Below are positions 1 through 64,000 of a stretch of 64,000 nucleotides of DNA, piece by piece (the first letter of the stretch is position 1; each line of letters opens with the position of its first letter). Below the pieces are notes generated by a model. That model saw nothing but the letters and a program-made list of their open reading frames with translations, made no database searches and had not been told where the DNA came from. The stretch is from Balneola sp. Its GTDB lineage: Bacteria > Bacteroidota > Rhodothermia > Balneolales > Balneolaceae. The position numbers and the translations under genes were made by a program. The stretch spans positions 124,001-188,000 of the forward strand of contig RHLJ01000005.1 of the NCBI GenBank assembly GCA_003712055.1. The letters run 5' to 3'.

Positions 1-2
1 AG

Positions 3-1268
3 CAGCATTTTCTGGATGAGTATAAAGAGATCAAAGAAATAACAAAGCTGGTTATCGGGGAGGATATCCCAAAAGGTAAACTGGCACACTATTTCGATTT
101 TGTTGCTGCCAAAACCATGGTACTTATACCTTTCATAAATAAGGGCGAGACTGTAGCTATCACCGTTTTAGAAACAGAGAAAGATGTTAACCTGGAAGCC
201 ATCAATGACCAGGTTTTCGCATATAACAACGCTCTTGTAAACGTGTTAGACACCTATCTGGAGATAGTTGATTTACATGAGCAGCAAAAAGAATGGGAAG
301 AATATGAAGAGTCGCTTGCTGCATTAGACTATCGATTACACCGGGTAGACTTGCTCAATAAGATGCTTGACGAAATGCAACTTTACCTTCCCAATGGTGG
401 GGCATGCCTTGTATGTCCTGGTATGGATTCCTGGAGTTTGGTATTGGCGTCAAAATTCGCGAAAAATTCTCCTTTACTGGGTCTGGAAATGGAGAATAAA
501 AGTGTGGCTTATGAGACTGTTGAGAAGGGCGCTCCAAGTTTTAATATGCATTTCAACAATAACCCCAAGCTTATTTCCAGTAAGGAGAAGAGAACCGAAG
601 GGGCCAGTCTTGCCATTCCCATTATGATTCATGATCGCAGGCAGGCAGTTGTAATAACTTACGATTCTGATCCATTGACTTATAAAGAGTCGACCAAGCA
701 CAAGCTTATTAACTTGGCCCGGATTGCTTCTCTCTCTATTCAATCAGTAGTTAAAAAATCTGGGATGGCGGAAGAGTTGTTTACTCAGAATTTTGGAGCC
801 TTCATGACGGATTTATGGGAAGCAAGTATTGGAAATGAGCTACAAAAGATTCGTTCTGGGAAAGGTAAACATACGTGGTTCGGGTTAGTATCTCCTCACG
901 AACTTTCCTCTATCAGAACTAAGTATAGGTTAGAAGACCTTCTGAAGATCCAAAAAGACTTTGTCTCTTTTCTAAATCCATCTCAGCATGACGTGCCTGG
1001 TTTTATTGGTTATAATTCAGATTATGTATATGCGTTTGTTATCCAAAGTGATTCTGAAGATGCAGTTAATACTTGGATGGATTCGGTAAAGACAAAACTG
1101 GCCCATGGCTTAAAGTTATCAAATGGAGAGAACCTTGATGTGTCTTTCAAAGCAGGTTTTACAAAGTTGATACCTGAGGATGCCAATTCTTATCAAGTAC
1201 TCACTAAAGCGAAAAAAGCGCTCAGTGAAGTAGTTCGAAACGAGGAGCTGGAGCTCTTCGAAGCCTAA
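3..1268 (+). CDS. GAF-like / degenerate GGDEF-like signalling protein, 5'-truncated by the window
   Basis: The reading frame is open from base 3, so the N-terminus lies outside the window; the first internal ATG is at 117, but the residues before it (ending HYFDFVAAKT) look like normal coding sequence. The middle, about 120-250 residues into the visible part, resembles a GAF ligand-binding domain. The last 150 or so residues follow the fold order of a GGDEF domain, ending in an AKKAL helix, but IGYNSDYVYAFVI stands where R-GGDEF would be. It is therefore probably not an active diguanylate cyclase. The stop overlaps the deoB start by one base (TAATG), so the two are probably translationally coupled. 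Family assignment is by eye; the target of signalling is unknown. Confidence 0.55.
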   Translation, partial: QHFLDEYKEIKEITKLVIGEDIPKGKLAHYFDFVAAKTMVLIPFINKGETVAITVLETEKDVNLEAINDQVFAYNNALVNVLDTYLEIVDLHEQQKEWEEYEESLAALDYRLHRVDLLNKMLDEMQLYLPNGGACLVCPGMDSWSLVLASKFAKNSPLLGLEMENKSVAYETVEKGAPSFNMHFNNNPKLISSKEKRTEGASLAIPIMIHDRRQAVVITYDSDPLTYKESTKHKLINLARIASLSIQSVVKKSGMAEELFTQNFGAFMTDLWEASIGNELQKIRSGKGKHTWFGLVSPHELSSIRTKYRLEDLLKIQKDFVSFLNPSQHDVPGFIGYNSDYVYAFVIQSDSEDAVNTWMDSVKTKLAHGLKLSNGENLDVSFKAGFTKLIPEDANSYQVLTKAKKALSEVVRNEELELFEA

Positions 1269-2437
1269 TGGGCAATTGTTACCTCATAATTATTGATGGG
1301 CTTGGAGTAGGTGCCCAGGAAGATGCTTATCAATATAATGATGAGGGTATGAACACACTGGGAAATGTTTCTGAGCAAACAAGGGTGCAGCTTCCCAATC
1401 TTTCGAAAATGGGTATTGGGAATATCATACCATTAGCTTCAATTCCAGAGGAAGAAAACCCTGGTGCAGCTTATGGGAAAATGAGAGAGGTATCAGGGGG
1501 AAAAGACTCTACAACCGGACACTGGGAAATTGCAGGAGTTCAGCTAGAAAAACCTTTTCCAACTTACCCGAAAGGCTTTCCTGATGACATAATAAAAGCT
1601 TTTTGTGAAGGAATAGGAGTTGAGAAAGCTCTATGCAATTTGCCGTATTCTGGAACCGATGTTATCCGGGATTATGGGCAAGAACATCTAGAAACAGGTT
1701 TCCCTATTGTATATACTTCAGCAGATAGTGTATTCCAGGTTGCCACTCATGAAGCCATTACTCCTGTATCTAAATTATATCATTGGTGTGAGTTTGTCAG
1801 GGAAAGTGTTTGTGTAGGAGAACATGAAGTAGGACGGGTAATTGCCCGACCTTTTACAGGATCTCCCGGCGCTTTTGAACGATTATTTGATCAACGGCAT
1901 GATTTTTCTGCTATCCCACCTGAGAATAATATTGTTCAAAGCTTGTTTGATGCCGGTATAGAAACCTATTCCATCGGCAAGGTGATTGATCTATTTGCTG
2001 AGAAAGGTTTCTCTAAATTCGAGCGTACAAAGAATAATGCGGAAGGAATAGAAGTACTTCTAAGAGTGATGGATGAAATAAAGGACACTTTTGTTTTCAT
2101 AAATCTCATCGATACTGATCAACTATTTGGACATCGACTTGATCCCGAAGGCTACGCGGGAAGCCTGGTAGAATTTGATAGCGCCCTACCTCAGATTTTA
2201 GCAAAAGTAGAAGAAGACGATCTTTTGATAATAACAGGTGACCATGGAAATGATCCTTGCTCTACCAGTACCGATCATTCCAGGGAATTTGTACCTGTTT
2301 TAGTGTATCCAAAGGATCGGGCAGAGAAAGAAAATCTGGGAATAAGAGAGACTTTTGCAGATTTAGCTGTGTCTATAGCATCTTTTTTTGATATCAAGAA
2401 GGATTTCCCCGGACATACATTCTTCAAAAAGAATTAA
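1268..2437 (+). CDS. deoB: Phosphopentomutase
   Basis: This 389-residue protein matches the alkaline-phosphatase-superfamily phosphopentomutases, which interconvert ribose/deoxyribose 1-phosphate and 5-phosphate in the cytosol during nucleoside salvage. Visible signatures are the N-terminal IIIDGLGVG with metal ligand Asp10, the GKDSTTGHWE loop (about 78-87) carrying the phospho-acceptor Thr, a DTDQLFGHR segment, and the ITGDHGND and TDHSRE metal-binding motifs near the C-terminus. Length is normal for DeoB. The ATG overlaps the stop of the upstream signalling gene by one base. No other deo genes are in view. A cofactor-independent phosphoglycerate mutase is unlikely given the length and motif set. 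Confidence 0.93.
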   Translation: MGNCYLIIIDGLGVGAQEDAYQYNDEGMNTLGNVSEQTRVQLPNLSKMGIGNIIPLASIPEEENPGAAYGKMREVSGGKDSTTGHWEIAGVQLEKPFPTYPKGFPDDIIKAFCEGIGVEKALCNLPYSGTDVIRDYGQEHLETGFPIVYTSADSVFQVATHEAITPVSKLYHWCEFVRESVCVGEHEVGRVIARPFTGSPGAFERLFDQRHDFSAIPPENNIVQSLFDAGIETYSIGKVIDLFAEKGFSKFERTKNNAEGIEVLLRVMDEIKDTFVFINLIDTDQLFGHRLDPEGYAGSLVEFDSALPQILAKVEEDDLLIITGDHGNDPCSTSTDHSREFVPVLVYPKDRAEKENLGIRETFADLAVSIASFFDIKKDFPGHTFFKKN

Positions 2438-2613
2438 TATTGATGAAAGGAATTTTAAAATATTGAGTTCCCAATTTCGTATATTTTCAAGTTAATGGAT
2501 TCAAAAAGAGTGCAGACGCGCGAAGCTTCGAATACAGGTTGCAACCATTCAGCTTAACTATATCATACCTGCATATCTTTACCCTATAAAATTTTTCACC
2601 AAATAACTTAATT

Positions 2614-3468
2614 GTGGCAAAAAGTTCAGGAATTTCGACTCGTGAATCGGAATCGCTAGATCGGTACCTTCACGAGATAGGTAAAGAGAAATTGATTACA
2701 CCGGATGATGAAGTTCGTCTGGCAAAAGAAATCCAAAAAGGAAGTCAGAGAGCACTTGAAGATCTAACTAAAGCTAACCTTAGGTTCGTTGTATCTGTTG
2801 CTAAGCAGTACCAAAATCAGGGACTTTCTTTAGGAGATTTGATTAATGAAGGTAATCTTGGTTTGATTAAGGCTGCTAAACGTTTTGATGAAACCAGAGG
2901 ATTTAAGTTTATCTCTTACGCGGTATGGTGGATTCGTCAATCTATTCTTCAGGCACTCGCTGAGCAAAGTAGAATTGTACGACTTCCATTAAACAGGGTA
3001 GGTGCTCTTAACAAAATTGGTAAAGAACTTTCTAAACTGGAGCAGGAGTATGAGCGACTTCCTTCTGCTCATGAATTGGCAGAAAGCCTTGAAATGACGG
3101 TTGGTGAAGTAGCTGACACCCTAAAGATTTCTGGAAGACACCTTTCGATGGACGCTCCTTTCGCACAAGGTGAGGATAACCGTCTACTTGATGTACTAGA
3201 GAATGAAGAGATTCCAAACCCGGATTTCGAGTTAATGGGTGAATCTCTTAAAGTTGAGATTGAACGCGCATTATCGAAACTTACCAAGCGAGAGGCAGAA
3301 GTAATCAGATTATACTTTGGTATTGGACGTGAGCACTCTCTTACTCTTGAAGAAATAGGAGAGCGTTTTGATCTGACTCGTGAACGCGTTCGTCAGATTA
3401 AAGAGAAGGCACTTAGAAAGCTCCGCCATCATAACAGAAGCGCAGCGCTTAGAGTTTATTTGGGATAA
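2614..3468 (+). CDS. rpoD: Primary RNA polymerase sigma factor, short Bacteroidota-type RpoD/SigA
   Basis: A 284-residue sigma-70 protein starting at GTG. It holds region 1.2 (about 8-42), region 2 with [17 protein letters not shown] and [10 protein letters not shown] (about 50-125), region 3, and region 4 with the helix-turn-helix [28 protein letters not shown] (about 215-275). It lacks the acidic region 1.1 of E. coli RpoD, as is usual for Bacteroidota primary sigma factors of about 285 residues. These recognise the atypical -33/-7 promoters of the phylum, so E. coli-style promoter searches are unreliable here. A strong terminator follows at 3492-3526. Housekeeping role is inferred from close similarity to the known family. 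Confidence 0.93.
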
Positions 3469-3491
3469 TAATCCTGATTCTCTATGGATTT

Positions 3492-3526
3492 AAAAGCTCC
3501 CATGCTTATGCTGGGAGCTTTTTTTT
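3492..3526. terminator. Rho-independent terminator between rpoD and the convergent oxidoreductase gene
   Basis: An 11-bp perfect stem (AAAAGCTCCCA at 3492-3502 pairing with 3512-3522) closes a 9-base loop and runs into a T tract ending at 3526. The reverse strand also has a shorter T run, so it can serve both convergent genes. It overlaps the first bases of the minus-strand stop codon at 3525. Confidence 0.85.
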
Positions 3527-4631
3527 AAAGTGTAATCCACTCTCCATCTTTTTGTGAAGATTCCATAATTGCCTGTACAATTCTGATATCCTTTAACCCA
3601 TCTTCTCCCGGAACAATAGGAGTCTTACTATCTTTGATCGCAAGTGCGTCATTATCCATTTGACGGGCTTGTTGATGTCCAGGATCGGCAGGTAATTGAG
3701 TACCATCACTGGTTTCTCCTCGAACACCTGAATAGCTTTGGAAAGGACGAAGTCTGTACCAACCCTTTGAACAGGTTACATCCAGATAATTACTGGATTT
3801 ACCGAATGCTGTTTCTCCCGTAGTAATTAACCCATTCGAAAATTCCATTTCAAATTCCGAAAACTCATCAACTTCATTATACATCTCACTCCGGTCAGAC
3901 CATTGTCTTCCACGTACACGAACAGGTTCCATTTGAGCTGCATACCTAATAGCATTGATTGGATATACTCCCATATCGTACAAAGCTCCTCCGCCAAGTT
4001 CGTTACTTCTTCGCCAATTACCTTCTCCATGACGCCCGCTATACCCTGCGCCGGCTTTAATATCCTGAATGCTGCCATAGGTTTGCTGACGGGTATATTC
4101 GATCACTTGTTGATTATTAGGTTCATGTTGTAAGCGATAGCCAATAGTAAGCTGCACCTTATTCTTGGTAGCTGCATCAATAATGCCCTGGCATTCTTCT
4201 ACAGTTTTTGCCATTGGTTTTTCACACCACACATTCTTACCCGCTTCAGCTCCTGCAATGGCATATTTAGCATGAAGGCCAGTAGGGAGTACAATGTAGA
4301 TGATATCAATATCATCATTATTAGCTACTTCGTGTATATTCTCATAATTGTAGACGTTTGCATCAGGAATGTTATAGCGCTCTTGCCAAACAGGAATTTT
4401 ACTGGGTGTTCCGGTAACTATTCCCTTGAGTTCACAGTGCTCAGTGAGTTGAAGTCCTGGTGCAAGTCTGCCGTTGCTATATCTGCCTAATCCAACCAGA
4501 GCTACTCCAAGTTTTTCTTTCTTTTTGGGAAGAATAATATTTGGGAAACTGGTTGTTGAAAGCGCTGAGAAGCCCGCAATTAAAGCTCCTGCTTTTTTTA
4601 CGAAGTCTTTTCTTGAGATAGTTTTTTTCAT
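3525..4631 (-). CDS. Exported Gfo/Idh/MocA-family oxidoreductase
   Basis: This 368-residue protein has a signal region (1-34) with the Tat-like motif SRKDFVKKAGALIAG, using Arg-Lys instead of the usual twin Arg. A Rossmann NAD(P)-binding domain follows (LGVALVGLGR at 41-50), then the family signature WCEKPMAKTVEE with catalytic-loop Glu137-Lys138-Pro139, and a C-terminal alpha/beta substrate domain. Periplasmic members resemble glucose-fructose oxidoreductase and act on sugars or polyols, carrying tightly bound NADP out through Tat. The substrate cannot be told from sequence. It is a single gene facing rpoD. Whether the RK variant is Tat-competent is uncertain. Confidence 0.85.
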   Translation of the reverse strand: MKKTISRKDFVKKAGALIAGFSALSTTSFPNIILPKKKEKLGVALVGLGRYSNGRLAPGLQLTEHCELKGIVTGTPSKIPVWQERYNIPDANVYNYENIHEVANNDDIDIIYIVLPTGLHAKYAIAGAEAGKNVWCEKPMAKTVEECQGIIDAATKNKVQLTIGYRLQHEPNNQQVIEYTRQQTYGSIQDIKAGAGYSGRHGEGNWRRSNELGGGALYDMGVYPINAIRYAAQMEPVRVRGRQWSDRSEMYNEVDEFSEFEMEFSNGLITTGETAFGKSSNYLDVTCSKGWYRLRPFQSYSGVRGETSDGTQLPADPGHQQARQMDNDALAIKDSKTPIVPGEDGLKDIRIVQAIMESSQKDGEWITL

Positions 4632-4704
4632 GAGGAAGAGCTGAAGTGAGTTAAGAACCTAAGATTATAAAGCATCAACAAAATTGTTGAAAAAAATTGA
4701 AATA

Positions 4705-5817
4705 CTAGGTCATATCAGAAGCTGAAACGAATACTGGTTTATTCAATAACTCAACTTTCTCCCGTTCTTCAAAGCCAATAAACCTCATCATAACCTCAGC
4801 AGTGACGTCTTTTCTTATAGTATTTAAGAATCCAAGGTTACCTGAGTTCTGAAACAATTGGGCGATTTTAGCTTCAGTATCGCACCAGATCATTCCAGTA
4901 TTAATATTGTGAGCAGCGCAACAGTGCTCCATTACCTCAAGGAGGTAGTCGATATTATCAGATGAGGTCCATGCGTAGTCGAAGGCCAGGAAGCTGAACT
5001 GTTTGGGTTTGAAGAGTCTATTCGTTACCGGGAGATAGGGGAGTACTTTTTGCATAAGAAACCCACTAAAGCCGGGTACTTCGATGAGTTCCCAGTGCAC
5101 GGGCTTACATCGTACGCCAGCAAGTATTTTGCCTTCTTTTTCTAATACGAAATAGCTCCCGGAATCAGAAAGCTGATCGTCGAAATAAAAAGAATGATCT
5201 GAATAGTGTTCACTAAGTTTTTCTTTAAGGCTGGCCATCCCTGACTCTTTGATCTCATTACATAACTCTGACTTTTTAGGAGAGAAACGACTAAAAAGAA
5301 TAGTTGATACCCTTCGTTGGGGATAGAAACCCATAGTGATGCAGAGCTCTTTCGAATTATAATTTTCAGATTCCACAAAAGCGTAAAACACTCCCTTTTG
5401 ATCCTTTTCCAAAAAGGGGGATTCAAAATGGTTGGTAATTTCTGCACCGATCTTTTGTTTTAGTGTTGTTCCTACCCGAGAAGCTTTTCTTGAAGCATTT
5501 TGATTTGGCTTCCCTTGATTTCTGAATGGATTATTAATGGATAGGTAGCGGATGTATAAACTATTTAATGAAGGGGCTAAGCCTGTAGTGTTACGAGAAA
5601 CAACTCCAGTAGTACCAAATAATCGATCACCCTTTTTTATTTGGATGAATTCCAGGTTTTTTAGTGATTTCATTCCATCAACAATGTGCTTTTGTCGATA
5701 ACGGACTTTACCTTTTGTGCCAAAGATCGTTTGCTCTAATAATTTTGTTACCTCTGGCGTAATGCCTTTTTGCGTAGTTACATTTAAAGATAAATTACGG
5801 GAAGTGTCTTCCTGCAT
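4705..5817 (-). CDS. Hypothetical protein, possible GNAT-type acyltransferase
   Basis: A 370-residue soluble protein with no signal peptide or membrane segment. I do not recognise a defined family. Two stretches have the alternating pattern of GNAT acetyltransferases: about 50-195, ending in FYAFVESENYNSKELCITMGFYP, and about 230-365, with YFVLEKEGKILAGVRCK and an LGFLNTIRKD region. A double-GNAT layout is thus possible, but no clear acetyl-CoA P-loop (R/Q-x-x-G-x-G/A) could be placed. It stands alone, divergent from the phosphotransferase gene at 5875 with a 57-base gap holding both promoters. Confidence 0.5.
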   Translation of the reverse strand: MQEDTSRNLSLNVTTQKGITPEVTKLLEQTIFGTKGKVRYRQKHIVDGMKSLKNLEFIQIKKGDRLFGTTGVVSRNTTGLAPSLNSLYIRYLSINNPFRNQGKPNQNASRKASRVGTTLKQKIGAEITNHFESPFLEKDQKGVFYAFVESENYNSKELCITMGFYPQRRVSTILFSRFSPKKSELCNEIKESGMASLKEKLSEHYSDHSFYFDDQLSDSGSYFVLEKEGKILAGVRCKPVHWELIEVPGFSGFLMQKVLPYLPVTNRLFKPKQFSFLAFDYAWTSSDNIDYLLEVMEHCCAAHNINTGMIWCDTEAKIAQLFQNSGNLGFLNTIRKDVTAEVMMRFIGFEEREKVELLNKPVFVSASDMT

Positions 5818-5874
5818 TTGGTATTAGGATAATTCAGAGTTCAGCGAAGATAGAAAGTATTAAAAAAGACGAAA

Positions 5875-6921
5875 GTGATTATTAGTGAGAATAAAGAAAT
5901 GGAAGCTAAATTTAGGGCTAGCTTTCAAAACGGTTTTTTTCTTTGTAAAGAATTACCACTCGAAGTAGGACAGTATCTAAAATTTCAGGGTTGGCTAAAT
6001 GAAAATGACAGCTTAGTCTCATTAAGCATACCTGGAGAGGGGAATATGAATTATGTGCTTCGTGCCGAATTCAGAGAGTCTCCATCAATCATACTAAAAC
6101 AGGCTCGACCCTGGGTCGAAAAGTATCCCCATTTCGAAGCTCCCACTGAAAGGGGAAGGGTTGAAAAACAATTTTTAGAAGTAGTATCCGTATTTGAAGA
6201 AGTGGCTCCTTACGTACCCTCTTTGATTGGATATGATCCACAAAGCAATATACTTGCTCTAGAGGATCTTAAAGGTGCTCATGATATGATGCGTATCTAT
6301 TTCGAGGACAAAAGTATTGCAGAGGAAGAAATTAGCCAAGTTATTGAGTTTGCCAATCGATTGTCGACTGTGGAGTTGGATCAGGCTTTCCCTGAAAACC
6401 TTGACATGAGGAGGTTAAACCACCAACACATTTTTGATTTACCGTTCCAGGCCGACAATGGCTTTGGCTTGGATACCATCCAACCCGGCTTGGAAGAGCT
6501 TTCAAAGTCGCTGAAACTAGACGAAACACTCAAGAAAAAAGTAAAACTGCTTGGTGATGTTTATCTGGCAAAGGGAACACAGTTACTACATGGTGATTTA
6601 TATCCCGGAAGTATCCTTACTTCTTCTTCGAATTTGTATGTAATAGATCCTGAGTTTTCTTTTTTAGGGCCTAAGGAATGGGACATAGCAGTATTTATTG
6701 CTCATCTCATTTTAGCAAAAACGGATCCTGAACTCGTAAATAACGCTATCGATAATTATGAAAAGCCAAATGGCTTTGACATGCTACAATTTTGTGGGTT
6801 TATAGGAGTAGAAATAATCAGAAGACTGATTGGAATTGCTCAGCTTCCTTTATCTTTAACCCTGGACGAAAAAGAAAAACTATTAGTTGAAGCATCGACG
6901 TTGATAAACCGAGGATTTTAA
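5875..6921 (+). CDS. Aminoglycoside phosphotransferase/methylthioribose-kinase-like small-molecule kinase
   Basis: This 348-residue protein has the eukaryotic-kinase-like fold of the APH/choline-kinase group. Markers are a nucleotide-binding N-lobe (MNYVLRAEF-IILKQARPWVEKYP, about 60-85), the catalytic loop HGDLYPGSI near residue 239, and the metal-binding DPEFSFLGPKEWD near 258. HGD-x-x-x-GS and DPEF-x-x-x-GP resemble S-methyl-5-thioribose kinase (MtnK), so a ribose-like substrate from methionine salvage is possible. It is shorter than typical MtnK (about 390-400 residues) and no other mtn genes are visible. The start is GTG at 5875; an ATG at 5899 is an alternative. A DUF547 gene follows after 3 bases. 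Confidence 0.7.
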   Translation: MIISENKEMEAKFRASFQNGFFLCKELPLEVGQYLKFQGWLNENDSLVSLSIPGEGNMNYVLRAEFRESPSIILKQARPWVEKYPHFEAPTERGRVEKQFLEVVSVFEEVAPYVPSLIGYDPQSNILALEDLKGAHDMMRIYFEDKSIAEEEISQVIEFANRLSTVELDQAFPENLDMRRLNHQHIFDLPFQADNGFGLDTIQPGLEELSKSLKLDETLKKKVKLLGDVYLAKGTQLLHGDLYPGSILTSSSNLYVIDPEFSFLGPKEWDIAVFIAHLILAKTDPELVNNAIDNYEKPNGFDMLQFCGFIGVEIIRRLIGIAQLPLSLTLDEKEKLLVEASTLINRGF

Positions 6922-6924
6922 AAT

Positions 6925-7647
6925 ATGGTACATCAGTTAAGAAAATCTCTATTCCTCGTATTCATTGTATTCTTCTCCTGCCAAATGAAGGAAGTGGAAA
7001 TACATGTTCAAAGTCTCGAATTGTCAAGTGAGCTTCTGCTTGAGGTAAAAAGAGCCAATTCTACCGATTCGTTAGAGTCCATGTTAGCAAGCTTTGATGC
7101 TGAGACACTACAAGGGGAACTGAATACGGATACCAGGAAAAAAGCCTTTTGGTTGAATATCTACAATGCGTGGTATCAGATAGTAGCAGATCGCTATTCC
7201 TATGGGCTGGATTCCGTATTTGTAAAGCCATTAGTTCCCATTGCCGGAGATACCCTTTCATTTGATGAAATGGAACATGCCATTTTAAGAAAAAAACCTG
7301 GCTATGATTTAAATGGCTTTGCCGTTGATTCAGTCGATTTCAGAATACATTTCGCTTTAAATTGTGGAGCAAAAAGCTGTCCACCAATAGCATTTTATGA
7401 TGCCAGGAAACTTGATACTCAACTGGAGGCGGCAACCAAGCTATACTTAACTCTGGAAACGGATGTTGATGATATAAATAAAGAAGTTCGTGTTACCCAG
7501 CTAATGGAATGGTTCTCAGTAGACTTCGGGGGCGAAGAGGGAATTATACTCGTATTGAATAACTACCTGGAGAAGGACTTGACGGGATATACCATCAAAT
7601 ATAAAACGTTTGATTGGACTCAGCAGCTGGAAAACTTTTTGCAATAA
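6925..7647 (+). CDS. DUF547 lipoprotein
   Basis: A 240-residue protein with a lipoprotein signal (hydrophobic stretch, then FFSC; lipidated Cys19). DUF547 features are KAFWLNIYNAW (about 72-82), FDEMEHAILR and the diagnostic RIHFALNCGAKSCPPI. The domain is widespread in bacteria and plants; its conserved Cys/His pattern hints at a catalytic or metal role that is not established. It starts 3 bases after the kinase-like gene, so the two are almost certainly one transcript. Envelope location is predicted from the lipobox. Confidence 0.85.
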   Translation: MVHQLRKSLFLVFIVFFSCQMKEVEIHVQSLELSSELLLEVKRANSTDSLESMLASFDAETLQGELNTDTRKKAFWLNIYNAWYQIVADRYSYGLDSVFVKPLVPIAGDTLSFDEMEHAILRKKPGYDLNGFAVDSVDFRIHFALNCGAKSCPPIAFYDARKLDTQLEAATKLYLTLETDVDDINKEVRVTQLMEWFSVDFGGEEGIILVLNNYLEKDLTGYTIKYKTFDWTQQLENFLQ

Positions 7648-7698
7648 CAAGATAATAGCCTTCTACTATTCTCAGCTATTTTGCGTTACTTTCTTGTT

Positions 7699-10569
7699 AT
7701 GAAGAATTGGTTGTTTATTTTTCTAAGTCTTACTCTTTTATTGCCTGAGGATGGCTGGTCTCAAACTTATCCTTTTCGAACCTATTCTATTGAAGATGGA
7801 TTAAGTGAATCGGTTGTTAATGATCTCATTCAGGATGATGATGGATATTTATGGTTAGCAACCGGGTACGGACTCAATAAGTTTGATGGGATTAGTTTTG
7901 AAGCTTTTTTCGAAGAAAGTGGGCTAAATCACAGCCGGGTGCTATCTCTGTTTCAGGCAAGTGATGGCAAAATATGGATTGGTACAGCTTCAGGGGTCAA
8001 TTATATAGAAGCTGATAGTATTCATACTCCTCAAGGTTTTGAATCTATAGCTAACAGTCAGGTCATAAGCATTTTTGAAGACCAGGAAGGTCATCTATGG
8101 TTTGGTACTGATGGAGACGGTGTTTGGCACTACCTGGAAAATGGTCAATACGAGTTATACTCTACATCTCAGGGGTTTATCAGTAACCAGGTTAGAGCTA
8201 TTACTGAAGATGAAAATGGAGATATTTGGTTCGGTACAAGGAATGGACTTACTACGCTAAGCAATGGTAATTTAAGAACATATACTACTGAAGATGGCTT
8301 GCCCGAAAATAGAATTAGAGATATAGAAATAGATAAAAACGGATTCCTTTGGATTGCTACCCGAAATGGCATATCACGATTTGATGGGAGCACCTTTCAA
8401 AATTTTGGAACAGCAGAAGGATTGATTGATTCCAGAGTACAAACTCTTTCGGTATCAGATGAAGGAGCGATATGGCTTGGTACAGAGGGAGGTTCAAGCA
8501 GATTTTTTGAGGGAAGCTTTAAAAGCTTTACGACTGAACAAGGGCTTTCAAATGACATTATCTATTCCTCCATTGTTGATCGGGAAGGAAATGTTTGGTT
8601 CGGTACATTTGGAGGAGGTGTGAGCCTTTTTTTAGGAGATTATTTCGAAAACTATACTACCGAAAACGGGCTCAGCAATAATCTGGTCACTTCCATTGCT
8701 GAAGATGAAAATGGAAAACTATGGCTTGCTACTTATGGTGGTGGTTTGATGACAAAACTGGATAATGGTTTTGAGTACCTAACCACTGAAGATGGCCTAT
8801 TGGACGATAGGATTTACCATTTAAATCTGGATTCAGAGAACAGGTTATGGATTGGGATGAGAGACGGATTGGCCTATCTTAAAAATGGAGAGATAAAAAA
8901 CTTCTCATCCGCAGAATTTCCCTTTCGAAAAGTAAGAGATGTAATGGAGGCTTCTGATGGAACCTTTTGGATTAGCACGTATGATGAAGGGCTGATAAAA
9001 ATGGATGACACATCTCATGAGGCAATAACTTTGGAAAGTGGTCTGGCTAGTAATACTGTTCTAAAAAGTATTGAGGATAGTGAAGGCAATATTTGGGTGG
9101 CGACCTATGGTGGGGTTTCAAAGATTACCGGAGATGAAATCACCAATTTTTCTATTCAACAAGGGGTGCCAAATAATGGAGTTATGTCCATTATGATAGA
9201 TAGAGATGGCATTATCTGGATATCTACCTTTGGAGGTATTGCATGGTTTGATGGAGTACAGTTTGTCAGTATCACTGATGATAACGGTTTACCTGACAAG
9301 GTAGCCTATTTTATAGCTCAGGATAAAAATGGCCTTTTTTGGATAGGTACAACTGCTGGCATAGCTCAGTTAGATATCAAGAAATTGTACAGTGAAATTG
9401 CTGATGAACGTGAACAATCAATTCAGGTAATTACAAGAGAACAGGGGTTGGTTTCAGACGAAATGAACCTTGGAGCTGTTTATGAAGATTCGGAAGGACA
9501 TTTTTGGTTTGGTAGTGTGGAAGGGGTAAGTCACTTCGATCCAGACATCTACAAAGGGAATCAGGTATCACCAAAAGTACATTTACTAGAGTTTACGGCT
9601 TCAGGCAGGCAATATGAGACCTACGGTTTACATCTGGATAATAATAGTAATTTTGTCGAGATAGGTTTTGCAGGACTAAATTTTACGGCTCCAAACCAGG
9701 TGATTTATGAGTATAGGATGAGTGACATAGATCCTGATTGGCAGCGAACAACCTCACGAAGTGCAAAATATCCCTCACTACCACCGGGCGAGTATTTTTT
9801 TCAGGTTCATGCACGCAATTCTAGTGGGGTATGGAGTGATGAAATGGTCATTATTCGGTTTTCAATTAATCCTCCTTTCTGGATGAGTTGGTGGTTTATC
9901 TTAATTATTGCATTCGCGATTGGGGGTATTATTTACCTGTTCTATAGAAATTATCAGATCATGAAAATGGTGGATATTGAAAGAATGAGAGTGCGAATTG
10001 CCAGCGATTTGCATGATGATGTAGGAGCCAGTTTGACAGAGATTGCACTACAATCTGATTTCCTTCAGGCTAGTCACGTAGAGAAAGAATTCAAGCAATC
10101 ACTAACTCAAATCGGAAAGCAGTGTCGTAGGGTAGTTACCAGTTTAGATGATATAGTTTGGTCGATTGATGCGCGAAATGATACACTCGGAGACCTTACC
10201 GACAGAATGCAGGATTATATTATCAATGTATTGGAACCCAAAAATTTTCAGGTTAGTTATGATTTTGAGGCATTAAGAATGGAAAATAAATTACCGGTTC
10301 CGGTGAAAGAAAACCTTTATCTGATATTCAAAGAAGCGGTGAATAATATCGCTAAGTATTCGAATGGTGATAGGGTAGAAGTAAAAATGGAATCTGAAAA
10401 TGGTGAATATGAGTTTAAAATTTATGACAATGGTAACTCGGGTAAAGGACTGAAAAAGACTGGTCATGGATTACGTAACATGGAAATGCGAGCTCAAAGA
10501 ATTGGAGGAAACTTCAACTTTGAAGACAAGGATGGATTTACAGTTATTCTGAAAGGAAAGCTGAATTAA
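7699..10569 (+). CDS. Periplasmic-propeller sensor histidine kinase (Reg_prop / Y_Y_Y / HisKA_3)
   Basis: I place the start at the ATG at 7699 (956 residues) because it gives a clean signal peptide ending in DGWSQ; an in-frame TTG lies 18 bases upstream. Residues 25-640 hold about a dozen repeats of the type 'ED-x-x-G-x-(I/L)W-(I/F)GT-x-x-G', predicted to form two seven-bladed beta-propellers in the periplasm. A Y_Y_Y domain (about 660-725) and one membrane helix (about 732-753) follow. Inside the cell there is a HisKA_3 dimerisation domain (DLHDDVGASL, phospho-acceptor His772) and an HATPase domain (N box near 881, GHGLRNM near 922). The response regulator is 16 bases downstream. Related proteins often sense polysaccharide fragments, but the ligand here is unknown. 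Confidence 0.92.
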   Translation: MKNWLFIFLSLTLLLPEDGWSQTYPFRTYSIEDGLSESVVNDLIQDDDGYLWLATGYGLNKFDGISFEAFFEESGLNHSRVLSLFQASDGKIWIGTASGVNYIEADSIHTPQGFESIANSQVISIFEDQEGHLWFGTDGDGVWHYLENGQYELYSTSQGFISNQVRAITEDENGDIWFGTRNGLTTLSNGNLRTYTTEDGLPENRIRDIEIDKNGFLWIATRNGISRFDGSTFQNFGTAEGLIDSRVQTLSVSDEGAIWLGTEGGSSRFFEGSFKSFTTEQGLSNDIIYSSIVDREGNVWFGTFGGGVSLFLGDYFENYTTENGLSNNLVTSIAEDENGKLWLATYGGGLMTKLDNGFEYLTTEDGLLDDRIYHLNLDSENRLWIGMRDGLAYLKNGEIKNFSSAEFPFRKVRDVMEASDGTFWISTYDEGLIKMDDTSHEAITLESGLASNTVLKSIEDSEGNIWVATYGGVSKITGDEITNFSIQQGVPNNGVMSIMIDRDGIIWISTFGGIAWFDGVQFVSITDDNGLPDKVAYFIAQDKNGLFWIGTTAGIAQLDIKKLYSEIADEREQSIQVITREQGLVSDEMNLGAVYEDSEGHFWFGSVEGVSHFDPDIYKGNQVSPKVHLLEFTASGRQYETYGLHLDNNSNFVEIGFAGLNFTAPNQVIYEYRMSDIDPDWQRTTSRSAKYPSLPPGEYFFQVHARNSSGVWSDEMVIIRFSINPPFWMSWWFILIIAFAIGGIIYLFYRNYQIMKMVDIERMRVRIASDLHDDVGASLTEIALQSDFLQASHVEKEFKQSLTQIGKQCRRVVTSLDDIVWSIDARNDTLGDLTDRMQDYIINVLEPKNFQVSYDFEALRMENKLPVPVKENLYLIFKEAVNNIAKYSNGDRVEVKMESENGEYEFKIYDNGNSGKGLKKTGHGLRNMEMRAQRIGGNFNFEDKDGFTVILKGKLN

Positions 10570-10585
10570 AATAACGGAGAAAAAG

Positions 10586-11218
10586 ATGGCAGTAATAGGG
10601 ATTGTAGAAGACAACAAAAAAATCAGGGATTTAATCCAGCGATATTTAGATATGCAGGAAGGTTTAGAATGTCCGGTTGCAACAGATACTGTGGAGGAAA
10701 TGCTGGAGTTTCTTGAAGAACATGAAAACCCGGATGTGCTTCTGATGGATATACAACTTCCAGGCATGTCGGGTATAAAAGGGATGGAAATTATCAAAGC
10801 TAAATACCCTGAAATAGATATCATCATGCTCACGGTGTATCACGATTCTCATAAGATTTTTGATTCGCTTAAAGCGGGAGCTTCAGGGTACTTGCTAAAG
10901 CATACATCTCTGCCTGAAATAAAGGAATCTATCGAAACGCTGTTGAAGGGTGGTGCTCCAATGTCTCCGCAAATAGCTCGCAAAGTAATTACCCATTTCA
11001 ATGAGCAAGCTCCGAAAAAGAATGAAGACAGCATGCTGACTTCCAGAGAGCAGGATATTGTAAATGGGCTGGTAGACGGGCTTAGCTACAAAATGATTGC
11101 TGATAGGTTTGATATTTCAATAGATACAGTACGGGCACATATTCGAAATATCTACAAAAAGCTCCACGTTAACTCAAAGGCAGAAGTAATTGCGAAATCG
11201 CTCCGAGGTGAAATTTAA
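10586..11218 (+). CDS. NarL/FixJ-family response regulator
   Basis: A 210-residue protein with an N-terminal receiver domain (phospho-acceptor Asp55 in LLMDIQLPG, acidic residues near 8-9, conserved Thr in IMLTVY and Lys in LLKHTS) and a C-terminal LuxR-type helix-turn-helix (LTSREQDIVNGLVDGLSYKMIADRF, about 150-175). It directly follows the histidine kinase, making a cognate pair. The next gene downstream encodes a lipoprotein after an 89-base gap, which may be a target promoter; that is inference. Confidence 0.93.
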   Translation: MAVIGIVEDNKKIRDLIQRYLDMQEGLECPVATDTVEEMLEFLEEHENPDVLLMDIQLPGMSGIKGMEIIKAKYPEIDIIMLTVYHDSHKIFDSLKAGASGYLLKHTSLPEIKESIETLLKGGAPMSPQIARKVITHFNEQAPKKNEDSMLTSREQDIVNGLVDGLSYKMIADRFDISIDTVRAHIRNIYKKLHVNSKAEVIAKSLRGEI

Positions 11219-11307
11219 CATCATGTCACATCATCATGTTATTTAAACATCAACTCGTTTTTAAGAGGTTAAGTCGTAATCTTGAATCAATGTTCTAAGG
11301 ATCATAT

Positions 11308-12726
11308 ATGAAAGCTTCAAAAACTATATTCGGAATCACTCTTGCATCCCTTTCGCTATTCTTTTCCGGGTGCTATACTCAATTACAAAGTACTGAAGGA
11401 TTCTCAAGAACTAGTACAACTCCCCAACAGTCAGATTACTACTCATGGGGGGATGAACCAGAGCAAGCTGAAACCGGATACAACTGGAGTGATGAACTAC
11501 AAACAGCGAAGCCTTATGAAGCTCCTATTGAGGAAGAAGGTGAATTTGAAGATCCTGTTTATGAAGAAGATTTAGAAGCCGCAGGTATCTACTACAAAGA
11601 CTATGAAGCGGAGCAGTGGTATCAGGATAACTACGCTGATAGAATTTATTGGGAGGGATATGATGATGGTTTTGACGATGGATATGATCAGGCTATTGAT
11701 GATTACTATTGGGATTCATATCACTGGGGTTATAATAGGTACTATCATCCAATAAGAAGAGGACAATGGAGAGCGGGATGGAGAATGAATACAAGGCTCT
11801 ACTTTGCATACTATAGTGGATGGAGTTGGGGTAATGGAAGCCTTTTCTATTCCTGGTATCGATACCCACATTTGGGATATTATGATGACTGGTATTACGG
11901 CTGGGGAGGCTGGGGTTATCGCTCTAATGTAATCGTATATAACAATCATCATAGAAACTCACGTTATTCAGAATCAAGAATAAGAAGTGCCGGATTATAT
12001 AGTAAAGGAAATGGTGAATCTGTTGAAGGAGTTCGTACCAGGTCAGGCAGCTCAGGTTCAACTGGTTTAGTAAGTAAGGGTCGAGGTACTGGTACTACTG
12101 ATATTACTACAAGATCATCAGGAACCACAGCAACCCGCTATACAGGTAGAACCGGAAATAGCACTTCCCAATCTACTAGTACAAGTACAAGTGTTAGGTC
12201 AAGACGATCAGGAGAGTCTGGATCAACAGTGACAAGCACCAGTAGAACCACAGGGAGAAGTACTGGAACAGTTCGAAATACTGGTAGAACCCGGTCAGGT
12301 AGCTCGGGTACAAGTGTTGGCAGATCCAGGACATCAACAGGTAGCTCAGGAACTGTTAGAAGTACAAGTCGTAGTGGAAGAAGCTCAGGAAACTCAGGCT
12401 CTGTACGATCCTCTAGCTCGAGGAATAATTCAAGTTCAGTTTCCAGAGGGAGATCTTCGGTTAGATCAAACAATTCGGGAAATACCTCAGTAAGAAATCG
12501 TAGTACTTCAGTTAGAACGAATAGGTCAAGTAGTACCGGCGGAAGTTCACGCTCTACTTCAGTAAGAAGTAACAGCTCCGGAAGTAGCTCATCAAGAGCA
12601 GTTCGAAGTAGTTCTTCCAGATCCAGTTCTTCTAGAGGAACTAGTGTAAGAAGTAGTTCGTCTTCACGTTCTTCTTCCGGAACACGATCATCTTCAGGTT
12701 CAAGCAGGTCTAAACGAAATAACTAA
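11308..12726 (+). CDS. Arg/Ser/Thr-rich low-complexity lipoprotein
   Basis: A 472-residue lipoprotein (lipobox LFFSGC, Cys22). Residues 45-130 are acidic. About 125-225 are extraordinarily rich in Tyr, Trp, Gly and Asp (for example DDYYWDSYHWGYNRYYHP). From about 230 to the end it is nearly all Ser, Arg, Thr and Gly with repeated SVRSSSS/TGRSRS units and a net positive charge. No enzyme motif is seen. The composition suggests a disordered, polyanion-binding or surface-adhesive tail on a lipid-anchored base. The outer-membrane barrel gene follows 31 bases later, so the two are likely co-transcribed. Function unknown; the long antisense frame here is a composition artefact. Confidence 0.85.
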   Translation: MKASKTIFGITLASLSLFFSGCYTQLQSTEGFSRTSTTPQQSDYYSWGDEPEQAETGYNWSDELQTAKPYEAPIEEEGEFEDPVYEEDLEAAGIYYKDYEAEQWYQDNYADRIYWEGYDDGFDDGYDQAIDDYYWDSYHWGYNRYYHPIRRGQWRAGWRMNTRLYFAYYSGWSWGNGSLFYSWYRYPHLGYYDDWYYGWGGWGYRSNVIVYNNHHRNSRYSESRIRSAGLYSKGNGESVEGVRTRSGSSGSTGLVSKGRGTGTTDITTRSSGTTATRYTGRTGNSTSQSTSTSTSVRSRRSGESGSTVTSTSRTTGRSTGTVRNTGRTRSGSSGTSVGRSRTSTGSSGTVRSTSRSGRSSGNSGSVRSSSSRNNSSSVSRGRSSVRSNNSGNTSVRNRSTSVRTNRSSSTGGSSRSTSVRSNSSGSSSSRAVRSSSSRSSSSRGTSVRSSSSSRSSSGTRSSSGSSRSKRNN

Positions 12727-12757
12727 TTAGCCTCCAATACAATTACTATTTATCACC

Positions 12758-14293
12758 ATGAAGAGGGCTTTATCTTATCTCTTATTGGCAGGAGTACTTG
12801 CTTCATCGGAAGCCTTAGCACAAGATGGTCAAGATCCGGTGAAGTACTCCAGCCTTTCTCAACAGTTTGTTACTTCAACTATAAACGGTGACGCCAATGC
12901 ATCAGTACTCCCATCTGTAGCCACTCAAAATGGTTTTGGAAGTTATCTGGATAACCCGGCAAGTATGGCGCTGATAACTATGAGTTACTTCAATACGGGG
13001 TTGATATCAAATACTGGTGATCACAGTAGCTCTTATTTGGGAAGTGATCTTGGCTTTGATGACACAAGAACTTCGTTTGGTAATATTGGAATGATCTACT
13101 CTGTGCCTGTTACTCAGGGGAGCATGGTGGTAGGGGGTGGATACTCTCTGCGAAATGATTTTAACCGTACGAATATCTTCAATGGAAGAAATACAAACAG
13201 CTCAATAACTGATATGTTTAAACAGTCAGGAAGTGATTACAACTCTATCGCTTTCGAATCTTATGCTATTGACTATGCCGATATAGAACAAACATCACTG
13301 GAATCTATTTTTCGAATAGGTTTCGCTCCAGGTGAATTTTTAGGCATTCAGCAGGAAGGAGAAATGAGGCAAAGGGGTACAAGCGGTGAGTATACTCTTT
13401 TCATGGCTACTGAAATACAAAAAAATCTTTTCATAGGAGCTTCTATTGGAGCTATCTATGGAAATTATTCCTTCGAGAGAAGCTTTTTAGAAATCGACGA
13501 AGGTAATATTTACGATGGAGATTTTATTGATGTTGATTCTGAAGGGAATGGAGGCACTGATGTAGCCAGTATTTTGCTTGAAGATGAATTGGATATGGAG
13601 ATATCTGGTGCAAATTTAAATATTGGGGTTATTTACCAGGTACTTCCAAAAGTAAACTTGGGAGCTAGTTTTTTGCTTCCTACTCGGCTTAACGTTACCG
13701 AGGAGTATTCTTCATCCATACTCACCAGACTTGATGATGGAAGAACTCCTTTTGGGGACGATTTTTCTGGTAATTTTAACTACAAAATTAGAAGACCCTG
13801 GGAATTAAATCTTGGCTTTGCCTTAGAAGAAATTAATCGGGTTACTATATCAGCTGCAGTTGAGTTGATTGATTATAGAAATACTAGCCTGGATTTAACA
13901 AGTAGTGATGATAGTGCATTCAGAACTGCTGAGTTAAGGGAACAAGAGGCTATTTTCGATAGCGTATTTACCAATAGCTACAATTTTGTAGCTAACCTTA
14001 GCGGAGGAATTAAGTACAAATCCAGGACAGGTTTTGAACTTAGAGGTGGAGCAGCTTTCCTACCTGGAAAGAGCTCAGATTTTGAAGCTGACAGGCTAAT
14101 TCTTTCAGGAGGTTTGGGGATTCCTCTTTCGAGAGAACTGTATCTCGATATAACTACACAATATACAGGGTGGGACGACCGTTCAATTTTGTATGAATAC
14201 TTAGATCCAATCAGTGGTCAAGTGAGAACTGAAAGTATTGATGAGACGATAAGTCAAATCAATGTTATGGTTGGGTTAAAGTATAGGTTTTAG
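12758..14293 (+). CDS. Outer-membrane beta-barrel protein, FadL/OmpP1-like
   Basis: This 511-residue protein has a signal peptide cleaved after SSEALA (about 21). The NPASMALI segment near 67-74 and the alternating aromatic strands resemble OmpP1/FadL/TodX-type hydrophobic-compound porins; the last residue is Phe in VGLKYRF, a typical BAM-recognised C-terminus. A glycine-rich region near 255-275 may be a surface loop. It follows the Arg/Ser-rich lipoprotein on one transcript. Transport of lipids or hydrophobic molecules is a family-based guess; other barrel families (PorV-like) are possible. Confidence 0.75.
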   Translation: MKRALSYLLLAGVLASSEALAQDGQDPVKYSSLSQQFVTSTINGDANASVLPSVATQNGFGSYLDNPASMALITMSYFNTGLISNTGDHSSSYLGSDLGFDDTRTSFGNIGMIYSVPVTQGSMVVGGGYSLRNDFNRTNIFNGRNTNSSITDMFKQSGSDYNSIAFESYAIDYADIEQTSLESIFRIGFAPGEFLGIQQEGEMRQRGTSGEYTLFMATEIQKNLFIGASIGAIYGNYSFERSFLEIDEGNIYDGDFIDVDSEGNGGTDVASILLEDELDMEISGANLNIGVIYQVLPKVNLGASFLLPTRLNVTEEYSSSILTRLDDGRTPFGDDFSGNFNYKIRRPWELNLGFALEEINRVTISAAVELIDYRNTSLDLTSSDDSAFRTAELREQEAIFDSVFTNSYNFVANLSGGIKYKSRTGFELRGGAAFLPGKSSDFEADRLILSGGLGIPLSRELYLDITTQYTGWDDRSILYEYLDPISGQVRTESIDETISQINVMVGLKYRF

Positions 14294-14334
14294 AGTTATT
14301 GATAATAATCCCCAAAACCTCCGTAGTTAGTTTT

Positions 14335-14370
14335 AAGAGAAAGTTTTGTGAAAGAAGCTTTCTCTTTTTA
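14335..14370 (+). terminator. Putative terminator for the barrel-protein transcript
   Basis: AAGAGAAAG (14335-14343) pairs with CTTTCTCTT (14358-14366) across a 14-base loop and is followed by TTTT. The stem is AT-rich, so strength is doubtful. Confidence 0.5.
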
Positions 14371-14381
14371 CTTGCTAAAAA

Positions 14382-14405
14382 AAGCCCCTTGAGATAAAGG
14401 GGCTT
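14382..14405 (-). terminator. Rho-independent terminator for the OmpA-family gene
   Basis: A 9-bp perfect stem AAGCCCCTT/AAGGGGCTT with a 6-base loop. Read on the minus strand it is followed by a run of T, as expected downstream of the stop codon at 14428. Confidence 0.8.
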
Positions 14406-14427
14406 AAAAATTAATGAAGAAGCTATT

Positions 14428-15102
14428 TTATTCGATATCGCCTTTCTCAGCAGCTTCTTTTAGTTTGTCGTTAGCCCAAATGGCTACTTCAACGCGACGG
14501 TTCTGAGCACGACCTTCTACTGTAGTGTTATCAGCAACTGGGTCAGATTCCCCGAAACCTGTAATAGTCATCCTTGTAGCATCAACACCAGTGAATGCCG
14601 TGTATTCGGCTACGGCTGTAGCTCTTTTTTCAGACAGCTCAAGGTTATATTCCTCTCTACCAGTATCGTCAGTATAGCCACCAAACATAATGTTAGTGTC
14701 TTCATATTTTTGGAGGATTTCAGAAAGCTTAGCGATTTCTTCTTTTGAAGCATCACTTAATTCATAGGAATTAACTTCGAACAAGATTCCTGAATCAAAA
14801 GTAACTTTGATTCCTTCACCTACTCGTTCAACTTTAGCACCTTCAAGATCTTCTTCTATCTCTCTGGATTGACGATCCATATAGTTGCCAATTACAGCTC
14901 CGGTAGCGCCACCAACTGCTGCACCTGCTATTGCCCCGGTAGTGGTATTGCCTGCCGCTTTTCCAATTAAAGCTCCGGCTAGCGCCCCTGCAGTAGCTCC
15001 TATAGCTGTTCCCTTGGCCGTTTTACTTAGCGAATCACATGAAGCTGTCAGCAATCCAGTAATTAGCACGAATAAAAAGATTTTTGACGAAATTGATTTC
15101 AT
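14428..15102 (-). CDS. OmpA-family peptidoglycan-binding lipoprotein with glycine zipper
   Basis: A 224-residue protein with lipobox LLTASC (Cys22), a glycine-zipper membrane segment (about 30-75, repeats of GAxAGAxxG), and a C-terminal OmpA-like domain (about 100-215). The latter carries GYTDDTGREEYNLELSEKRA, with the Asp and Arg that bind meso-diaminopimelate of peptidoglycan. It resembles YiaD/Pal-like lipoproteins that anchor the outer membrane to the wall. The final acidic tail is unremarkable. It is a single gene with its own terminator. Confidence 0.9.
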   Translation of the reverse strand: MKSISSKIFLFVLITGLLTASCDSLSKTAKGTAIGATAGALAGALIGKAAGNTTTGAIAGAAVGGATGAVIGNYMDRQSREIEEDLEGAKVERVGEGIKVTFDSGILFEVNSYELSDASKEEIAKLSEILQKYEDTNIMFGGYTDDTGREEYNLELSEKRATAVAEYTAFTGVDATRMTITGFGESDPVADNTTVEGRAQNRRVEVAIWANDKLKEAAEKGDIE

Positions 15103-15207
15103 AGTCTTAGTTAGTTAATTAATTAAATGGTTCCCTGTTAAACTTATCAACTACGATAAGTTCCACATATTAAAGAATTGTTTCCTAAGAATTAAGTTAG
15201 AGTCTTA

Positions 15208-17742
15208 TTAGGCTGCTTCTTCTCTAAGAATTTCCAGAGGAGGTCGTTGATGAATTCCACGGGTATTGAGCATTCCAATGGTAAGAACCAAAAGCACAAG
15301 AATAATGGCCTCTGTAATCAGGATTGAAAAGCTGGGTGTGAACTCAATATCAAAATAGAAGAAGCTTAGCAAAGAACTGGCGCCTACGGAAAGGAACAGT
15401 CCCAAAAAAGCAGCAATAGTTCCCAATAGTGCATATTCAATAATCTGGATTTTCACTACCTGTCTTTGTTTTGCTCCAAGAGTTCTTAAAAGAACACCTT
15501 CACGAATGCGCTGGAATCTGCTTGTAGCGGCTGAACCCGCGAGAACGATCAATCCGGTTATAATGCTAAACAGTCCAATAAACTGTATTACAAAGGTAAC
15601 CCGGTCGAGGAAATCAGTTATTGTACTTACGATTTGGCCTACATCAATAGCAGATACATTAGGGTAGGCCTGAACAATTTGTTGCTGCAAACTTACTGAA
15701 ATTTCCCTACTTGTAGTCCTAATCGTAGTAGCAAAGAATTGAGGAGCTGGTTCTAATACACCAGCTGGAAACACAACAAAGAAATTAGGCTGCGGAGTTT
15801 GCCAGTTTACAGTCCTGATACTTGCTACATAGCTTTCAATTGGAATGCCTTGCACATCCCAGATTATCGAATCTCCAAGCTCAATAGCCAGGTCATCCAT
15901 CAATCCTACTTCTACTGATATAGGAACAGGCGCATTAAAGTCGGGTACTCTTGGAATAAACTCTCCCGACTCCAGAGTTTCAGTCTCAACTAATGAATCT
16001 CTATAGGTTGAACGGTATTCTCGGGTTAACGCCCATCGCCTGGCTTGACGAGAGGTATCTGCTAGAATTTCTTCTAGCGTATTCCCTTGAATGGATTGCA
16101 ACCTCATTGTTACAATTGGAACATTCTGCATGATTTCCAGGCCATTATCAGAAATAATAGAATTTACACCTTCATTTTGATCGTACTGAATATCAAATAA
16201 TGCAAGGTTAGGCAATTCATCTTCACCTTCGAAATCAATCGTGCCTAAAAGCATATCCTGAGTCAGATAAAGGGAGCTGATTAATGTAACTCCTAATCCG
16301 AAGGTAAGAAGTAAGGTGCTGGTCTGATTGTTTGGACGGTATAGGTTTGCCAGTCCTTGTCTCCATTCATAACTCCATCCGGAAGGCATAAATTTGCGAG
16401 ATACTCTCATCACAAGTACTGCAAAACCTCCAAGCAATAACAGGCAGATGGTAAAGCCTCCGGTAAAGAACAAAGCACCAACAAGATCATTAAGCATAAA
16501 CCATGCATAGCCGGTTATAGAGGAACCAATGATCAAGGAGAGTAGCAGCTTAGTCCCAAAACCTAAAAGTCTGGAAAGATTTACCTCAGACGATCTTAAC
16601 GTAAAAAGGGGAGAGATTTTACGAACAGCAACTAGTGGTAATAGTGCGAATATCACAGATATAATTACCCCTGTTACCACTCCTGTTAACACAGAACCCC
16701 AAGAAATAAACAGCTCTATATCCACTGGAATAAAATCCTGGACCAGAACAGGTAAATAAAGCTGGACAACGGTTCCTAGTACCGCTCCGATCAAAGCTCC
16801 AATAAATCCCATAAACATTGCCTGAATCAGGTAAATCATCATGGTTTGATTTGAAGAAGCACCAACGCACCGTAGAACCGCAACGGTGTTAATCTTTTGA
16901 CGGATGTATACAAAAATAGAGCTTGCAACACCGATACCTCCAAGCAAGAGAGCTATAAATCCTATCAGGTTTAAGAAGTTAGAAAGAAGAGATATTGCCT
17001 CACCTACTTCTTCTCGTCGTTCTTCAATATCATCAAACCTGAAATCCATGACATCATTCATCACATCAAGCCGCTTTACTACAGCTTCAGGATCTACACC
17101 TTCTTTGTATTTTATATAGGCTTCATATTCGAGGCGACTACCTCTCTCCAATAATCCGGTGTTTTCAACTCCTTCTAAGGGAATAATAACCCGGGGTCCA
17201 AAAAAAGAAGCCGCTGTTGATTGCCCGGGAATTTCAACAATAGCACCTGTTATTTCATAAGTTAAAAAACCAACTTTGATAGAATCACCGGGTGCCAATT
17301 CAAGTTGGGTTAAAATGGTTTGATCAACTAAAGCTCCATACTCCTCCAGATAGGTGCTCGCTGCATTTGGTGGAACCGTTTCAATTTCTCCATAATAAGG
17401 GAATCCATCTTCCATAGCGGTTATTTGGGATAACCTTGTTGCTCCGGTTTTAGGAAACAATGCCATTGATGAAAAGGCAAGGGAATTAGATTGATCGACA
17501 GCAATAGAATCTAAATAAGCCTGTAATTCAGGTTGGAATTCAGCATTTCGCTCAACCTCGAGATCAGCCCCAAGAAGTTCTTTAGCTTGTTCGTTGATAC
17601 TTGAGTTTAAATTTACTCTAAATGAAGTGATGGCAACCTGAGCAGCTACACCAACTATAATGGCAGCCATGTACAGAAATAATTTTCTTCTGTTTGAACG
17701 GGAGTCCCGCCAAGCCATCTTAAAAATCCACGACCAACTCAT
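15208..17742 (-). CDS. ybbP: YbbP-like FtsX-family ABC transporter permease
   Basis: An 844-residue inner-membrane protein with an N-terminal helix (about 22-45), a large periplasmic domain, an FtsX-type helical block (about 250-375), a second unit of helices (about 395-470), another periplasmic domain, and a closing FtsX block (about 740-830). This double-FtsX layout and length match E. coli YbbP (about 800 residues). It overlaps the ATPase gene by 4 bases (ATGA). Such type VII/mechanotransmission ABC systems move or extract envelope substrates rather than pumping solutes across the inner membrane. The neighbouring tesA supports the YbbAP assignment. Confidence 0.85.
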   Translation of the reverse strand: MSWSWIFKMAWRDSRSNRRKLFLYMAAIIVGVAAQVAITSFRVNLNSSINEQAKELLGADLEVERNAEFQPELQAYLDSIAVDQSNSLAFSSMALFPKTGATRLSQITAMEDGFPYYGEIETVPPNAASTYLEEYGALVDQTILTQLELAPGDSIKVGFLTYEITGAIVEIPGQSTAASFFGPRVIIPLEGVENTGLLERGSRLEYEAYIKYKEGVDPEAVVKRLDVMNDVMDFRFDDIEERREEVGEAISLLSNFLNLIGFIALLLGGIGVASSIFVYIRQKINTVAVLRCVGASSNQTMMIYLIQAMFMGFIGALIGAVLGTVVQLYLPVLVQDFIPVDIELFISWGSVLTGVVTGVIISVIFALLPLVAVRKISPLFTLRSSEVNLSRLLGFGTKLLLSLIIGSSITGYAWFMLNDLVGALFFTGGFTICLLLLGGFAVLVMRVSRKFMPSGWSYEWRQGLANLYRPNNQTSTLLLTFGLGVTLISSLYLTQDMLLGTIDFEGEDELPNLALFDIQYDQNEGVNSIISDNGLEIMQNVPIVTMRLQSIQGNTLEEILADTSRQARRWALTREYRSTYRDSLVETETLESGEFIPRVPDFNAPVPISVEVGLMDDLAIELGDSIIWDVQGIPIESYVASIRTVNWQTPQPNFFVVFPAGVLEPAPQFFATTIRTTSREISVSLQQQIVQAYPNVSAIDVGQIVSTITDFLDRVTFVIQFIGLFSIITGLIVLAGSAATSRFQRIREGVLLRTLGAKQRQVVKIQIIEYALLGTIAAFLGLFLSVGASSLLSFFYFDIEFTPSFSILITEAIILVLLVLTIGMLNTRGIHQRPPLEILREEAA

Positions 17743-18449
17743 CCAGCCACCACTTCTTTTTCTGAAGTAAGGATGTCTTCGTCAACTTGTCCATTCTTGA
17801 TCTTGATAATTCGCTGGCATTTGGCCGCTAGTTCGAGATCGTGGGTAACTAGTATTAGGGTAGTCTTTTCCTTTTTATTGAGATCAAATATGAGTTGTTC
17901 AATATGCTCACCGGTTTCGGTATCAAGGTTACCGGTGGGTTCATCAGCGAAAAGTATTTTTGGCTCATTTATAAAAGCACGAGCAATTGCTACACGCTGT
18001 TGTTCCCCACCTGAAAGTTGAGTAGGGTAGTGGTGAGTTCTGTCACCTAAACCAACTTCCGATAATAGCTCAATAGCTCTTTCACGAACTTTTTTGGTAG
18101 CCTCGCCTCTCAGTTCTAGTGGCACCATCACATTTTCAACAGCGGTAAGCGTTGGTACTAATTGAAAGGTCTGGAATACAAAGCCCACATGTTCATTTCG
18201 TACTGAAGCTCTTTCATCTTCGGAAAGAGGGTTTAATGAGATTCCTTTAAGTATAACTTCTCCTGATGTGGGACGATCTAATCCAGCACAAAGGCCCAAA
18301 AGAGTTGTTTTACCACTACCTGAAGGTCCTACAATAGCACATGAAGTACCTTCGGTTATTTCAAAATTGATATTGTTAACTACGGTTAGTTTTTTTGAAC
18401 CGCTTTTAAACTCACGAACCAGGTTCTCCACCTGAAGTATATTCGACAC
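17739..18449 (-). CDS. ybbA: YbbA-like ABC transporter ATPase
   Basis: A 236-residue LolD/MacB-class ATPase. Walker A is GPSGSGKTT (41-49), the Q-loop lies in GFVFQTFQL, the signature LSGGEQQRVAIARA is near 143-156, Walker B is ILFADEPTGNLD, and the H-loop His is in LVTHD. It energises the overlapping YbbP permease. The start is separated by 142 bases from the divergent tesA, and this intergenic region should hold both promoters. Confidence 0.92.
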   Translation of the reverse strand: MSNILQVENLVREFKSGSKKLTVVNNINFEITEGTSCAIVGPSGSGKTTLLGLCAGLDRPTSGEVILKGISLNPLSEDERASVRNEHVGFVFQTFQLVPTLTAVENVMVPLELRGEATKKVRERAIELLSEVGLGDRTHHYPTQLSGGEQQRVAIARAFINEPKILFADEPTGNLDTETGEHIEQLIFDLNKKEKTTLILVTHDLELAAKCQRIIKIKNGQVDEDILTSEKEVVAG

Positions 18450-18591
18450 GATTTATACTATTTTAATTAATTTGAAACGTTAACCTGCTTACTTTGGATT
18501 TTCATTCCAAAACAAGTGGGTAACTACGATAACCCTGGTAATTAGTTTACCAGAAAATGCAATTTAAACTAATACTAGCAAAGCGAGTGCC

Positions 18592-19209
18592 ATGTATCGC
18601 ATTCTTATCTTTTTTTTACTGATTTCAATTCCGGCTTACGGACAACAAGAGGAGAAAAAAACTATTCTCATTTTTGGGGATAGTATAGCAGCTGGATTTG
18701 GGGTAGAACCAAATCAGGCTTTTCCGGCAATTATCCAGGAAAAAATTGACTCCCTAGGATTACCATATGAAGTGATCAATGGAGGGTTAAGCGGAGAAAC
18801 TTCAGCGGGAGGACTGAGGAGAATAAACTGGGTATTACAGCGAAAAGTAGATGTTATGATTCTTGAGCTGGGTGGTAATGATGGTTTGAGGGGTATTGAT
18901 TTAACCTCTACAAAAGAAAACCTGCAAAAAATCATTGATAATGCATTAAATAAATATCCGGATATGGAAATACTGATCGCAGGAATGCAGGTTCCACCAA
19001 ACCTGGGAATTGAGTATACAAACGAGTTTCAAAACCTATACCCTGATTTAGCAGAAAAGAACGATCTAACGTTGATCCCATTAATTCTAGACAAAGTGGG
19101 AGGGATCGATAAGTTTATGCAGCCAGACCAAATTCATCCGAATGCTGCTGGCCATAGAGTAGTTGCTGGTACAGTATGGGAGACGTTAGGCCCAGTAATT
19201 ATGAATTAG
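18592..19209 (+). CDS. tesA: TesA-like SGNH arylesterase/lysophospholipase/thioesterase
   Basis: A 205-residue periplasmic enzyme with signal peptide (1-17, cut after PAYG). The four SGNH blocks are present: GDSIAAGFG with nucleophile Ser31, NGGLSGETSAGG (oxyanion Gly), LELGGNDGLRG (Asn), and DQIHPNAAGH (catalytic Asp and His). Length and motif spacing match E. coli TesA, which hydrolyses acyl-CoA, lysophospholipids and aryl esters. It is divergent from ybbA, as in E. coli, suggesting TesA works on substrates handled by the YbbAP transporter. Confidence 0.9.
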   Translation: MYRILIFFLLISIPAYGQQEEKKTILIFGDSIAAGFGVEPNQAFPAIIQEKIDSLGLPYEVINGGLSGETSAGGLRRINWVLQRKVDVMILELGGNDGLRGIDLTSTKENLQKIIDNALNKYPDMEILIAGMQVPPNLGIEYTNEFQNLYPDLAEKNDLTLIPLILDKVGGIDKFMQPDQIHPNAAGHRVVAGTVWETLGPVIMN

Positions 19210-19256
19210 AAATTTTAATTGAACGAGCTATATAAAATTTAAAATCACACCGAACT

Positions 19257-20147
19257 ATGAAAAAGATTGTATGCTTATTCTTATTACTATTTTCTATCAA
19301 CGCTTATGGTCAAGAGCAACTAGATTATGAACCCAAAATACTATTGGTAACCGCACACCCGGATGATGACGTAATTTTTTCTGCAACTGTTTGGAAGACT
19401 ACACAACTCCTGAACGGAACTGTCGACCTAGCCCTTTTGACAAATGGGGAGGGAGGATATCGATATTCTACACTAGGTAATTATGTGTATGGTTTGGAAT
19501 TAGATAAAGAAGAGATTGGTAGGGCTCACTTGCCAACAATTCGTAAGAAAGAGTTGATTGCTGGTGGTGATATCATGGGGATACGTAATTATTTCTTCTT
19601 CGATCAGCAGGATTTTTATTACACACAGGATGTAGAAGAGACGCTCCAGAAATGGGACACTGAGTTTTCGATTAAAAAACTACATAGCATTATGCAAGAG
19701 GAGGACTATGATTTTCTATTCTTAATGCTTCCTTTTGATCAGTTTCATGGGCATCATAAAGCTGCTACGGTATTGGCACTAGAAGCAATGGGGTTACTTC
19801 CGGAAGAAAATCGGCCAATTGCTCTACAAGCTTTTGTAAGAAGGGGGCAGGATGATCCTGGTGTTGAGTTCACAGTAATGGAGGGATATCCCATTACAAA
19901 AGTAATGGAAGGGGTAACGTTCGAGTTTGACCGCAACCAAACCTTTGGTTTTAATGACAGGATGAACTATAACATTATCGCCAACTGGGTAATTGCTGAA
20001 CATAAATCCCAGGGAACTATGCAACTGTTATCTCAGAACAGTACAGGTATTATTGAGCAGTACTGGTATGTAGAAATGAACGGCACCAGCGGACTAGAGA
20101 AAACCCGCCGGTTTTTTGAAGTAATTAATGCAGTCCAGCCTGATTAA
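19257..20147 (+). CDS. Exported PIG-L family deacetylase
   Basis: This 296-residue protein has a signal peptide (1-18, INAYG-Q). The PIG-L/LmbE signature AHPDDDVIFSA supplies His34, Asp36 and Asp37, and a later FHGHHKAA motif provides further zinc-ligand histidines. Family members deacetylate N-acetylglucosamine conjugates. The periplasmic location suggests an envelope or imported glycan substrate. It is 47 bases after tesA on the same strand and overlaps the tail of the convergent SIMPL gene by 4 bases. Confidence 0.88.
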   Translation: MKKIVCLFLLLFSINAYGQEQLDYEPKILLVTAHPDDDVIFSATVWKTTQLLNGTVDLALLTNGEGGYRYSTLGNYVYGLELDKEEIGRAHLPTIRKKELIAGGDIMGIRNYFFFDQQDFYYTQDVEETLQKWDTEFSIKKLHSIMQEEDYDFLFLMLPFDQFHGHHKAATVLALEAMGLLPEENRPIALQAFVRRGQDDPGVEFTVMEGYPITKVMEGVTFEFDRNQTFGFNDRMNYNIIANWVIAEHKSQGTMQLLSQNSTGIIEQYWYVEMNGTSGLEKTRRFFEVINAVQPD

Positions 20148-20833
20148 TTAATCCCGAATTCTATAGAAATAGAAGCTGTAACTGAAACAGATTGTTCGAA
20201 ATCCATCATGGAAGCATCTGCAGTTTCAACCATTAAGCTATTAGTGCCACGCAATGTTATAGGTGTGGAGACCATATAGTCTGAATAATTGATTGTAATT
20301 ACCTCTCCTAAAGGAACTCCTGTTGTACTAGCTATGAGCTGAGCTTTTTGTTTTGCACTTTCAATAGCTTTAATCAGGGCTTTGTCTTTTCCTTGCTGCA
20401 ATTGGGTACTTGAAAAGCTGCCGTTAAAACTATCAAAGCCATTTTCAATAAGCGTTACTTGGATCTCTTCATAAATATCAAAATTGCCGAATGTGACAGA
20501 TACCTGTTGATTCGTCATTGAAACTTGAGATCGGTTGTCATTTCTGTATCGCTTATTAATACTAATGGGTTGGAATCTGATATCCTCATCTTTGATTTCA
20601 AATTCTTTCAATAGCTCAGCTAACACACGTTCTCGTTTTTTATGTGTATTGAAGGCTTCTTGTGGGCTTTTGCCTTCCGCATTGATGTTGATGTTAAATA
20701 TGACCAAATCTGCTTCAATATATTCCGTAGCCGTCATATTGATGGAAATTTTTTTCGTCTCATCAGTTTGTTGAGCCATTGTGCTACATCCAATCCCAGT
20801 GAATAGTAAAAGTGTTAAAATCAGTTTTTTCAT
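20144..20833 (-). CDS. SIMPL (DUF541) domain periplasmic protein
   Basis: A 229-residue protein with signal peptide (about 1-21, STMAQ) and a full SIMPL/DUF541 domain: alternating strands, then KDKALIKAIESAKQKAQLIASTTGVPLGEVITI near 150-185, the family's most recognisable segment. Homologues include E. coli YggE, linked to oxidative-stress tolerance, and BP26 of Brucella, which forms channel-like oligomers. The GIGC in the signal is a poor lipobox, so I predict a soluble periplasmic protein. Confidence 0.88.
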   Translation of the reverse strand: MKKLILTLLLFTGIGCSTMAQQTDETKKISINMTATEYIEADLVIFNININAEGKSPQEAFNTHKKRERVLAELLKEFEIKDEDIRFQPISINKRYRNDNRSQVSMTNQQVSVTFGNFDIYEEIQVTLIENGFDSFNGSFSSTQLQQGKDKALIKAIESAKQKAQLIASTTGVPLGEVITINYSDYMVSTPITLRGTNSLMVETADASMMDFEQSVSVTASISIEFGIN

Positions 20834-20883
20834 AGCTCCCTATTTATTGTTTGTACAATTGCAAAAACTAATAGAATACAGTT

Positions 20884-21654
20884 CTATTGTTCTGATAAGA
20901 TTTCTCTAACGGTAGGGATCATTTCCTTAACCCAAAGGCTATACATCTCTCCGGATGGATGTAATTCATCTTCAGCTATAAGTGATGGATCATCTTTCGC
21001 CCATTCCGAAATTGGTGAAATATTTACAAAAGGGATGTCAAAGGTAGAAGCAATTGAATCAGCAATGGCGTCATAAATAAGTAGCTCTTGTCTGATACGT
21101 TCTTCTCCTCTGGATTGGCCAAAAGGGGTAACACCGTAATTTGGGATTGATACCACAAATACTTTTTCTTTGTTGCCTCTGGCAAAACCAATTGCCTGCT
21201 GAAGAAGTTCTTTGAACTCTTTCCTGTAAATATTTAAATCATATCCTCGGTATTGATTGTTTACTCCGATTAGCAAGGAAACAAGATCATATTCCGAAAG
21301 CGGTTCCTCTTCTTCAATTCCTTGCTGCAGTTCAGCAGTTGTCCAACCGGTTCTTGCTATTATGCTTACCTCTTCCACAAATAACCCCGCAACGCGCAGA
21401 GAATCAGCCAATTGGTTTGGCCACCTTTCGGGTTCTGGTACTGACTCACCAATGGTATAAGAATCTCCAAGAGCCAGATATCTTACTGGTTTATTTTGAT
21501 CGTGTGGCTGTTTTTTTTCAGTAGATTGAGTACAACTTCCTAAAAAAAGTATGGATAGTATAAGTGCTGGGAAAATTCTTAGCGAAGACAAGGGGATCGA
21601 TTTTAAATTATTAGTCGGAGTAGATACTGGAATTTTCTTGAAAATAAAATTCAT
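20884..21654 (-). CDS. SGNH/GDSL hydrolase lipoprotein
   Basis: A 256-residue protein with lipobox LFLGSC (Cys41), preceded by an unusually long 26-residue N-region; the true start may lie further inside, but no better ATG was seen. The SGNH blocks are GDSYTIGES (nucleophile Ser65), a Gly in IARTGWTTAEL, IGVNNQYRG (Asn) and DELHPSGEMY (Asp and His). It probably deacylates an envelope or imported carbohydrate ester. It shares a divergent region with the TonB receptor gene, where a LacI-type operator-like palindrome sits. Confidence 0.85.
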   Translation of the reverse strand: MNFIFKKIPVSTPTNNLKSIPLSSLRIFPALILSILFLGSCTQSTEKKQPHDQNKPVRYLALGDSYTIGESVPEPERWPNQLADSLRVAGLFVEEVSIIARTGWTTAELQQGIEEEEPLSEYDLVSLLIGVNNQYRGYDLNIYRKEFKELLQQAIGFARGNKEKVFVVSIPNYGVTPFGQSRGEERIRQELLIYDAIADSIASTFDIPFVNISPISEWAKDDPSLIAEDELHPSGEMYSLWVKEMIPTVREILSEQ

Positions 21655-21698
21655 TCCTAGCCATGTTTTTCAGTAATTTTTTGAATTAAAAAAAACTA

Positions 21699-21712
21699 TG
21701 AAAGCGCTTGCA
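21699..21712. promoter_or_regulatory. LacI/CcpA-family operator-like palindrome
   Basis: TGAAAGCGCTTGCA matches the TGWAANCGNTNWCA pattern of LacI/CcpA-type operators at all but one position, around a perfect AAGCGCTT core. It lies 45 bases upstream of the SGNH lipoprotein start and 130 bases upstream of the TonB receptor start, so it could control either. No LacI-family regulator is encoded in the window. Confidence 0.45.
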
Positions 21713-21841
21713 TTATCCCGAAAACAAACTTTTCTTAGACAAGATGTGTCATTTCTAAATGATCATTGCAAATGACTAGTTCAGCGGAATATGCGAAAAG
21801 CCCAAAAATCAATATCAATATCAATCAAATAGGATCAGACT

Positions 21842-24757
21842 ATGAGTAAAGCGATACGGCTTAGTACAATACATTTACTAATGCTACTTACGGTGTGTTT
21901 TTATCCCTTAATGGGATACTCAAACAACTCCTCAATTAATAACACTATTGCCACGGTCTCGGGCCAGGTTACAGATGTTGATGGGGAACCCTTACCTGGA
22001 GTTAATGTTGTTGTAAAAGGTACGATTGTTGGTATGCCAACGGATTCAGAAGGACGGTTTGAACTAACAGTAAGACAAGATCTTCCTTTAACACTGCAAT
22101 TTTCAGCAGTTGGTTTCCAAACACAAGAGTTATTTGTAGATGAATCAAATTCATCCAATATCTCTATTGTAATGCAAGAACAAACGATTTATGGAAATGA
22201 TGTAGTAGTTTCGGCATCGCGCGTTGAGGAAAGCATTATAGATGCACCGGTAACCATTGAAAAAATGGATATCCTCTCCATAAAGAACGCAGCTTCAGAT
22301 GACTATTATTCATCAATAAGCAACCTCAAAGGGGTGGATATAACAACGAGCAGTATCAACTTTCAGATTATTAATTCAAGAGGCTTTAATTCAACTGGTA
22401 ATACCAGGATGGTACAGTTGACGGATGGAATGGATACCCAGGCTCCGGCTTTGAATTTCCCAATAGGTAACCTAAATGGCCCTTCTGAGTTAGATGTTGA
22501 AAGTGTCGAATTTATTCCTGGAGCCGCTTCAGCTTTATACGGTCCAAACGCTTTTAATGGGATACTACTAGTAAATAGTAAAAGTCCATTCCAATACCAG
22601 GGATTAAGTGTAAAAGTAAAAACCTCAGTAAATCACCTTGATGGCAATGCGGCAGTAGGCGAGCCGGAAAATCTCCAGCCTATGTATAATTTTGCTCTAA
22701 GATATGCTAAGGCATTTGATAATAAATTCGCGTTCAAAGTTAATTTCGACTATATGAGTGCCGAAGACTGGAGAGGTGGCGATTACTCTGATAAAAACAC
22801 TTCGCTTCAAGGAGATTTAGCTGAAAACCCAGCTTATGATGGAATTCACAGATATGGAGATGATGGTTCCTTTAATATTGGATTACTCTCAGCAGACCCT
22901 ACAACAAGGGCGCTACTTGCAAGCGGCCTTGCGCTTCAAACAGGAGTTCCAGAGGCACTTGCTGATCAGTACATTGGTGCTATTCCTTCACAACCTGTTA
23001 ACCGTACCGGATATGATGAGCATTATCTGGTTGACTATGGTGCAGAAAATTTAAAAGTAAATACTTCTTTGCATTATCGAATCACTGATAACGCAGAGTT
23101 GAGCTACTCATTCAACTACGGTTTTGGAACTTCTATTTACACTGGAGCACAGCGCTACAGTTTAGTTGACTTTAGTGTCGCACAGCATAAAATACAGCTT
23201 GAAGGCGATAACTTTATGATTAAGGCTTATGGTACTTTCGAAAATTCGGGAGATTCATATATAGCTGATGCTGTTGGTTACTCAGTGAATGAGGCTTATT
23301 CATCAAGTACAACTTGGTTTGGTACATATGGTACTGTATTCGCCGGAGGGTTATTACAGGCGGCTGCAGCTGCTCAGGGTGGGGATCCTACCTATAATGC
23401 TGCCACTGTTCAGGCAATTCTTTCAAATCCGGATTTAGTTTCTCAGTTTCATGCTGCGGCACGTGCTACGGCAGATGCAGGCAGGTTTGAGCCCGGAACT
23501 GCTGAATTTGATAATGCTGTAGCAGCAGCGCGTGCAGCTACAGTTCCCGATGGTGCTTTATTCGATGATCAGTCCAGATTCTATCATACAGAAGGACAAT
23601 ACGACTTCAAGAACGAAGTAGATTTCTTAGACTTAATTGCAGGTGTAAGCTTCCGTCAATTTCAGTTGCGATCGAACGGTACTATTTTTGATGATGCGGG
23701 AGGTGTAGATATCAATGAATTTGGAGGGTATTTACAAGCTTCTAAGTCACTCATGGAAGATAGATTAAAGCTTAGTGGTTCGATCCGATATGATAAGAAT
23801 GAAAATTTTGACGGGCAGATAAGCCCAAGAATTTCTGCGGTTATAGGTGTCGCTGACAACCAGAATTTCAGAGTTTCATTTCAAACCGGATTTAGAAATC
23901 CTACAACCCAAGGGCAATATATTGATCTTGACGTAATTACAACTCGACTCCTTGGTGGCCTGGATCAATTTGCTGATAAATATGCTATTACAGAGAACTC
24001 ATATACTATTGAGTCTGTAGATGAATTTGTCGGTTCAGTGTTGGGCGGAGCTACTGATACAAGTTTATTAGTTCCTTATGATACTCATAATCAAGTTAAG
24101 CCAGAACAAATCAAAGCATTTGAGGTTGGTTATAAAGGTCTTCTAGGAGATAATCTCTTTTTAGACATGGCTTATTACTATAACATTTACGATGATTTTA
24201 TCGCTCAAGTGCGAGTTAGAAAAGCTTCTGGTCCATTTACTGGAACTGCTGGTGATGCATTGGTTGTTGCTTCTCTTCTTTCAGGAGATGCAAGCAATAC
24301 ATTCCAGATTTATACTAATAATGACCAAAGTGTAACTGCTCATGGTGCAGTACTTGGACTAGAATATAGCTTGCCACAAGGCTATAAGCTTGGAATGAAT
24401 TATAACTTCAATGAACTCATAGATGGTTTAAGTAGTGAATTCCAAAATGACTATAACACCCCAAAGCACAAAGTAAATGTAAGTTTTGGAAATCGTAAGG
24501 TTATGGATAATCTTGGCTTTAATGTTACATACAGATGGCAGGATGCATTCAGATGGGAGTCTTCATTTGCTGAAGTTGATTTGGATGCTGTTTCTTCCAT
24601 TGATGCTCAGGTTAGCTATAACATTCCTGATTATAACGCTACCATTAAAGTAGGAGGTTCTAACATTGGTAATCAAACCAATATCCTTAGTGGTGGAGGA
24701 CCTAATGTGAACGGTATTTACTACGTCTCACTAGTTTTTGATCAGCTGTTTAGGTAG
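21842..24757 (+). CDS. TonB-dependent outer-membrane receptor with carboxypeptidase-like N-domain
   Basis: This 971-residue protein has a signal peptide (1-28), a carboxypeptidase-regulatory-like domain (about 38-115, VSGQVTDVDGEPLPGVNVVVKGT), a plug domain (about 120-245, with VESVEFIPGAASALYGPNAFNGILLVNSK), and a 22-strand barrel ending in a C-terminal aromatic/Arg (VFDQLFR). A low-complexity Ala-rich insertion sits around 500-575, probably an extracellular loop. No SusD partner is next to it, so it is not a classical SusC/D pair. Substrate (siderophore, carbohydrate or peptide) is not predictable. A strong terminator follows. Confidence 0.93.
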   Translation: MSKAIRLSTIHLLMLLTVCFYPLMGYSNNSSINNTIATVSGQVTDVDGEPLPGVNVVVKGTIVGMPTDSEGRFELTVRQDLPLTLQFSAVGFQTQELFVDESNSSNISIVMQEQTIYGNDVVVSASRVEESIIDAPVTIEKMDILSIKNAASDDYYSSISNLKGVDITTSSINFQIINSRGFNSTGNTRMVQLTDGMDTQAPALNFPIGNLNGPSELDVESVEFIPGAASALYGPNAFNGILLVNSKSPFQYQGLSVKVKTSVNHLDGNAAVGEPENLQPMYNFALRYAKAFDNKFAFKVNFDYMSAEDWRGGDYSDKNTSLQGDLAENPAYDGIHRYGDDGSFNIGLLSADPTTRALLASGLALQTGVPEALADQYIGAIPSQPVNRTGYDEHYLVDYGAENLKVNTSLHYRITDNAELSYSFNYGFGTSIYTGAQRYSLVDFSVAQHKIQLEGDNFMIKAYGTFENSGDSYIADAVGYSVNEAYSSSTTWFGTYGTVFAGGLLQAAAAAQGGDPTYNAATVQAILSNPDLVSQFHAAARATADAGRFEPGTAEFDNAVAAARAATVPDGALFDDQSRFYHTEGQYDFKNEVDFLDLIAGVSFRQFQLRSNGTIFDDAGGVDINEFGGYLQASKSLMEDRLKLSGSIRYDKNENFDGQISPRISAVIGVADNQNFRVSFQTGFRNPTTQGQYIDLDVITTRLLGGLDQFADKYAITENSYTIESVDEFVGSVLGGATDTSLLVPYDTHNQVKPEQIKAFEVGYKGLLGDNLFLDMAYYYNIYDDFIAQVRVRKASGPFTGTAGDALVVASLLSGDASNTFQIYTNNDQSVTAHGAVLGLEYSLPQGYKLGMNYNFNELIDGLSSEFQNDYNTPKHKVNVSFGNRKVMDNLGFNVTYRWQDAFRWESSFAEVDLDAVSSIDAQVSYNIPDYNATIKVGGSNIGNQTNILSGGGPNVNGIYYVSLVFDQLFR

Positions 24758-24777
24758 TCTTAAATTTCATTTTTTAA

Positions 24778-24805
24778 AAGCCCCGATTATATCGGGGCTT
24801 TTTTT
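24778..24805 (+). terminator. Rho-independent terminator after the TonB receptor
   Basis: A 10-bp perfect stem AAGCCCCGAT/ATCGGGGCTT with a 3-base loop followed by seven T; a textbook intrinsic terminator 20 bases after the stop codon. Confidence 0.92.
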
Positions 24806-24908
24806 GTTTATAGATCTGGATAGTAAGTTTGTCAGTGAGTAAGATTTGACGCTCTGTGGCACCATATTTGCTTAGCTCTAGTCAAAAGAAATTCAATTAA
24901 TCTGAAGA

Positions 24909-25505
24909 ATGAGCAAAGAAGAACTGAAAGAAGATATTCAGGAAGAAATCAATGAATCTCAGGATGAAGTATTAAACCAGAGATTGAAAGAAGAGGTGCC
25001 TTCAAACAACGATGAGATTGCAGAAGAGCTTGAAGAAATTGATGAGGGAGAGCAGCAAATTGCTGAATTACAAAATGAAGTATCTACACTCAAAGATACA
25101 CTATTAAGAAAAGCCGCTGAGCTGGAAAATGTAAGAAAAAGAGTTCAAAGAGAGAGAATTGCTCTTTTTGAAGAGGCAAAGGTAGTTGCTCTTGAAGATT
25201 TTCTTCCCATATCAGAAGATTTAAAACGAGCATTAGATGCTTCAGAAGGAGAAGAAGTAAATGCAAGCTTTAGAGACGGTGTGAAACTAGTTGCCGCAAA
25301 GTTCGAAGAGGTTTTGGTAAAAAATGGAGTAGAAGCTATTGAAAAAACGGGTATTCCATTTGATGTAAATTTGCACGATGCTCTATTGCGTCAGCCAGCT
25401 CCTGATAAGAAAACCAAAAGCGATACAGTGCTCCAAGTACTTGAAAACGGGTACCAAATAAATGGCAAAGTTATAAAGCACGCCAAAGTAATTGTAAGTG
25501 AGTAA
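24909..25505 (+). CDS. grpE: GrpE nucleotide-exchange factor
   Basis: A 198-residue GrpE. It has an acidic Glu-rich N-terminal tail (1-50), a long dimerising coiled coil (about 50-105, RKAAELENVRKRVQRER), and the C-terminal beta domain with HDALLRQPAPDKKTKSDTV and GYQINGKVIKHAKVIVS. It releases ADP from DnaK. It is translated in tandem with dnaJ (5 bases between the grpE stop and dnaJ ATG). dnaK is not in the window. No CIRCE element was found upstream. Confidence 0.95.
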   Translation: MSKEELKEDIQEEINESQDEVLNQRLKEEVPSNNDEIAEELEEIDEGEQQIAELQNEVSTLKDTLLRKAAELENVRKRVQRERIALFEEAKVVALEDFLPISEDLKRALDASEGEEVNASFRDGVKLVAAKFEEVLVKNGVEAIEKTGIPFDVNLHDALLRQPAPDKKTKSDTVLQVLENGYQINGKVIKHAKVIVSE

Positions 25506-25509
25506 CCCA

Positions 25510-26676
25510 ATGAGTAAAAGAGATTATTACGAAATACTAGGTGTAGATAAGGGAGTTGGTGAAGCCGAGCTTAAGAAAGCGTATCGCAAGCAAGCTATGA
25601 AGTTTCATCCTGATAGGAACAAAGGCGATGCGAGTGCAGAAACCAAATTTAAGGAAGCAGCCGAGGCCTATGAAGTCTTAAGTGATCCGCAAAAAAGAGC
25701 TCAATACGATCGATTTGGACATGCTGGTGTTAATGGACACGGTGGCTTTGGCGGTGGCGGAGTAGAGTTTGATATGGAAGATATCTTCAGCAGGTTTGGA
25801 GATATTTTTGGAGGTGGTTTTTTTGGAGATGACATTTTCGGAGGAGGGCGTAGCCGATCCAGAGGTCGCAGACAGCCCGGTACCCCCGGTTCTGATATGA
25901 AGATCAGGATGCCACTTTCGTTAGAAGAAATTGCATTTGGAGTTGAGAAAACACTGAAAGTAAAAAAGCAGACAGTTTGTGGTACTTGTTCTGGTACTGG
26001 AGCTGCTTCAGAATCTGATTTCGAAACTTGTGGTACCTGTAATGGAATGGGTGAAGTAAGACAGGTTACTCGCACTATGTTAGGTCAGATGGTAAATGTT
26101 CAGGCGTGTCCTACTTGCCATGGAGACGGAAGGATTATCAAGAACAAATGTACTACCTGTTCTGGTGAGGGACGAATTAAGGGTGAAGAGACTATTAAAG
26201 TAAATATTCCTTCAGGAGTATCGGCTGGAAACTATATCACTTTACGAGGCCAGGGGAATGCAGGCAGAAGGGGCGGACAGGCTGGAGATCTGATAGTGCT
26301 TATTGAAGAGGAAGAACATGAGCATTTTATCCGTGAAGGGAATAATATCTATTATGATCTGGCTCTTAGTATTCCTGATGCAGTGTTAGGTACCGAAGTA
26401 GAGGTTCCCACCTTAAAAGGAAAAGCCAAGCTCAGAATTGAAGAGGGCACCCAACCAGGTAAACTACTTAGAATGAGAGGAAAAGGAATTGAAGGGTTAA
26501 ATAATTCTGGTGTAGGAGACCAATATGTACGTGTGAATGTATATATCCCAAGAGAACTTACAAGCCAGGAGAAGAAAACAATTCAGTCCCTAAAAGGTGC
26601 TGAAAATTTTGACGCTTCGAATCAAACGAAAGAGGAAAAAGGATTCTTCAGTAAAATGAAGGATGTTTTTGGCTGA
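25510..26676 (+). CDS. dnaJ: DnaJ (Hsp40) co-chaperone
   Basis: Start chosen at the ATG at 25510 (MSKRDYYEILG, 388 residues) rather than an in-frame GTG 12 bases upstream inside grpE. Domains are the J domain (1-70, HPD at 33-35), Gly/Phe-rich linker (about 72-120), zinc-finger region with four CxxCxGxG repeats (CGTCSGTG, CGTCNGMG, CPTCHGDG, CTTCSGEG), and the C-terminal substrate-binding domains. It is a full-length type I DnaJ that stimulates DnaK ATPase and delivers clients. Confidence 0.96.
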   Translation: MSKRDYYEILGVDKGVGEAELKKAYRKQAMKFHPDRNKGDASAETKFKEAAEAYEVLSDPQKRAQYDRFGHAGVNGHGGFGGGGVEFDMEDIFSRFGDIFGGGFFGDDIFGGGRSRSRGRRQPGTPGSDMKIRMPLSLEEIAFGVEKTLKVKKQTVCGTCSGTGAASESDFETCGTCNGMGEVRQVTRTMLGQMVNVQACPTCHGDGRIIKNKCTTCSGEGRIKGEETIKVNIPSGVSAGNYITLRGQGNAGRRGGQAGDLIVLIEEEEHEHFIREGNNIYYDLALSIPDAVLGTEVEVPTLKGKAKLRIEEGTQPGKLLRMRGKGIEGLNNSGVGDQYVRVNVYIPRELTSQEKKTIQSLKGAENFDASNQTKEEKGFFSKMKDVFG

Positions 26677-26683
26677 TGAACAG

Positions 26684-26741
26684 CAGAACGTTAAACACTC
26701 AACTTCGAAGTTCGATATTCAGAATTCAACGTTCAAAGTTC
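26684..26741. repeat. Short degenerate intergenic repeat (GTTCAA/TTCGA words)
   Basis: The gap between dnaJ and the convergent GNAT gene is made of back-to-back words such as AACTTCGAAGTTCGATATTC and AATTCAACGTTCAAAGTTC. They form a degenerate tandem/inverted array. Coding frames through it look spurious. Function unknown; it may act as a loosely structured 3' region for dnaJ. Confidence 0.35.
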
Positions 26742-26742
26742 T

Positions 26743-27024
26743 CTAGGTTACATCTCGGAATTCTTCTTTATTTCTGCGGAACACCACCCTTGCATAAGGG
26801 CATAATGGAAGAATTTTTAGATTTTTTTCTCTGGCATAATCAACCGAATGAAAAACCAAAGCCTTTCCCAATCCTTCTCCTTTATGAGATTCATTAACCT
26901 CAGTATGATCAAGGATTATCCGATAATCTCCGTTTCGGGTATAGGTCAATTCAGCAATTCGTTCTCCGTTTTCTTCGATGTAGAAAGATCCTTTGGTATT
27001 TGATTCTTCGTGCTGTATGTTCAT
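26743..27024 (-). CDS. Small GNAT-type N-acetyltransferase (YidJ/Gtn10-like)
   Basis: A 93-residue single-domain protein matching the small GNAT family: GSFYIEENGERIAELTY (strands), LDHTEVNESHKGEGLGKALV (acetyl-CoA loop, K-G-E-G-L-G-K) and ILPLCPYARVVFRRNKEE, where the CPYA-x-x-x motif is diagnostic. Acetyl-CoA binding is likely; the acceptor is unknown. It is a lone gene, head to head with the TTG-started gene at 27060 with only 35 bases between them. Confidence 0.85.
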   Translation of the reverse strand: MNIQHEESNTKGSFYIEENGERIAELTYTRNGDYRIILDHTEVNESHKGEGLGKALVFHSVDYAREKNLKILPLCPYARVVFRRNKEEFRDVT

Positions 27025-27059
27025 TTCTTCAGGTTTATTTGTAAATAAAGTACACCATT

Positions 27060-27947
27060 TTGAGTAAGATCGTTTGGCTTGTCACAATTTTAATATTTGT
27101 GCCCACAGATTTTGTTTTTGCACAAAGTTCTCGTCCAAAAGCAATAAGATTACAGGAATATAAAAGGATAGATCAGCCAGCAAGGAATGAGGTGTCAGGT
27201 ATGGTAAAGAGTAGAACCTTTGACGATACCTTTTGGGTACATGGTGATTCCGGTACTAAAGACCGAATCTTTGCAATTGATTTTGAAGGTAGGATAAAGT
27301 CTGACGATGATGATTATGAAGGAGCTAAATTACTAGGAGTAGATAATGAGGATTGGGAGGATATAGCTTTTTTTGATGACAGCACCTTAATAGTAGCAGA
27401 TGTAGGGAATAACTGCCATTGCAGAGAAGACCTTAAGCTCCTCTTGATTAAAGAGCCCGATCCCAATGATCCTGAAGTGAGCGTCCGGGAAAGTTATTGG
27501 ATTCAGTACCCCAAGCGAACGGGATTATTAGGTCTGTTTATTGAGGATAATTATAATTCCGAAGCTGTTTTTACATTGGATGGGCAAATACATCTGATAC
27601 AGAAAAATGAAGGTGGTGGAGAAGCTGGGATTTTTGTTTTGGAAAACCCGAGTATTGATTCAGTAAATATTTTAACTAAGGTAGGCTCTTTTCCTTTTAG
27701 GGGTCAGGTAACAGCGGCAGATATAAGCGAAGACGAATCCATGCTTGCGGTGTTAACCTATCGTAGTGTGTGGCTCTTTAAGCTTTCTGAAAAAAACTTA
27801 TTTGAAGGAGATATTTTTTGGGTACCTATTAGGGGAGTAGAACAAGTAGAGTCAATCGCATTTTCCGGAAATAGCTTAATCATTGCTGAAGAAAATGGTG
27901 ATTTATACGAATTACCAATTTCGGATATCCCGGAATATAAAAATTAG
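27060..27947 (+). CDS. Exported beta-propeller-like protein of unknown function
   Basis: A 295-residue protein starting at TTG, which gives a complete signal peptide (1-21, TDFVFAQ); no better ATG exists nearby. Motifs such as SGMVKSRTFDDTFWVHGDSG, DWEDIAFFDDSTLIVADVGNN and ESIAFSGNSLIIAEENGDLYEL recur as WD/NHL-like strands, indicating a single-domain beta-propeller in the periplasm or outside. No catalytic residues are obvious. The Asp-rich loops could bind calcium, which is a guess. Confidence 0.7.
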   Translation: MSKIVWLVTILIFVPTDFVFAQSSRPKAIRLQEYKRIDQPARNEVSGMVKSRTFDDTFWVHGDSGTKDRIFAIDFEGRIKSDDDDYEGAKLLGVDNEDWEDIAFFDDSTLIVADVGNNCHCREDLKLLLIKEPDPNDPEVSVRESYWIQYPKRTGLLGLFIEDNYNSEAVFTLDGQIHLIQKNEGGGEAGIFVLENPSIDSVNILTKVGSFPFRGQVTAADISEDESMLAVLTYRSVWLFKLSEKNLFEGDIFWVPIRGVEQVESIAFSGNSLIIAEENGDLYELPISDIPEYKN

Positions 27948-28124
27948 TTTAAAACGTACTGTAATTTAATTGATTCTTGATATCGTTGGTTCTGAAAATT
28001 TAAGGTTAATAAACTGAAAATATTTCTTTATCGAAGGAATGGTTTATATATATTGTTACAGTTCCAAATTCAATTTGTAACGAAAAGAGATTACTCTCTT
28101 TCGATTAATTCGAGAGATTATAAA

Positions 28125-29216
28125 ATGTCAAGACTTACCCTTCTGCTATATTTATTGATTTCGACTTTATTTATAGGATGCTCATTGTTTGAGAATGAGC
28201 AAGAATTAATTGGAGAGTGGGAATCAATAGGACTTCCGGTTACAGCAGCGTACGATCTTTTTTTATATGATGGTACTTTATATGCTGCTACTGGTCATGA
28301 TGGGTTATACTCTAAGAAAATAACAGACAACTCTACCGATTGGAATTATTTAGGTTTAGAAATAAAAAATGATGAAAGATTTTTTGGTTCAGGTGTTCAG
28401 CAGGTAGATGTATATGATGAATTATTAACTGTTCGATATGTTGGGCCACCAATAATTGACGATAGTACAAGAATAGGTGTATTGAGGTCTAATGATTTTG
28501 GAGAAAATTGGTTTTCATTAGATAATGGATTGAGACTCTCTATTTTTAACGAAAGTCACTCAATTCGATTATCCCGGTCTCCAAATAATCCAAATATTAT
28601 ATTATCTGCCAGCTTTGGATTGACATTCTATTCTCATGATAATGGGCTTAGATGGAACTACAATGCTTCGGATAGTTCGATAATTGGTGGAACACAACTT
28701 TACAGAGGTTACACTTGGCATCCAGAAAAAGAGAATGAGGTTTGGTCGTTTGGAGAGAGTAATTTTTTCCTTCCTTATATTGGTAAGTCGCAAGATTATG
28801 GGAAAAATTGGAGTTTTTTTTCTGTACCCGATTTGTTAAATGATCAAGGTATTTATTCATTAATTTTTGACTCTAGTCATCATAATATTTTTTATGTAGG
28901 TACTTCTACTGGTTTTTACAAAGCAATAATTGTCAACATAGATAATGAGGTTGAAGAGATTAAATTTGAATCAATCTTTCGTAATCAGGGCGATGGTTAT
29001 TTTTATCAAATCAAAGAGCGAAAATTAAGACCTGGTAACCTATTTATTTCGTCAGGAAGGTATATTTATATTTTTAATACCACGACTCAAAAGGTAAATC
29101 TAATTGAGATACCGTCGAGTTTAAGCTATATATATGATTTAGTAGTGGATGAAGAAAGAGATTTACTATTCGCTTCAGGAGAAGGAGGAATTTACAAAGC
29201 TAAATTAAACTCTTAA
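28125..29216 (+). CDS. Lipoprotein with BNR/sortilin-like propeller repeats
   Basis: I use the ATG at 28125 (363 residues) because it gives a typical lipoprotein signal (LLLYLLISTLFIGC); an in-frame TTG at 28053 would add 24 hydrophilic residues. The mature part has repeated SNDFGENWFSL, SHDNGLRWNY and SQDYGKNWSF motifs, the Asp-box/BNR pattern (S-x-D-x-G-x-x-W) of sialidase/VPS10-type propellers, but no sialidase catalytic Arg triad could be recognised. It opens an AT-rich block (28.0-33.8 kb). Likely surface or periplasmic; function unknown. Confidence 0.75.
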   Translation: MSRLTLLLYLLISTLFIGCSLFENEQELIGEWESIGLPVTAAYDLFLYDGTLYAATGHDGLYSKKITDNSTDWNYLGLEIKNDERFFGSGVQQVDVYDELLTVRYVGPPIIDDSTRIGVLRSNDFGENWFSLDNGLRLSIFNESHSIRLSRSPNNPNIILSASFGLTFYSHDNGLRWNYNASDSSIIGGTQLYRGYTWHPEKENEVWSFGESNFFLPYIGKSQDYGKNWSFFSVPDLLNDQGIYSLIFDSSHHNIFYVGTSTGFYKAIIVNIDNEVEEIKFESIFRNQGDGYFYQIKERKLRPGNLFISSGRYIYIFNTTTQKVNLIEIPSSLSYIYDLVVDEERDLLFASGEGGIYKAKLNS

Positions 29217-29230
29217 TCAAGGAGAAATCA

Positions 29231-29302
29231 ATGAGAATTAAAGAACAAATAATCTTACTAATCGCACTTTGTACTCATAATTTTTTACATAAAAACAACT
29301 AG
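29231..29302 (+). CDS. Possible 23-residue peptide or gene remnant
   Basis: A very short frame that starts at an ATG preceded by an AAGGAG site 7 bases upstream, and encodes a Lys/Ile/Leu-rich hydrophobic segment beginning MRIKEQIILLIALC before a stop. It looks like the signal peptide of a decayed exported protein, or a leader peptide in the AT-rich block. Nothing confirms translation. Confidence 0.25.
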   Translation: MRIKEQIILLIALCTHNFLHKNN

Positions 29303-29331
29303 TATCAGTTCCTAATTATTTATGGGTATAC

Positions 29332-30414
29332 ATGAGAAATAGATTATTTTTTTTAACAACAATATCCATTGTATGCTATGCATGTAATGTTACCGAAACT
29401 TCAACTGAGAACTGTTTTGATCAATCTTTTAAGAGTATAATTATAGCTTTTGAAAGTGGGTTAAATTCATCTGTTAGAGTTTATAATAATGATCTAAGTG
29501 AAATTGAATTTCAAGATGCAGATTTATATAGTTCTCCTTTTCATATATTTAGATCTAATGATTTTTATTACTACACCTATTCAGATTCAGACTCAACAAG
29601 TTTATTTGTTAAGCGTTTGGTATCAAATAACGAAAGAATTGGTAGCGTATCTTTAAATAAGGGTTCTTCGCTTCAAAGAATTGATTCTATTAATGAAATA
29701 TATACTACTTTTTTTTATTCCCCACAGGAACTTATAGTAACAAATGATACTATTATTAATAGAGAAGTTGATTTTGTGACTCATGCAATTTATGAAGATC
29801 AGGATAGATACTTTGGTGTTAATAGAGAAGCTGGAGAGTTTAGATTAGTAGAATTTCAAGATCACGACACTTTACAAATTGCAGGAATCAGTAATCTCAT
29901 CAATAGACATGTTAATGCCCCGAGTTATATTCTAAGTATGGTATATCAATCCCAGGATGAAAGATTGATAATAACCGTTGAAGATATTTCAAATGCTCCA
30001 GATACCTATTTAATCGATATTGATTTAAAGAGTGGAGAATCAAAATCATTTAAAGTTGGTGATCATTCAAGATTAATTATTGAAGAAATGTCTAATATAA
30101 TTTTATTAACTCATCAGCTAACATATAGGTTAAATTCAGAACCAGTTGAATATGTACATTATTATGATACTGCAAATAAGACTATCAAGGTTTTTACGAA
30201 TTTAGGAGTTTCAGAGAGAGTTACAGGATATTATGTACAAGATATAGTTGTAACAAATTGTAGCGCTTTCGTTGCTACCATCGAAGTTGAAAACGATGGG
30301 TTTACTTTAAAAGTAAGACAATATGATTTTCAGGGAATTATGAAAAGAGAGGTTGAAATCAAACAGATTTACCCTGGTCAAGAATATATGAGATCAATAT
30401 TGATATTAAATTAA
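29332..30414 (+). CDS. Lipoprotein of unknown function, AT-rich block
   Basis: A 360-residue protein with lipobox VCYAC (Cys18). The mature part is rich in Asn, Ser, Asp and beta-strand patterns, resembling the 6-bladed propeller proteins common in this phylum, but I recognise no family or active site. Codon use is strongly biased to A/T-ending codons, like its neighbours and unlike the genes on either side of the block. It is followed 17 bases later by the subtilase, which has a good ribosome site, so the two are likely co-transcribed. Confidence 0.65.
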   Translation: MRNRLFFLTTISIVCYACNVTETSTENCFDQSFKSIIIAFESGLNSSVRVYNNDLSEIEFQDADLYSSPFHIFRSNDFYYYTYSDSDSTSLFVKRLVSNNERIGSVSLNKGSSLQRIDSINEIYTTFFYSPQELIVTNDTIINREVDFVTHAIYEDQDRYFGVNREAGEFRLVEFQDHDTLQIAGISNLINRHVNAPSYILSMVYQSQDERLIITVEDISNAPDTYLIDIDLKSGESKSFKVGDHSRLIIEEMSNIILLTHQLTYRLNSEPVEYVHYYDTANKTIKVFTNLGVSERVTGYYVQDIVVTNCSAFVATIEVENDGFTLKVRQYDFQGIMKREVEIKQIYPGQEYMRSILILN

Positions 30415-30431
30415 ATATATAGAGGAGAATT

Positions 30432-33400
30432 ATGAAGAAATCACTATCAATTTTATTATTTACGCTTTTAGGTTTTTCCATTGGAAAAACTCAGCAGATT
30501 TCAATCACCGACAAAGTTCATTCATATCTTATAAACGGACAATTATCATCTAATTATAAAGGTATTTATGATGAGCCTAAAAATGTAACTTTTGTCGATT
30601 CTGTGTCTTACGCTAAAATACCAAGTCAAGAACTAATCGGGAGAAAAATAGTACAGCTGAATACGCACTTAATAAATGGTCATGAAGTTAAAACAAATGG
30701 AAGTATTGTAATCCAAGCAGACATTAATAATGTACCAAAAGATATAACTTATAAAAGACTTGGAAAGTCAGACTTAATAATTGTTGATATAATTTCAACT
30801 TCTTTTTCAAGTCTAGAGGATGCGTATTCACATTGGCAGGATCAAAATTGGGTTAAATCAATATCATATGATTATATCGCTAACATAAGCTTACAAAATG
30901 ATCCTTTTTATCAAAATCAATACTATTTAAAAAATACAGGGCAATTTGGAGGAACTTCTGGTATTGATATTAATTACGAAGCAGCATGGGAGCTTGTAAG
31001 TGAGTATAGCGATGATATCCTTGTTGCTGTTATTGATGATGGTTTAGAGCCTCATAATGATTTGGAAGATCAATTTGGAAATAGTAGAATTATAGGAGGA
31101 TATACTCCTGCGACAAATGGTAATGGAGCACCCGCATTAAATACTGATTATCATGGAGTAGCCGTTGCGGGAATAATTGGTGCTTCAAGGAATAATAATC
31201 TCATTAGAGGGATTTCTCCAGATGTTGAATTTCTATCAGTCAACATCTTTGCTCCAAATACCACTGAAAGTGATATTGCAGCAGGAATTATTTGGGCTGT
31301 TGATAATGGTGCGAGAGTGATAAATAATTCTTGGGGGGCTAATGTACCAGGTTTTTATTCTATTACAATTGTAAACGCAATCAATTATGCTATAAATAAT
31401 GATGTGACTGTTGTTTTTTCTTCTGGAAATGATGGATATGTTACCTTTCCCTCAAATGTTGCTGGAGTAATAACTGTCTCTGCTATTGATAATGATGGGA
31501 ATATCTCAAGCTATGTAGGAAGCGGAAGTGAAATCGATTTTGTTGCACCGTCAGGTGAACCTAACGGTGTAGGTAATGTATATACTTTGGACAGGGAAGG
31601 ATCATCTGGTGAATCAAATACTGACTATTTAACGGATTTTGGTGGAACTTCTGCTACAGCACCACAAGTCTCTGGAGTAATTGCTTTAATGCTTTCAATT
31701 GATCCAAGCCTAACAAGGACTGAAATTTTGAATATTTTGAGTAATACAGCAGAGGATTACGGTTCAACTGGAAAGGATAATATATATGGATATGGGTTAA
31801 TTAATGCTACAGCAGCTTTGTACCAAGTTGAAAGAGGGTTAGTAGAAAATAAGATTTCAAGTTTTGAATCTCTAAATAGTACTGCATCAGGCTCAAATTT
31901 GTCCAGAAGAAGTGTTTACGAATCAAGTACTGGGGCTTACCATAATCTTTTTGAATCAGGAAGTGAAATAGTTTATTTCAAAAGACTACCTTGGATGACG
32001 ACACAGCCAATAATCATTTCCGAAAATCAAACGACTGAGTATGGAGAAAATTTTAATCCAAATATAACAATTGATACAAACGGAAATCTTCATGCTGTTT
32101 GGGAGAGAAAAGCCTATGGATCTGATCAGTGGAAAGTTTATTATTCAAAAAGTACAAATGATGGGGTTACATGGAGTACACCTGTTTCAGTATCACCTGT
32201 TGGTTCAGAGCCAATGAATCCCCAGATTGTCGCTTATGACGCTCAATACGATAATGAGATGATGCTCACTTACTATTATTTTGATAGGATAAGAGCAAAA
32301 ATGTATAATTTTTCAACAGGTACTTGGGAAAATTGGGCGGCTTGGAGTAATAATGGCATATATAACCCAGGGATTGACGCAATACCTGGTACTGATAGTT
32401 ACACTAAAAAATTTACATCAATAGCTTCAGATAGATACGGTTATACGAAGATGAATATCGTATATGCAGATGAGGCTAATAATCATATTTATTACAGAAA
32501 ATTAGACGACTTTTCAGATTGGGGCCAATACACTAATATGTCTTCCATAGTCCCGGGTACAGCTGATCACCATTCACCAAGTTTAAGTAACGATCCATCA
32601 TATACTTCAGGAGCTTCTCCTGCAATACATTTAGCTTGGACAAGAACTACAGGTACTGGAACAGGGCTATATGATAATAAGGTAATTCATAGATGGTCTT
32701 CAAGTCAGTGGAGTTGGCCAAGTGTTTATTATACAACGTATTATCAATCACAAACTAAACCTACAATCTCTGGTGTTGGTAGCACAGGTAGTTATGAAGC
32801 ATATTTAATATGGGAAATTCAGGGAAATGGTGGTATTGCTAGGCAGTACTTTAATGGATCGAGTTGGTCATCTCCGGTAACAATAACAAGTAATGGTAAA
32901 TATCCTTCGCTTTCAACAGGAGGAAATCAAACTAAGTACATTTATACCGATGAGAATGGACCGTTCTATGATGTCACTTTAAGCAGTCAAACCTTATCCA
33001 AGGTTGTAGCTGAAGATCCTAATTTTAGTCCCGATAAGATGGTATATAAGCGAGCTATTTCATTTATGGACTCAACTGGGAGCTTTATACAATTTACTGT
33101 TCATAATGTAAAGGAGATTTCTGAACAAGGATTTACTAATGATAAAACACTAAAGCCGATTGATCAACACGAGGTGGATTTGAGTAATTCTAAAGCACTT
33201 GGTGCTCTTAATACTAATGAAGTCTTAGCTGAAGGATCCACACTCGAATTTGAGGTTGAAATCACTGGAAATCAGGTGAGGAGCTTATTTATTGATGGGG
33301 AAATACCTAAAATTTCTACTTTCAATAATACTGATTTATCAAGAAATGGGGAGCCATTAAGTTCAAGATTAGAGTCTCTTTCAGAAGAATCTGCTCCTTT

Positions 33401-33836
33401 AAGATACTCAATTTTAATTGGCTCTGGCTTAGCATCAAAAAGTGACTTATATCTACTTGGATTGGAAAACTACAACTTTAAGGAAGGAGTTTTTGCTAGC
33501 CTTGGTCATATAAATATGCCCAAAGAAGATTCCTCCACTCTGCCAATTGAGACAGTTTTGGTAGAAAACGGTGAGGATAATATCAATTTGTCTGCATATC
33601 CTAATCCATTTAACCCTAGTACCTCTATAAGTTTCACTTTGTCAGAGGCGTCTTTTGTTACATTAAGAGTATTTGATCTGCTTGGAAGAGAGGTCGCAGT
33701 TTTGTTAAACAATCAGATGAAAACTGGCAAGCATAATGTTCTATTTGATGCATCTGGTTTAGCCAGCGGTGTATATCTCTATCGTCTAGAGACTTCGGAT
33801 AAAGTTTTGACCAGTAGATTTACTTTGATTAAATAA
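30432..33836 (+). CDS. Secreted subtilisin-like (S8) protease with T9SS type A sorting domain
   Basis: This 1134-residue protein begins after an AGAGGAG ribosome site. It has a signal peptide (1-20), a pro-region (about 25-165), and an S8 domain with catalytic Asp202 (AVIDDG), His241 (DYHGVAVAG), oxyanion Asn in SSGNDG and Ser407 (GGTSATAPQVSG). A middle region (about 480-880) carries sialidase-like propeller strands (NGNLHAVWERK, NDGVTWSTPVSV). The last 80 residues are a T9SS type A tail with YPNPFNPS, LRVFDLLGREVAVL and SGVYLYRL. It should leave the cell through the type IX system whose SprA is encoded at 43236, with removal or anchoring of the tail. Confidence 0.93.
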   Translation: MKKSLSILLFTLLGFSIGKTQQISITDKVHSYLINGQLSSNYKGIYDEPKNVTFVDSVSYAKIPSQELIGRKIVQLNTHLINGHEVKTNGSIVIQADINNVPKDITYKRLGKSDLIIVDIISTSFSSLEDAYSHWQDQNWVKSISYDYIANISLQNDPFYQNQYYLKNTGQFGGTSGIDINYEAAWELVSEYSDDILVAVIDDGLEPHNDLEDQFGNSRIIGGYTPATNGNGAPALNTDYHGVAVAGIIGASRNNNLIRGISPDVEFLSVNIFAPNTTESDIAAGIIWAVDNGARVINNSWGANVPGFYSITIVNAINYAINNDVTVVFSSGNDGYVTFPSNVAGVITVSAIDNDGNISSYVGSGSEIDFVAPSGEPNGVGNVYTLDREGSSGESNTDYLTDFGGTSATAPQVSGVIALMLSIDPSLTRTEILNILSNTAEDYGSTGKDNIYGYGLINATAALYQVERGLVENKISSFESLNSTASGSNLSRRSVYESSTGAYHNLFESGSEIVYFKRLPWMTTQPIIISENQTTEYGENFNPNITIDTNGNLHAVWERKAYGSDQWKVYYSKSTNDGVTWSTPVSVSPVGSEPMNPQIVAYDAQYDNEMMLTYYYFDRIRAKMYNFSTGTWENWAAWSNNGIYNPGIDAIPGTDSYTKKFTSIASDRYGYTKMNIVYADEANNHIYYRKLDDFSDWGQYTNMSSIVPGTADHHSPSLSNDPSYTSGASPAIHLAWTRTTGTGTGLYDNKVIHRWSSSQWSWPSVYYTTYYQSQTKPTISGVGSTGSYEAYLIWEIQGNGGIARQYFNGSSWSSPVTITSNGKYPSLSTGGNQTKYIYTDENGPFYDVTLSSQTLSKVVAEDPNFSPDKMVYKRAISFMDSTGSFIQFTVHNVKEISEQGFTNDKTLKPIDQHEVDLSNSKALGALNTNEVLAEGSTLEFEVEITGNQVRSLFIDGEIPKISTFNNTDLSRNGEPLSSRLESLSEESAPLRYSILIGSGLASKSDLYLLGLENYNFKEGVFASLGHINMPKEDSSTLPIETVLVENGEDNINLSAYPNPFNPSTSISFTLSEASFVTLRVFDLLGREVAVLLNNQMKTGKHNVLFDASGLASGVYLYRLETSDKVLTSRFTLIK

Positions 33837-33854
33837 TTACAATGAATAAGGAAA

Positions 33855-33890
33855 GAAAGGGCGTTTCTCAAAGGAATGCTCTTTCCTCTT
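33855..33890. terminator. Possible bidirectional terminator between subtilase and menB
   Basis: GAAAGGGC (33855-33862) pairs with GCTCTTTC (33878-33885), one G-T wobble, across a 15-base loop. Short T-rich runs follow on both strands. Position between two convergent stops supports it. Confidence 0.4.
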
Positions 33891-34725
33891 AAGAAGGGGA
33901 CCTGCCGAATTTCTTCCAATCAGGTTTTCTCTTTTCAAGGAAGGCATTCTTTCCTTCTTCTGCCTCTTCGGTCATATAGGCTAATCTTGTGGCTTCGCCG
34001 GCAAATATCTGTTGACCCACTAACCCATCATCAATCAGGTTAAAGGCAAATTTTAGCATTTTGATTGCGGTAGGGCTCTTAGTAAGTATTTCCTGGGCCC
34101 ATTCGTATGCAGTAGCTTCTAGTTTATCATGGTCTACAACTGCATTAATCATACCCATCTCGTAGGCTTCCTCAGCTGAATAATTTCTTTCCAGAAAGAA
34201 TACCTCTCTAGCTCTTTTCTGGCCAATCTGTCGAGCAAGAAGTGCCGAACCAAAGCCCCCATCAAAACTAGCTACATTTGCATCAGTCTGTTTGAAAGTG
34301 GCATGCTCTCTACTAGCAAGAGTCAAGTCGCAGGTTACGTGCAAACTATGGCCACCACCAACAGCCCATCCAGGCACCACAGCAATCACGACTTTTGGTA
34401 TAAAACGGATAAGTCGTTGAACCTCCAGGATATTTAATCGAGCGATACCATCTCCCGCTTTATAACCCTTTGAGCTACGAGCTCTTTGATCACCTCCCGA
34501 ACAGAAGGCCCATTTTCCATCTTTTTGGGAGGGACCCTCACCTGAAAGTAAGACCACACCAATGTCATTATCTTCTTTTGCATCTTCCAGCGCCTCATAT
34601 AGTTCAAACACGGTTTTTGGGCGGAAGGCATTTCGGACTTCAGGACGATTGAATGCTATTCTGGCAACGCCAGTTAGTTTTTTGTAGGTGATGTCTTCAA
34701 ATTCCTTAACGGTTATCCAGTTCAT
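33889..34725 (-). CDS. menB: 1,4-Dihydroxy-2-naphthoyl-CoA synthase
   Basis: A 278-residue crotonase-fold enzyme that closes the second ring of menaquinone by converting O-succinylbenzoyl-CoA to 1,4-dihydroxy-2-naphthoyl-CoA. MenB hallmarks are RVAFNRPEVRNAFRP, the FCSGGDQR loop, VPGWAVGGGHSLHVTCDLTLAS (oxyanion hole), the DANVASFDGGFGSALLAR active-site segment and the C-terminal EGKNAFLEKRKPDWKKF. Length is typical. It overlaps menH by 4 bases. The downstream men genes usually found beyond menB are missing; an AT-rich block begins there. Confidence 0.96.
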   Translation of the reverse strand: MNWITVKEFEDITYKKLTGVARIAFNRPEVRNAFRPKTVFELYEALEDAKEDNDIGVVLLSGEGPSQKDGKWAFCSGGDQRARSSKGYKAGDGIARLNILEVQRLIRFIPKVVIAVVPGWAVGGGHSLHVTCDLTLASREHATFKQTDANVASFDGGFGSALLARQIGQKRAREVFFLERNYSAEEAYEMGMINAVVDHDKLEATAYEWAQEILTKSPTAIKMLKFAFNLIDDGLVGQQIFAGEATRLAYMTEEAEEGKNAFLEKRKPDWKKFGRSPS

Positions 34726-35537
34726 GAAGGAGAATGATTAGTAATAAATTGATTGATAATGGTAGCACATTTTTTTGGTTGTTCTAAATGAACACGATGG
34801 TTTGCATCTTCAATAATTGCAAGCTCACAGTCTGATATATTCTTTTTCATTGACTGATTTATGCGTAGAAACTTTACATCGTGGGCACCAACAATTAATT
34901 GAACAGGTGATATGAGTTCATTCAACCGGTCTTTTATACAAGGCATGGTTCCTGAACCAAAACCAAGCAGCGAGTTAGCCATCCAATAATGGTTTTGTTT
35001 TTCTTGGATGTTCATGAGCAAGCGTTTTGATTCCGATTGGAGATTTCCATCAAATATTTTCATGGTTTTCCATTTTTCCAGAAAGCCATGAAAATTACCT
35101 TGGATTTGATCTGCTCTAGACGCATCTAATGCCTGCCTTGCTTGCCTCTCAGTCTCTTTTTCAATTCCGAAACTTCCACTTTCCAGAATTAGTCCCTGTA
35201 TTAAATCTGGACGGCAAAGAGCTAATTGTAAAGCCAAACGTGCACCCATGCTATATCCATAAAGAAAAACAGGAGAGGGTAGTTGTTCGCTAATGAGTTT
35301 TGAGAGGTCTGCAACCTGTTCCTTTGTTGAAAAGCGATAATGTAATTCGGCGCCTTCAGTGCTTCCATGACCAAGTAAGTCAATGGTCGTTACGCTAATA
35401 TCGCTGTCTAAGTGCGATTTTAGTGGATTAAATACTAACCCACTGCCAAGGAATCCATGCAACAAAATAAGACTAGGAGCATTGTCTTTAATTTGGCTGT
35501 TCAAATGATAGGATATTCCTCTTACCCGGATATTCAT
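34722..35537 (-). CDS. menH: MenH-like alpha/beta hydrolase (SHCHC synthase)
   Basis: A 271-residue alpha/beta hydrolase with LLHGFLGSG (oxyanion), YGYSMGARLAL (nucleophile Ser96), the acid in LIVGAHDVKF and His in EDANHRVHLEQP (about 247). Its place between menD and menB, overlapping each by 4 bases, supports 2-succinyl-6-hydroxy-2,4-cyclohexadiene-1-carboxylate synthase activity, eliminating pyruvate from SEPHCHC. Some MenH-like hydrolases have other esterase roles, but the operon setting makes that unlikely. Confidence 0.9.
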   Translation of the reverse strand: MNIRVRGISYHLNSQIKDNAPSLILLHGFLGSGLVFNPLKSHLDSDISVTTIDLLGHGSTEGAELHYRFSTKEQVADLSKLISEQLPSPVFLYGYSMGARLALQLALCRPDLIQGLILESGSFGIEKETERQARQALDASRADQIQGNFHGFLEKWKTMKIFDGNLQSESKRLLMNIQEKQNHYWMANSLLGFGSGTMPCIKDRLNELISPVQLIVGAHDVKFLRINQSMKKNISDCELAIIEDANHRVHLEQPKKCATIINQFITNHSPS

Positions 35538-37246
35538 TTTTCTTCAGCAAAATTATTCCAAAGTAATTCCCTTTGAACCATTGATTCTTCTGCATCTGTG
35601 ATGCATTCCAATACATGGATTCCCGGTTTTTCAATACGCTCTTCAAATGCTGTTATCAACTGCTCTGGTTTGGATATTAGAGCATGATCAACTTTATGTG
35701 CTCTACATAAAGCAGCAATTGAAACTTGCTGGGGGGTTTCAAAAAATGGAGTAAATGTTTCCTTTAGATCATGAATAGGCAATATCCTAAAGATGGAGCC
35801 ACCTGCATTATTCAAAACTATAATTACCAATGGCCGATTAATATGTCTGGCCTCTAACAAGGCATTAGAATCATGTAGAAATGCTATATCACCAATAAAT
35901 AATACGCCAGTTTTTTTTGCTGATTTACTTATTCCCAAGGATGTTGAAATGATTCCGTCAATCCCTGCAGCTCCACGATTTACAAAAACATCCTTTGCTT
36001 CATTATTCGTGAATAAGGAAAAATCTCTAACCGGAAAAGAATTAGAAAGCATCACAAATGCCTTCTTGGGGAGTAACTGTGAAAGGGTGTGAAAGATGTA
36101 TCCATCGGTAAGAGGGGTAGAGGGATGAATTGAATTTTGCCTGAATTGAGCAAATGACTTTTGGTATCTCCTCCAATTTCTGAGCCAGTGCTTATCGGTG
36201 GCTCCGGAAACTTCGGGGATGTCCAGTGTACCCTGAAGGCATATATGTTTCGTAGATGTTAGGCTTTCATCTTCGAGAAAATCATCTCTTAAGAAGCGTA
36301 TTTGAGGAGTCTCACTATGTCTTGAAAGGTAGTTTATTAAAGCCTTGCTAACCGGTTCTGAACCAAATCTAAGAATCAAATCAGAAGACAATTCCTCGGC
36401 TATACTCCCATTTCTCAGAAAACCGTCATACCCTGAAATTACATACTTTGATGATGGCACCTTCGATCCCGGTTCAGCAATAATAGGGGCATCCAGAGTT
36501 TTTGCAAGATTCTGAATAGTCTCTATTTCATTAAATGTTGAGGTAGCTCCGGCAATAAGTACTGGTCGCTCAGAAGAAACTAAATCAGACCAGAACTGTT
36601 CATCTAAATGCGAGATAACCCCAGTTGCTTTGTAACTTCGGTAGGATTGCCTGGCATGCTTTTCGTTTTCGGCAATTGTTGTATTAAAGAATTCCTCTTC
36701 GGGAGTAAGTGGCTTTGAAAAAGGAAAGTTAAGATGCGCTACCCCGCTTTTTGATTTTGAAAGCATAACAGCCTGAGACGCAGCTTTCTGCAATCTAATA
36801 ATGCTTTTATTGCTTTTTTTGGGTTCTCCGATATCATGAAAAAAGACCGGGTAATCTCCGAAAGCTTTGAGTTGATCGATAGTTTGAGAAGCTCCGATTT
36901 CTCTAAGGTGAGGGGGGCGATCCGCACTAAGAACAATCATTGGGTTTTTGGAAAGAGTTGCCTCAATTACTGTAGGATAATAATTTGCCAGAGCCGTTCC
37001 GGATGTACATACAAGACAAGCTGGCTTTCCGGAGGCTTTACCTATACCCAGCGCAATAAAAGCAGCAGAGCGTTCATCAATAACAACATGCTTTTGAAAG
37101 CCGGGATGGGCAGCAAAAGCAAGAGTAAGTGGGGTAGATCTTGAACCAGGTGAAATAACAACTTCGCGTACACCTTCTTCATAGAGACTACGCACGAATT
37201 GTGTACTCCAGTAAAAATTCAGGTTAATGGGGTCACGATCGGGCAT
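35534..37246 (-). CDS. menD: 2-Succinyl-5-enolpyruvyl-6-hydroxy-3-cyclohexene-1-carboxylate synthase
   Basis: I place the start at the ATG at 37246 (MPDRDPINLNFYWSTQF, 570 residues), matching the usual MenD N-terminus; a longer frame upstream runs through menF. This ThDP-dependent enzyme adds succinyl semialdehyde from 2-oxoglutarate to isochorismate. Motifs are EVVISPGSRSTPLTLAF, IDERSAAFIALGIGKASGKPA (glutamate activating ThDP), CTSGTALANYYP and the magnesium/ThDP site GDIAFLHDSNALL. The start overlaps the menF tail by 14 bases, and the end overlaps menH by 4: a tightly coupled operon. Confidence 0.95.
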   Translation of the reverse strand: MPDRDPINLNFYWSTQFVRSLYEEGVREVVISPGSRSTPLTLAFAAHPGFQKHVVIDERSAAFIALGIGKASGKPACLVCTSGTALANYYPTVIEATLSKNPMIVLSADRPPHLREIGASQTIDQLKAFGDYPVFFHDIGEPKKSNKSIIRLQKAASQAVMLSKSKSGVAHLNFPFSKPLTPEEEFFNTTIAENEKHARQSYRSYKATGVISHLDEQFWSDLVSSERPVLIAGATSTFNEIETIQNLAKTLDAPIIAEPGSKVPSSKYVISGYDGFLRNGSIAEELSSDLILRFGSEPVSKALINYLSRHSETPQIRFLRDDFLEDESLTSTKHICLQGTLDIPEVSGATDKHWLRNWRRYQKSFAQFRQNSIHPSTPLTDGYIFHTLSQLLPKKAFVMLSNSFPVRDFSLFTNNEAKDVFVNRGAAGIDGIISTSLGISKSAKKTGVLFIGDIAFLHDSNALLEARHINRPLVIIVLNNAGGSIFRILPIHDLKETFTPFFETPQQVSIAALCRAHKVDHALISKPEQLITAFEERIEKPGIHVLECITDAEESMVQRELLWNNFAEEK

Positions 37247-38735
37247 GTTCCAGGGTTGAGAGCATGGGTATAAATTTAAGATTCGTTTCGTCCCATTCTT
37301 TATCAGGGTCGGAATTCTTAACGATACCACATCCTGCAAAGAACCGCACAGAATCTTTCATAATGAGACCGCTACGGATAGCAACTATAAACTCTCCATT
37401 TCCATGAGCATTAATCCACCCAAAAGGGGCGGCATACCAACCTCTCTCAAAATCTTCATATTCTTTTATGAATTCTACCGCTTCATTGCGGGGGAAACCA
37501 CCTACCGCAGGAGTAGGATGGAGAGTTTTTAACACCTCAGTTCTTGATACCCCTTCCTTTATTTTGGCAGTGATGGGTGTATAAAGGTGTTGTACATTCG
37601 AAAGCTTTTTTATTGAAGGCTGGTCAGGATGTTTTACATCATCTGAGTAATAACTCAGATTTTCTTCAATAGCTTCAAGTACAATTTCATGTTCTTCGAG
37701 GTCTTTTGGGTTATGCAATAGATCATACTCGAGAACGGCATCTTCCGAAGCAGTTTTACCTCGGGAAGTACTACCAGCCAATCCTTCGGTTAGTACATAT
37801 TCAGAAGTAAAGGAGGCAAGTCTTTCAGGTGTAGATCCTAAAAAACTGGCATGCTCGTTTTGCCGGATCAAAAAGGAATAACAATCGGGATATTGATTCC
37901 TGAGTTTATTAAGAATATGAGTGTCTTTAACCTCGTAGTCGAGAGAGATATCAATCTTTCTGGCTAATACAACCTTGTCAAACTTTCCATTGCTGATATT
38001 TGTTTTTGCTATATCCACGGAATTAATCCATGACTCATATTCAGCAGAAGTTTTATCGGGAACTGTAAAATTAGATTTACTTTGTTGTTTACCATTAAGT
38101 ACATATGCCTCAGCCGAAGTAATAGGCTCTAGCTGGCTAAGTATTCTTTCAATATTGGTATGTACTTCATTAAAGTTCTTGATCTTTGTGCAGATTGTAA
38201 GAATTGTGCACTTGCCTTCCTTTATTATAGTCCATTCGGGTAAAGTAAACGAAGAAGATTTGAACCCACTCCAACTTTTCGATTCGTTCTTATCAAAGAA
38301 AGAAAAACCACCAAAAAGATGAATCACTGCATTTTGATGATTGATTCCTGAACAATGATGGATCTTATTGATCAGCTCTTTTCCTTTTCGTGAGGCTTCT
38401 CTGAATCTATTTTTACCTCGGGTAGTGATTCGGTACAATTCCCCGGAAGCTGCTATTGCAAAATCATCGACTGGTTTTTCCCAATAGTATTGAAATCCGT
38501 TTGTTTCAGGAATTTGTTCTATAGCTGCCAGAGGATCAATCTGGGGTATCTGAATGGAAAAAGCTAAATAGTTGAGATTGTTATCATCAAGGGAGGGTAG
38601 TTCAGATAGAAAGCGGTTTAATCTGCTTTCAGGAATTTGCTTCTGAAACAGTGCAGACAGTGAACTCTTTTTTTCTGCTACCTGTGGCACTTTATTACCT
38701 CGTTTTTCAATTTTCAATATAAATTGAAAATTCAC
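37233..38735 (-). CDS. menF: Isochorismate synthase
   Basis: This 500-residue chorismate-binding enzyme turns chorismate into isochorismate, first step of menaquinone synthesis. Visible motifs are KVVLARKIDI, FLGSTPERLASF, ALTEGLAGSTSRG-type residues (VLTEGLAGST), the HNPKDLEEHEIVLEAI magnesium site, LHPTPAVGGFPRNEA and FERGWYAAPFGWINAHGNGEF, all typical of MenF/EntC. The first ATG is at 38735, but a GTG at 38690 preceded by a GAGG site may be the real start (485 residues). It leads the menF-menD-menH-menB operon. Confidence 0.94.
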   Translation of the reverse strand: MNFQFILKIEKRGNKVPQVAEKKSSLSALFQKQIPESRLNRFLSELPSLDDNNLNYLAFSIQIPQIDPLAAIEQIPETNGFQYYWEKPVDDFAIAASGELYRITTRGKNRFREASRKGKELINKIHHCSGINHQNAVIHLFGGFSFFDKNESKSWSGFKSSSFTLPEWTIIKEGKCTILTICTKIKNFNEVHTNIERILSQLEPITSAEAYVLNGKQQSKSNFTVPDKTSAEYESWINSVDIAKTNISNGKFDKVVLARKIDISLDYEVKDTHILNKLRNQYPDCYSFLIRQNEHASFLGSTPERLASFTSEYVLTEGLAGSTSRGKTASEDAVLEYDLLHNPKDLEEHEIVLEAIEENLSYYSDDVKHPDQPSIKKLSNVQHLYTPITAKIKEGVSRTEVLKTLHPTPAVGGFPRNEAVEFIKEYEDFERGWYAAPFGWINAHGNGEFIVAIRSGLIMKDSVRFFAGCGIVKNSDPDKEWDETNLKFIPMLSTLEHARS

Positions 38736-38772
38736 AAGAATAAAGCTTTAGCCTACTAAAAATTGTGAAAAA

Positions 38773-39048
38773 CTATTTAGCGTCGTCAGTCTCGCCGGTC
38801 GTAAATGGATTGCGAATTCCAAGACTCTCGAGATCAAAATCGGCTAATTCGAATAAATGGTTCCATGCTGATTCGCTGGTTCCATCTTCTTTAACCCAAT
38901 TTGGGTGACTTTGCTTGATTAAGCCTACTACTCTTTTTGCATAAGCAATGCGCTCTTCACCTTCTGGCATTCTCGGTATTGCAGCTATCATAAGGTCAAG
39001 ATTATAGCCGCAGTCAAAGTCTTTTGGTTTTTGTTGTTCTATGAACAT
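38773..39048 (-). CDS. Short DUF4290-like protein
   Basis: A 91-residue, soluble, acidic protein. The segment YNLDLMIAAIPRMPEGEERIAYAKRVVGLIKQSHP resembles the N-terminal helix pair of DUF4290 proteins of Bacteroidota, but the usual family length is about twice this, so it is a shortened relative. Role unknown. It starts 37 bases before menF's N-terminus on the same strand and could share its transcript. Confidence 0.55.
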   Translation of the reverse strand: MFIEQQKPKDFDCGYNLDLMIAAIPRMPEGEERIAYAKRVVGLIKQSHPNWVKEDGTSESAWNHLFELADFDLESLGIRNPFTTGETDDAK

Positions 39049-39187
39049 GTACTAGTAATTTGAATAAGCTCAAAGATAGGTCGAATAGAAAAAAGTCAAA
39101 AGTATAAGAGCTATAATTCTTTTAATCGCTTAATGCTGGTGGTTGATTTATTTCTTAGTTTTGGTCGAATTTTAAATCAATCATTTT

Positions 39188-40171
39188 ATGTATCTAAACT
39201 CCATTCTTGAAGCAGTAGGAAATACTCCTCTTGTAAAATTGAATCATGTAAATGGTAATTCTGAAGGGACTATACTTGTTAAAGTTGAATACTTTAATCC
39301 AGGAAATAGTATCAAAGATCGTATCGCTATTAAAATGATTGAAGATGCGGAGAAGGCTGGCTTAATCAAGCCAGGAGGTACTATTATTGAAGGTACTTCT
39401 GGAAACACAGGGATGGGGCTCGCTCTTACGGCTATAGCGAAAGGGTATAAGTGTATTTTTACTACAACAGATAAACAAAGCCAGTCGAAAGTTGATATTC
39501 TTAAGGCAGTAGGAGCGGAAGTAATTGTATGTCCTACAAACGTTGAGCCTGAAGACCCGGAAAGCTACTACTCAGTAGCAAAAAGGCTAAGTACCGAGAT
39601 ACCAAATTCATATTACCCGAACCAATACGATAATAAAAGTAACCTTAAGGCTCATTATGAGACAACAGGGCCCGAAATTTGGGAGCAAACAGAAGGTAAG
39701 ATTACTCACTACATTGCCGGAATGGGTACAGGAGGGACAATTTCAGGAGTGGGGAAATACTTAAAAGAACAGAATCCCAATGTAAAAGTAATAGGGATTG
39801 ATTCTGTAGGCTCTGTCTATAAAAAATATTTCGAGACTGGTGAGTTTGACAAGAATGAAATCAAACCCTATATGACTGAAGGTATTGGAGAGGATATTAT
39901 TCCAGGGACAATTGAATTCGACTTTATCGATGAAGTGCTCCAGGTAAATGATAAAGATTCTGCCCTTACTACCAGAAGACTTGCGAAAGAAGAAGGATTA
40001 TTTGTTGGATGGTCTTGCGGAGCGGCTGTTGAAGGGGCTTTGAAGTATTTTTCAGAAAACCCTCTGTCAAAAGATGATGTGGCAGTGATTATATTACCGG
40101 ATAGCGGTACACGTTACATCGGTAAAATTTATAATGATGCCTGGATGCAAGATCAGGGCTTTATTGAATAA
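39188..40171 (+). CDS. PLP-dependent cysteine synthase / cystathionine beta-synthase family enzyme
   Basis: A 327-residue fold-type II PLP enzyme. The PLP Lys43 lies in NPGNSIKDRIA, the substrate loop is EGTSGNTGMGLAL, the phosphate loop is AGMGTGGTISGVGKYL, and the C-terminal pyridine-binding Ser is in LPDSGTRYIGK. Its tail GTRYIGKIYNDAWM is closer to cystathionine beta-synthases and O-acetylserine/O-phosphoserine enzymes of the CBS type than to CysK, but no CBS regulatory domain follows. It could make cysteine from O-acetylserine or cystathionine from homocysteine and serine. A DUF3467 gene follows 10 bases later. Confidence 0.88.
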   Translation: MYLNSILEAVGNTPLVKLNHVNGNSEGTILVKVEYFNPGNSIKDRIAIKMIEDAEKAGLIKPGGTIIEGTSGNTGMGLALTAIAKGYKCIFTTTDKQSQSKVDILKAVGAEVIVCPTNVEPEDPESYYSVAKRLSTEIPNSYYPNQYDNKSNLKAHYETTGPEIWEQTEGKITHYIAGMGTGGTISGVGKYLKEQNPNVKVIGIDSVGSVYKKYFETGEFDKNEIKPYMTEGIGEDIIPGTIEFDFIDEVLQVNDKDSALTTRRLAKEEGLFVGWSCGAAVEGALKYFSENPLSKDDVAVIILPDSGTRYIGKIYNDAWMQDQGFIE

Positions 40172-40181
40172 AAGGAATATT

Positions 40182-40499
40182 ATGTCGAAAGATAACCCAA
40201 CAGGAAAGGCCAGCAAGATGGAAATAGAGCTTCCGGAACAGGAAGCCAATGGAACCTATTCCAACCTTGTAATGATTACTCATTCTCCGTCTGAATTTAT
40301 ACTCGATTTTATTGCGGTGATGCCTGGAGTCCCGAAAGCTAAAGTTGCCAAAAGAATGATCCTTACTCCGGATCATGCAAAACGACTTGCTATGGCTTTA
40401 AACGACAACATCAAAAGATATGAGGATGAGAACGGGACTATTAATACTCGCGATAAAGTAGAAATACCGATGTATCGCGGTCCTCAACCAGAGGCCTGA
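40182..40499 (+). CDS. DUF3467 protein
   Basis: The start is the ATG at 40182 (105 residues), with AAAGGAA upstream; earlier in-frame ATGs would run into the preceding gene. DUF3467 signatures are YSNLVMITHSPSEFILDFIAVMPG, KAKVAKRMILTPDHAKRLAMALNDNIKRYE. The family is widespread in Bacteria and thought to be a small cytosolic fold; its role is unknown. Its stop directly abuts the stop of the convergent Lpt permease with no gap, so the two 3' ends must overlap in RNA. Confidence 0.88.
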   Translation: MSKDNPTGKASKMEIELPEQEANGTYSNLVMITHSPSEFILDFIAVMPGVPKAKVAKRMILTPDHAKRLAMALNDNIKRYEDENGTINTRDKVEIPMYRGPQPEA

Positions 40500-41582
40500 T
40501 TATTTCTTTGCATTTATAAGCAGGAATAAACCAACTATCAGGAAAAAGATATGTGGAAGGATTGCCGCTAATTCTGGAGCCATGCTTCCATGGCTTCCAA
40601 AAGGTTCCACTATTTTCATGAAGGCCAGATATAAAAAGCTTATAGTCAAACCCACAGCTATATAAATCCCTTTTCCACCTTTTCTCCTCACTGAAGCCAC
40701 AGAGAAACCTATAAGGATCACTACAATAATAGATAAGGGGTAAGCAAGCCTGCCATAAAAATGAACCTTAGGAATATTTATTCCCCCGGCTCCACTTCTT
40801 TGAATTGATTCAATGTAGCGCTGAGCTTCAGGATAAGTAAGCTGATATACATCAGATGTAGTGCGCGATAAATCTTTAGGAGTAACTGATAACGAGGTGT
40901 CCTTCCCAGAAAATTGAGTAACTGTATATCCGGAGTCGGAGTATTCGAAAACTCTTACAGAAACCATTCTCCATTTTTGAATATCCTCCTTCCAGGACAT
41001 GTTGGTAGCTGTAGTGCTACTTTTCAAACTAAGACTGTCGAAATGAAAAATGCGTACCCGATAAGCAGTTTCCTGAGTTTTGTCAAAGTAATTTACCTGA
41101 AGAATGTTATTTGGTGATATCTCTCGGAAAATATCGTTACGGTCAATCCTTTCGTTCTTTTGTTTGATAAATGAATCCTCAAATTCAATTCTCTTCTTAT
41201 TTGATTCAGGGATTACATAAGCATCTAATACACTAATCGTACCTGCTGATAAAATAGCAAAAGCGAAATAAGGGATTGTGAGTTTATACAAACTTACACC
41301 TGCAGCTTTCAGGGCAGTTATTTCGAGGCGCTCAGATAATTGTCCTGTTAAAAAGAGGCAGGCAGAAAACACGGCAACAGGTATTACTAACCGGATCATC
41401 TCCGGTATATAGTTCAGGTAATAATCTCCCCAAATCTCTGCCATAGTAGCTCCGCGATCACTAAAATCATCACTATTCTCAGAGAAGTCTATCATTATGA
41501 AGATAAAGATCAGTATAAGGAGCACAAACAGAGTGATACTTAGCAACCTTAAAAAAACATATTTGTTGAAGTGCTTAATCAC
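40500..41582 (-). CDS. LptF/LptG-family permease (shorter of the pair)
   Basis: A 360-residue YjgP/YjgQ-family protein with three helices near the N-terminus (about 12-34, 56-80, 100-120), a periplasmic beta-jellyroll domain (about 140-265), and three C-terminal helices. It pairs with the overlapping 477-residue protein in the inner-membrane part of the LPS exporter, powered by LptB (not in window). Sequence alone does not tell F from G. Overlap with its partner is 4 bases. Confidence 0.9.
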   Translation of the reverse strand: MIKHFNKYVFLRLLSITLFVLLILIFIFIMIDFSENSDDFSDRGATMAEIWGDYYLNYIPEMIRLVIPVAVFSACLFLTGQLSERLEITALKAAGVSLYKLTIPYFAFAILSAGTISVLDAYVIPESNKKRIEFEDSFIKQKNERIDRNDIFREISPNNILQVNYFDKTQETAYRVRIFHFDSLSLKSSTTATNMSWKEDIQKWRMVSVRVFEYSDSGYTVTQFSGKDTSLSVTPKDLSRTTSDVYQLTYPEAQRYIESIQRSGAGGINIPKVHFYGRLAYPLSIIVVILIGFSVASVRRKGGKGIYIAVGLTISFLYLAFMKIVEPFGSHGSMAPELAAILPHIFFLIVGLFLLINAKK

Positions 41583-43012
41583 CGTTTAGGAAATAGTTTT
41601 GTTGGCCTAAGGTCTGTCATTAAATGAATTATTAAGAGGATACCAACACCTGAGAAAATGACATTAAAACCCCACATCCCCCAGAACGGGGATATAAAAA
41701 GTCGGTCGGCTAGTTTTTCTCCTTGAATAATTGATATCCAATATATCGTGAGTATTACCGCACTAATTATTGCAGCATAACCAAAATTACCACGTTTTGT
41801 CATAATTCCGATTGGAGCTCCGAGTAGTACAAAAACTATACAAGCAAAAGGAATTGAAAACTTCTTATGTATTTCTACGAGGTATTTATTTACCCTCTTG
41901 AGTCTCCAAAGCATATTAGAGTTTATATTCTCTATTTTTGATTTATGATCTTCAAATCTGGAGACACTAGTCCTCAATGCACGATCTCTGAATTCTTTAG
42001 TCTTCAATGTGCTTAAAGTGAATAAGTTGGATTGAGGGAGTGCATCCATTGTATCCACTTCGAATGGCAATGTGAACAGGTTTTTATTTTGGTTTTCGGG
42101 TTCTTCTGAAACTTTATAAAAAGACTTGTAGCTACTAAATTCAGCAACCTCCACTTCATAATCTCGGATCTCTTTTTTTAAGGTATCTACAACCACCGAC
42201 ATTGCTTGGGCACTCATGGTTCTATCCGAGCGACTTCTTTGTTCCGGGTTAGAGCGAGAGAACTCAAGGTCAGACAGATCAAAAGTAATTCGATACTTTT
42301 CAAACTTGGTCAATTCCTGATTTTGACGTCCTTGACCTGCTTTACTTGTCAAAAACCGTATCATTTCTCCATCTTCAAGGATAAGGGAGAGTCCATTTGT
42401 TCCCTCACTTTTTAAGAAACCGCGATTGGATTTTATAAAAGCACGATCTCTGGCATTACTTGGCTCCTGAAAAAGTGTAACCCCGTATAAGCTATCCGTT
42501 TCGGGGTTAATTTCATCCACCAGAAAAATGTAACCATCTATGCCATTGTAAAAGATGTTGGGTTCTAGCTCAAATCCGGGTTTTTTGAGGCGAATATCAA
42601 TAAAGAGAGAGCGGGCTTTGTTATTAGCCTCAGGTAAGACATTATTCGAAAACCAGACTAAAAAGATGGATAAGATAATCGAAGCGAGAAGTACCGGGCG
42701 AATAATGGCAAGCGGGTTTATCCCAGCAGATCTTAATGCGGTGAGTTCATTTAGCTCCGAAAATTTTCCAAAAGCCATCAACGTAGATACCAATACAGCC
42801 ATAGGTGCTGCTAAAACTACCATATAAGCCAGATTGGTAAGTATTAATTCGATGATTATTGGAATGGGAATATCTTTACCTATGAGCCTGTCTACATAAA
42901 GGATGAGGAATTGCATTAATAACAAAAACATCAAAGTGAAGAAGCAAAACAAAAAAGGCCCAACATGCCTCTTCAGTAAATCCAATTGTATTTTGTTATT
43001 TATATAAATCAA
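41579..43012 (-). CDS. LptF/LptG-family permease (longer of the pair)
   Basis: A 477-residue YjgP/YjgQ-family permease. Motifs include LLKRHVGPFLFCFFTLMFLLLMQFLI at the N-terminus and NELTALRSAGINPLAIIRPVL, the coupling helix region typical of LptF/G. The periplasmic part has an extra 100 or so residues (about 255-370) compared with its partner. It extracts LPS from the inner membrane toward the Lpt bridge. It is the first gene of this pair. Confidence 0.9.
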   Translation of the reverse strand: MIYINNKIQLDLLKRHVGPFLFCFFTLMFLLLMQFLILYVDRLIGKDIPIPIIIELILTNLAYMVVLAAPMAVLVSTLMAFGKFSELNELTALRSAGINPLAIIRPVLLASIILSIFLVWFSNNVLPEANNKARSLFIDIRLKKPGFELEPNIFYNGIDGYIFLVDEINPETDSLYGVTLFQEPSNARDRAFIKSNRGFLKSEGTNGLSLILEDGEMIRFLTSKAGQGRQNQELTKFEKYRITFDLSDLEFSRSNPEQRSRSDRTMSAQAMSVVVDTLKKEIRDYEVEVAEFSSYKSFYKVSEEPENQNKNLFTLPFEVDTMDALPQSNLFTLSTLKTKEFRDRALRTSVSRFEDHKSKIENINSNMLWRLKRVNKYLVEIHKKFSIPFACIVFVLLGAPIGIMTKRGNFGYAAIISAVILTIYWISIIQGEKLADRLFISPFWGMWGFNVIFSGVGILLIIHLMTDLRPTKLFPKR

Positions 43013-43235
43013 ATCTGAAATTTATGGATGCCTGAACACTATTTTTTTGCCTCGAACGTAAACTCAACGAACAACTTAACCATTAAGTTTTTAAAGAGAG
43101 CATTCAGTTCGAAAGCTTTCAACAAATCTAAATATATGGTATTATCTGGGCTCATTTGCTCAAAATTATCATCTTAGAATAAATGCCTATCGAATAAAGC
43201 TACAAAACTTTCAAAACCGAAAATAATCAGCTTCG

Positions 43236-46200
43236 GTGAGACTTATTTTAAGGCTTTATTTTCTAATCACATATTTGATGCTTTTTGGTGTGCTTGCAGG
43301 GGTACGTGTTTCTTATGCCCAGGAAGTGTCAGATTCACTATCAGTAGCCCCTGATAGTACATTAAACGAGATCAAATTCTTTTCGAATTCCCAGGGAGCA
43401 AGGATTAGTGCACTTTCTATCAATAAAAGCCGAAGTCTATACGGTAGAACTCCAGGATTTTATCAAACTGATGTTACATGGGACAGCTTGTCTACCTACA
43501 GGATTAAGCGAACAATATTTGGGAGGGACTTTTTCTACCCAACAGTTACAGATTTTGAGACATATGCCGACCTAAAAAAAGAGCAACAAAAAGATCAGAT
43601 CCAATCTATCCTGGTACGAGAGTCTCGAAGCCAGGAGGACGAGGGCCGGGGCTTATTGGATTTTAAGATTAATGTACCGGGAGGAGAGAATTCTGCTTTT
43701 ACTACCATCTTTGGGACTAATGAAGTAAATCTGAGAGTGAACGGTTCAGCCAATATGAACGTGGGAGCTTCCATCCAAACCTTAGATGACGGAACCTTAT
43801 CCCCGGATCAGAGAAGGAGGGTGGATCCTACATTTAATCAAAACCTTCAGCTTAATATTCAAGGTACAATTGGAGATAAGCTAACAATTGCTACAGATTG
43901 GGATACGGAACGACAATTTGACTTCGAGAACCGACTCAGTATTGTATACCGAGGCTATGAAGATGAGATTATTAAGAGTATTGAGATGGGGAATGTTTCT
44001 ATGGAAACAGGTAACTCATTAGTTAGTGGGGGAAAAGCTCTTTTTGGTATCAAGGCAGTAAGTGAATTAGGCCCTCTAAAAGTTACTTCTGTTATATCTC
44101 AACAAGAAGGGAAGAATAATTCCAAAAAGATAAACGGAGGTTCTCAGGAAACCCAAATAAGTTTAAGCCCGGCTGATTATGAAGATGGCAGGCACTTTTT
44201 CCTCGATTTTTTTAATCGAAGCTTGTTTGAGGAATCACTGGCTGATCCACAAAATATTTTACAGCCTTATCAAGTAACGGAGCTCTATGTTTATGTTAGT
44301 CGTGCTACCGATCAATCTGCAAGTGACAGAACCGTTCCTGCAATAGCATTACTTGATCTTGGCGTTAACACCTCTGGTGGATTACCAAGTAATGAAGATG
44401 ATATTTTTGAACAGGCGTTACTAGATGCACTAAGGCCAACCAATAGTGGTGCAACAAACGAAGATTTTGGTGTTACTTCTCAGGAATATGTAGATGCCAG
44501 TTTTGAGTTACTTGAAGAGGGTGTAGACTATACATTTAATCGCGCTCTGGGCTTCATAAGTATGAAAAGCTTCATTAACTCCGGTGATGCGATTGCTGTC
44601 TCTTATGTTTACAGTAATCCATCGGATGGGCAGCCTGTTCAAGTTGGTGAGTTGACAGCAACAGAGGGGAATAAGCTATATCTCAAGCTATTAAGGCCAG
44701 GTGGTATGACCACTCAAGATCGGGCATGGCTATTAACCATGAGAAATATTTATTCATTAGGGGTTACAGGATTTACACCTGAAGGTTTTGAACTTAACAT
44801 CACGGAAACAAGAGGTAATCAGCCTGTATTTTCATTACCAAATCGTAGCCAGGAATTATTGGAAGATTTGGGGCTTGATAGGGTAGATTCGGAAGGGGCA
44901 ATCGGAAAGGATAATATCGTAGATTTTATATCTCCAATTCTAAACAGTGAAACCGGGAAGTTAATGTTTCCCTATTTGGAACCGTTTGGAGATAGGGTTT
45001 TCAACTTGCTTGATGGCATCGTAACGGATTCAGTACGAGACGCTTTTGCTTTTACTGAACTGTATGATTTAAAACAGACAGATGCCCGTGTGAGCTCTAA
45101 GAACGGAAACTATGAAGTTTCTGGTGTTTCAAGTGGTGGAGTATCTGGTAGCTTCATCCTTGATTTTGGGTTAGTAGAGGGTTCTGTCAAGGTGTTTGCA
45201 AATAATGTTGAACTGACGGAAGGAAGTGATTATGAAGTAGATTATTCCTTTGGTAGTCTGACAATCTTAAATGATAAATATCTTGCTCCGGGACAAGAAA
45301 TCGAGATTGAATACGAAAGCAATCAGTTCAGTATTATCGGACAGAAAAATTTCACAGGAATAAGGGCGGAATATACTGTAAGTGATGACATTAGAATCGG
45401 GAGTACTTTTTTCCAATTAAGGGAACAACCCCTTTCAGATAAAATCAGAATTGGTAACGAACCTATTAACAACACCATTTTAGGACTCGACGCAAGGGCA
45501 CAATTTGATACTCCCTGGCTTACACGGTTTATTGATAAGATTCCACTACTTCAAACAAGAACACCCTCCAATTTTTCTTTCACTGGAGAATTTGCACAAC
45601 TACGACCAGGAGTAGCTCAAACAAACGCAGTTCAGGAAGCTATTGATAATGGTGAGCTTTTTGAGGATGAAGAGAATGGATTGGTATTTATTGATGACTT
45701 TGAGGGAGCGGAATACAGTATCAGTTTCGTAAACCCAACCAGATGGAACCTGGCAACGGCACCGGCAGCTATTCCAGGTTACGCAAGCGATGATTCTTAT
45801 TTCTTTGATCCTGATAATACTCCGCCACAATCTCTGGCTGATCGGAAAGCTCGTTCTGATTTAAGATCTCAATTTTCCTGGTATTCCATTCCCAGGAACC
45901 TCACTTCCATTGGAAACGCGACATATAATATTGAATCCAGGCCGATTCGTATTGATGAAGTATTTAGAGGAAGGGAAATTGTTAATGCAAACGATGCCCA
46001 ACTCACACCGTTAGATGTGTTTTACGATCCTACTAATCGAGGTCCCTACAATTATAACATGGATCTAAAAAACCTTTTAGAGAACGAGCCTGAAAGGACA
46101 TGGGGAGGGATGACGGCAGTAATTCCTCCCGGGCAGGAAGATCTGGTTCAAAACAATATTGAATTCCTGGAGTTTTGGATTCAACCCGTACTACCTAACG

Positions 46201-49200
46201 GAGAAGACCCTACTGGGCTAGAGTCATTTTATGAAGGAAAAATGTATCTGGATTTGGGGATTATTTCGGAAGATGTGATCCCGAATGGTCAATTGAATAC
46301 AGAAGACGGCCTTTCCTCAGTACTTAATAATCTGGTTGAGGATGACCCTGTTGGGCAGGCTCGGTCATATATTTCTCCCTCTCCTCCGTTTCAGCTTAAT
46401 CAATTTTCAAACTCGAACAGGCAACTTGAGGATGTTGGTTTAGATGGTGCTCCCAACCCGGGTACTTCCGGAGCAAATGGCTTAGATGAAGGCAATTTAT
46501 TCGCAGATTTCATTGAACAAATAAGAGTGGATTATGGAGATGGTAGCGAAATGTTCCAGGATGTTCAGGCTGACCCCTCCAATGATGATTATGTGTATTA
46601 CAATCAATCCATAGTACGTGATCTTGAATTGAATGAGCGGTTCTTTAGGATGTTAGGGTATCATGATGGAAATACCCCTGAAAGCTCAACGAATAGTGAC
46701 AAAACAGCTATTACACTCAAACCTGATACTGAAGGCCTTGTAAGTACCTCGGTTCAGCAATCAAATTCATATTTCCAGTATGAAATCGATTTTAATCCAG
46801 CTGATCAAAATCAGCTTCAGATCGGTGTAGATGGTACCTATATCGTTGATAAAGTAGTTGTTGGAAATGCAGACTCGGACACTTCAAATACTCTGGCCTG
46901 GTACCTTGTAAGGTTACCACTTACCGATTTTAAGCGGAAGATTGGTAACGTCGATAATTTCCAGAATATCTCTTACATGAGACTTTGGCTTTCAGGCTAT
47001 CAGCGTCCTTTTACGATGCGCTTCGCAACCTTTGAATTTATTGGTAGCCAGTGGAGAAAAGTAACAGAGCTTACAGAATCACCTGTCAGTGTTGATAACT
47101 TCAAAATTTCTACCATAAACATTGAGGAAAATGCCAATCGTGAGCCTTTTCCTTACCGACAACCAGATGGTTCGATTCGTGCACTAAACAGAGGTGCACA
47201 AGTTCAGGCTCTTGAGAATGAGCAATCCATTGTACTTAATGTTGAAGGGCTTGGCTCAGGAGAAATCCATATGATCAAGAAAGTATATCCTGGCAAATTG
47301 AATCTTCTCAACTATTCAAATATGAGGATGTTTGTACATGGTGAGGGTTTTGATGATGCTGGGGATGCAGAATTGGTAGTGAGGATCGGTAGTGACCTTG
47401 AGAACAACTTCTATGAATACCGACAACCGGTTACACCGTCCAGGCCTAGAAACTTCAATTACAATATCAATGATCCGGCAGGTTTGTCAGAAGAGGCTCA
47501 GGAAATCTGGAGGTACGATGAGAATAGCATGAACATTCTCATCTCTGCATTCAATGTATTAAAGCAACGAAGGGATGAAAATGGAGAAGATCCAACGGTT
47601 TTATACGAAGAGGATGGGTTACTTACTACTCTTATTGGAGATGAAGCAGTAGAAGGAGCAACACTGGCAATAAGAGGTAATCCTTCATTAGACAGGGTAA
47701 CTGAGATAGGTCTCGGGATTCGTAATCCCTATGATGCCAATGATTCCAATTCTCCGGGAACTCCAAGTTTGGATGCTGAATTTTGGTTAAACGAATTACG
47801 GGTATCAGGATTTGACAACGAACTTGGTTGGGCTGCAAATGCTAAATCGACAGTGAAATTAGCTGATTTTGCTACTGTAAATGCAAATCTAAGTCGTCGT
47901 ACAAATGGTTTTGGTGGGCTTGATTCCCGATTAGGAGACCGATCTATCTCTGATCAATTAGGGTATACCATAAGCACAACAGTTAATTTACATAAGTTGG
48001 TACCAGATAGGTATGGGTGGAATTTTCCGGTAAGCATTTCAAATCGACGAAATACTCAAACACCAAAATATCTGCCAGATCAAGGGGATATCCGGTTAAC
48101 AGATTTTGAGGATGCAGTAAACTCAAGAACAGATATAAGCAGCGGTGAGAAACAGTCTATTATAGACGACAAAATAAGTGATATTCAGACGGTGAGTGAG
48201 AACTTCTCATTTAATATGTCGAATATTTCTAAGACAGGTTCGAAAAGTAAACTTGCTCAGTATACCATAGACAATCTCCGCTTAAGCTATGTGTACAATA
48301 AGGGGTATTCCAAGAATCCTCAGTTAAGTTTTCAGGATAGATGGGACTATAGGGCTTCTGCTCAGTATAGCCTCCGATTGAGGCAGGTTCGGTTGTTCCG
48401 TCCCTTTGCTTTTACAAAGAATGTACCTCTTGCTAAAGCTTTAGCAGGGTTGAGACTTGGCTATATGCCTTCGTCAATAACCACATCCAGTACATTAACT
48501 CGTAGATATGATGAATCAAGACGGAGAAATTTAAATGATCCGAATACACTTCAACCGCTGAATCAACAGCATGCATTTACTCAGCAAAACAATTTTTCAC
48601 TGAATTATAGCCTGACTCCCTCTATACCCATTACTTTTAACTCCAGTACCAGCTTTGACCTTTCAAGTGCAGGTATAAAAGACCGGAACGCTTCTGGAGT
48701 AGATAGCAGTAGTTATGATGTGGTTCCAACTTTTGAGGTGCTAAAAGGGATAGTATCAGATTCACTCACCGCCAGACGATCTACTTATTCCGAACGGTAC
48801 ACCGCATCCTGGCGTCCCGATTTCTCAAAGATTGAGGCCATAAACTGGTTGAGCTATAATGCTTCATACGGGGGGGGATATCAATGGAATAATAGCCCAA
48901 GAGGATCAAATCTTGGGTCAAGTGTTGCGAACACTTTTCAGTTAGATAATACCGTAAGATTAAATACAGATCGTATTTTCAATAAGCTTGGCTTCTATAA
49001 TAAAATTCAGGATTCCGATAAATCTGAAACCGCTGAACGGAAATCAGCGAGAGAAGCCCGGAACAGGGAAATTGAAAATAATACTCCGGATAGCCTTCGT
49101 ACGCCAAGGCCTAGTCCCCAATTGGGTAAAGATTTACGTTATGTAGGTCGAAAAGCATTCCTGGCTATATTCAGTATGAAAGATTTTTCATTTGGATACA

Positions 49201-50519
49201 AAAGAACCAAAAGTGGAAGTCAACCGGGATATAGTGGGCAATCACAGATCTTCTATACTTTCAACAATACTGGTAGCGATAATTTTTCTCCTCCTTTCGG
49301 CTATAGAATTGGATTACAGGAACGCATTCCCCGGTCTCAGTTAATTGGAAATATCGATGGAATTAATGAAATAAGGTTTCCTGCAAATAACCGCTATCAG
49401 GATCAGATAACTGCCGGAACAAGAATCTCTCCGTTTCAGAATATGACGATTGATTTAGATTGGACTGCCTCGTTTTCGAATACCAGGACTGAGAATTTAG
49501 TAGTTAGTACAGCAGGAGAATTTAACTCTACTACCACTGAGTCAGGAAATTATACTACCTCTGTTTGGGCTTTTGGAGGAGGGTACGAGGACTTGCTAAC
49601 CAGGCAGATTGAGGCCGCCTATGATGATATTACCGAAGGTAGCACGGTACTAAGAGATTCAACGGGCAACGGAGATGGAAGAGGGGTTCTTAATCGTAAT
49701 ACTCTTCAAGATGATTTTAGAAAAGCCTATTTAGGAGGTGGAAGTGTTGGTAGAGGAGATAAGGGATTTATCGCTTTTCCATTACCTCAGTGGCGGATAA
49801 ATTGGTCCAGGTTAGAACAATACATCCCGTTTTTGGGTCAATACATGAATACAGCAACCCTGGTTCACTCTTATCGGGGTACTTACCGGGTAGATTGGAG
49901 TTTAAATGCAGTGACAGGGTTACAGCCTGGGCAGTCGTTAGGTGATTTTACTGTGTTGGATGAAAGAGGTTTGTATGAACCAACTTCAATTCGTGTGGAA
50001 CGGAGATTCTCTCCTCTAGCAAAGCTAAATGTGACCTGGAAATCGAACCTTCGGACAGAGTTAGGTTATGATCGTTCAGTGATTTCCGCCTTTGCAATAA
50101 ACAGTAGTAGGGTAACCGAAACCCTTACGAGTGGTATCGATTTTGCTGTTAACTATACCTTTAGAAACGTGAAGATTTCTTTTCTCCCAGGTATAAAAAA
50201 CAATATAGATATGAGTATTAGAGGGAGCATAGATAATGATTTGGAGAACAGCTATAAGCTGGATACTGACTTAAGTAATACACTTAGGGATGCAGATCAG
50301 CTACCAAGCATAGGTCAGGCTATAAGTGATAGCAGGAAAACAAAAAGAACAACAGAGAGAAAACGAATAAACGGATCTCTAAACCTTGGATATCAAATTT
50401 CAAGAACTATTTCTTCGAATTTTGAATATACCTATAGCAGGATTGAAGCTATTGACTTACCCACCAGGACGAATCATGATATCCGATTTAATATCAGAAT
50501 TGCTATTCGTTCGAGGTAA
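43236..50519 (+). CDS. sprA: SprA, outer-membrane translocon of the type IX secretion system
   Basis: A giant 2427-residue protein starting at GTG, with signal peptide (1-28, VRVSYAQE). It is the length and architecture of SprA/Sov: N-terminal plug-like part (about 100-280, NVPGGENSAFTTIFGTNEVNLRVNGSANMNVGAS), repeated GSFILDFGLVEGSVKVFANNVELTEGSDYEVDYSFG segments, jelly-roll insertions and a huge C-terminal beta-barrel. SprA conducts folded T9SS cargo such as the subtilase at 30432 across the outer membrane and is required for gliding in Flavobacterium. No other T9SS gene is in this window. It overlaps the convergent lnt by 17 bases. Confidence 0.95.
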   Translation: MRLILRLYFLITYLMLFGVLAGVRVSYAQEVSDSLSVAPDSTLNEIKFFSNSQGARISALSINKSRSLYGRTPGFYQTDVTWDSLSTYRIKRTIFGRDFFYPTVTDFETYADLKKEQQKDQIQSILVRESRSQEDEGRGLLDFKINVPGGENSAFTTIFGTNEVNLRVNGSANMNVGASIQTLDDGTLSPDQRRRVDPTFNQNLQLNIQGTIGDKLTIATDWDTERQFDFENRLSIVYRGYEDEIIKSIEMGNVSMETGNSLVSGGKALFGIKAVSELGPLKVTSVISQQEGKNNSKKINGGSQETQISLSPADYEDGRHFFLDFFNRSLFEESLADPQNILQPYQVTELYVYVSRATDQSASDRTVPAIALLDLGVNTSGGLPSNEDDIFEQALLDALRPTNSGATNEDFGVTSQEYVDASFELLEEGVDYTFNRALGFISMKSFINSGDAIAVSYVYSNPSDGQPVQVGELTATEGNKLYLKLLRPGGMTTQDRAWLLTMRNIYSLGVTGFTPEGFELNITETRGNQPVFSLPNRSQELLEDLGLDRVDSEGAIGKDNIVDFISPILNSETGKLMFPYLEPFGDRVFNLLDGIVTDSVRDAFAFTELYDLKQTDARVSSKNGNYEVSGVSSGGVSGSFILDFGLVEGSVKVFANNVELTEGSDYEVDYSFGSLTILNDKYLAPGQEIEIEYESNQFSIIGQKNFTGIRAEYTVSDDIRIGSTFFQLREQPLSDKIRIGNEPINNTILGLDARAQFDTPWLTRFIDKIPLLQTRTPSNFSFTGEFAQLRPGVAQTNAVQEAIDNGELFEDEENGLVFIDDFEGAEYSISFVNPTRWNLATAPAAIPGYASDDSYFFDPDNTPPQSLADRKARSDLRSQFSWYSIPRNLTSIGNATYNIESRPIRIDEVFRGREIVNANDAQLTPLDVFYDPTNRGPYNYNMDLKNLLENEPERTWGGMTAVIPPGQEDLVQNNIEFLEFWIQPVLPNGEDPTGLESFYEGKMYLDLGIISEDVIPNGQLNTEDGLSSVLNNLVEDDPVGQARSYISPSPPFQLNQFSNSNRQLEDVGLDGAPNPGTSGANGLDEGNLFADFIEQIRVDYGDGSEMFQDVQADPSNDDYVYYNQSIVRDLELNERFFRMLGYHDGNTPESSTNSDKTAITLKPDTEGLVSTSVQQSNSYFQYEIDFNPADQNQLQIGVDGTYIVDKVVVGNADSDTSNTLAWYLVRLPLTDFKRKIGNVDNFQNISYMRLWLSGYQRPFTMRFATFEFIGSQWRKVTELTESPVSVDNFKISTINIEENANREPFPYRQPDGSIRALNRGAQVQALENEQSIVLNVEGLGSGEIHMIKKVYPGKLNLLNYSNMRMFVHGEGFDDAGDAELVVRIGSDLENNFYEYRQPVTPSRPRNFNYNINDPAGLSEEAQEIWRYDENSMNILISAFNVLKQRRDENGEDPTVLYEEDGLLTTLIGDEAVEGATLAIRGNPSLDRVTEIGLGIRNPYDANDSNSPGTPSLDAEFWLNELRVSGFDNELGWAANAKSTVKLADFATVNANLSRRTNGFGGLDSRLGDRSISDQLGYTISTTVNLHKLVPDRYGWNFPVSISNRRNTQTPKYLPDQGDIRLTDFEDAVNSRTDISSGEKQSIIDDKISDIQTVSENFSFNMSNISKTGSKSKLAQYTIDNLRLSYVYNKGYSKNPQLSFQDRWDYRASAQYSLRLRQVRLFRPFAFTKNVPLAKALAGLRLGYMPSSITTSSTLTRRYDESRRRNLNDPNTLQPLNQQHAFTQQNNFSLNYSLTPSIPITFNSSTSFDLSSAGIKDRNASGVDSSSYDVVPTFEVLKGIVSDSLTARRSTYSERYTASWRPDFSKIEAINWLSYNASYGGGYQWNNSPRGSNLGSSVANTFQLDNTVRLNTDRIFNKLGFYNKIQDSDKSETAERKSAREARNREIENNTPDSLRTPRPSPQLGKDLRYVGRKAFLAIFSMKDFSFGYKRTKSGSQPGYSGQSQIFYTFNNTGSDNFSPPFGYRIGLQERIPRSQLIGNIDGINEIRFPANNRYQDQITAGTRISPFQNMTIDLDWTASFSNTRTENLVVSTAGEFNSTTTESGNYTTSVWAFGGGYEDLLTRQIEAAYDDITEGSTVLRDSTGNGDGRGVLNRNTLQDDFRKAYLGGGSVGRGDKGFIAFPLPQWRINWSRLEQYIPFLGQYMNTATLVHSYRGTYRVDWSLNAVTGLQPGQSLGDFTVLDERGLYEPTSIRVERRFSPLAKLNVTWKSNLRTELGYDRSVISAFAINSSRVTETLTSGIDFAVNYTFRNVKISFLPGIKNNIDMSIRGSIDNDLENSYKLDTDLSNTLRDADQLPSIGQAISDSRKTKRTTERKRINGSLNLGYQISRTISSNFEYTYSRIEAIDLPTRTNHDIRFNIRIAIRSR

Positions 50520-52062
50520 CAGCAGCTTTTGCTTTCCTAAACCTTCCAATCAATAAACCCAGGAAAGTTAAAGCAAGGGTGAGGTAGGAAACCCAATCTC
50601 CAAACCGTGCATAAAGGGTAGAAGTTTGAACATTGGGGATGGTAGAAGTAAACCCTGTGCGGATCCAATAATCTGTTTTCTGCTCAATGGTTCCATCTGG
50701 TCTAATGATTCCGGAAGTACCATTATTGGCGCTTCTTACTATCCAACGATCAAATTCAATAGCTCTTAAACGAGCATAAGCAAAATGTTGGAGATGTCCA
50801 CTCGAATTACCCCACCATCCGTCGTTGGTTATGATAGTTATAAAATCTGCTCCATCAGTTACGAATTTTCTAGTCCATGAAGGATATACTGAATCATAGC
50901 AGACAAGACCAGGAGTAGAGTAAGTCTCTGCTTCTAACATATCAGGAGTGTTACCTTGTCCAAAACCCGCTTGCCTACCCCAATCTATCCATCCAAACAC
51001 GTCTATTTTTGAGAAGAAAGGTAAGAATGGAAAACGCTCAACAATGGGAACTAAATTAGCTTTGTCGTACCTTGATTTGAAGCCATTGTTCTCTACATAG
51101 AGGGCAGAGTTAAACACATTATAAGGCCTCCCATTAATTAAGCCGCGGTATAAATCAGGTTCTTCATCATAAATGGTATAAAGCCCGGTACCCACTATGA
51201 AATCTGTATTCCACGCTCTTGCGGAGTCTGCAATACGCTGACTAGTGTAAGAATTAAAAAAGATGGGCTTATCGATTGCATTTTCAGGCCAAACAATGAG
51301 TTCGGTATTCTCGAGACGGGTTTTTTGAGTGATTGAAAAAAGACTATCCAATACTTCTCCTGCTCCACTCATGCCTCCATAATCTTCATAGGAGTCATGA
51401 TTAGGTTGAATTACCGCCACTCTGGTAACATTTTCATGATTAGAAGGAAGTTCTGATACAGCAAAATAAATTAAGGAGAGGAGGGGAAGAACTAGGAGAG
51501 ATGCAATTGAACTGTTCAGAAGCAGCTTTGATTTATATTTGATAGTCTGAGTTGCCAAAGCAGCCGTAAAAACAACCCAAAAAGAAATCCCAAGGTGTCC
51601 AGTGATAGATATGTATTGGATCATACCTATATGATTAGACCATGCATTTCCGATTGCCAGCCAGGGCCATGCTAAATCCCAATGATGATGCAAAAACTCA
51701 TAACTAACCCAGGCAGAGGCTTGTAGTAAGGCTACAAGAAATGGAGAGCTAAACTTTCTCGAGAAAAAAAGTGATAAAGCCAGAGGAATAGTCATCAATA
51801 CACTATTAGCCAAAATAGCTGCAGTGCCAGCTCCAATACTGGCCATCATTAACCAGTACGTAGCTCCTAAATTCCAAATAAGAAACCCTAAATATGTGTA
51901 ATAAGCAGTTTGTTTATAGGATTCACACTCATCAATCAGTTTGAAGAAAAGGATGAACGCAGGAATAGATAAAAAAGAGAGGTTTACAGGAGGAAAGCTT
52001 AGTGCTAATAATATACCTGCAGTTCCAGATAATGCCCATTTATTCGACAGCCATGTATTCAT
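50503..52062 (-). CDS. lnt: Apolipoprotein N-acyltransferase
   Basis: A 519-residue inner-membrane enzyme with six or so N-terminal helices (1-190) and a nitrilase-type periplasmic domain. The catalytic triad can be placed as Glu near 258 (ELIVWPENAIDK), Lys near 334 (SRYDKANLVPIVE) and Cys near 388 (GLVCYDSVYPSW). It N-acylates the lipid-modified cysteine of lipoproteins, of which this window encodes many. It overlaps rsmI by 4 bases and sprA's tail by 17 bases. Confidence 0.95.
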   Translation of the reverse strand: MNTWLSNKWALSGTAGILLALSFPPVNLSFLSIPAFILFFKLIDECESYKQTAYYTYLGFLIWNLGATYWLMMASIGAGTAAILANSVLMTIPLALSLFFSRKFSSPFLVALLQASAWVSYEFLHHHWDLAWPWLAIGNAWSNHIGMIQYISITGHLGISFWVVFTAALATQTIKYKSKLLLNSSIASLLVLPLLSLIYFAVSELPSNHENVTRVAVIQPNHDSYEDYGGMSGAGEVLDSLFSITQKTRLENTELIVWPENAIDKPIFFNSYTSQRIADSARAWNTDFIVGTGLYTIYDEEPDLYRGLINGRPYNVFNSALYVENNGFKSRYDKANLVPIVERFPFLPFFSKIDVFGWIDWGRQAGFGQGNTPDMLEAETYSTPGLVCYDSVYPSWTRKFVTDGADFITIITNDGWWGNSSGHLQHFAYARLRAIEFDRWIVRSANNGTSGIIRPDGTIEQKTDYWIRTGFTSTIPNVQTSTLYARFGDWVSYLTLALTFLGLLIGRFRKAKAAVTSNE

Positions 52063-52742
52063 TCTGAGTACCCTTTACCTGAAATAATTACCACAATTTC
52101 GCCTTTTATAGAATCACGCGAAGAAAACTCTTCTTTTACTTCGGTTATTGTGCCCCTTACAATTTCTTCAAAAGATTTAGTTAGTTCTCTTGCAACGGCG
52201 ATTAAACGATCTGGTTCAAAGTATTGCTCCAGTTCGCCAAGTAATTTTATCAACCTGTTGGGGCTTTCATAGATAATGAGTGTTCGTTCTTCCCCGACTA
52301 GTTGAGAAAGACGTTTCTGCCGCCCCTTTTTTTGAGGTAAAAACCCTTCAAATACATAACGATCACTTGGTAATCCGCTTGCAACAAGAGCCGTAGTAGC
52401 GGCATCAGGCCCTGGAACTACTATTACATCATAGCCTTCTTGTTTAGCAGCCCTTATAGCGAGGAATCCTGGATCTGAAATTCCAGGCATACCTGCATCC
52501 GAAATCAAGGCAACACTTTGATTGGCTTCTAAGATATTTAGCACATGCTTAACCTTGGAATGTTCATTATGCTGATGGAATGAGAATGTGGGTTTATTAA
52601 TCCCAAATCGTTGTAGAAGCTTGCTTGAGGTTCGGGTATCCTCGCAGGCTATGTAGTCAGCTGAATTTAGAGTTTCGATAGCTCGTTGAGAGAAATCTCC
52701 TAAGTTTCCAATTGGTGTAGCTACGATATAAAGTGTAGACAA
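52059..52742 (-). CDS. rsmI: 16S rRNA 2'-O-ribose C1402 methyltransferase
   Basis: A 227-residue tetrapyrrole-methylase-fold enzyme. RsmI hallmarks are LYIVATPIGNLGDFSQRAIETL, ACEDTRTSSKLLQRFGI, SDAGMPGISDPG, and VPGPDAATTALVASGLPSDRYVFEGFLP with the KKGRQKRL basic loop. It is shorter at the C-terminus than E. coli RsmI (about 286), as many non-proteobacterial forms are. It is the first gene of the rsmI-lnt pair. Confidence 0.95.
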   Translation of the reverse strand: MSTLYIVATPIGNLGDFSQRAIETLNSADYIACEDTRTSSKLLQRFGINKPTFSFHQHNEHSKVKHVLNILEANQSVALISDAGMPGISDPGFLAIRAAKQEGYDVIVVPGPDAATTALVASGLPSDRYVFEGFLPQKKGRQKRLSQLVGEERTLIIYESPNRLIKLLGELEQYFEPDRLIAVARELTKSFEEIVRGTITEVKEEFSSRDSIKGEIVVIISGKGYSE

Positions 52743-52864
52743 AGCTGAGTTATTAAATGAAGAATCAATGGAGCTAAAAATACGACCAAGCTTAAGGATT
52801 CAAAATTCAATTATTCTTTAAAAGCTGTATCATTAAAGCAGAATATTAATACTTAATTATTTCA

Positions 52865-53251
52865 ATGAAATTTAAACCTTCAGGACTGAATCATATCACT
52901 ATCAGGGTAAACAGAATCAATGCATCCAAAGAGTTTTATGGAGACATATTAGGGCTTGAGCTAATCAAAACAATGGGGCAGAGCATGGCAGTATACGATA
53001 TAGGCAATGGGGATACCCTTGTTATTGTAGAAGCAGAAACCAGCTATGACCCCACTTCCAGAGACTTTAGAGTAGACCACTTTGGGTTTTATGTCGATTC
53101 TCCTGAAGAAGTAAATGAGATAGCTGAGTATTTCAGGGATAAAGAAGTAACGATAATGAGCGGTCCTGCTAACAGAAAAAAAGGGCGTTTTCTTTTTGTG
53201 GCCGATCCTGATGGGAATATGATCGAGTTCTTTTATGAAGAAAAAAATTAG
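52865..53251 (+). CDS. VOC-family (glyoxalase/dioxygenase-like) metalloprotein
   Basis: A 128-residue vicinal-oxygen-chelate protein with two beta-alpha-beta-beta-beta repeats. Candidate metal ligands are His in LNHITIRVN (about 9), His in VDHFGFYVD and Glu in NMIEFFYEE (about 122). The layout resembles glutathione transferase FosA or methylmalonyl-CoA epimerase-like proteins, but the substrate is unclear. Its last 17 bases overlap the downstream 2TM gene. Confidence 0.85.
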   Translation: MKFKPSGLNHITIRVNRINASKEFYGDILGLELIKTMGQSMAVYDIGNGDTLVIVEAETSYDPTSRDFRVDHFGFYVDSPEEVNEIAEYFRDKEVTIMSGPANRKKGRFLFVADPDGNMIEFFYEEKN

Positions 53252-53621
53252 TCAGGAAGAGTTATCTAATCTCCGAAAAAAAGAACAGGCTCGCAGAGAA
53301 ATGGAATATGAGCTACGGAGAGACTTGAAGCTGGGGGGCAAGCAAGAGGATATAAGAGAAAAAAGCTATTCGAATCATAACAGATTAGGAATCGCGGCGA
53401 TTAATTTCTTCGGTACACTCTTCATCCAATACATCATTTACTTTATAATACTTTTTAAGATCAGGTATTTCTTTAGGTTTTTTTTCGACATACATGTTGA
53501 GTATGCTTCTTATGTGTGGTCTTTACAAATATTTTTTTGGATTGCAGCATTTTGGAGTGTGTACTTAAAAAGAAGTATCCTTGATACCATACTGCAAAAG
53601 TATACTGATTTTATGACCTAG
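53235..53621 (+). CDS. 2TM-domain small membrane protein
   Basis: A 128-residue protein with a charged N-terminal helix (about 3-45, many Lys/Arg/Glu), then two membrane helices (about 57-75 and 93-110) separated by a short FDIHVEYA loop, and a basic end. This matches the 2TM domain often fused to LytTR or histidine kinases in Bacteroidota, here as a single unit. It is co-translated with the VOC gene. Role unknown. Confidence 0.7.
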   Translation: MKKKISQEELSNLRKKEQARREMEYELRRDLKLGGKQEDIREKSYSNHNRLGIAAINFFGTLFIQYIIYFIILFKIRYFFRFFFDIHVEYASYVWSLQIFFWIAAFWSVYLKRSILDTILQKYTDFMT

Positions 53622-53656
53622 GTAGTGTACCTCTTATTACTCGATAAATGGTTTCC

Positions 53657-54349
53657 CTAGAATTCATAGAATTCCTGATGATGTACTTCGAAGTAATCAT
53701 ACCTGTTCCAATCGGTGTTGATTACAATTCCTCCAAGTAGATAAAGTCGGATATCCTCTAAGTCGTTCTGTACTTGTTCTAATATGTCGTGCATTTTCTT
53801 ATGAATTGCTTCATAAGCCAGTTCTGTTACTTTTTTTAAAGGAACTTCGGCACTTTCAATCTCATTTTTATAACCACTCAAGTGCTGAATTACTCGTGCT
53901 TGTTGATAATCCAGAGGGAAATCTGTCGAGGGTGCTTTATTTTCCTTAATAGCATTTAAAGCTGCTACCAGTGAACCACAACAAGTAGAAGAAGCAAATT
54001 GGTTTTGACGGTTAACACGCCCTATTTGTCCATCCTCTGAGACTCCAATATGAGGACCATATAAAATCATAGCTGCTCCATGGGTAGGGACGTGGCTAAG
54101 AAAGGCCTTTAGTCCAGTGATCCCAGTAAATGGTAATCCCGAAATTCCTCCTAAAATAAAAGGGCCCGGGCCAGCAAAAAGATGGTAGAACTCAGGAAAC
54201 ATGTTATTTACCTCATCACTACAAAGCGAAGTAGCCCATAAACTGGATTTAAGTTCTAGACCCTTATCCATAAAATCCCTGACAATTTGGTCTTCAAGCT
54301 GTCGGATAGTTAGAGCATTAGGAAAGTGGTGGGGGATGGTTGTATACAT
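53657..54349 (-). CDS. LCIB-type (theta/beta-like) carbonic anhydrase
   Basis: A 230-residue soluble protein that aligns by eye with the catalytic domain of LCIB (limiting-CO2-inducible B) proteins of algae: ATSLCSDEVN, FILGGISGLPFTGITGLKAFLSHVP, LYGPHIGVSEDGQIGRVNRQNQ and SSTCCGSLVAA. Predicted zinc ligands are Cys43, His86 and Cys124; Asp45 is the likely counterpart of the beta-CA Asp. LCIB proteins interconvert CO2 and bicarbonate. It is divergent from the sbtA-sbtB operon across 153 bases, which supports an inorganic-carbon role. No signal or transit peptide, so cytosolic. Activity must be tested, as some LCIB relatives are inactive. Confidence 0.8.
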   Translation of the reverse strand: MYTTIPHHFPNALTIRQLEDQIVRDFMDKGLELKSSLWATSLCSDEVNNMFPEFYHLFAGPGPFILGGISGLPFTGITGLKAFLSHVPTHGAAMILYGPHIGVSEDGQIGRVNRQNQFASSTCCGSLVAALNAIKENKAPSTDFPLDYQQARVIQHLSGYKNEIESAEVPLKKVTELAYEAIHKKMHDILEQVQNDLEDIRLYLLGGIVINTDWNRYDYFEVHHQEFYEF

Positions 54350-54502
54350 ATATGCTTATTAGGCTACTTTTTTGGCGATTGAATATAGAAGATGTTTGAT
54401 AACATAGGTAAAAAAAACCGAGGGCTACCCAATTCAATAAATGGACTCATTTTTTTTTGTTAATTTTTGGAGCTTTAAAAACTGACTACATCTCTACTCT
54501 AA
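54350..54502. promoter_or_regulatory. Divergent promoter region of the LCIB / sbtAB module
   Basis: This 153-base AT-rich gap separates the start codons of the LCIB gene and sbtA and must hold both promoters. It has long A and T tracts (near 54409 and 54448) but no operator palindrome that I could identify. Shared promoter use implies co-regulation of carbonic anhydrase and bicarbonate uptake. Confidence 0.5.
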
Positions 54503-55459
54503 ATGGAATCTTTATTATCCAATTTTGCATCCCCCGTAGTTCTCGCTTTTGTACTGGGTATTCTGGCAAAGACGTTTAAAAGTGATCTCGAAATTCCTAA
54601 ACCCCTTTATCAGGGTATATCCATTTACTTGTTGTTGGCTATTGGTCTAAAGGGTGGAGTTGAGTTAAGTAAAACCCCATTTAGTGAATTTGTCTGGCCT
54701 GCAGCAGCAACACTTGCACTTGGAGTACTAACCCCTTTGATTGCTTATGTGGTGCTAAGGTACCTAGGGAAGATGGATTTGATTAATGCCTCTGCGGTAG
54801 CAGCTCACTATGGATCAGTATCAGCTGTTACTTTCATTGCTTCTGTTGCATATATGGAGGCACAGGGATTAACTCCCGAGGGTTTCATGCCTACGTTAGT
54901 TGCTATACTTGAAGTCCCAGGAATAATAGTGGCGTTAATGATTCCTCAGCTTATGGGCTCGAACAAAGGTTCTTTCAAAAAGGCACTACATGAAGTAGTA
55001 ACAGGAAGCAGTATCATACTTTTGCTGGGAGGTCTAACAATTGGATTTATTGCCGGCCCTGTAAAGTTTGAATCAGTTCAACCATTTTTCGTTAGCGGTT
55101 TTCAAGGTGCGCTAGTTCTTTTCCTGCTTGAATTGGGGATGGTTACTGCTCGTCGCCTTCAGGATTTGAAAAAAGTGGGATTCTTCCTTCTTGGATTTGG
55201 AATCATTGTCCCCATATTTTTTGGACTAATGGCCGTTTGGGTTGGACAACTGGCGGGGTTAAGTATTGCAGGCTCTGCAGTCCTGGCTGCAATGGTTTCC
55301 AGTGGATCTTATATTGCTGCACCTGCTGCAGTAAGAATTGCTTTACCCAAAGCAAGTCCAACTTTATATCTGACAGCTTCGTTAGGTATTACTTTCCCAT
55401 TTAACATTGCTCTGGGAATTCCACTATATCTTTATTTGGCTAATTTAATTGGAGGCTGA
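54503..55459 (+). CDS. sbtA: SbtA-type sodium-dependent bicarbonate transporter, compact form
   Basis: A 318-residue integral membrane protein with ten predicted helices in two inverted halves (about 5-150 and 165-318). Family motifs are ISIYLLLAIGLKGGVELS, AAHYGSVSAVTFIA, VAILEVPGIIVALMIPQL and MVSSGSYIAAPAAVRIALPKASPTLYLT. Cyanobacterial SbtA (about 370 residues) imports bicarbonate with sodium and has a long cytosolic linker between halves; here the linker (GSNKGSFKKALHEV) is only about 15 residues. It is followed one base later by sbtB. Bicarbonate as substrate is inferred from the family and from the neighbouring carbonic anhydrase. Confidence 0.88.
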   Translation: MESLLSNFASPVVLAFVLGILAKTFKSDLEIPKPLYQGISIYLLLAIGLKGGVELSKTPFSEFVWPAAATLALGVLTPLIAYVVLRYLGKMDLINASAVAAHYGSVSAVTFIASVAYMEAQGLTPEGFMPTLVAILEVPGIIVALMIPQLMGSNKGSFKKALHEVVTGSSIILLLGGLTIGFIAGPVKFESVQPFFVSGFQGALVLFLLELGMVTARRLQDLKKVGFFLLGFGIIVPIFFGLMAVWVGQLAGLSIAGSAVLAAMVSSGSYIAAPAAVRIALPKASPTLYLTASLGITFPFNIALGIPLYLYLANLIGG

Positions 55460-55460
55460 T

Positions 55461-55763
55461 ATGGCACTTACAGAATTATATTTAGTAACGATTATTACAG
55501 AGAGAATTTTCAGAGATGACATCATTCAGGAAATAAAATCATTTGGTGCTACAGGATATACATTAACCGATACAACAGGAGAGGGGTCCCGTGGTGTTAG
55601 AGCGAGTGATTGGGAAGGAAAGAATGTGAAAATTGAGGTGGTGGTTAATAAAGAAGTAGGAGATAAAATCATAGATGCAGTTGCTGACAAATACTTCGAA
55701 AACTACTCCGTGATTGCTTATGTATATCCCGTGAGGGTTGTTAGAGGAGATAAGTACATCTGA
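55461..55763 (+). CDS. sbtB: SbtB-like P-II signalling protein
   Basis: The start is the ATG at 55461 (100 residues): it has a GGAGG site five bases upstream, and an earlier TTG would add four residues. The ferredoxin-like P-II fold is evident, with T-loop region TDTTGEGSRGVRASDWEGKNVKIEVVV and C-terminal VYPVRVVRGDKYI. SbtB trimers bind SbtA and adenine nucleotides to gate bicarbonate uptake in cyanobacteria. This one lacks the C-terminal CGPxGC redox loop of many cyanobacterial SbtB proteins. It is coupled to sbtA with a one-base gap. Confidence 0.88.
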   Translation: MALTELYLVTIITERIFRDDIIQEIKSFGATGYTLTDTTGEGSRGVRASDWEGKNVKIEVVVNKEVGDKIIDAVADKYFENYSVIAYVYPVRVVRGDKYI

Positions 55764-55828
55764 ACAAGCTTCTCTTCACTGGTCGATTTGCCTCTCAAAA
55801 ACAACTGAATTATTAAGAATGTGTTGAT

Positions 55829-55858
55829 TTTGGAACCGCTTCTCAAAGCGGTTCCAAA
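55829..55858. terminator. 13-bp perfect hairpin downstream of sbtAB
   Basis: TTTGGAACCGCTT (55829-55841) pairs perfectly with AAGCGGTTCCAAA (55846-55858) around CTCA. It is 65 bases after the sbtB stop, so it probably marks the transcript end or protects the mRNA, but no T tract follows, so it is not a textbook intrinsic terminator. Confidence 0.55.
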
Positions 55859-55868
55859 CTAAATTCAG

Positions 55869-55887
55869 TGTTAACATAATGTTAACA
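55869..55887. promoter_or_regulatory. Doubled TGTTAACA palindrome, operator-like
   Basis: Two identical 8-base palindromes TGTTAACA are separated by TAA. The pair is both a direct and an inverted repeat, as expected for a dimeric regulator site. It lies 223 bases before the exported-protein ATG and 106 bases after sbtB. No regulator is assigned. Confidence 0.4.
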
Positions 55888-56109
55888 AATCATTGAGAAG
55901 GAGAAGTGGTACCGCTTTTTAATAGGTTTTAGAGCTATATAGAAGGCTGCTGATCGTCTAATAGATGTTTACTATAGCCAGGTTGCCGAAAAAAGTCCCG
56001 AACTTTGTATCGAAAAATCAGGACGGCGATAAATCATCACAAACTAAAAAAACAACGAACTACTAAGAGAGCCGCACTGGTCAAGATTAAACTATTAGAG
56101 GAGAAAACT

Positions 56110-56535
56110 ATGAAAAAACTCAACACATACACCTTATTACTATTAAGCACCTTATTTCTTGGAACCCTATCACAGCGTTCCTTAGCACAGGAAAGTGAAT
56201 TACTCATTACTCATGAGTTAGAAGCTTTCGAAAAGCTGAATGTAACCCTCAAAAATACTGAGGTTATTATAATCATCAGCTCGCGTAATCAGGTAATTGT
56301 TCAAGGTGACTCACTCACACAAGAACAGTTTTCATACAACCAGGATAATGGAGAATTGGTTTTAAGCTCAAATACAAACCTTGCTCCAACTCGTATTGTT
56401 ATCGAAACGGAAGCATTAACTTCACTCACAACAAACGATACCGGAAAAATTTATCTCATTGGTAAAGAAAGACAAAAACTAGGCATTGCAAATTCAACCC
56501 TGCTTACCCTTAATAATCCTAATAACGAGGACTGA
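56110..56535 (+). CDS. Small exported protein, possible GIN/DUF2807-like adhesin-head fold
   Basis: The ATG at 56110 with AGAGGAG upstream gives 141 residues with a good signal peptide (1-26, SQRSLAQ). The mature 115 residues are almost all beta-strand patterns (FEKLNVTLKNTEVIIIISSRNQVIVQG, GELVLSSN, IVIETEALTSLTTNDTGKIYLIG), similar to the parallel-beta head of DUF2807 'putative auto-transporter adhesin' proteins but shorter. Periplasmic or surface location is predicted. Function unknown. Confidence 0.65.
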   Translation: MKKLNTYTLLLLSTLFLGTLSQRSLAQESELLITHELEAFEKLNVTLKNTEVIIIISSRNQVIVQGDSLTQEQFSYNQDNGELVLSSNTNLAPTRIVIETEALTSLTTNDTGKIYLIGKERQKLGIANSTLLTLNNPNNED

Positions 56536-56791
56536 TATTAGATAACTCTAAAAACTGAAAGGTTGAGCCATAAATTCAGTATCTTTACCGCTCACTCGTG
56601 AGTACCGATAAGACTGGAATAATTGATCCGTTTTCAAAAATGGTAAAACCTTTCAGGTTTAGAGTAACTACTCCTCATTAAAGGAGTCTGAATCAAGCAG
56701 TCGAGCTTGCCTCTTGTCACCGCTCACCTAATCATAAACCCGGCGAGAGGATCACCTAAGGTGATATTCAACTTGGGGAAATCATTATAAT
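56536..56791 (+). ncRNA. Structured leader upstream of the DEAD-box helicase (candidate regulatory RNA)
   Basis: This 256-base gap is dense in short hairpins: CTCAC/GTGAG near 56593, AAACCT/AGGTTT near 56646, ACTCCT/AGGAGT near 56671, CAAGC/GCTTG near 56696 and ATCACC/GGTGAT near 56751, plus an outer CCTCT/AGAGG pairing around 56711-56748. A GGGG site precedes the ATG. Long structured leaders are known upstream of cold-inducible deaD genes, so it may be an RNA thermosensor or autoregulatory target. No known Rfam family is claimed. Confidence 0.35.
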
Positions 56792-58465
56792 ATGTCCACC
56801 TTTAAAGAATTAGGCTTACAAGAAGATGTTCTTGAAGCCATAAAACTGTTGGGTTTTGAAACTCCAACAAAAGTCCAACAATTAGCTATTCCTTCGATCC
56901 TGAACTCGGAAAGAGACTTAATAGCGTTGGCCCAAACAGGAACTGGAAAGACAGGTGCTTTTGGTCTTCCATCTATTCAGATGGTTGATTCGGGATTAAA
57001 GAAAGTTCAGGTACTGGTTCTTTCTCCCACAAGAGAGCTGGCTATTCAGATAGCCAAAGACCTAAAGACATTTGCCAAAAAGAGAAAAGGCGTAACCACC
57101 GTGGCAGTATATGGTGGGGCAAACATATCTACTCAGATTAAAGCACTAAAAAACGGGTGTCAGGTTGTTGTTGGTACTCCTGGCCGTACTTTGGATCTGA
57201 TCAAAAGAAATCAGCTTGACGTATCAGAGATCAAAACCCTGGTACTGGATGAAGCGGATGAAATGTTGAATATGGGTTTCCAGGAAGAGCTAGATGCCAT
57301 TCTTGAAAACACACCTTCCAATAAAAGAACCTTTCTTTTCTCAGCAACTATGCCGAAGCCTATTGCTAAAATGGCAAAAAAATACATGTCTGATCCGGAA
57401 GAAATAGAAGTTGGTGAACGTAATTCCGGGGCTAAGAATGTAGAGCACCATTTTTACATGGTACATGCTAAAGACCGCTTTGAAGCTCTTAAGCGAACGG
57501 TGGATATGAATCCTAAGATCTATGGGATCATCTTTTGCAGAACCAGATATGAAACCGCTGAAATATCGTCTAAACTAACCAGGGATGGCTATGACGTAGA
57601 CTTCTTAAATGGTGATTTGTCTCAGGCTCAAAGAGACGATGTAATGAATCGGTTTCGAACGAAAGAACTTCAATTACTTGTGGCTACTGATGTAGCGGCA
57701 CGAGGCTTAGATGTAGATAACCTTACTCATGTAATCAATTTCAATTTACCTGATGATTTAGAGGTCTATGTACATCGAAGCGGAAGAACTGGTAGAGCTG
57801 GAAATTCAGGTATTTCCATTGCGATCGTTCATACCCGTGAGATGCGTAGAATTCGAAGCCTTGAGAAAATGATAGGTAAGAGTTTTACTAAAAAAGATAT
57901 GCCAAGTGGTGAGGAAATTTGTGCAATCAGGATGCTGGACTTGATAGACAAAGTGAAAGAAACGGAAGTGAATGAGGAACAAATACAGAAGTTTCTTCCT
58001 GAAGCAGTGGAAAAACTATCTGATCTAAGCCGAGAAGATCTTATTAAGCATTTTCTATCTGTAGAATTCAACCAATTCCTTGATTATTATCAGAATTCAC
58101 GAGATTTGAATACTGCTCCTGGAAAAGAAAGAACAGGAGAAAGAAATAGAGGAAGAGGCTCCGATTTTGATAGATACTTCATTAACCTTGGCAAAAGAGA
58201 TGGATTAAATCCTGTTCGGTTAATGGGATTAGTTAATGAAACTCTAAAAGGTACCAAACCAGATTTTGGTAAGATTGATGTACAACTAAACTTTTCCTTT
58301 TTTGAAGTTGAAAAGGGATTTCAAAAAAACTTGATCAACAGTGTTAAAGGGGTTTCATTTGAAGGGAGGGATGTAGTAATTGAGACAAGTGATAAAGATC
58401 CCGGAAAGAAGGTTGGAAAACGTTCTTTCAAAAAGAATAAAGGAAAAGGTAAAAGAAGAAGGTAA
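56792..58465 (+). CDS. DEAD-box RNA helicase with DbpA-type RNA-binding domain (DeaD/CsdA-like)
   Basis: This 557-residue helicase has a Q motif (FETPTKVQQLAI), Walker A AQTGTGKTG (48-56), PTRELAIQ, DEAD box at 153-156, SAT, and motif VI HRSGRTGRAG. Its C-terminal part (about 455-530) has DRYFINLGKRDGLNPVRLMGLVNE, the RNA-binding fold of DbpA/DeaD, then a Lys/Arg-rich tail. It probably unwinds RNA in ribosome assembly and cold adaptation. The stop overlaps the ATP-grasp start by one base (TAATG). Confidence 0.93.
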   Translation: MSTFKELGLQEDVLEAIKLLGFETPTKVQQLAIPSILNSERDLIALAQTGTGKTGAFGLPSIQMVDSGLKKVQVLVLSPTRELAIQIAKDLKTFAKKRKGVTTVAVYGGANISTQIKALKNGCQVVVGTPGRTLDLIKRNQLDVSEIKTLVLDEADEMLNMGFQEELDAILENTPSNKRTFLFSATMPKPIAKMAKKYMSDPEEIEVGERNSGAKNVEHHFYMVHAKDRFEALKRTVDMNPKIYGIIFCRTRYETAEISSKLTRDGYDVDFLNGDLSQAQRDDVMNRFRTKELQLLVATDVAARGLDVDNLTHVINFNLPDDLEVYVHRSGRTGRAGNSGISIAIVHTREMRRIRSLEKMIGKSFTKKDMPSGEEICAIRMLDLIDKVKETEVNEEQIQKFLPEAVEKLSDLSREDLIKHFLSVEFNQFLDYYQNSRDLNTAPGKERTGERNRGRGSDFDRYFINLGKRDGLNPVRLMGLVNETLKGTKPDFGKIDVQLNFSFFEVEKGFQKNLINSVKGVSFEGRDVVIETSDKDPGKKVGKRSFKKNKGKGKRRR

Positions 58466-59367
58466 TGCATACTTATGATATCGTGATTTTAACGGAATCA
58501 AGATATCTGCATCCAAAGCAGGAAACCGAGTACGTTCAAAATATCTTGCTTGAAGATGGACTCCTGCAAAAAGCCTTTGAGGATTTAGGCTTAAAAGTAC
58601 TTCGGGTTGATTGGGCCGATCCGGACTTTGATTGGGAATCTACAAAAGCGGCAATTTTCAGAACTACATGGGATTATTTTGATCGGTTTGATGAGTTCAA
58701 AAAGTGGCTGGATGAAGTAGAGCAAAAAACTCAGCTTATAAATTCTATTTCTCAGATTCGTTGGAATATGGATAAATGGTATCTCAAGGATTTAAAAGAG
58801 AAAGGAATTCGTGTAGTTGAAACAAAATACATTAAGAGAGGAACCACATCCGAACTAAGAAGTTTGATTGTTGAATGTGGTTGGGAGGAGGTAATCCTCA
58901 AACCAACAATTGCAGGTGCGGCACGGCATACTTATCGAATAAACAAGGACAGTTCATCCGAATTTGAAGAAATATTCCGAGAACTTATTGCTAATGAGGA
59001 TATGATGATTCAACCTTTTCAACACAATATTATGGTGAAAGGTGAGGTCTCTTTCATGGTGATCGGGGGCAAGTACACACATTCATTACTAAAAAAAGGA
59101 AAGCAGGGAGATTTTAGGGTACAGGATGATTTTGGCGGTACACTTCATCCATACGAGCCTACTAAAGAAGAAATTGAATTTGCAGAACAAGTTGCCAATG
59201 CCTGTGAACCACTTCCTGCTTATGCACGAGTTGATCTGATGTGGGATAATAACAACGAGCTTGCTGTATCAGAAGTGGAATTAATTGAACCGGAGCTTTG
59301 GTTCAGACGAAATCGGGAATCGGCTCAACAGCTTGCATCATGGGTAAAAGAAAAGCACAAGATGTGA
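58465..59367 (+). CDS. ATP-grasp ligase-like protein
   Basis: A 300-residue ATP-grasp protein: a preATP-grasp domain (about 1-95), VILKPTIAGAARHTYRI (ATP-binding Lys, about 145-160), MIQPFQHNIMVKGEVSFMVIGGKYTHSLLKKGKQGDFRVQDDFGG (about 184-230), and YARVDLMWDNNNELAVSEVELIEPELWF with metal-binding Asp and Glu (about 252-280). This resembles DcsG-type and glutathione-synthetase-like ligases that join a carboxyl group to an amine. Substrates are unknown. It is coupled to the helicase gene (TAATG). Confidence 0.82.
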   Translation: MHTYDIVILTESRYLHPKQETEYVQNILLEDGLLQKAFEDLGLKVLRVDWADPDFDWESTKAAIFRTTWDYFDRFDEFKKWLDEVEQKTQLINSISQIRWNMDKWYLKDLKEKGIRVVETKYIKRGTTSELRSLIVECGWEEVILKPTIAGAARHTYRINKDSSSEFEEIFRELIANEDMMIQPFQHNIMVKGEVSFMVIGGKYTHSLLKKGKQGDFRVQDDFGGTLHPYEPTKEEIEFAEQVANACEPLPAYARVDLMWDNNNELAVSEVELIEPELWFRRNRESAQQLASWVKEKHKM

Positions 59368-59402
59368 GTTTGTAATAAGCACCAAGCTCAGTAAAAATCT
59401 TT

Positions 59403-59496
59403 GTCATTCCTACGAAGGCAGGAATCTGAATTTAGCTTTTAAAACAGAGTGTGGTTTTAATCTAATTCCAGATTCCGGCTTTCGCCGCGGAATGAC
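59403..59496. repeat. Intergenic inverted-repeat element (GTCATTCC...GGAATGAC)
   Basis: The 94-base element has outer arms GTCATTCC and GGAATGAC, with inner imperfect arms of the form CGAAGGCAGGAATCT and GATTCCGGCTTTCGCCG. It fills the gap between the ATP-grasp gene and the convergent YHS gene. It looks like a palindromic REP/MITE-like unit; copies elsewhere in the genome would confirm this. Confidence 0.55.
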
Positions 59497-59540
59497 CTAA
59501 ATAACACTTGCAAAAAGGTTCTTGTCTCAAACTAGTTTTT

Positions 59541-60008
59541 TTAAAGCTTGAAGCTTTTTTCTTCCCAATTTTTCTCTGCTGAAGGATATAACGTAGCTTC
59601 ATCTTTATTCCATCGAGGAAGAGTGTTTACCAGTAGTTTATTGTAGAACAATAAGAGCTTGCCATCTAGTATTTTATAGGTTTTAGGATTAGCATCTGCT
59701 GTATATCCTTTACCCATTGCATAAGCACACCACCCACCGTAAGCTGGTTCGTATTTAGCAGGATCGGCCTTGAAAGTATCCAGGTTTTCCTGGCTGCTGA
59801 AATAGTATATCGCTCCATTATAAGCATGGCTAAGATTTTCATTTCCTTCTTTAGGCTCGTCAGAGGTGAAATAGCTAACTGGATCATAGCCTTTAATAGC
59901 TATTCGGTCGTCTCCAACATTCAAATATTTATTCTCTTCAGCTTCCTGTGCAACAGCAAAAGAGCTAAAAAGAAGTATCGAAAAGATGGTTAATAGTTGA
60001 GTTTTCAT
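59541..60008 (-). CDS. Exported YHS-domain protein
   Basis: A 155-residue protein with signal peptide (1-20, SFAVAQ). The YHS domain (about 35-105) includes AIKGYDPVSYFTSDEPKEG, YYFSSQENLDTFKADPAKYEPAYGGWCAYAMGKG, followed by KTYKILDGKLLLFYN. YHS domains often occur with copper or other metal-handling proteins, but the short form alone has no proven role. The unpaired Cys in GGWCAYAM is conserved in this subfamily. Confidence 0.9.
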   Translation of the reverse strand: MKTQLLTIFSILLFSSFAVAQEAEENKYLNVGDDRIAIKGYDPVSYFTSDEPKEGNENLSHAYNGAIYYFSSQENLDTFKADPAKYEPAYGGWCAYAMGKGYTADANPKTYKILDGKLLLFYNKLLVNTLPRWNKDEATLYPSAEKNWEEKSFKL

Positions 60009-60144
60009 AATAAATCCATATTTAAAGTTTATACATCAATGTTATAACATTGAATTAAAACATGCTCATAGTTTTTGACAATGCCAAGCATAGTTAAACT
60101 TAGCTCATCGAAAAATGGAAATAATCACAAAAGATAAACTTTTG

Positions 60145-60843
60145 CTAATTGCCCGGACAGATAGAAGGAGCTAGCGCAAGGCTTTGGGCCGCCAAATCAG
60201 AAACGGAGTCATGCCTTAGGATCATACGGTCGATAGCGTGTCCATTTGATCGACCTGATACTAATAGCGTATATGTTCCGGAACTTGAAAAAGTAGCATA
60301 AATCTGGTGAGGATCATTATCGGAAGTATTTGCATCCCAATGCCAGCTTCTCAGGGTGTTCATATATACTTTGAACCAACCATTAGATCCTGCTCCTTCC
60401 GGGTTAGGAGTTTGTCCAGATCCATAAGGGTAAACTCTTGAGGTTCCATTCTTGACTGCATAAAACTCATCGGCGTCCGAGAGTTTTAGCCAATTATCAT
60501 TGTGCTCAGTATTGTTATTTCCAACTCCGATACGAGACCTCCAATTGAACCGATAAGTTCCTGGATTTTCAATATGGATCGTATAAGTGATGGTTCCAAT
60601 CCCGGGGTTCCCAAAGTTATCAGAGCCATTCCATTGAATGTACCCCGATCCTGAATATCCATCTATTTCTGTATTAAGGAGCCATCCGGCTGGTAAGCTG
60701 TCTTTTTCCATCTCAATAATGGCAATACCATCTATTTCAAGGAAATCGCCTTCCGAACATGCTCTTGTGATTTCCTCAATCGGAGAATCAGAAGAGCAGG
60801 AAATGGTTAATAAGATTAAGAGTAGGGTGAGCGAGTATCTCAT
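60145..60843 (-). CDS. Lipoprotein with carbohydrate-binding-like beta-sandwich
   Basis: A 232-residue lipoprotein (lipobox LLTISC, Cys16). The mature part has EMEKDSLPAGWLLNTEIDGYSGSGYIQWNG, GTITYTIHIENPGTYRFNWRSRIG and GTYTLLVSGRSNGHAIDRMILRH, the pattern of carbohydrate-binding modules found in GH115 C-terminal and CBM35/6-like domains. It has no catalytic domain, so it probably binds glycans at the surface. It lies near no glycosidase in this window. Confidence 0.72.
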   Translation of the reverse strand: MRYSLTLLLILLTISCSSDSPIEEITRACSEGDFLEIDGIAIIEMEKDSLPAGWLLNTEIDGYSGSGYIQWNGSDNFGNPGIGTITYTIHIENPGTYRFNWRSRIGVGNNNTEHNDNWLKLSDADEFYAVKNGTSRVYPYGSGQTPNPEGAGSNGWFKVYMNTLRSWHWDANTSDNDPHQIYATFSSSGTYTLLVSGRSNGHAIDRMILRHDSVSDLAAQSLALAPSICPGN

Positions 60844-60924
60844 ATTCAGACAACTAAAGATTGAAATGATCGAGAAAGTATCGCTTCAATCTTGTAGTTG
60901 CCAGTAAGAGAAAACTTATCATTT

Positions 60925-61407
60925 CTAAAGCTTGGTAGGGTTTGGAGCATCCCCATATACTTCTTGAGGATCAAAGACTTTTTCAGTCTCTTCGAAGTGT
61001 AAAGCACCTTCTTTTTCAAAGAAATCGTCTCCTGTTGGAACACTTCTGTAGAAGCATGAACGATATCCAACGTGGCAACTTGCTCCATTTCCCTGTACTT
61101 CTACTCGTAACCAGACACAGTCCTGATCATCATCAATACGCATTTCTTTGATGATTTGAGTAAGCCCCGAGGTAGCTCCTTTATGCCAAAGTGTCTCTCT
61201 GCTTCTACTGTAATACACAGCTTCACCCAGCTCAATGGTTTTCTTAAGAGCTTCTTCGTTCATGTATCCATGCATAAGAAGTTCTCCTGATGCATAATCA
61301 GTGGTTACCACAGGAATAAGCCCATCTTCCTGGAATTTGGGAGCAAGATCATTTTCTTCTTCAACCTGGTAAACTGTGATTCTTTTCTTAAATGTGATTT
61401 CTGACAT
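60925..61407 (-). CDS. hisI: Phosphoribosyl-AMP cyclohydrolase
   Basis: The ATG at 61407 gives 160 residues; a TTG two codons upstream is less likely. HisI motifs are [68 protein letters not shown], with zinc-binding Cys and magnesium-binding Asp residues. It opens the purine ring of PR-AMP in histidine synthesis. It is a stand-alone HisI without the HisE domain fused in many bacteria. No other his genes are in the window. Confidence 0.94.
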
Positions 61408-61422
61408 TTTCAATAAATAAAG

Positions 61423-61494
61423 GTCATTCTGAGCTTAAGCGAAGAATCTTGTCGGATATTCGACCAGATCCTTCGGAAGTATCCTCAGGATGAC
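61423..61494. repeat. Intergenic inverted-repeat element (GTCATTCTGAGC-type)
   Basis: A 72-base element: GTCATTCTGAGC at the left pairs imperfectly with CCTCAGGATGAC at the right, and inner arms GAAGAATCTT and AGATCCTTCGG face each other. This GTCATTCTGAGCG..GAAGAATCT type is a common mobile palindrome in many Bacteroidota and related genomes. It separates hisI from yidD. Confidence 0.6.
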
Positions 61495-61498
61495 ATGT

Positions 61499-61759
61499 TT
61501 AATTTTTCAATTTCTTTTGTTCTTCCTTTTTTGGAACCGGATCGTGTCCGTGCCCACCCCAGGGATGACAGCGACCAATTCTTTTAAGTCCCAGCCATGT
61601 TCCTTTTAAAGGTCCCCATTCGTTTACAGCTTCAATCATATACTGTGAACAGGTAGGGGAATACCTGCAGCTACTTCCCAACCACGGGGAGATAGCTAAT
61701 TGATAAAATCGTACTATTCCTGTGATGATTTTGCTCGCTATTGTAGCTAATAACTCCAT
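61499..61759 (-). CDS. yidD: YidD membrane-protein insertion efficiency factor
   Basis: An 86-residue protein (ATG at 61759; a TTG one codon upstream is less likely). The family signature [56 protein letters not shown] is complete, with the three conserved Cys. YidD assists YidC in membrane-protein insertion. It normally neighbours rnpA and yidC; here it is coupled to cysS by a one-base TGATG overlap. Confidence 0.95.
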
Positions 61760-63222
61760 CAATCAAGGTTAAAGGTCGTACCATCCTTTCCGTCCATTAG
61801 TTGAACACCCAACTCCTTCAAATCATCCCTGATTTTATCTGAAAGAGCAAAATCTTTATTCACTCGGGCTTCTTTCCTAATCTCAATCAATAAATCAACA
61901 AGTCCCGTTGTTAACTGCTGGTTTCCACTTCCTTCCTCACCAGGCCAAATTCCAAGCACTTCTTCGATAATGGTATGCAACAATATCTTTAACTCTCCCA
62001 GATTGGAAGGAACAGACCCATCGTTGATTCTTTTTCGGATATCTTTCAAGTGTTCAAAAAGTACGGCAATAGCTTGAGCTGTATTGAAATCATCATTCAT
62101 AACCTCTTCAAATGCAGATTTGAATGCAGCGATATTAAAGGCGTCAGCGTTTCCCGGTTCTGCTTTGGTAATAGTAGAAATCATGGAATGAAGATTCTTC
62201 AGTCCAGTTTCTGCAGCTTCCAATGCGTCTTCAGAGAAATCGGTAGTACTTCGATAGTGACTTTGTAGCAGAAAGAATCGAATTACGTCCGGAGACCATG
62301 ATCGATTGAGAAGTGTATGACTTCCGGTAAAAAACTCATCCAGATTAATGGCATTACCTAATGATTTACCCATTTTTTGTCCTTCAAGGGTAACCATATT
62401 GTTATGCAGCCAATACTTAACAAATTGGGTTTCATTTGCACATTCTGATTGAGCTATCTCACATTCATGATGAGGGAATTGGTTCTCCAATCCACCACCA
62501 TGGATGTCAAAACTGTTGCCAAGGTATTTGTTACTCATTACTGAGCACTCAATATGCCATCCGGGGTAACCAACTCCCCAAGGGGAATGCCATTTCATGA
62601 GATGATTATCATCTGCTTTCTTCCAAAGTGCGAAGTCGGCGGCGTTCTTTTTATCAGATGCAGTTTCTACTCTCGTTCCTGATGCGGCTTCTTCTACTTT
62701 TCTTCCGCTGAGCTTTCCATAATCAGGATCTGAATTGACATCGAAATACACATTCCCATTTACATCATAAGCGTGTCCCTTCTCAAGGAGTGTCTCAATC
62801 ATAGATATTTGTTCGGGGATATGCCCGGTAGCTCTTGGAGAAATATCTGGCCGCAGGACATTGAGTTTATCCATGTCTCTGAAATAGGTATAGGTGTATT
62901 TTTCAGCAACCTGCATTGGATCAACTTGTTCAAGGCGCGCTCTTTTAGCCAGTTTGTCTTCTCCTTCATCGCCATCTCCAACCAGGTGCCCTACATCTGT
63001 AATATTTTGAACATATCTCACATTGTAGCCGAGGTATCTTAGATATCTCACAACTATATCAAATGACACATAGCTTTTTGCATGTCCAAGATGTGCATCA
63101 CCATACACGGTAGGCCCACAAACATACATCCCTACAAAAGGAGGGTTGATTGGCTGGAACTCTTCTTTAGTTCTGGAAAGGGTGTTGTAAACAAATAATT
63201 TCGACGGATCCTGATCTGCCAC
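61759..63222 (-). CDS. cysS: Cysteinyl-tRNA synthetase
   Basis: A 487-residue class I synthetase charging tRNA-Cys. The HIGH motif is HLGH (44-47) in [22 protein letters not shown] is KMGKS in [11 protein letters not shown], and the zinc-binding Cys/His residues (Cys35, and WHIECSVMS and [10 protein letters not shown] segments) are present. The C-terminal DALR domain is intact. Length is in the family range (about 460-490). Confidence 0.96.
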
Positions 63223-63296
63223 TAAAAACGGGTTTTAAATTCAGCTAAAAGAGATGAGAAAATACGGGTTAGATTCAAAAATTGTGCGCATTATTT

Positions 63297-64000
63297 CTAG
63301 TCAAGAACGAACTCTGAGGTTGCATATTCGTCCATATCATTAGATCGGACTGCATAGGTGAACCCTTTGTACACTGAATATGCTCCATATTCACCGTTCT
63401 TATTTAACGCAAGGAAGCCAACCTGCAAATTGGCATGATCTTCATGTTTTTCTATGATTCGTTCTGCTGCTGCTTTACAAGCTTCATTAGGACTCATTCC
63501 ATTTCTCATCATCTCAACAATAATGACGCTACCAGCCGTTCGGATAATTGCCTCACCCAATCCGGTAGCACATGCTGCTCCTACTTCATTATCAACAAAA
63601 AGACCTGCTCCAATGATAGGGGAGTCCCCAACTCTGCCATGCATTTTATAACGTAAGCCGCTGGTAGTACAGGCTCCTGCCAGATTTCCTTCTTCATCAA
63701 GAGCGAGTGAAGAGATGGTATCGTGATTTTCGATATTAATAACTGGCTTATACTCAGATGTTTTAAGCCATTCTTCCCAGGCTTTCTTTGTCTTTTCAGT
63801 GAGTAGATCTTTTTTCTCGAAACCCTGTTCAAGTGCGAATTGATAGGCACCTTCACCTGCCAACATCACATGAGGAGTTTCTTCCATGACCTTTCTGGCA
63901 ACTGAAATCGGGTTTTCGATGTGTTGTAAAAAGGCAACGGAACCACATTCGTTTTTGTGATTCATAATGCAGGCATCGAGAGTAACAAAACCATCTCGAT
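63297..64000 (-). CDS. Aspartylglucosaminidase / isoaspartyl peptidase (Ntn-hydrolase), 5' part outside the window
   Basis: The frame is open to the window edge: upstream of the first internal ATG (63965) it reads DGFVTLDACI, which continues the family pattern, so the N-terminus is missing. The visible part has NPISVARKVMEETPHVMLAGEGAYQFA, then HDTISSLALD, whose Thr is the expected autocatalytic cleavage point and nucleophile, and GRVGDSPIIGAGLFVDNEVGAACATGLGEAIIR (substrate loop). Family members cleave N-acetylglucosaminyl-asparagine or isoaspartyl bonds; which applies here is not decided. It is not linked to the cysS cluster by overlap. Confidence 0.9.
   Translation of the reverse strand, partial: RDGFVTLDACIMNHKNECGSVAFLQHIENPISVARKVMEETPHVMLAGEGAYQFALEQGFEKKDLLTEKTKKAWEEWLKTSEYKPVINIENHDTISSLALDEEGNLAGACTTSGLRYKMHGRVGDSPIIGAGLFVDNEVGAACATGLGEAIIRTAGSVIIVEMMRNGMSPNEACKAAAERIIEKHEDHANLQVGFLALNKNGEYGAYSVYKGFTYAVRSNDMDEYATSEFVLD

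Follow-up and report, generated by a model that had tools for sequence, protein, structure and literature searches.

Described systems related to the locus

In algae, the LCIB protein works with bestrophins, and PtLCIB4 of a diatom is an active enzyme. The LCIB family is already known outside eukaryotes: a review mentions that a cyanobacterial member has been described, and also reports that three purified LCIB proteins lacked CO2 hydration activity (PMC5876011). In cyanobacteria, sbtA and sbtB form a tightly coupled pair (slr1512-slr1513). It has been proposed that residues S114, Y140, S324 and S327 of Slr1512 bind bicarbonate, and mutating these four residues cut SbtA transport to approximately 10-40% (PMC8352866). 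The C-terminal redox R-loop is missing in about half of 460 cyanobacterial SbtBs (PMC10991534).

Related functions have also been discussed in organisms that do not fix carbon autotrophically. MpsAB/DAB transport in non-autotrophs likely has a purpose in common with the genes that we analyze here, namely the supply of bicarbonate or CO2, although its proteins are unrelated to them; mpsAB and a carbonic anhydrase can take each other's place in both S. aureus and E. coli (PMC6689103). In proteorhodopsin-bearing Flavobacteriia, sbtA has been discussed as an anaplerotic carbon-fixation gene in heterotrophs; carbonic anhydrase is named zero times in the main text of that paper, unlike the pairing of LCIB and SbtA described below (PMC5932025). 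Finally, the CcmR/NdhR regulon of Synechocystis involves a LysR protein of a kind that adjoins sbtA in relatives of the organism studied here, and the co-repressors of cyanobacterial CcmR/NdhR are given as 2-oxoglutarate and NADP+ (PMC3401165).

We analyzed a stretch of 64,000 nucleotides from Balneola sp. (hereafter, the window), in which an LCIB gene is divergent from sbtA and sbtB (Table 1). This arrangement appears to be new; its component parts are known. Among the titles and abstract openings listed in searches of an open-access library, we found no description of an LCIB-SbtA-SbtB unit or of LCIB in Bacteroidota.

Protein families in the window

Table 1. Features of the LCIB-sbtA-sbtB locus, in coordinates of the window
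Feature	Position	Strand	Details
LCIB-family carbonic anhydrase gene	53657-54349	-	230 aa; PF18599 183.9 bits, E=3.5e-54
Intergenic region between divergent LCIB and sbtA	54350-54502	.	153 bp, from gene coordinates
sbtA, SbtA-family protein, compact subfamily	54503-55459	+	318 aa; PF05982 374.8 bits; PDB 7cye SbtA E=4.4e-28
GGAGG, likely ribosome-binding site of sbtB, within the end of sbtA	55451-55455	+	sequence
sbtB, SbtB-type P-II-like protein	55461-55763	+	100 aa; PF00543 71 bits; short T-loop

The scores in Table 1 are far above the curated cut-offs (25 bits for PF18599, 27 for PF05982 and 25 for P-II), so the matches are not due to chance. They bear out a first-pass annotation, made from the sequence alone, that had recognized an LCIB-family protein by motifs (all present in the translation) and had grouped the three genes as an inorganic-carbon trio. 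It had also described sbtB as coupled one base downstream, which is correct: the stop codon of sbtA ends at 55459 and the ATG of sbtB is at 55461. The window's genome has exactly one PF18599 match and one PF05982 match, and NCBIfam returned no family for LCIB, SbtA or SbtB.

The LCIB protein of the window is a member of the PF18599 LCIB-type family by profile, ligands and predicted fold, and it matches LCIB-family entries in PDB. The predicted zinc ligands C43, H86 and C124 (Cys-His-Cys) are all present in it, and we followed them through a 40-sequence alignment. In this alignment, which represents 40 of the 41 LCIB genomes of the order (G028 is left out, and alignment A1 holds 35 of the 40), H86 and C124 are found in every sequence and C43 in 39, the exception being a truncated row. 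H86 aligns with H88 of PtLCIB4, Ser44 adjoins the first Cys as a Ser does in wild-type PtLCIB4, and D45 and R114 are conserved. The predicted model (pLDDT 92.2) is closest to diatom PtLCIB4 (5b5y; Z 28.9, rmsd 1.9, 224 aligned), followed by a Z of 21.4 to LCIB 5k5w, as compared with at most 12.3 for classical beta-carbonic anhydrases (beta-CAs). Thus, the protein shares its Pfam family, zinc ligands and fold with PtLCIB4 and Chlamydomonas LCIB/LCIC, but differs in that it is bacterial, of 230 aa, and the sole PF18599 product of a genome with no RuBisCO match. Its CO2 hydration activity is putative.

For sbtA, the first-pass annotation had proposed a bicarbonate transporter. Membership in the SbtA family is firm, but bicarbonate transport is better regarded as putative, because substrate-site residues have changed. 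Of the four proposed bicarbonate-binding residues of Slr1512, S114 and S324 are kept (S107 and S269 in the window), while V133 and A272 take the place of Y140 and S327. We compared 32 sequences, comprising 26 compact SbtAs, 4 canonical paralogues and 2 of another kind. All 26 compact proteins retain the equivalents of S114 and S324 and have V (22) or L (4) for Y140 and A for S327; D325 is replaced by Y in compact SbtAs, and the four canonical paralogues keep all of these residues. With two of the four proposed bicarbonate-binding residues changed, bicarbonate is only the presumed substrate of the compact SbtA. Four genomes (G003, G043, G065 and G093) have a canonical SbtA-SbtB pair in addition to the compact one.

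The best PDB match of SbtB is TTHA0516 (2cz4, E=1.3e-28), with cyanobacterial SbtB next (E=1e-14), and its GEGSRGVR aligns with SbtB proteins. The protein has zero cysteines and thus has no R-loop, which requires two; since about half of cyanobacterial SbtBs also lack this loop, its absence is not disqualifying. SbtB may gate SbtA. Relative to slr1512-slr1513, the families, gene order and tight coupling are the same, but SbtA is compact (318 versus 374 aa) with altered substrate-site residues, and SbtB has a shorter T-loop, no cysteine and a closest relative in TTHA0516.

Distribution and genomic context in the order

We searched 112 genomes of the order, 12 of which have both LCIB and SbtA. 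In 11 of these 12, the two genes are within 3 kb and divergent every time, and in the twelfth they are on different contigs. The first-pass annotation had raised co-occurrence in relatives, and here the outcome was divided: the neighborhood is kept, but presence of the two genes is not associated across the 112 genomes (p=1.0; like our other distribution tests, uncorrected by a species tree, with descent handled only via genus- and family-level counts). We therefore rejected statistical co-occurrence, and only position is linked. LCIB occurs without SbtA in 29 of 41 genomes. Given that presence is not associated, SbtAB is best seen as an accessory to an LCIB that frequently stands alone. Outside the order, SbtA was found in 0 of the 9 LCIB genomes seen, within the 17 kb fetched around LCIB, so we also rejected the unit as a general feature of the phylum. 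A contig scan with a single protein query gave four loci, three in Balneolaceae and one in Gracilimonas. Five relatives with direct adjacency have 82-132 bp between LCIB and sbtA, by coordinates, and an alignment of six genomes revealed no clear conserved motif in this divergent region.

On a tree of 35 of the 41 LCIBs (G072, G066, G067, G081 and G047 were dropped as long or truncated, and G028 is absent), the SbtA-linked LCIBs of G003 and of G041/G042 are placed apart from the other LCIBs of their respective genera (AU p=0.003 and 2e-6, for genus groups taken from kinship labels and picked after a first tree of 49 rows). Based on these positions, LCIB seems to move together with SbtAB. G033 and G079 have no SbtA, yet their LCIBs are among the SbtA-linked ones, and thus the link is readily lost.

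We also considered other carbonic anhydrases. A high-scoring class of beta-CAs ("Can-type", above 150 bits, a line between two beta-CA classes that we chose ourselves) is present in 1 of 41 LCIB genomes versus 38 of 71 others (p=5e-9). This exclusion holds at the genus level (p=0.006) and in family f1 (p=3e-6), and is not significant within the two genera that hold both (1/9 versus 6/19, p=0.37). The sole PF00484 match of the window's genome opens with a lipoprotein-type signal, as called by eye and with a simple pattern, and so looks like a secreted lipoprotein. Given this and the near-exclusion, it is probably LCIB that serves as the main carbonic anhydrase of the cytosol, in place of the usual bacterial beta-CA. 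At E<=0.001, the window's genome (99.43% complete) has no match to alpha-carbonic anhydrase or to the RuBisCO large chain (PF00016), and PEP carboxylase is present. Ten of the 112 genomes have SbtA and no match to any carbonic anhydrase family searched.

In relatives, the module can also include a CcmR/CmpR-like LysR (best PDB match 5y2v, E=5.6e-73), isocitrate dehydrogenase (IDH), carAB, a beta-CA or DabA. At E<=1e-60, we identified orthologues of the LysR in 18 of the 112 genomes; this line is one that we chose, and it leaves out the LysR of G031 (408 bits to a profile that we built, near SbtA). All 18 have an inorganic-carbon gene within approximately three genes: LCIB and SbtA in 5, SbtA in 5, DabA in 3, SbtAB together with both IDH and carAB in 2, one of which adds a beta-CA, beta-CA and carAB in 1, and IDH and beta-CA in 2. 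The carAB genes encode a bicarbonate-consuming enzyme. Fifteen of the 112 genomes carry an IDH of the PF18324 family (best PDB match 2d1c), and every one of them has SbtA (p=3.6e-10, uncorrected for descent); 10 of these IDHs are within approximately 3 kb of SbtA or a carbonic anhydrase, and 5 are far off or on another contig. The window's genome lacks DabA, which 5 of the 112 genomes have, 3 of them beside the CcmR-like LysR. In contrast to the CcmR/NdhR regulon, the window's genome has no LysR orthologue at E<=1e-60, nor did we find a PF18324 IDH there, and the richer module is therefore evidence from relatives only.

Candidate roles of the module

We regard it as moderately likely that the trio is a housekeeping module that supplies bicarbonate for biosynthetic carboxylations in a heterotroph, and does not serve photosynthesis. 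LCIB, replacing the usual beta-CA, would interconvert CO2 and bicarbonate, SbtA would import bicarbonate, probably with Na+, and SbtB would gate SbtA according to adenine nucleotides. When CO2 is scarce, the trio would maintain cytosolic bicarbonate for enzymes such as PEP carboxylase and carbamoyl-phosphate synthase. LCIB and sbtA may share regulation from the region between them. A role in carboxylations had already been suggested in the first-pass annotation; carAB, beta-CA and the CcmR-like LysR at modules of relatives speak for it, and the unassociated presence of LCIB and SbtA speaks against it. Also counted against bicarbonate supply are the changed SbtA residues and the absence of the LysR and IDH, at the thresholds above, from the window's genome. 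Moreover, a bicarbonate pump and an active carbonic anhydrase in one compartment would leak CO2. If this reading is right, heterotrophic bacteria likely depend, for their main carbonic anhydrase in the cytosol, on an enzyme familiar chiefly from photosynthesis in algae, which they have beside SbtA and SbtB. It becomes testable how such heterotrophs secure bicarbonate, whether bicarbonate is the true cargo of the compact SbtA, and whether carbon sensing of a cyanobacterial kind occurs in organisms that do not photosynthesize.

Other explanations must be weighed against bicarbonate supply. It is unlikely, in our estimation, that LCIB (when CO2 suffices) and SbtAB (when bicarbonate must be imported) are alternatives switched at the divergent promoter region. 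Their orientation is divergent in 11 of 11 neighboring cases, and some genomes have SbtA with no carbonic anhydrase match, but among genomes lacking such a match SbtA shows no significant enrichment (10/24 versus 22/88, p=0.13). G034 has an intact SbtAB beside an apparent remnant of the LCIB C-terminus and no PF00484 match; however, this genome is 82% complete and in approximately 590 contigs. The interchangeability of mpsAB and carbonic anhydrase in S. aureus fits with alternatives (PMC6689103). We think it quite unlikely that the compact SbtA transports a small anion other than bicarbonate, its position beside LCIB being inherited or for a different purpose, with LCIB alone supplying bicarbonate. 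The substitutions in all 26 compact SbtAs, the intact residues of the canonical paralogues, the four genomes with both kinds of pair and the unassociated presence all point this way, whereas the retained serines, the coupled SbtB-type partner and the recurrent linkage to carbonic anhydrase genes, carAB and the CcmR-like LysR point back to bicarbonate.

The confinement of PF18324 IDH to genomes with SbtA, and its proximity in 10 of 15 cases, could mean that SbtA imports bicarbonate, carbonic anhydrase makes CO2 and IDH fixes it by reductive carboxylation. This is improbable: the IDH was not found in the window's genome, a third of these genes are distant, Thermus-type IDH usually runs oxidatively, and the link is accounted for equally well by an IDH running forward alongside a LysR that senses 2-oxoglutarate. 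Exchange between bicarbonate and CO2 moves protons, so the module could conceivably buffer the pH of the cytosol or adapt the cell to alkaline surroundings, but this too is very unlikely, since in relatives the module is linked with carAB, with IDH and with a CcmR-like regulator, which points to metabolism. The protein families are those of algal and cyanobacterial systems, yet we rejected a RuBisCO-type CO2-concentrating mechanism as extremely improbable, given that the genome has no PF00016 match; a cytosolic carbonic anhydrase next to a bicarbonate pump would also defeat such a mechanism.

A broader form of the bicarbonate-supply reading is doubtful, and we offer it tentatively by analogy. 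In it, Balneolota would have an inorganic-carbon regulon comparable with that of cyanobacteria but in the service of heterotrophy, in which a CcmR-like LysR reads 2-oxoglutarate and controls exchangeable components (LCIB or beta-CA; SbtAB or DAB) along with IDH and carbamoyl-phosphate synthase, tying bicarbonate to the carbon/nitrogen balance. LCIB would partner directly with a membrane protein that conducts bicarbonate (SbtA, or a bestrophin in two other Bacteroidota), and the window would represent a reduced form. A two-sequence profile run against the loci gathered gave no bestrophin beyond its two source loci. In those two Bacteroidota, LCIB is beside the bestrophin, which may hint at bacterial counterparts to the algal LCIB partnership.

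Organization and proteins of the locus

The first-pass annotation had placed a gene for an LCIB-family carbonic anhydrase (CA) beside genes for a bicarbonate-transporter-family protein, SbtA, and its P-II-like partner, SbtB, and this is borne out by the coordinates and by Pfam scores far over the cut-off (see table). LCIB and sbtA are divergently oriented and separated by 153 bp. The proposed coupling of sbtB to sbtA is confirmed by the sequence: sbtB starts one base past the sbtA stop, with GGAGG shortly before its start.

Coordinates of features in the window and in compared loci
Sequence	Feature	Position	Strand	Pfam match
Window	128-aa ORF	53235-53621	+	none
Window	LCIB-family gene	53657-54349	-	PF18599, 183.9 bits
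Window	sbtA	54503-55459	+	PF05982, 374.8 bits
Window	sbtB	55461-55763	+	P-II, 71 bits
L141 (window's genome, contig C1)	lower-scoring beta-CA-like protein	3392-4129	-	PF00484
L077 (genome G034)	stretch like LCIB C-terminus	1685-1894	-	
L149 (genome G064)	carA-carB, high-scoring beta-CA, CcmR-like LysR	6551-13015	one strand	
L130 (genome G351)	LCIB and adjoining bestrophin	7515-9323	same strand	PF25539 (bestrophin)
L131 (genome G363)	LCIB and adjoining bestrophin	8256-10008	same strand	PF25539 (bestrophin)

The solved-structure matches of the LCIB protein belong to the LCIB family throughout, with LCIB-domain proteins and PtLCIB4 at the top, followed by LCIB and LCIC. Its predicted structure (mean pLDDT 92.2) matches PtLCIB4 with a Z score of 28.9, LCIB with 21.4 and classical beta-CAs with at most 12.3. 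Loss of the predicted zinc ligands had been named as evidence against the assignment; in our alignment of 40 sequences, Cys43 is retained in 39, the lone exception being a truncated row, and His86 and Cys124 in all 40. Ser44 corresponds to the site where a solved PtLCIB4 mutant has Arg (S47R), a substitution that mimics an inactive algal form; wild-type PtLCIB4 is active. Enzymatic activity is likely, and we rate it no higher because three purified LCIB proteins lacked activity, according to an excerpt of a review (PMC5876011).

The window's SbtA is shorter than Slr1512 (318 vs. 374 aa), and lacks the stretch matching residues 166-213, a cytosolic loop of Slr1512. In the SbtA structure paper, bicarbonate was docked computationally to four residues, and full transport needs each of them (PMC8352866). 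At the aligned positions, the window's protein keeps S107 and S269, but V133 and A272 are changed. The same two are kept and the same two changed in all 26 compact SbtAs compared, i.e., the window's subfamily including its own protein, with valine (22) or leucine (4) at position 133. The two residues changed here are also missing in two homologs of another kind (L078 and L120); the four aligned canonical paralogs keep all four. Judged by these residues, compact SbtA is diverged, and its substrate is putative. Canonical SbtA-SbtB pairs (L121-L124; SbtA of 333-336 aa) occur besides compact SbtA in genomes G043, G003, G093 and G065. SbtB is closest to TTHA0516, then to cyanobacterial SbtB, than which its T-loop is about 5 residues shorter, and has no cysteines. 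By analogy with the cyanobacterial complex, it would gate SbtA.

Linkage of LCIB and SbtA within Balneolales

Among 112 genomes of the order, LCIB occurs in 41, SbtA in 32 and both in 12, which is the number expected by chance (p=1.0). The suggested co-occurrence in relatives thus fails for presence, but holds for position: in 11 of these 12 genomes the genes are divergent and less than 3 kb apart, so the neighborhood, whose absence had been proposed as counter-evidence, is conserved. The exception, G072, has them on separate contigs. Nothing lies between LCIB and SbtA in 6 linked cases, the window included, a LysR gene in 1, and isocitrate dehydrogenase (IDH) plus LysR in 4.

Many genomes have LCIB without SbtA at the same housekeeping stretch, and SbtAB is therefore accessory. 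In the window's closer relatives, LCIB is flanked there by a putative DEAD helicase gene and a putative gene of the glyoxalase family. G034 has an intact sbtAB, but of LCIB it keeps no more than a C-terminus-like stretch, apparently a degraded remnant. In a 35-row tree of LCIB, the proteins of G003 and of G041/G042, both linked to SbtA, do not cluster with the LCIBs of the genera to which these genomes belong (AU p=0.003 and 2e-6, respectively), which suggests that LCIB travels together with SbtAB. However, the LCIBs of G033 and G079 nest among SbtA-linked LCIBs although SbtA is missing from both genomes, which counts against a tight bond.

The LCIB-sbtAB arrangement is real and conserved, though patchy, and its components are already known; judging by titles and the starts of abstracts, we found no description of it in the open-access literature searched. 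Named records with LCIB relatives are three Balneolaceae and one Gracilimonas. G040 and G036 carry relatives of the window's 128-aa ORF in the corresponding place, between LCIB and the glyoxalase-family gene.

Candidate role in bicarbonate supply

The high-scoring beta-CA class (PF00484 score >150 bits) is found in 1 of 41 genomes with LCIB vs. 38 of the 71 others (p=5e-9). This contrast also appears by genus (p=0.006) and within the family to which the window belongs (p=3e-6); inside the two genera holding both, it does not reach significance (p=0.37). The only PF00484 protein of the window's genome is of the lower-scoring class, which occurs in 31 genomes, and by eye it begins with a lipoprotein-type signal; such a start was seen in 17 of 21 proteins of this class inspected (the window genome's own and 20 others). 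No alpha-CA match was found in any of the 112 genomes. For these reasons, LCIB is the best candidate among these CA families for the main cytosolic CA of the window's genome.

The proposed check of carboxylases found PEP carboxylase in the window's genome, but nothing matching RuBisCO. Combined with a bicarbonate importer, a cytosolic CA would undermine any RuBisCO-based concentrating mechanism, but suits bicarbonate-consuming enzymes. Given these points, the unit would supply bicarbonate for biosynthesis. A precedent comes from Staphylococcus aureus, for which an excerpt describes a CA and an inorganic-carbon transporter that replace each other (PMC6689103). Across the order, 64 of 112 genomes have PF00016 matches, mostly low-scoring and presumably RuBisCO-like proteins; the match in G016 (224.5 bits) may be a true RuBisCO large chain. 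LCIB and SbtAB may act together or may be alternatives to one another.

The LysR protein adjoining SbtA in relatives has as its top solved match 5y2v, 'Rubisco operon transcriptional regulator' (E=5.6e-73), which we take to be NdhR/CcmR, with CmpR next. Orthologs (E<=1e-60) occur in 18 of 112 genomes, always about three genes or fewer from some inorganic-carbon gene: LCIB and SbtA (5 genomes), SbtA (5), SbtAB with IDH and carAB (2), beta-CA with carAB (1), IDH with beta-CA (2), and DabA without these (3). The carAB product is a bicarbonate-consuming enzyme. All 15 genomes with Thermus-type IDH have SbtA (p=3.6e-10), and IDH is about 3 kb or nearer to SbtA or a CA in 10 of them, and farther away or on another contig in 5. 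The co-repressors of Synechocystis CcmR are 2-oxoglutarate and NADP+, according to an excerpt (PMC3401165), and such co-repression would fit IDH at the LysR locus. However, the window's genome has no LysR ortholog at E<=1e-60 and no Thermus-type IDH, so these links inform the unit's purpose via relatives, and not its parts.

G064 gave no match to SbtA; there, carA-carB, the high-scoring beta-CA and the CcmR-like LysR follow one another on one strand, with carB split across three ORFs. In G013, G018 and G035 (L146-L148), a DabA gene is divergent from the CcmR-like LysR; between them lie a 479-482-aa ORF, which in the single case tested (L147) is a Proton_antipo_M protein, and a short ORF of 109-123 aa (no Pfam match in two tested).

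LCIB beyond the order

Of 392 genomes drawn evenly from the phylum Bacteroidota, 37 have LCIB, and 9 of these are from outside the order. SbtA is absent from the 17 kb fetched at each of these 9 loci. A bestrophin gene was not found at seven of them; in the other two (G351 and G363) it adjoins LCIB, an adjacency that recalls the algal LCIB-bestrophin partnership. Because bestrophin-like proteins interact with LCIB/LCIC in Chlamydomonas, according to an excerpt (PMC6708349), these neighbors are a lead worth following.
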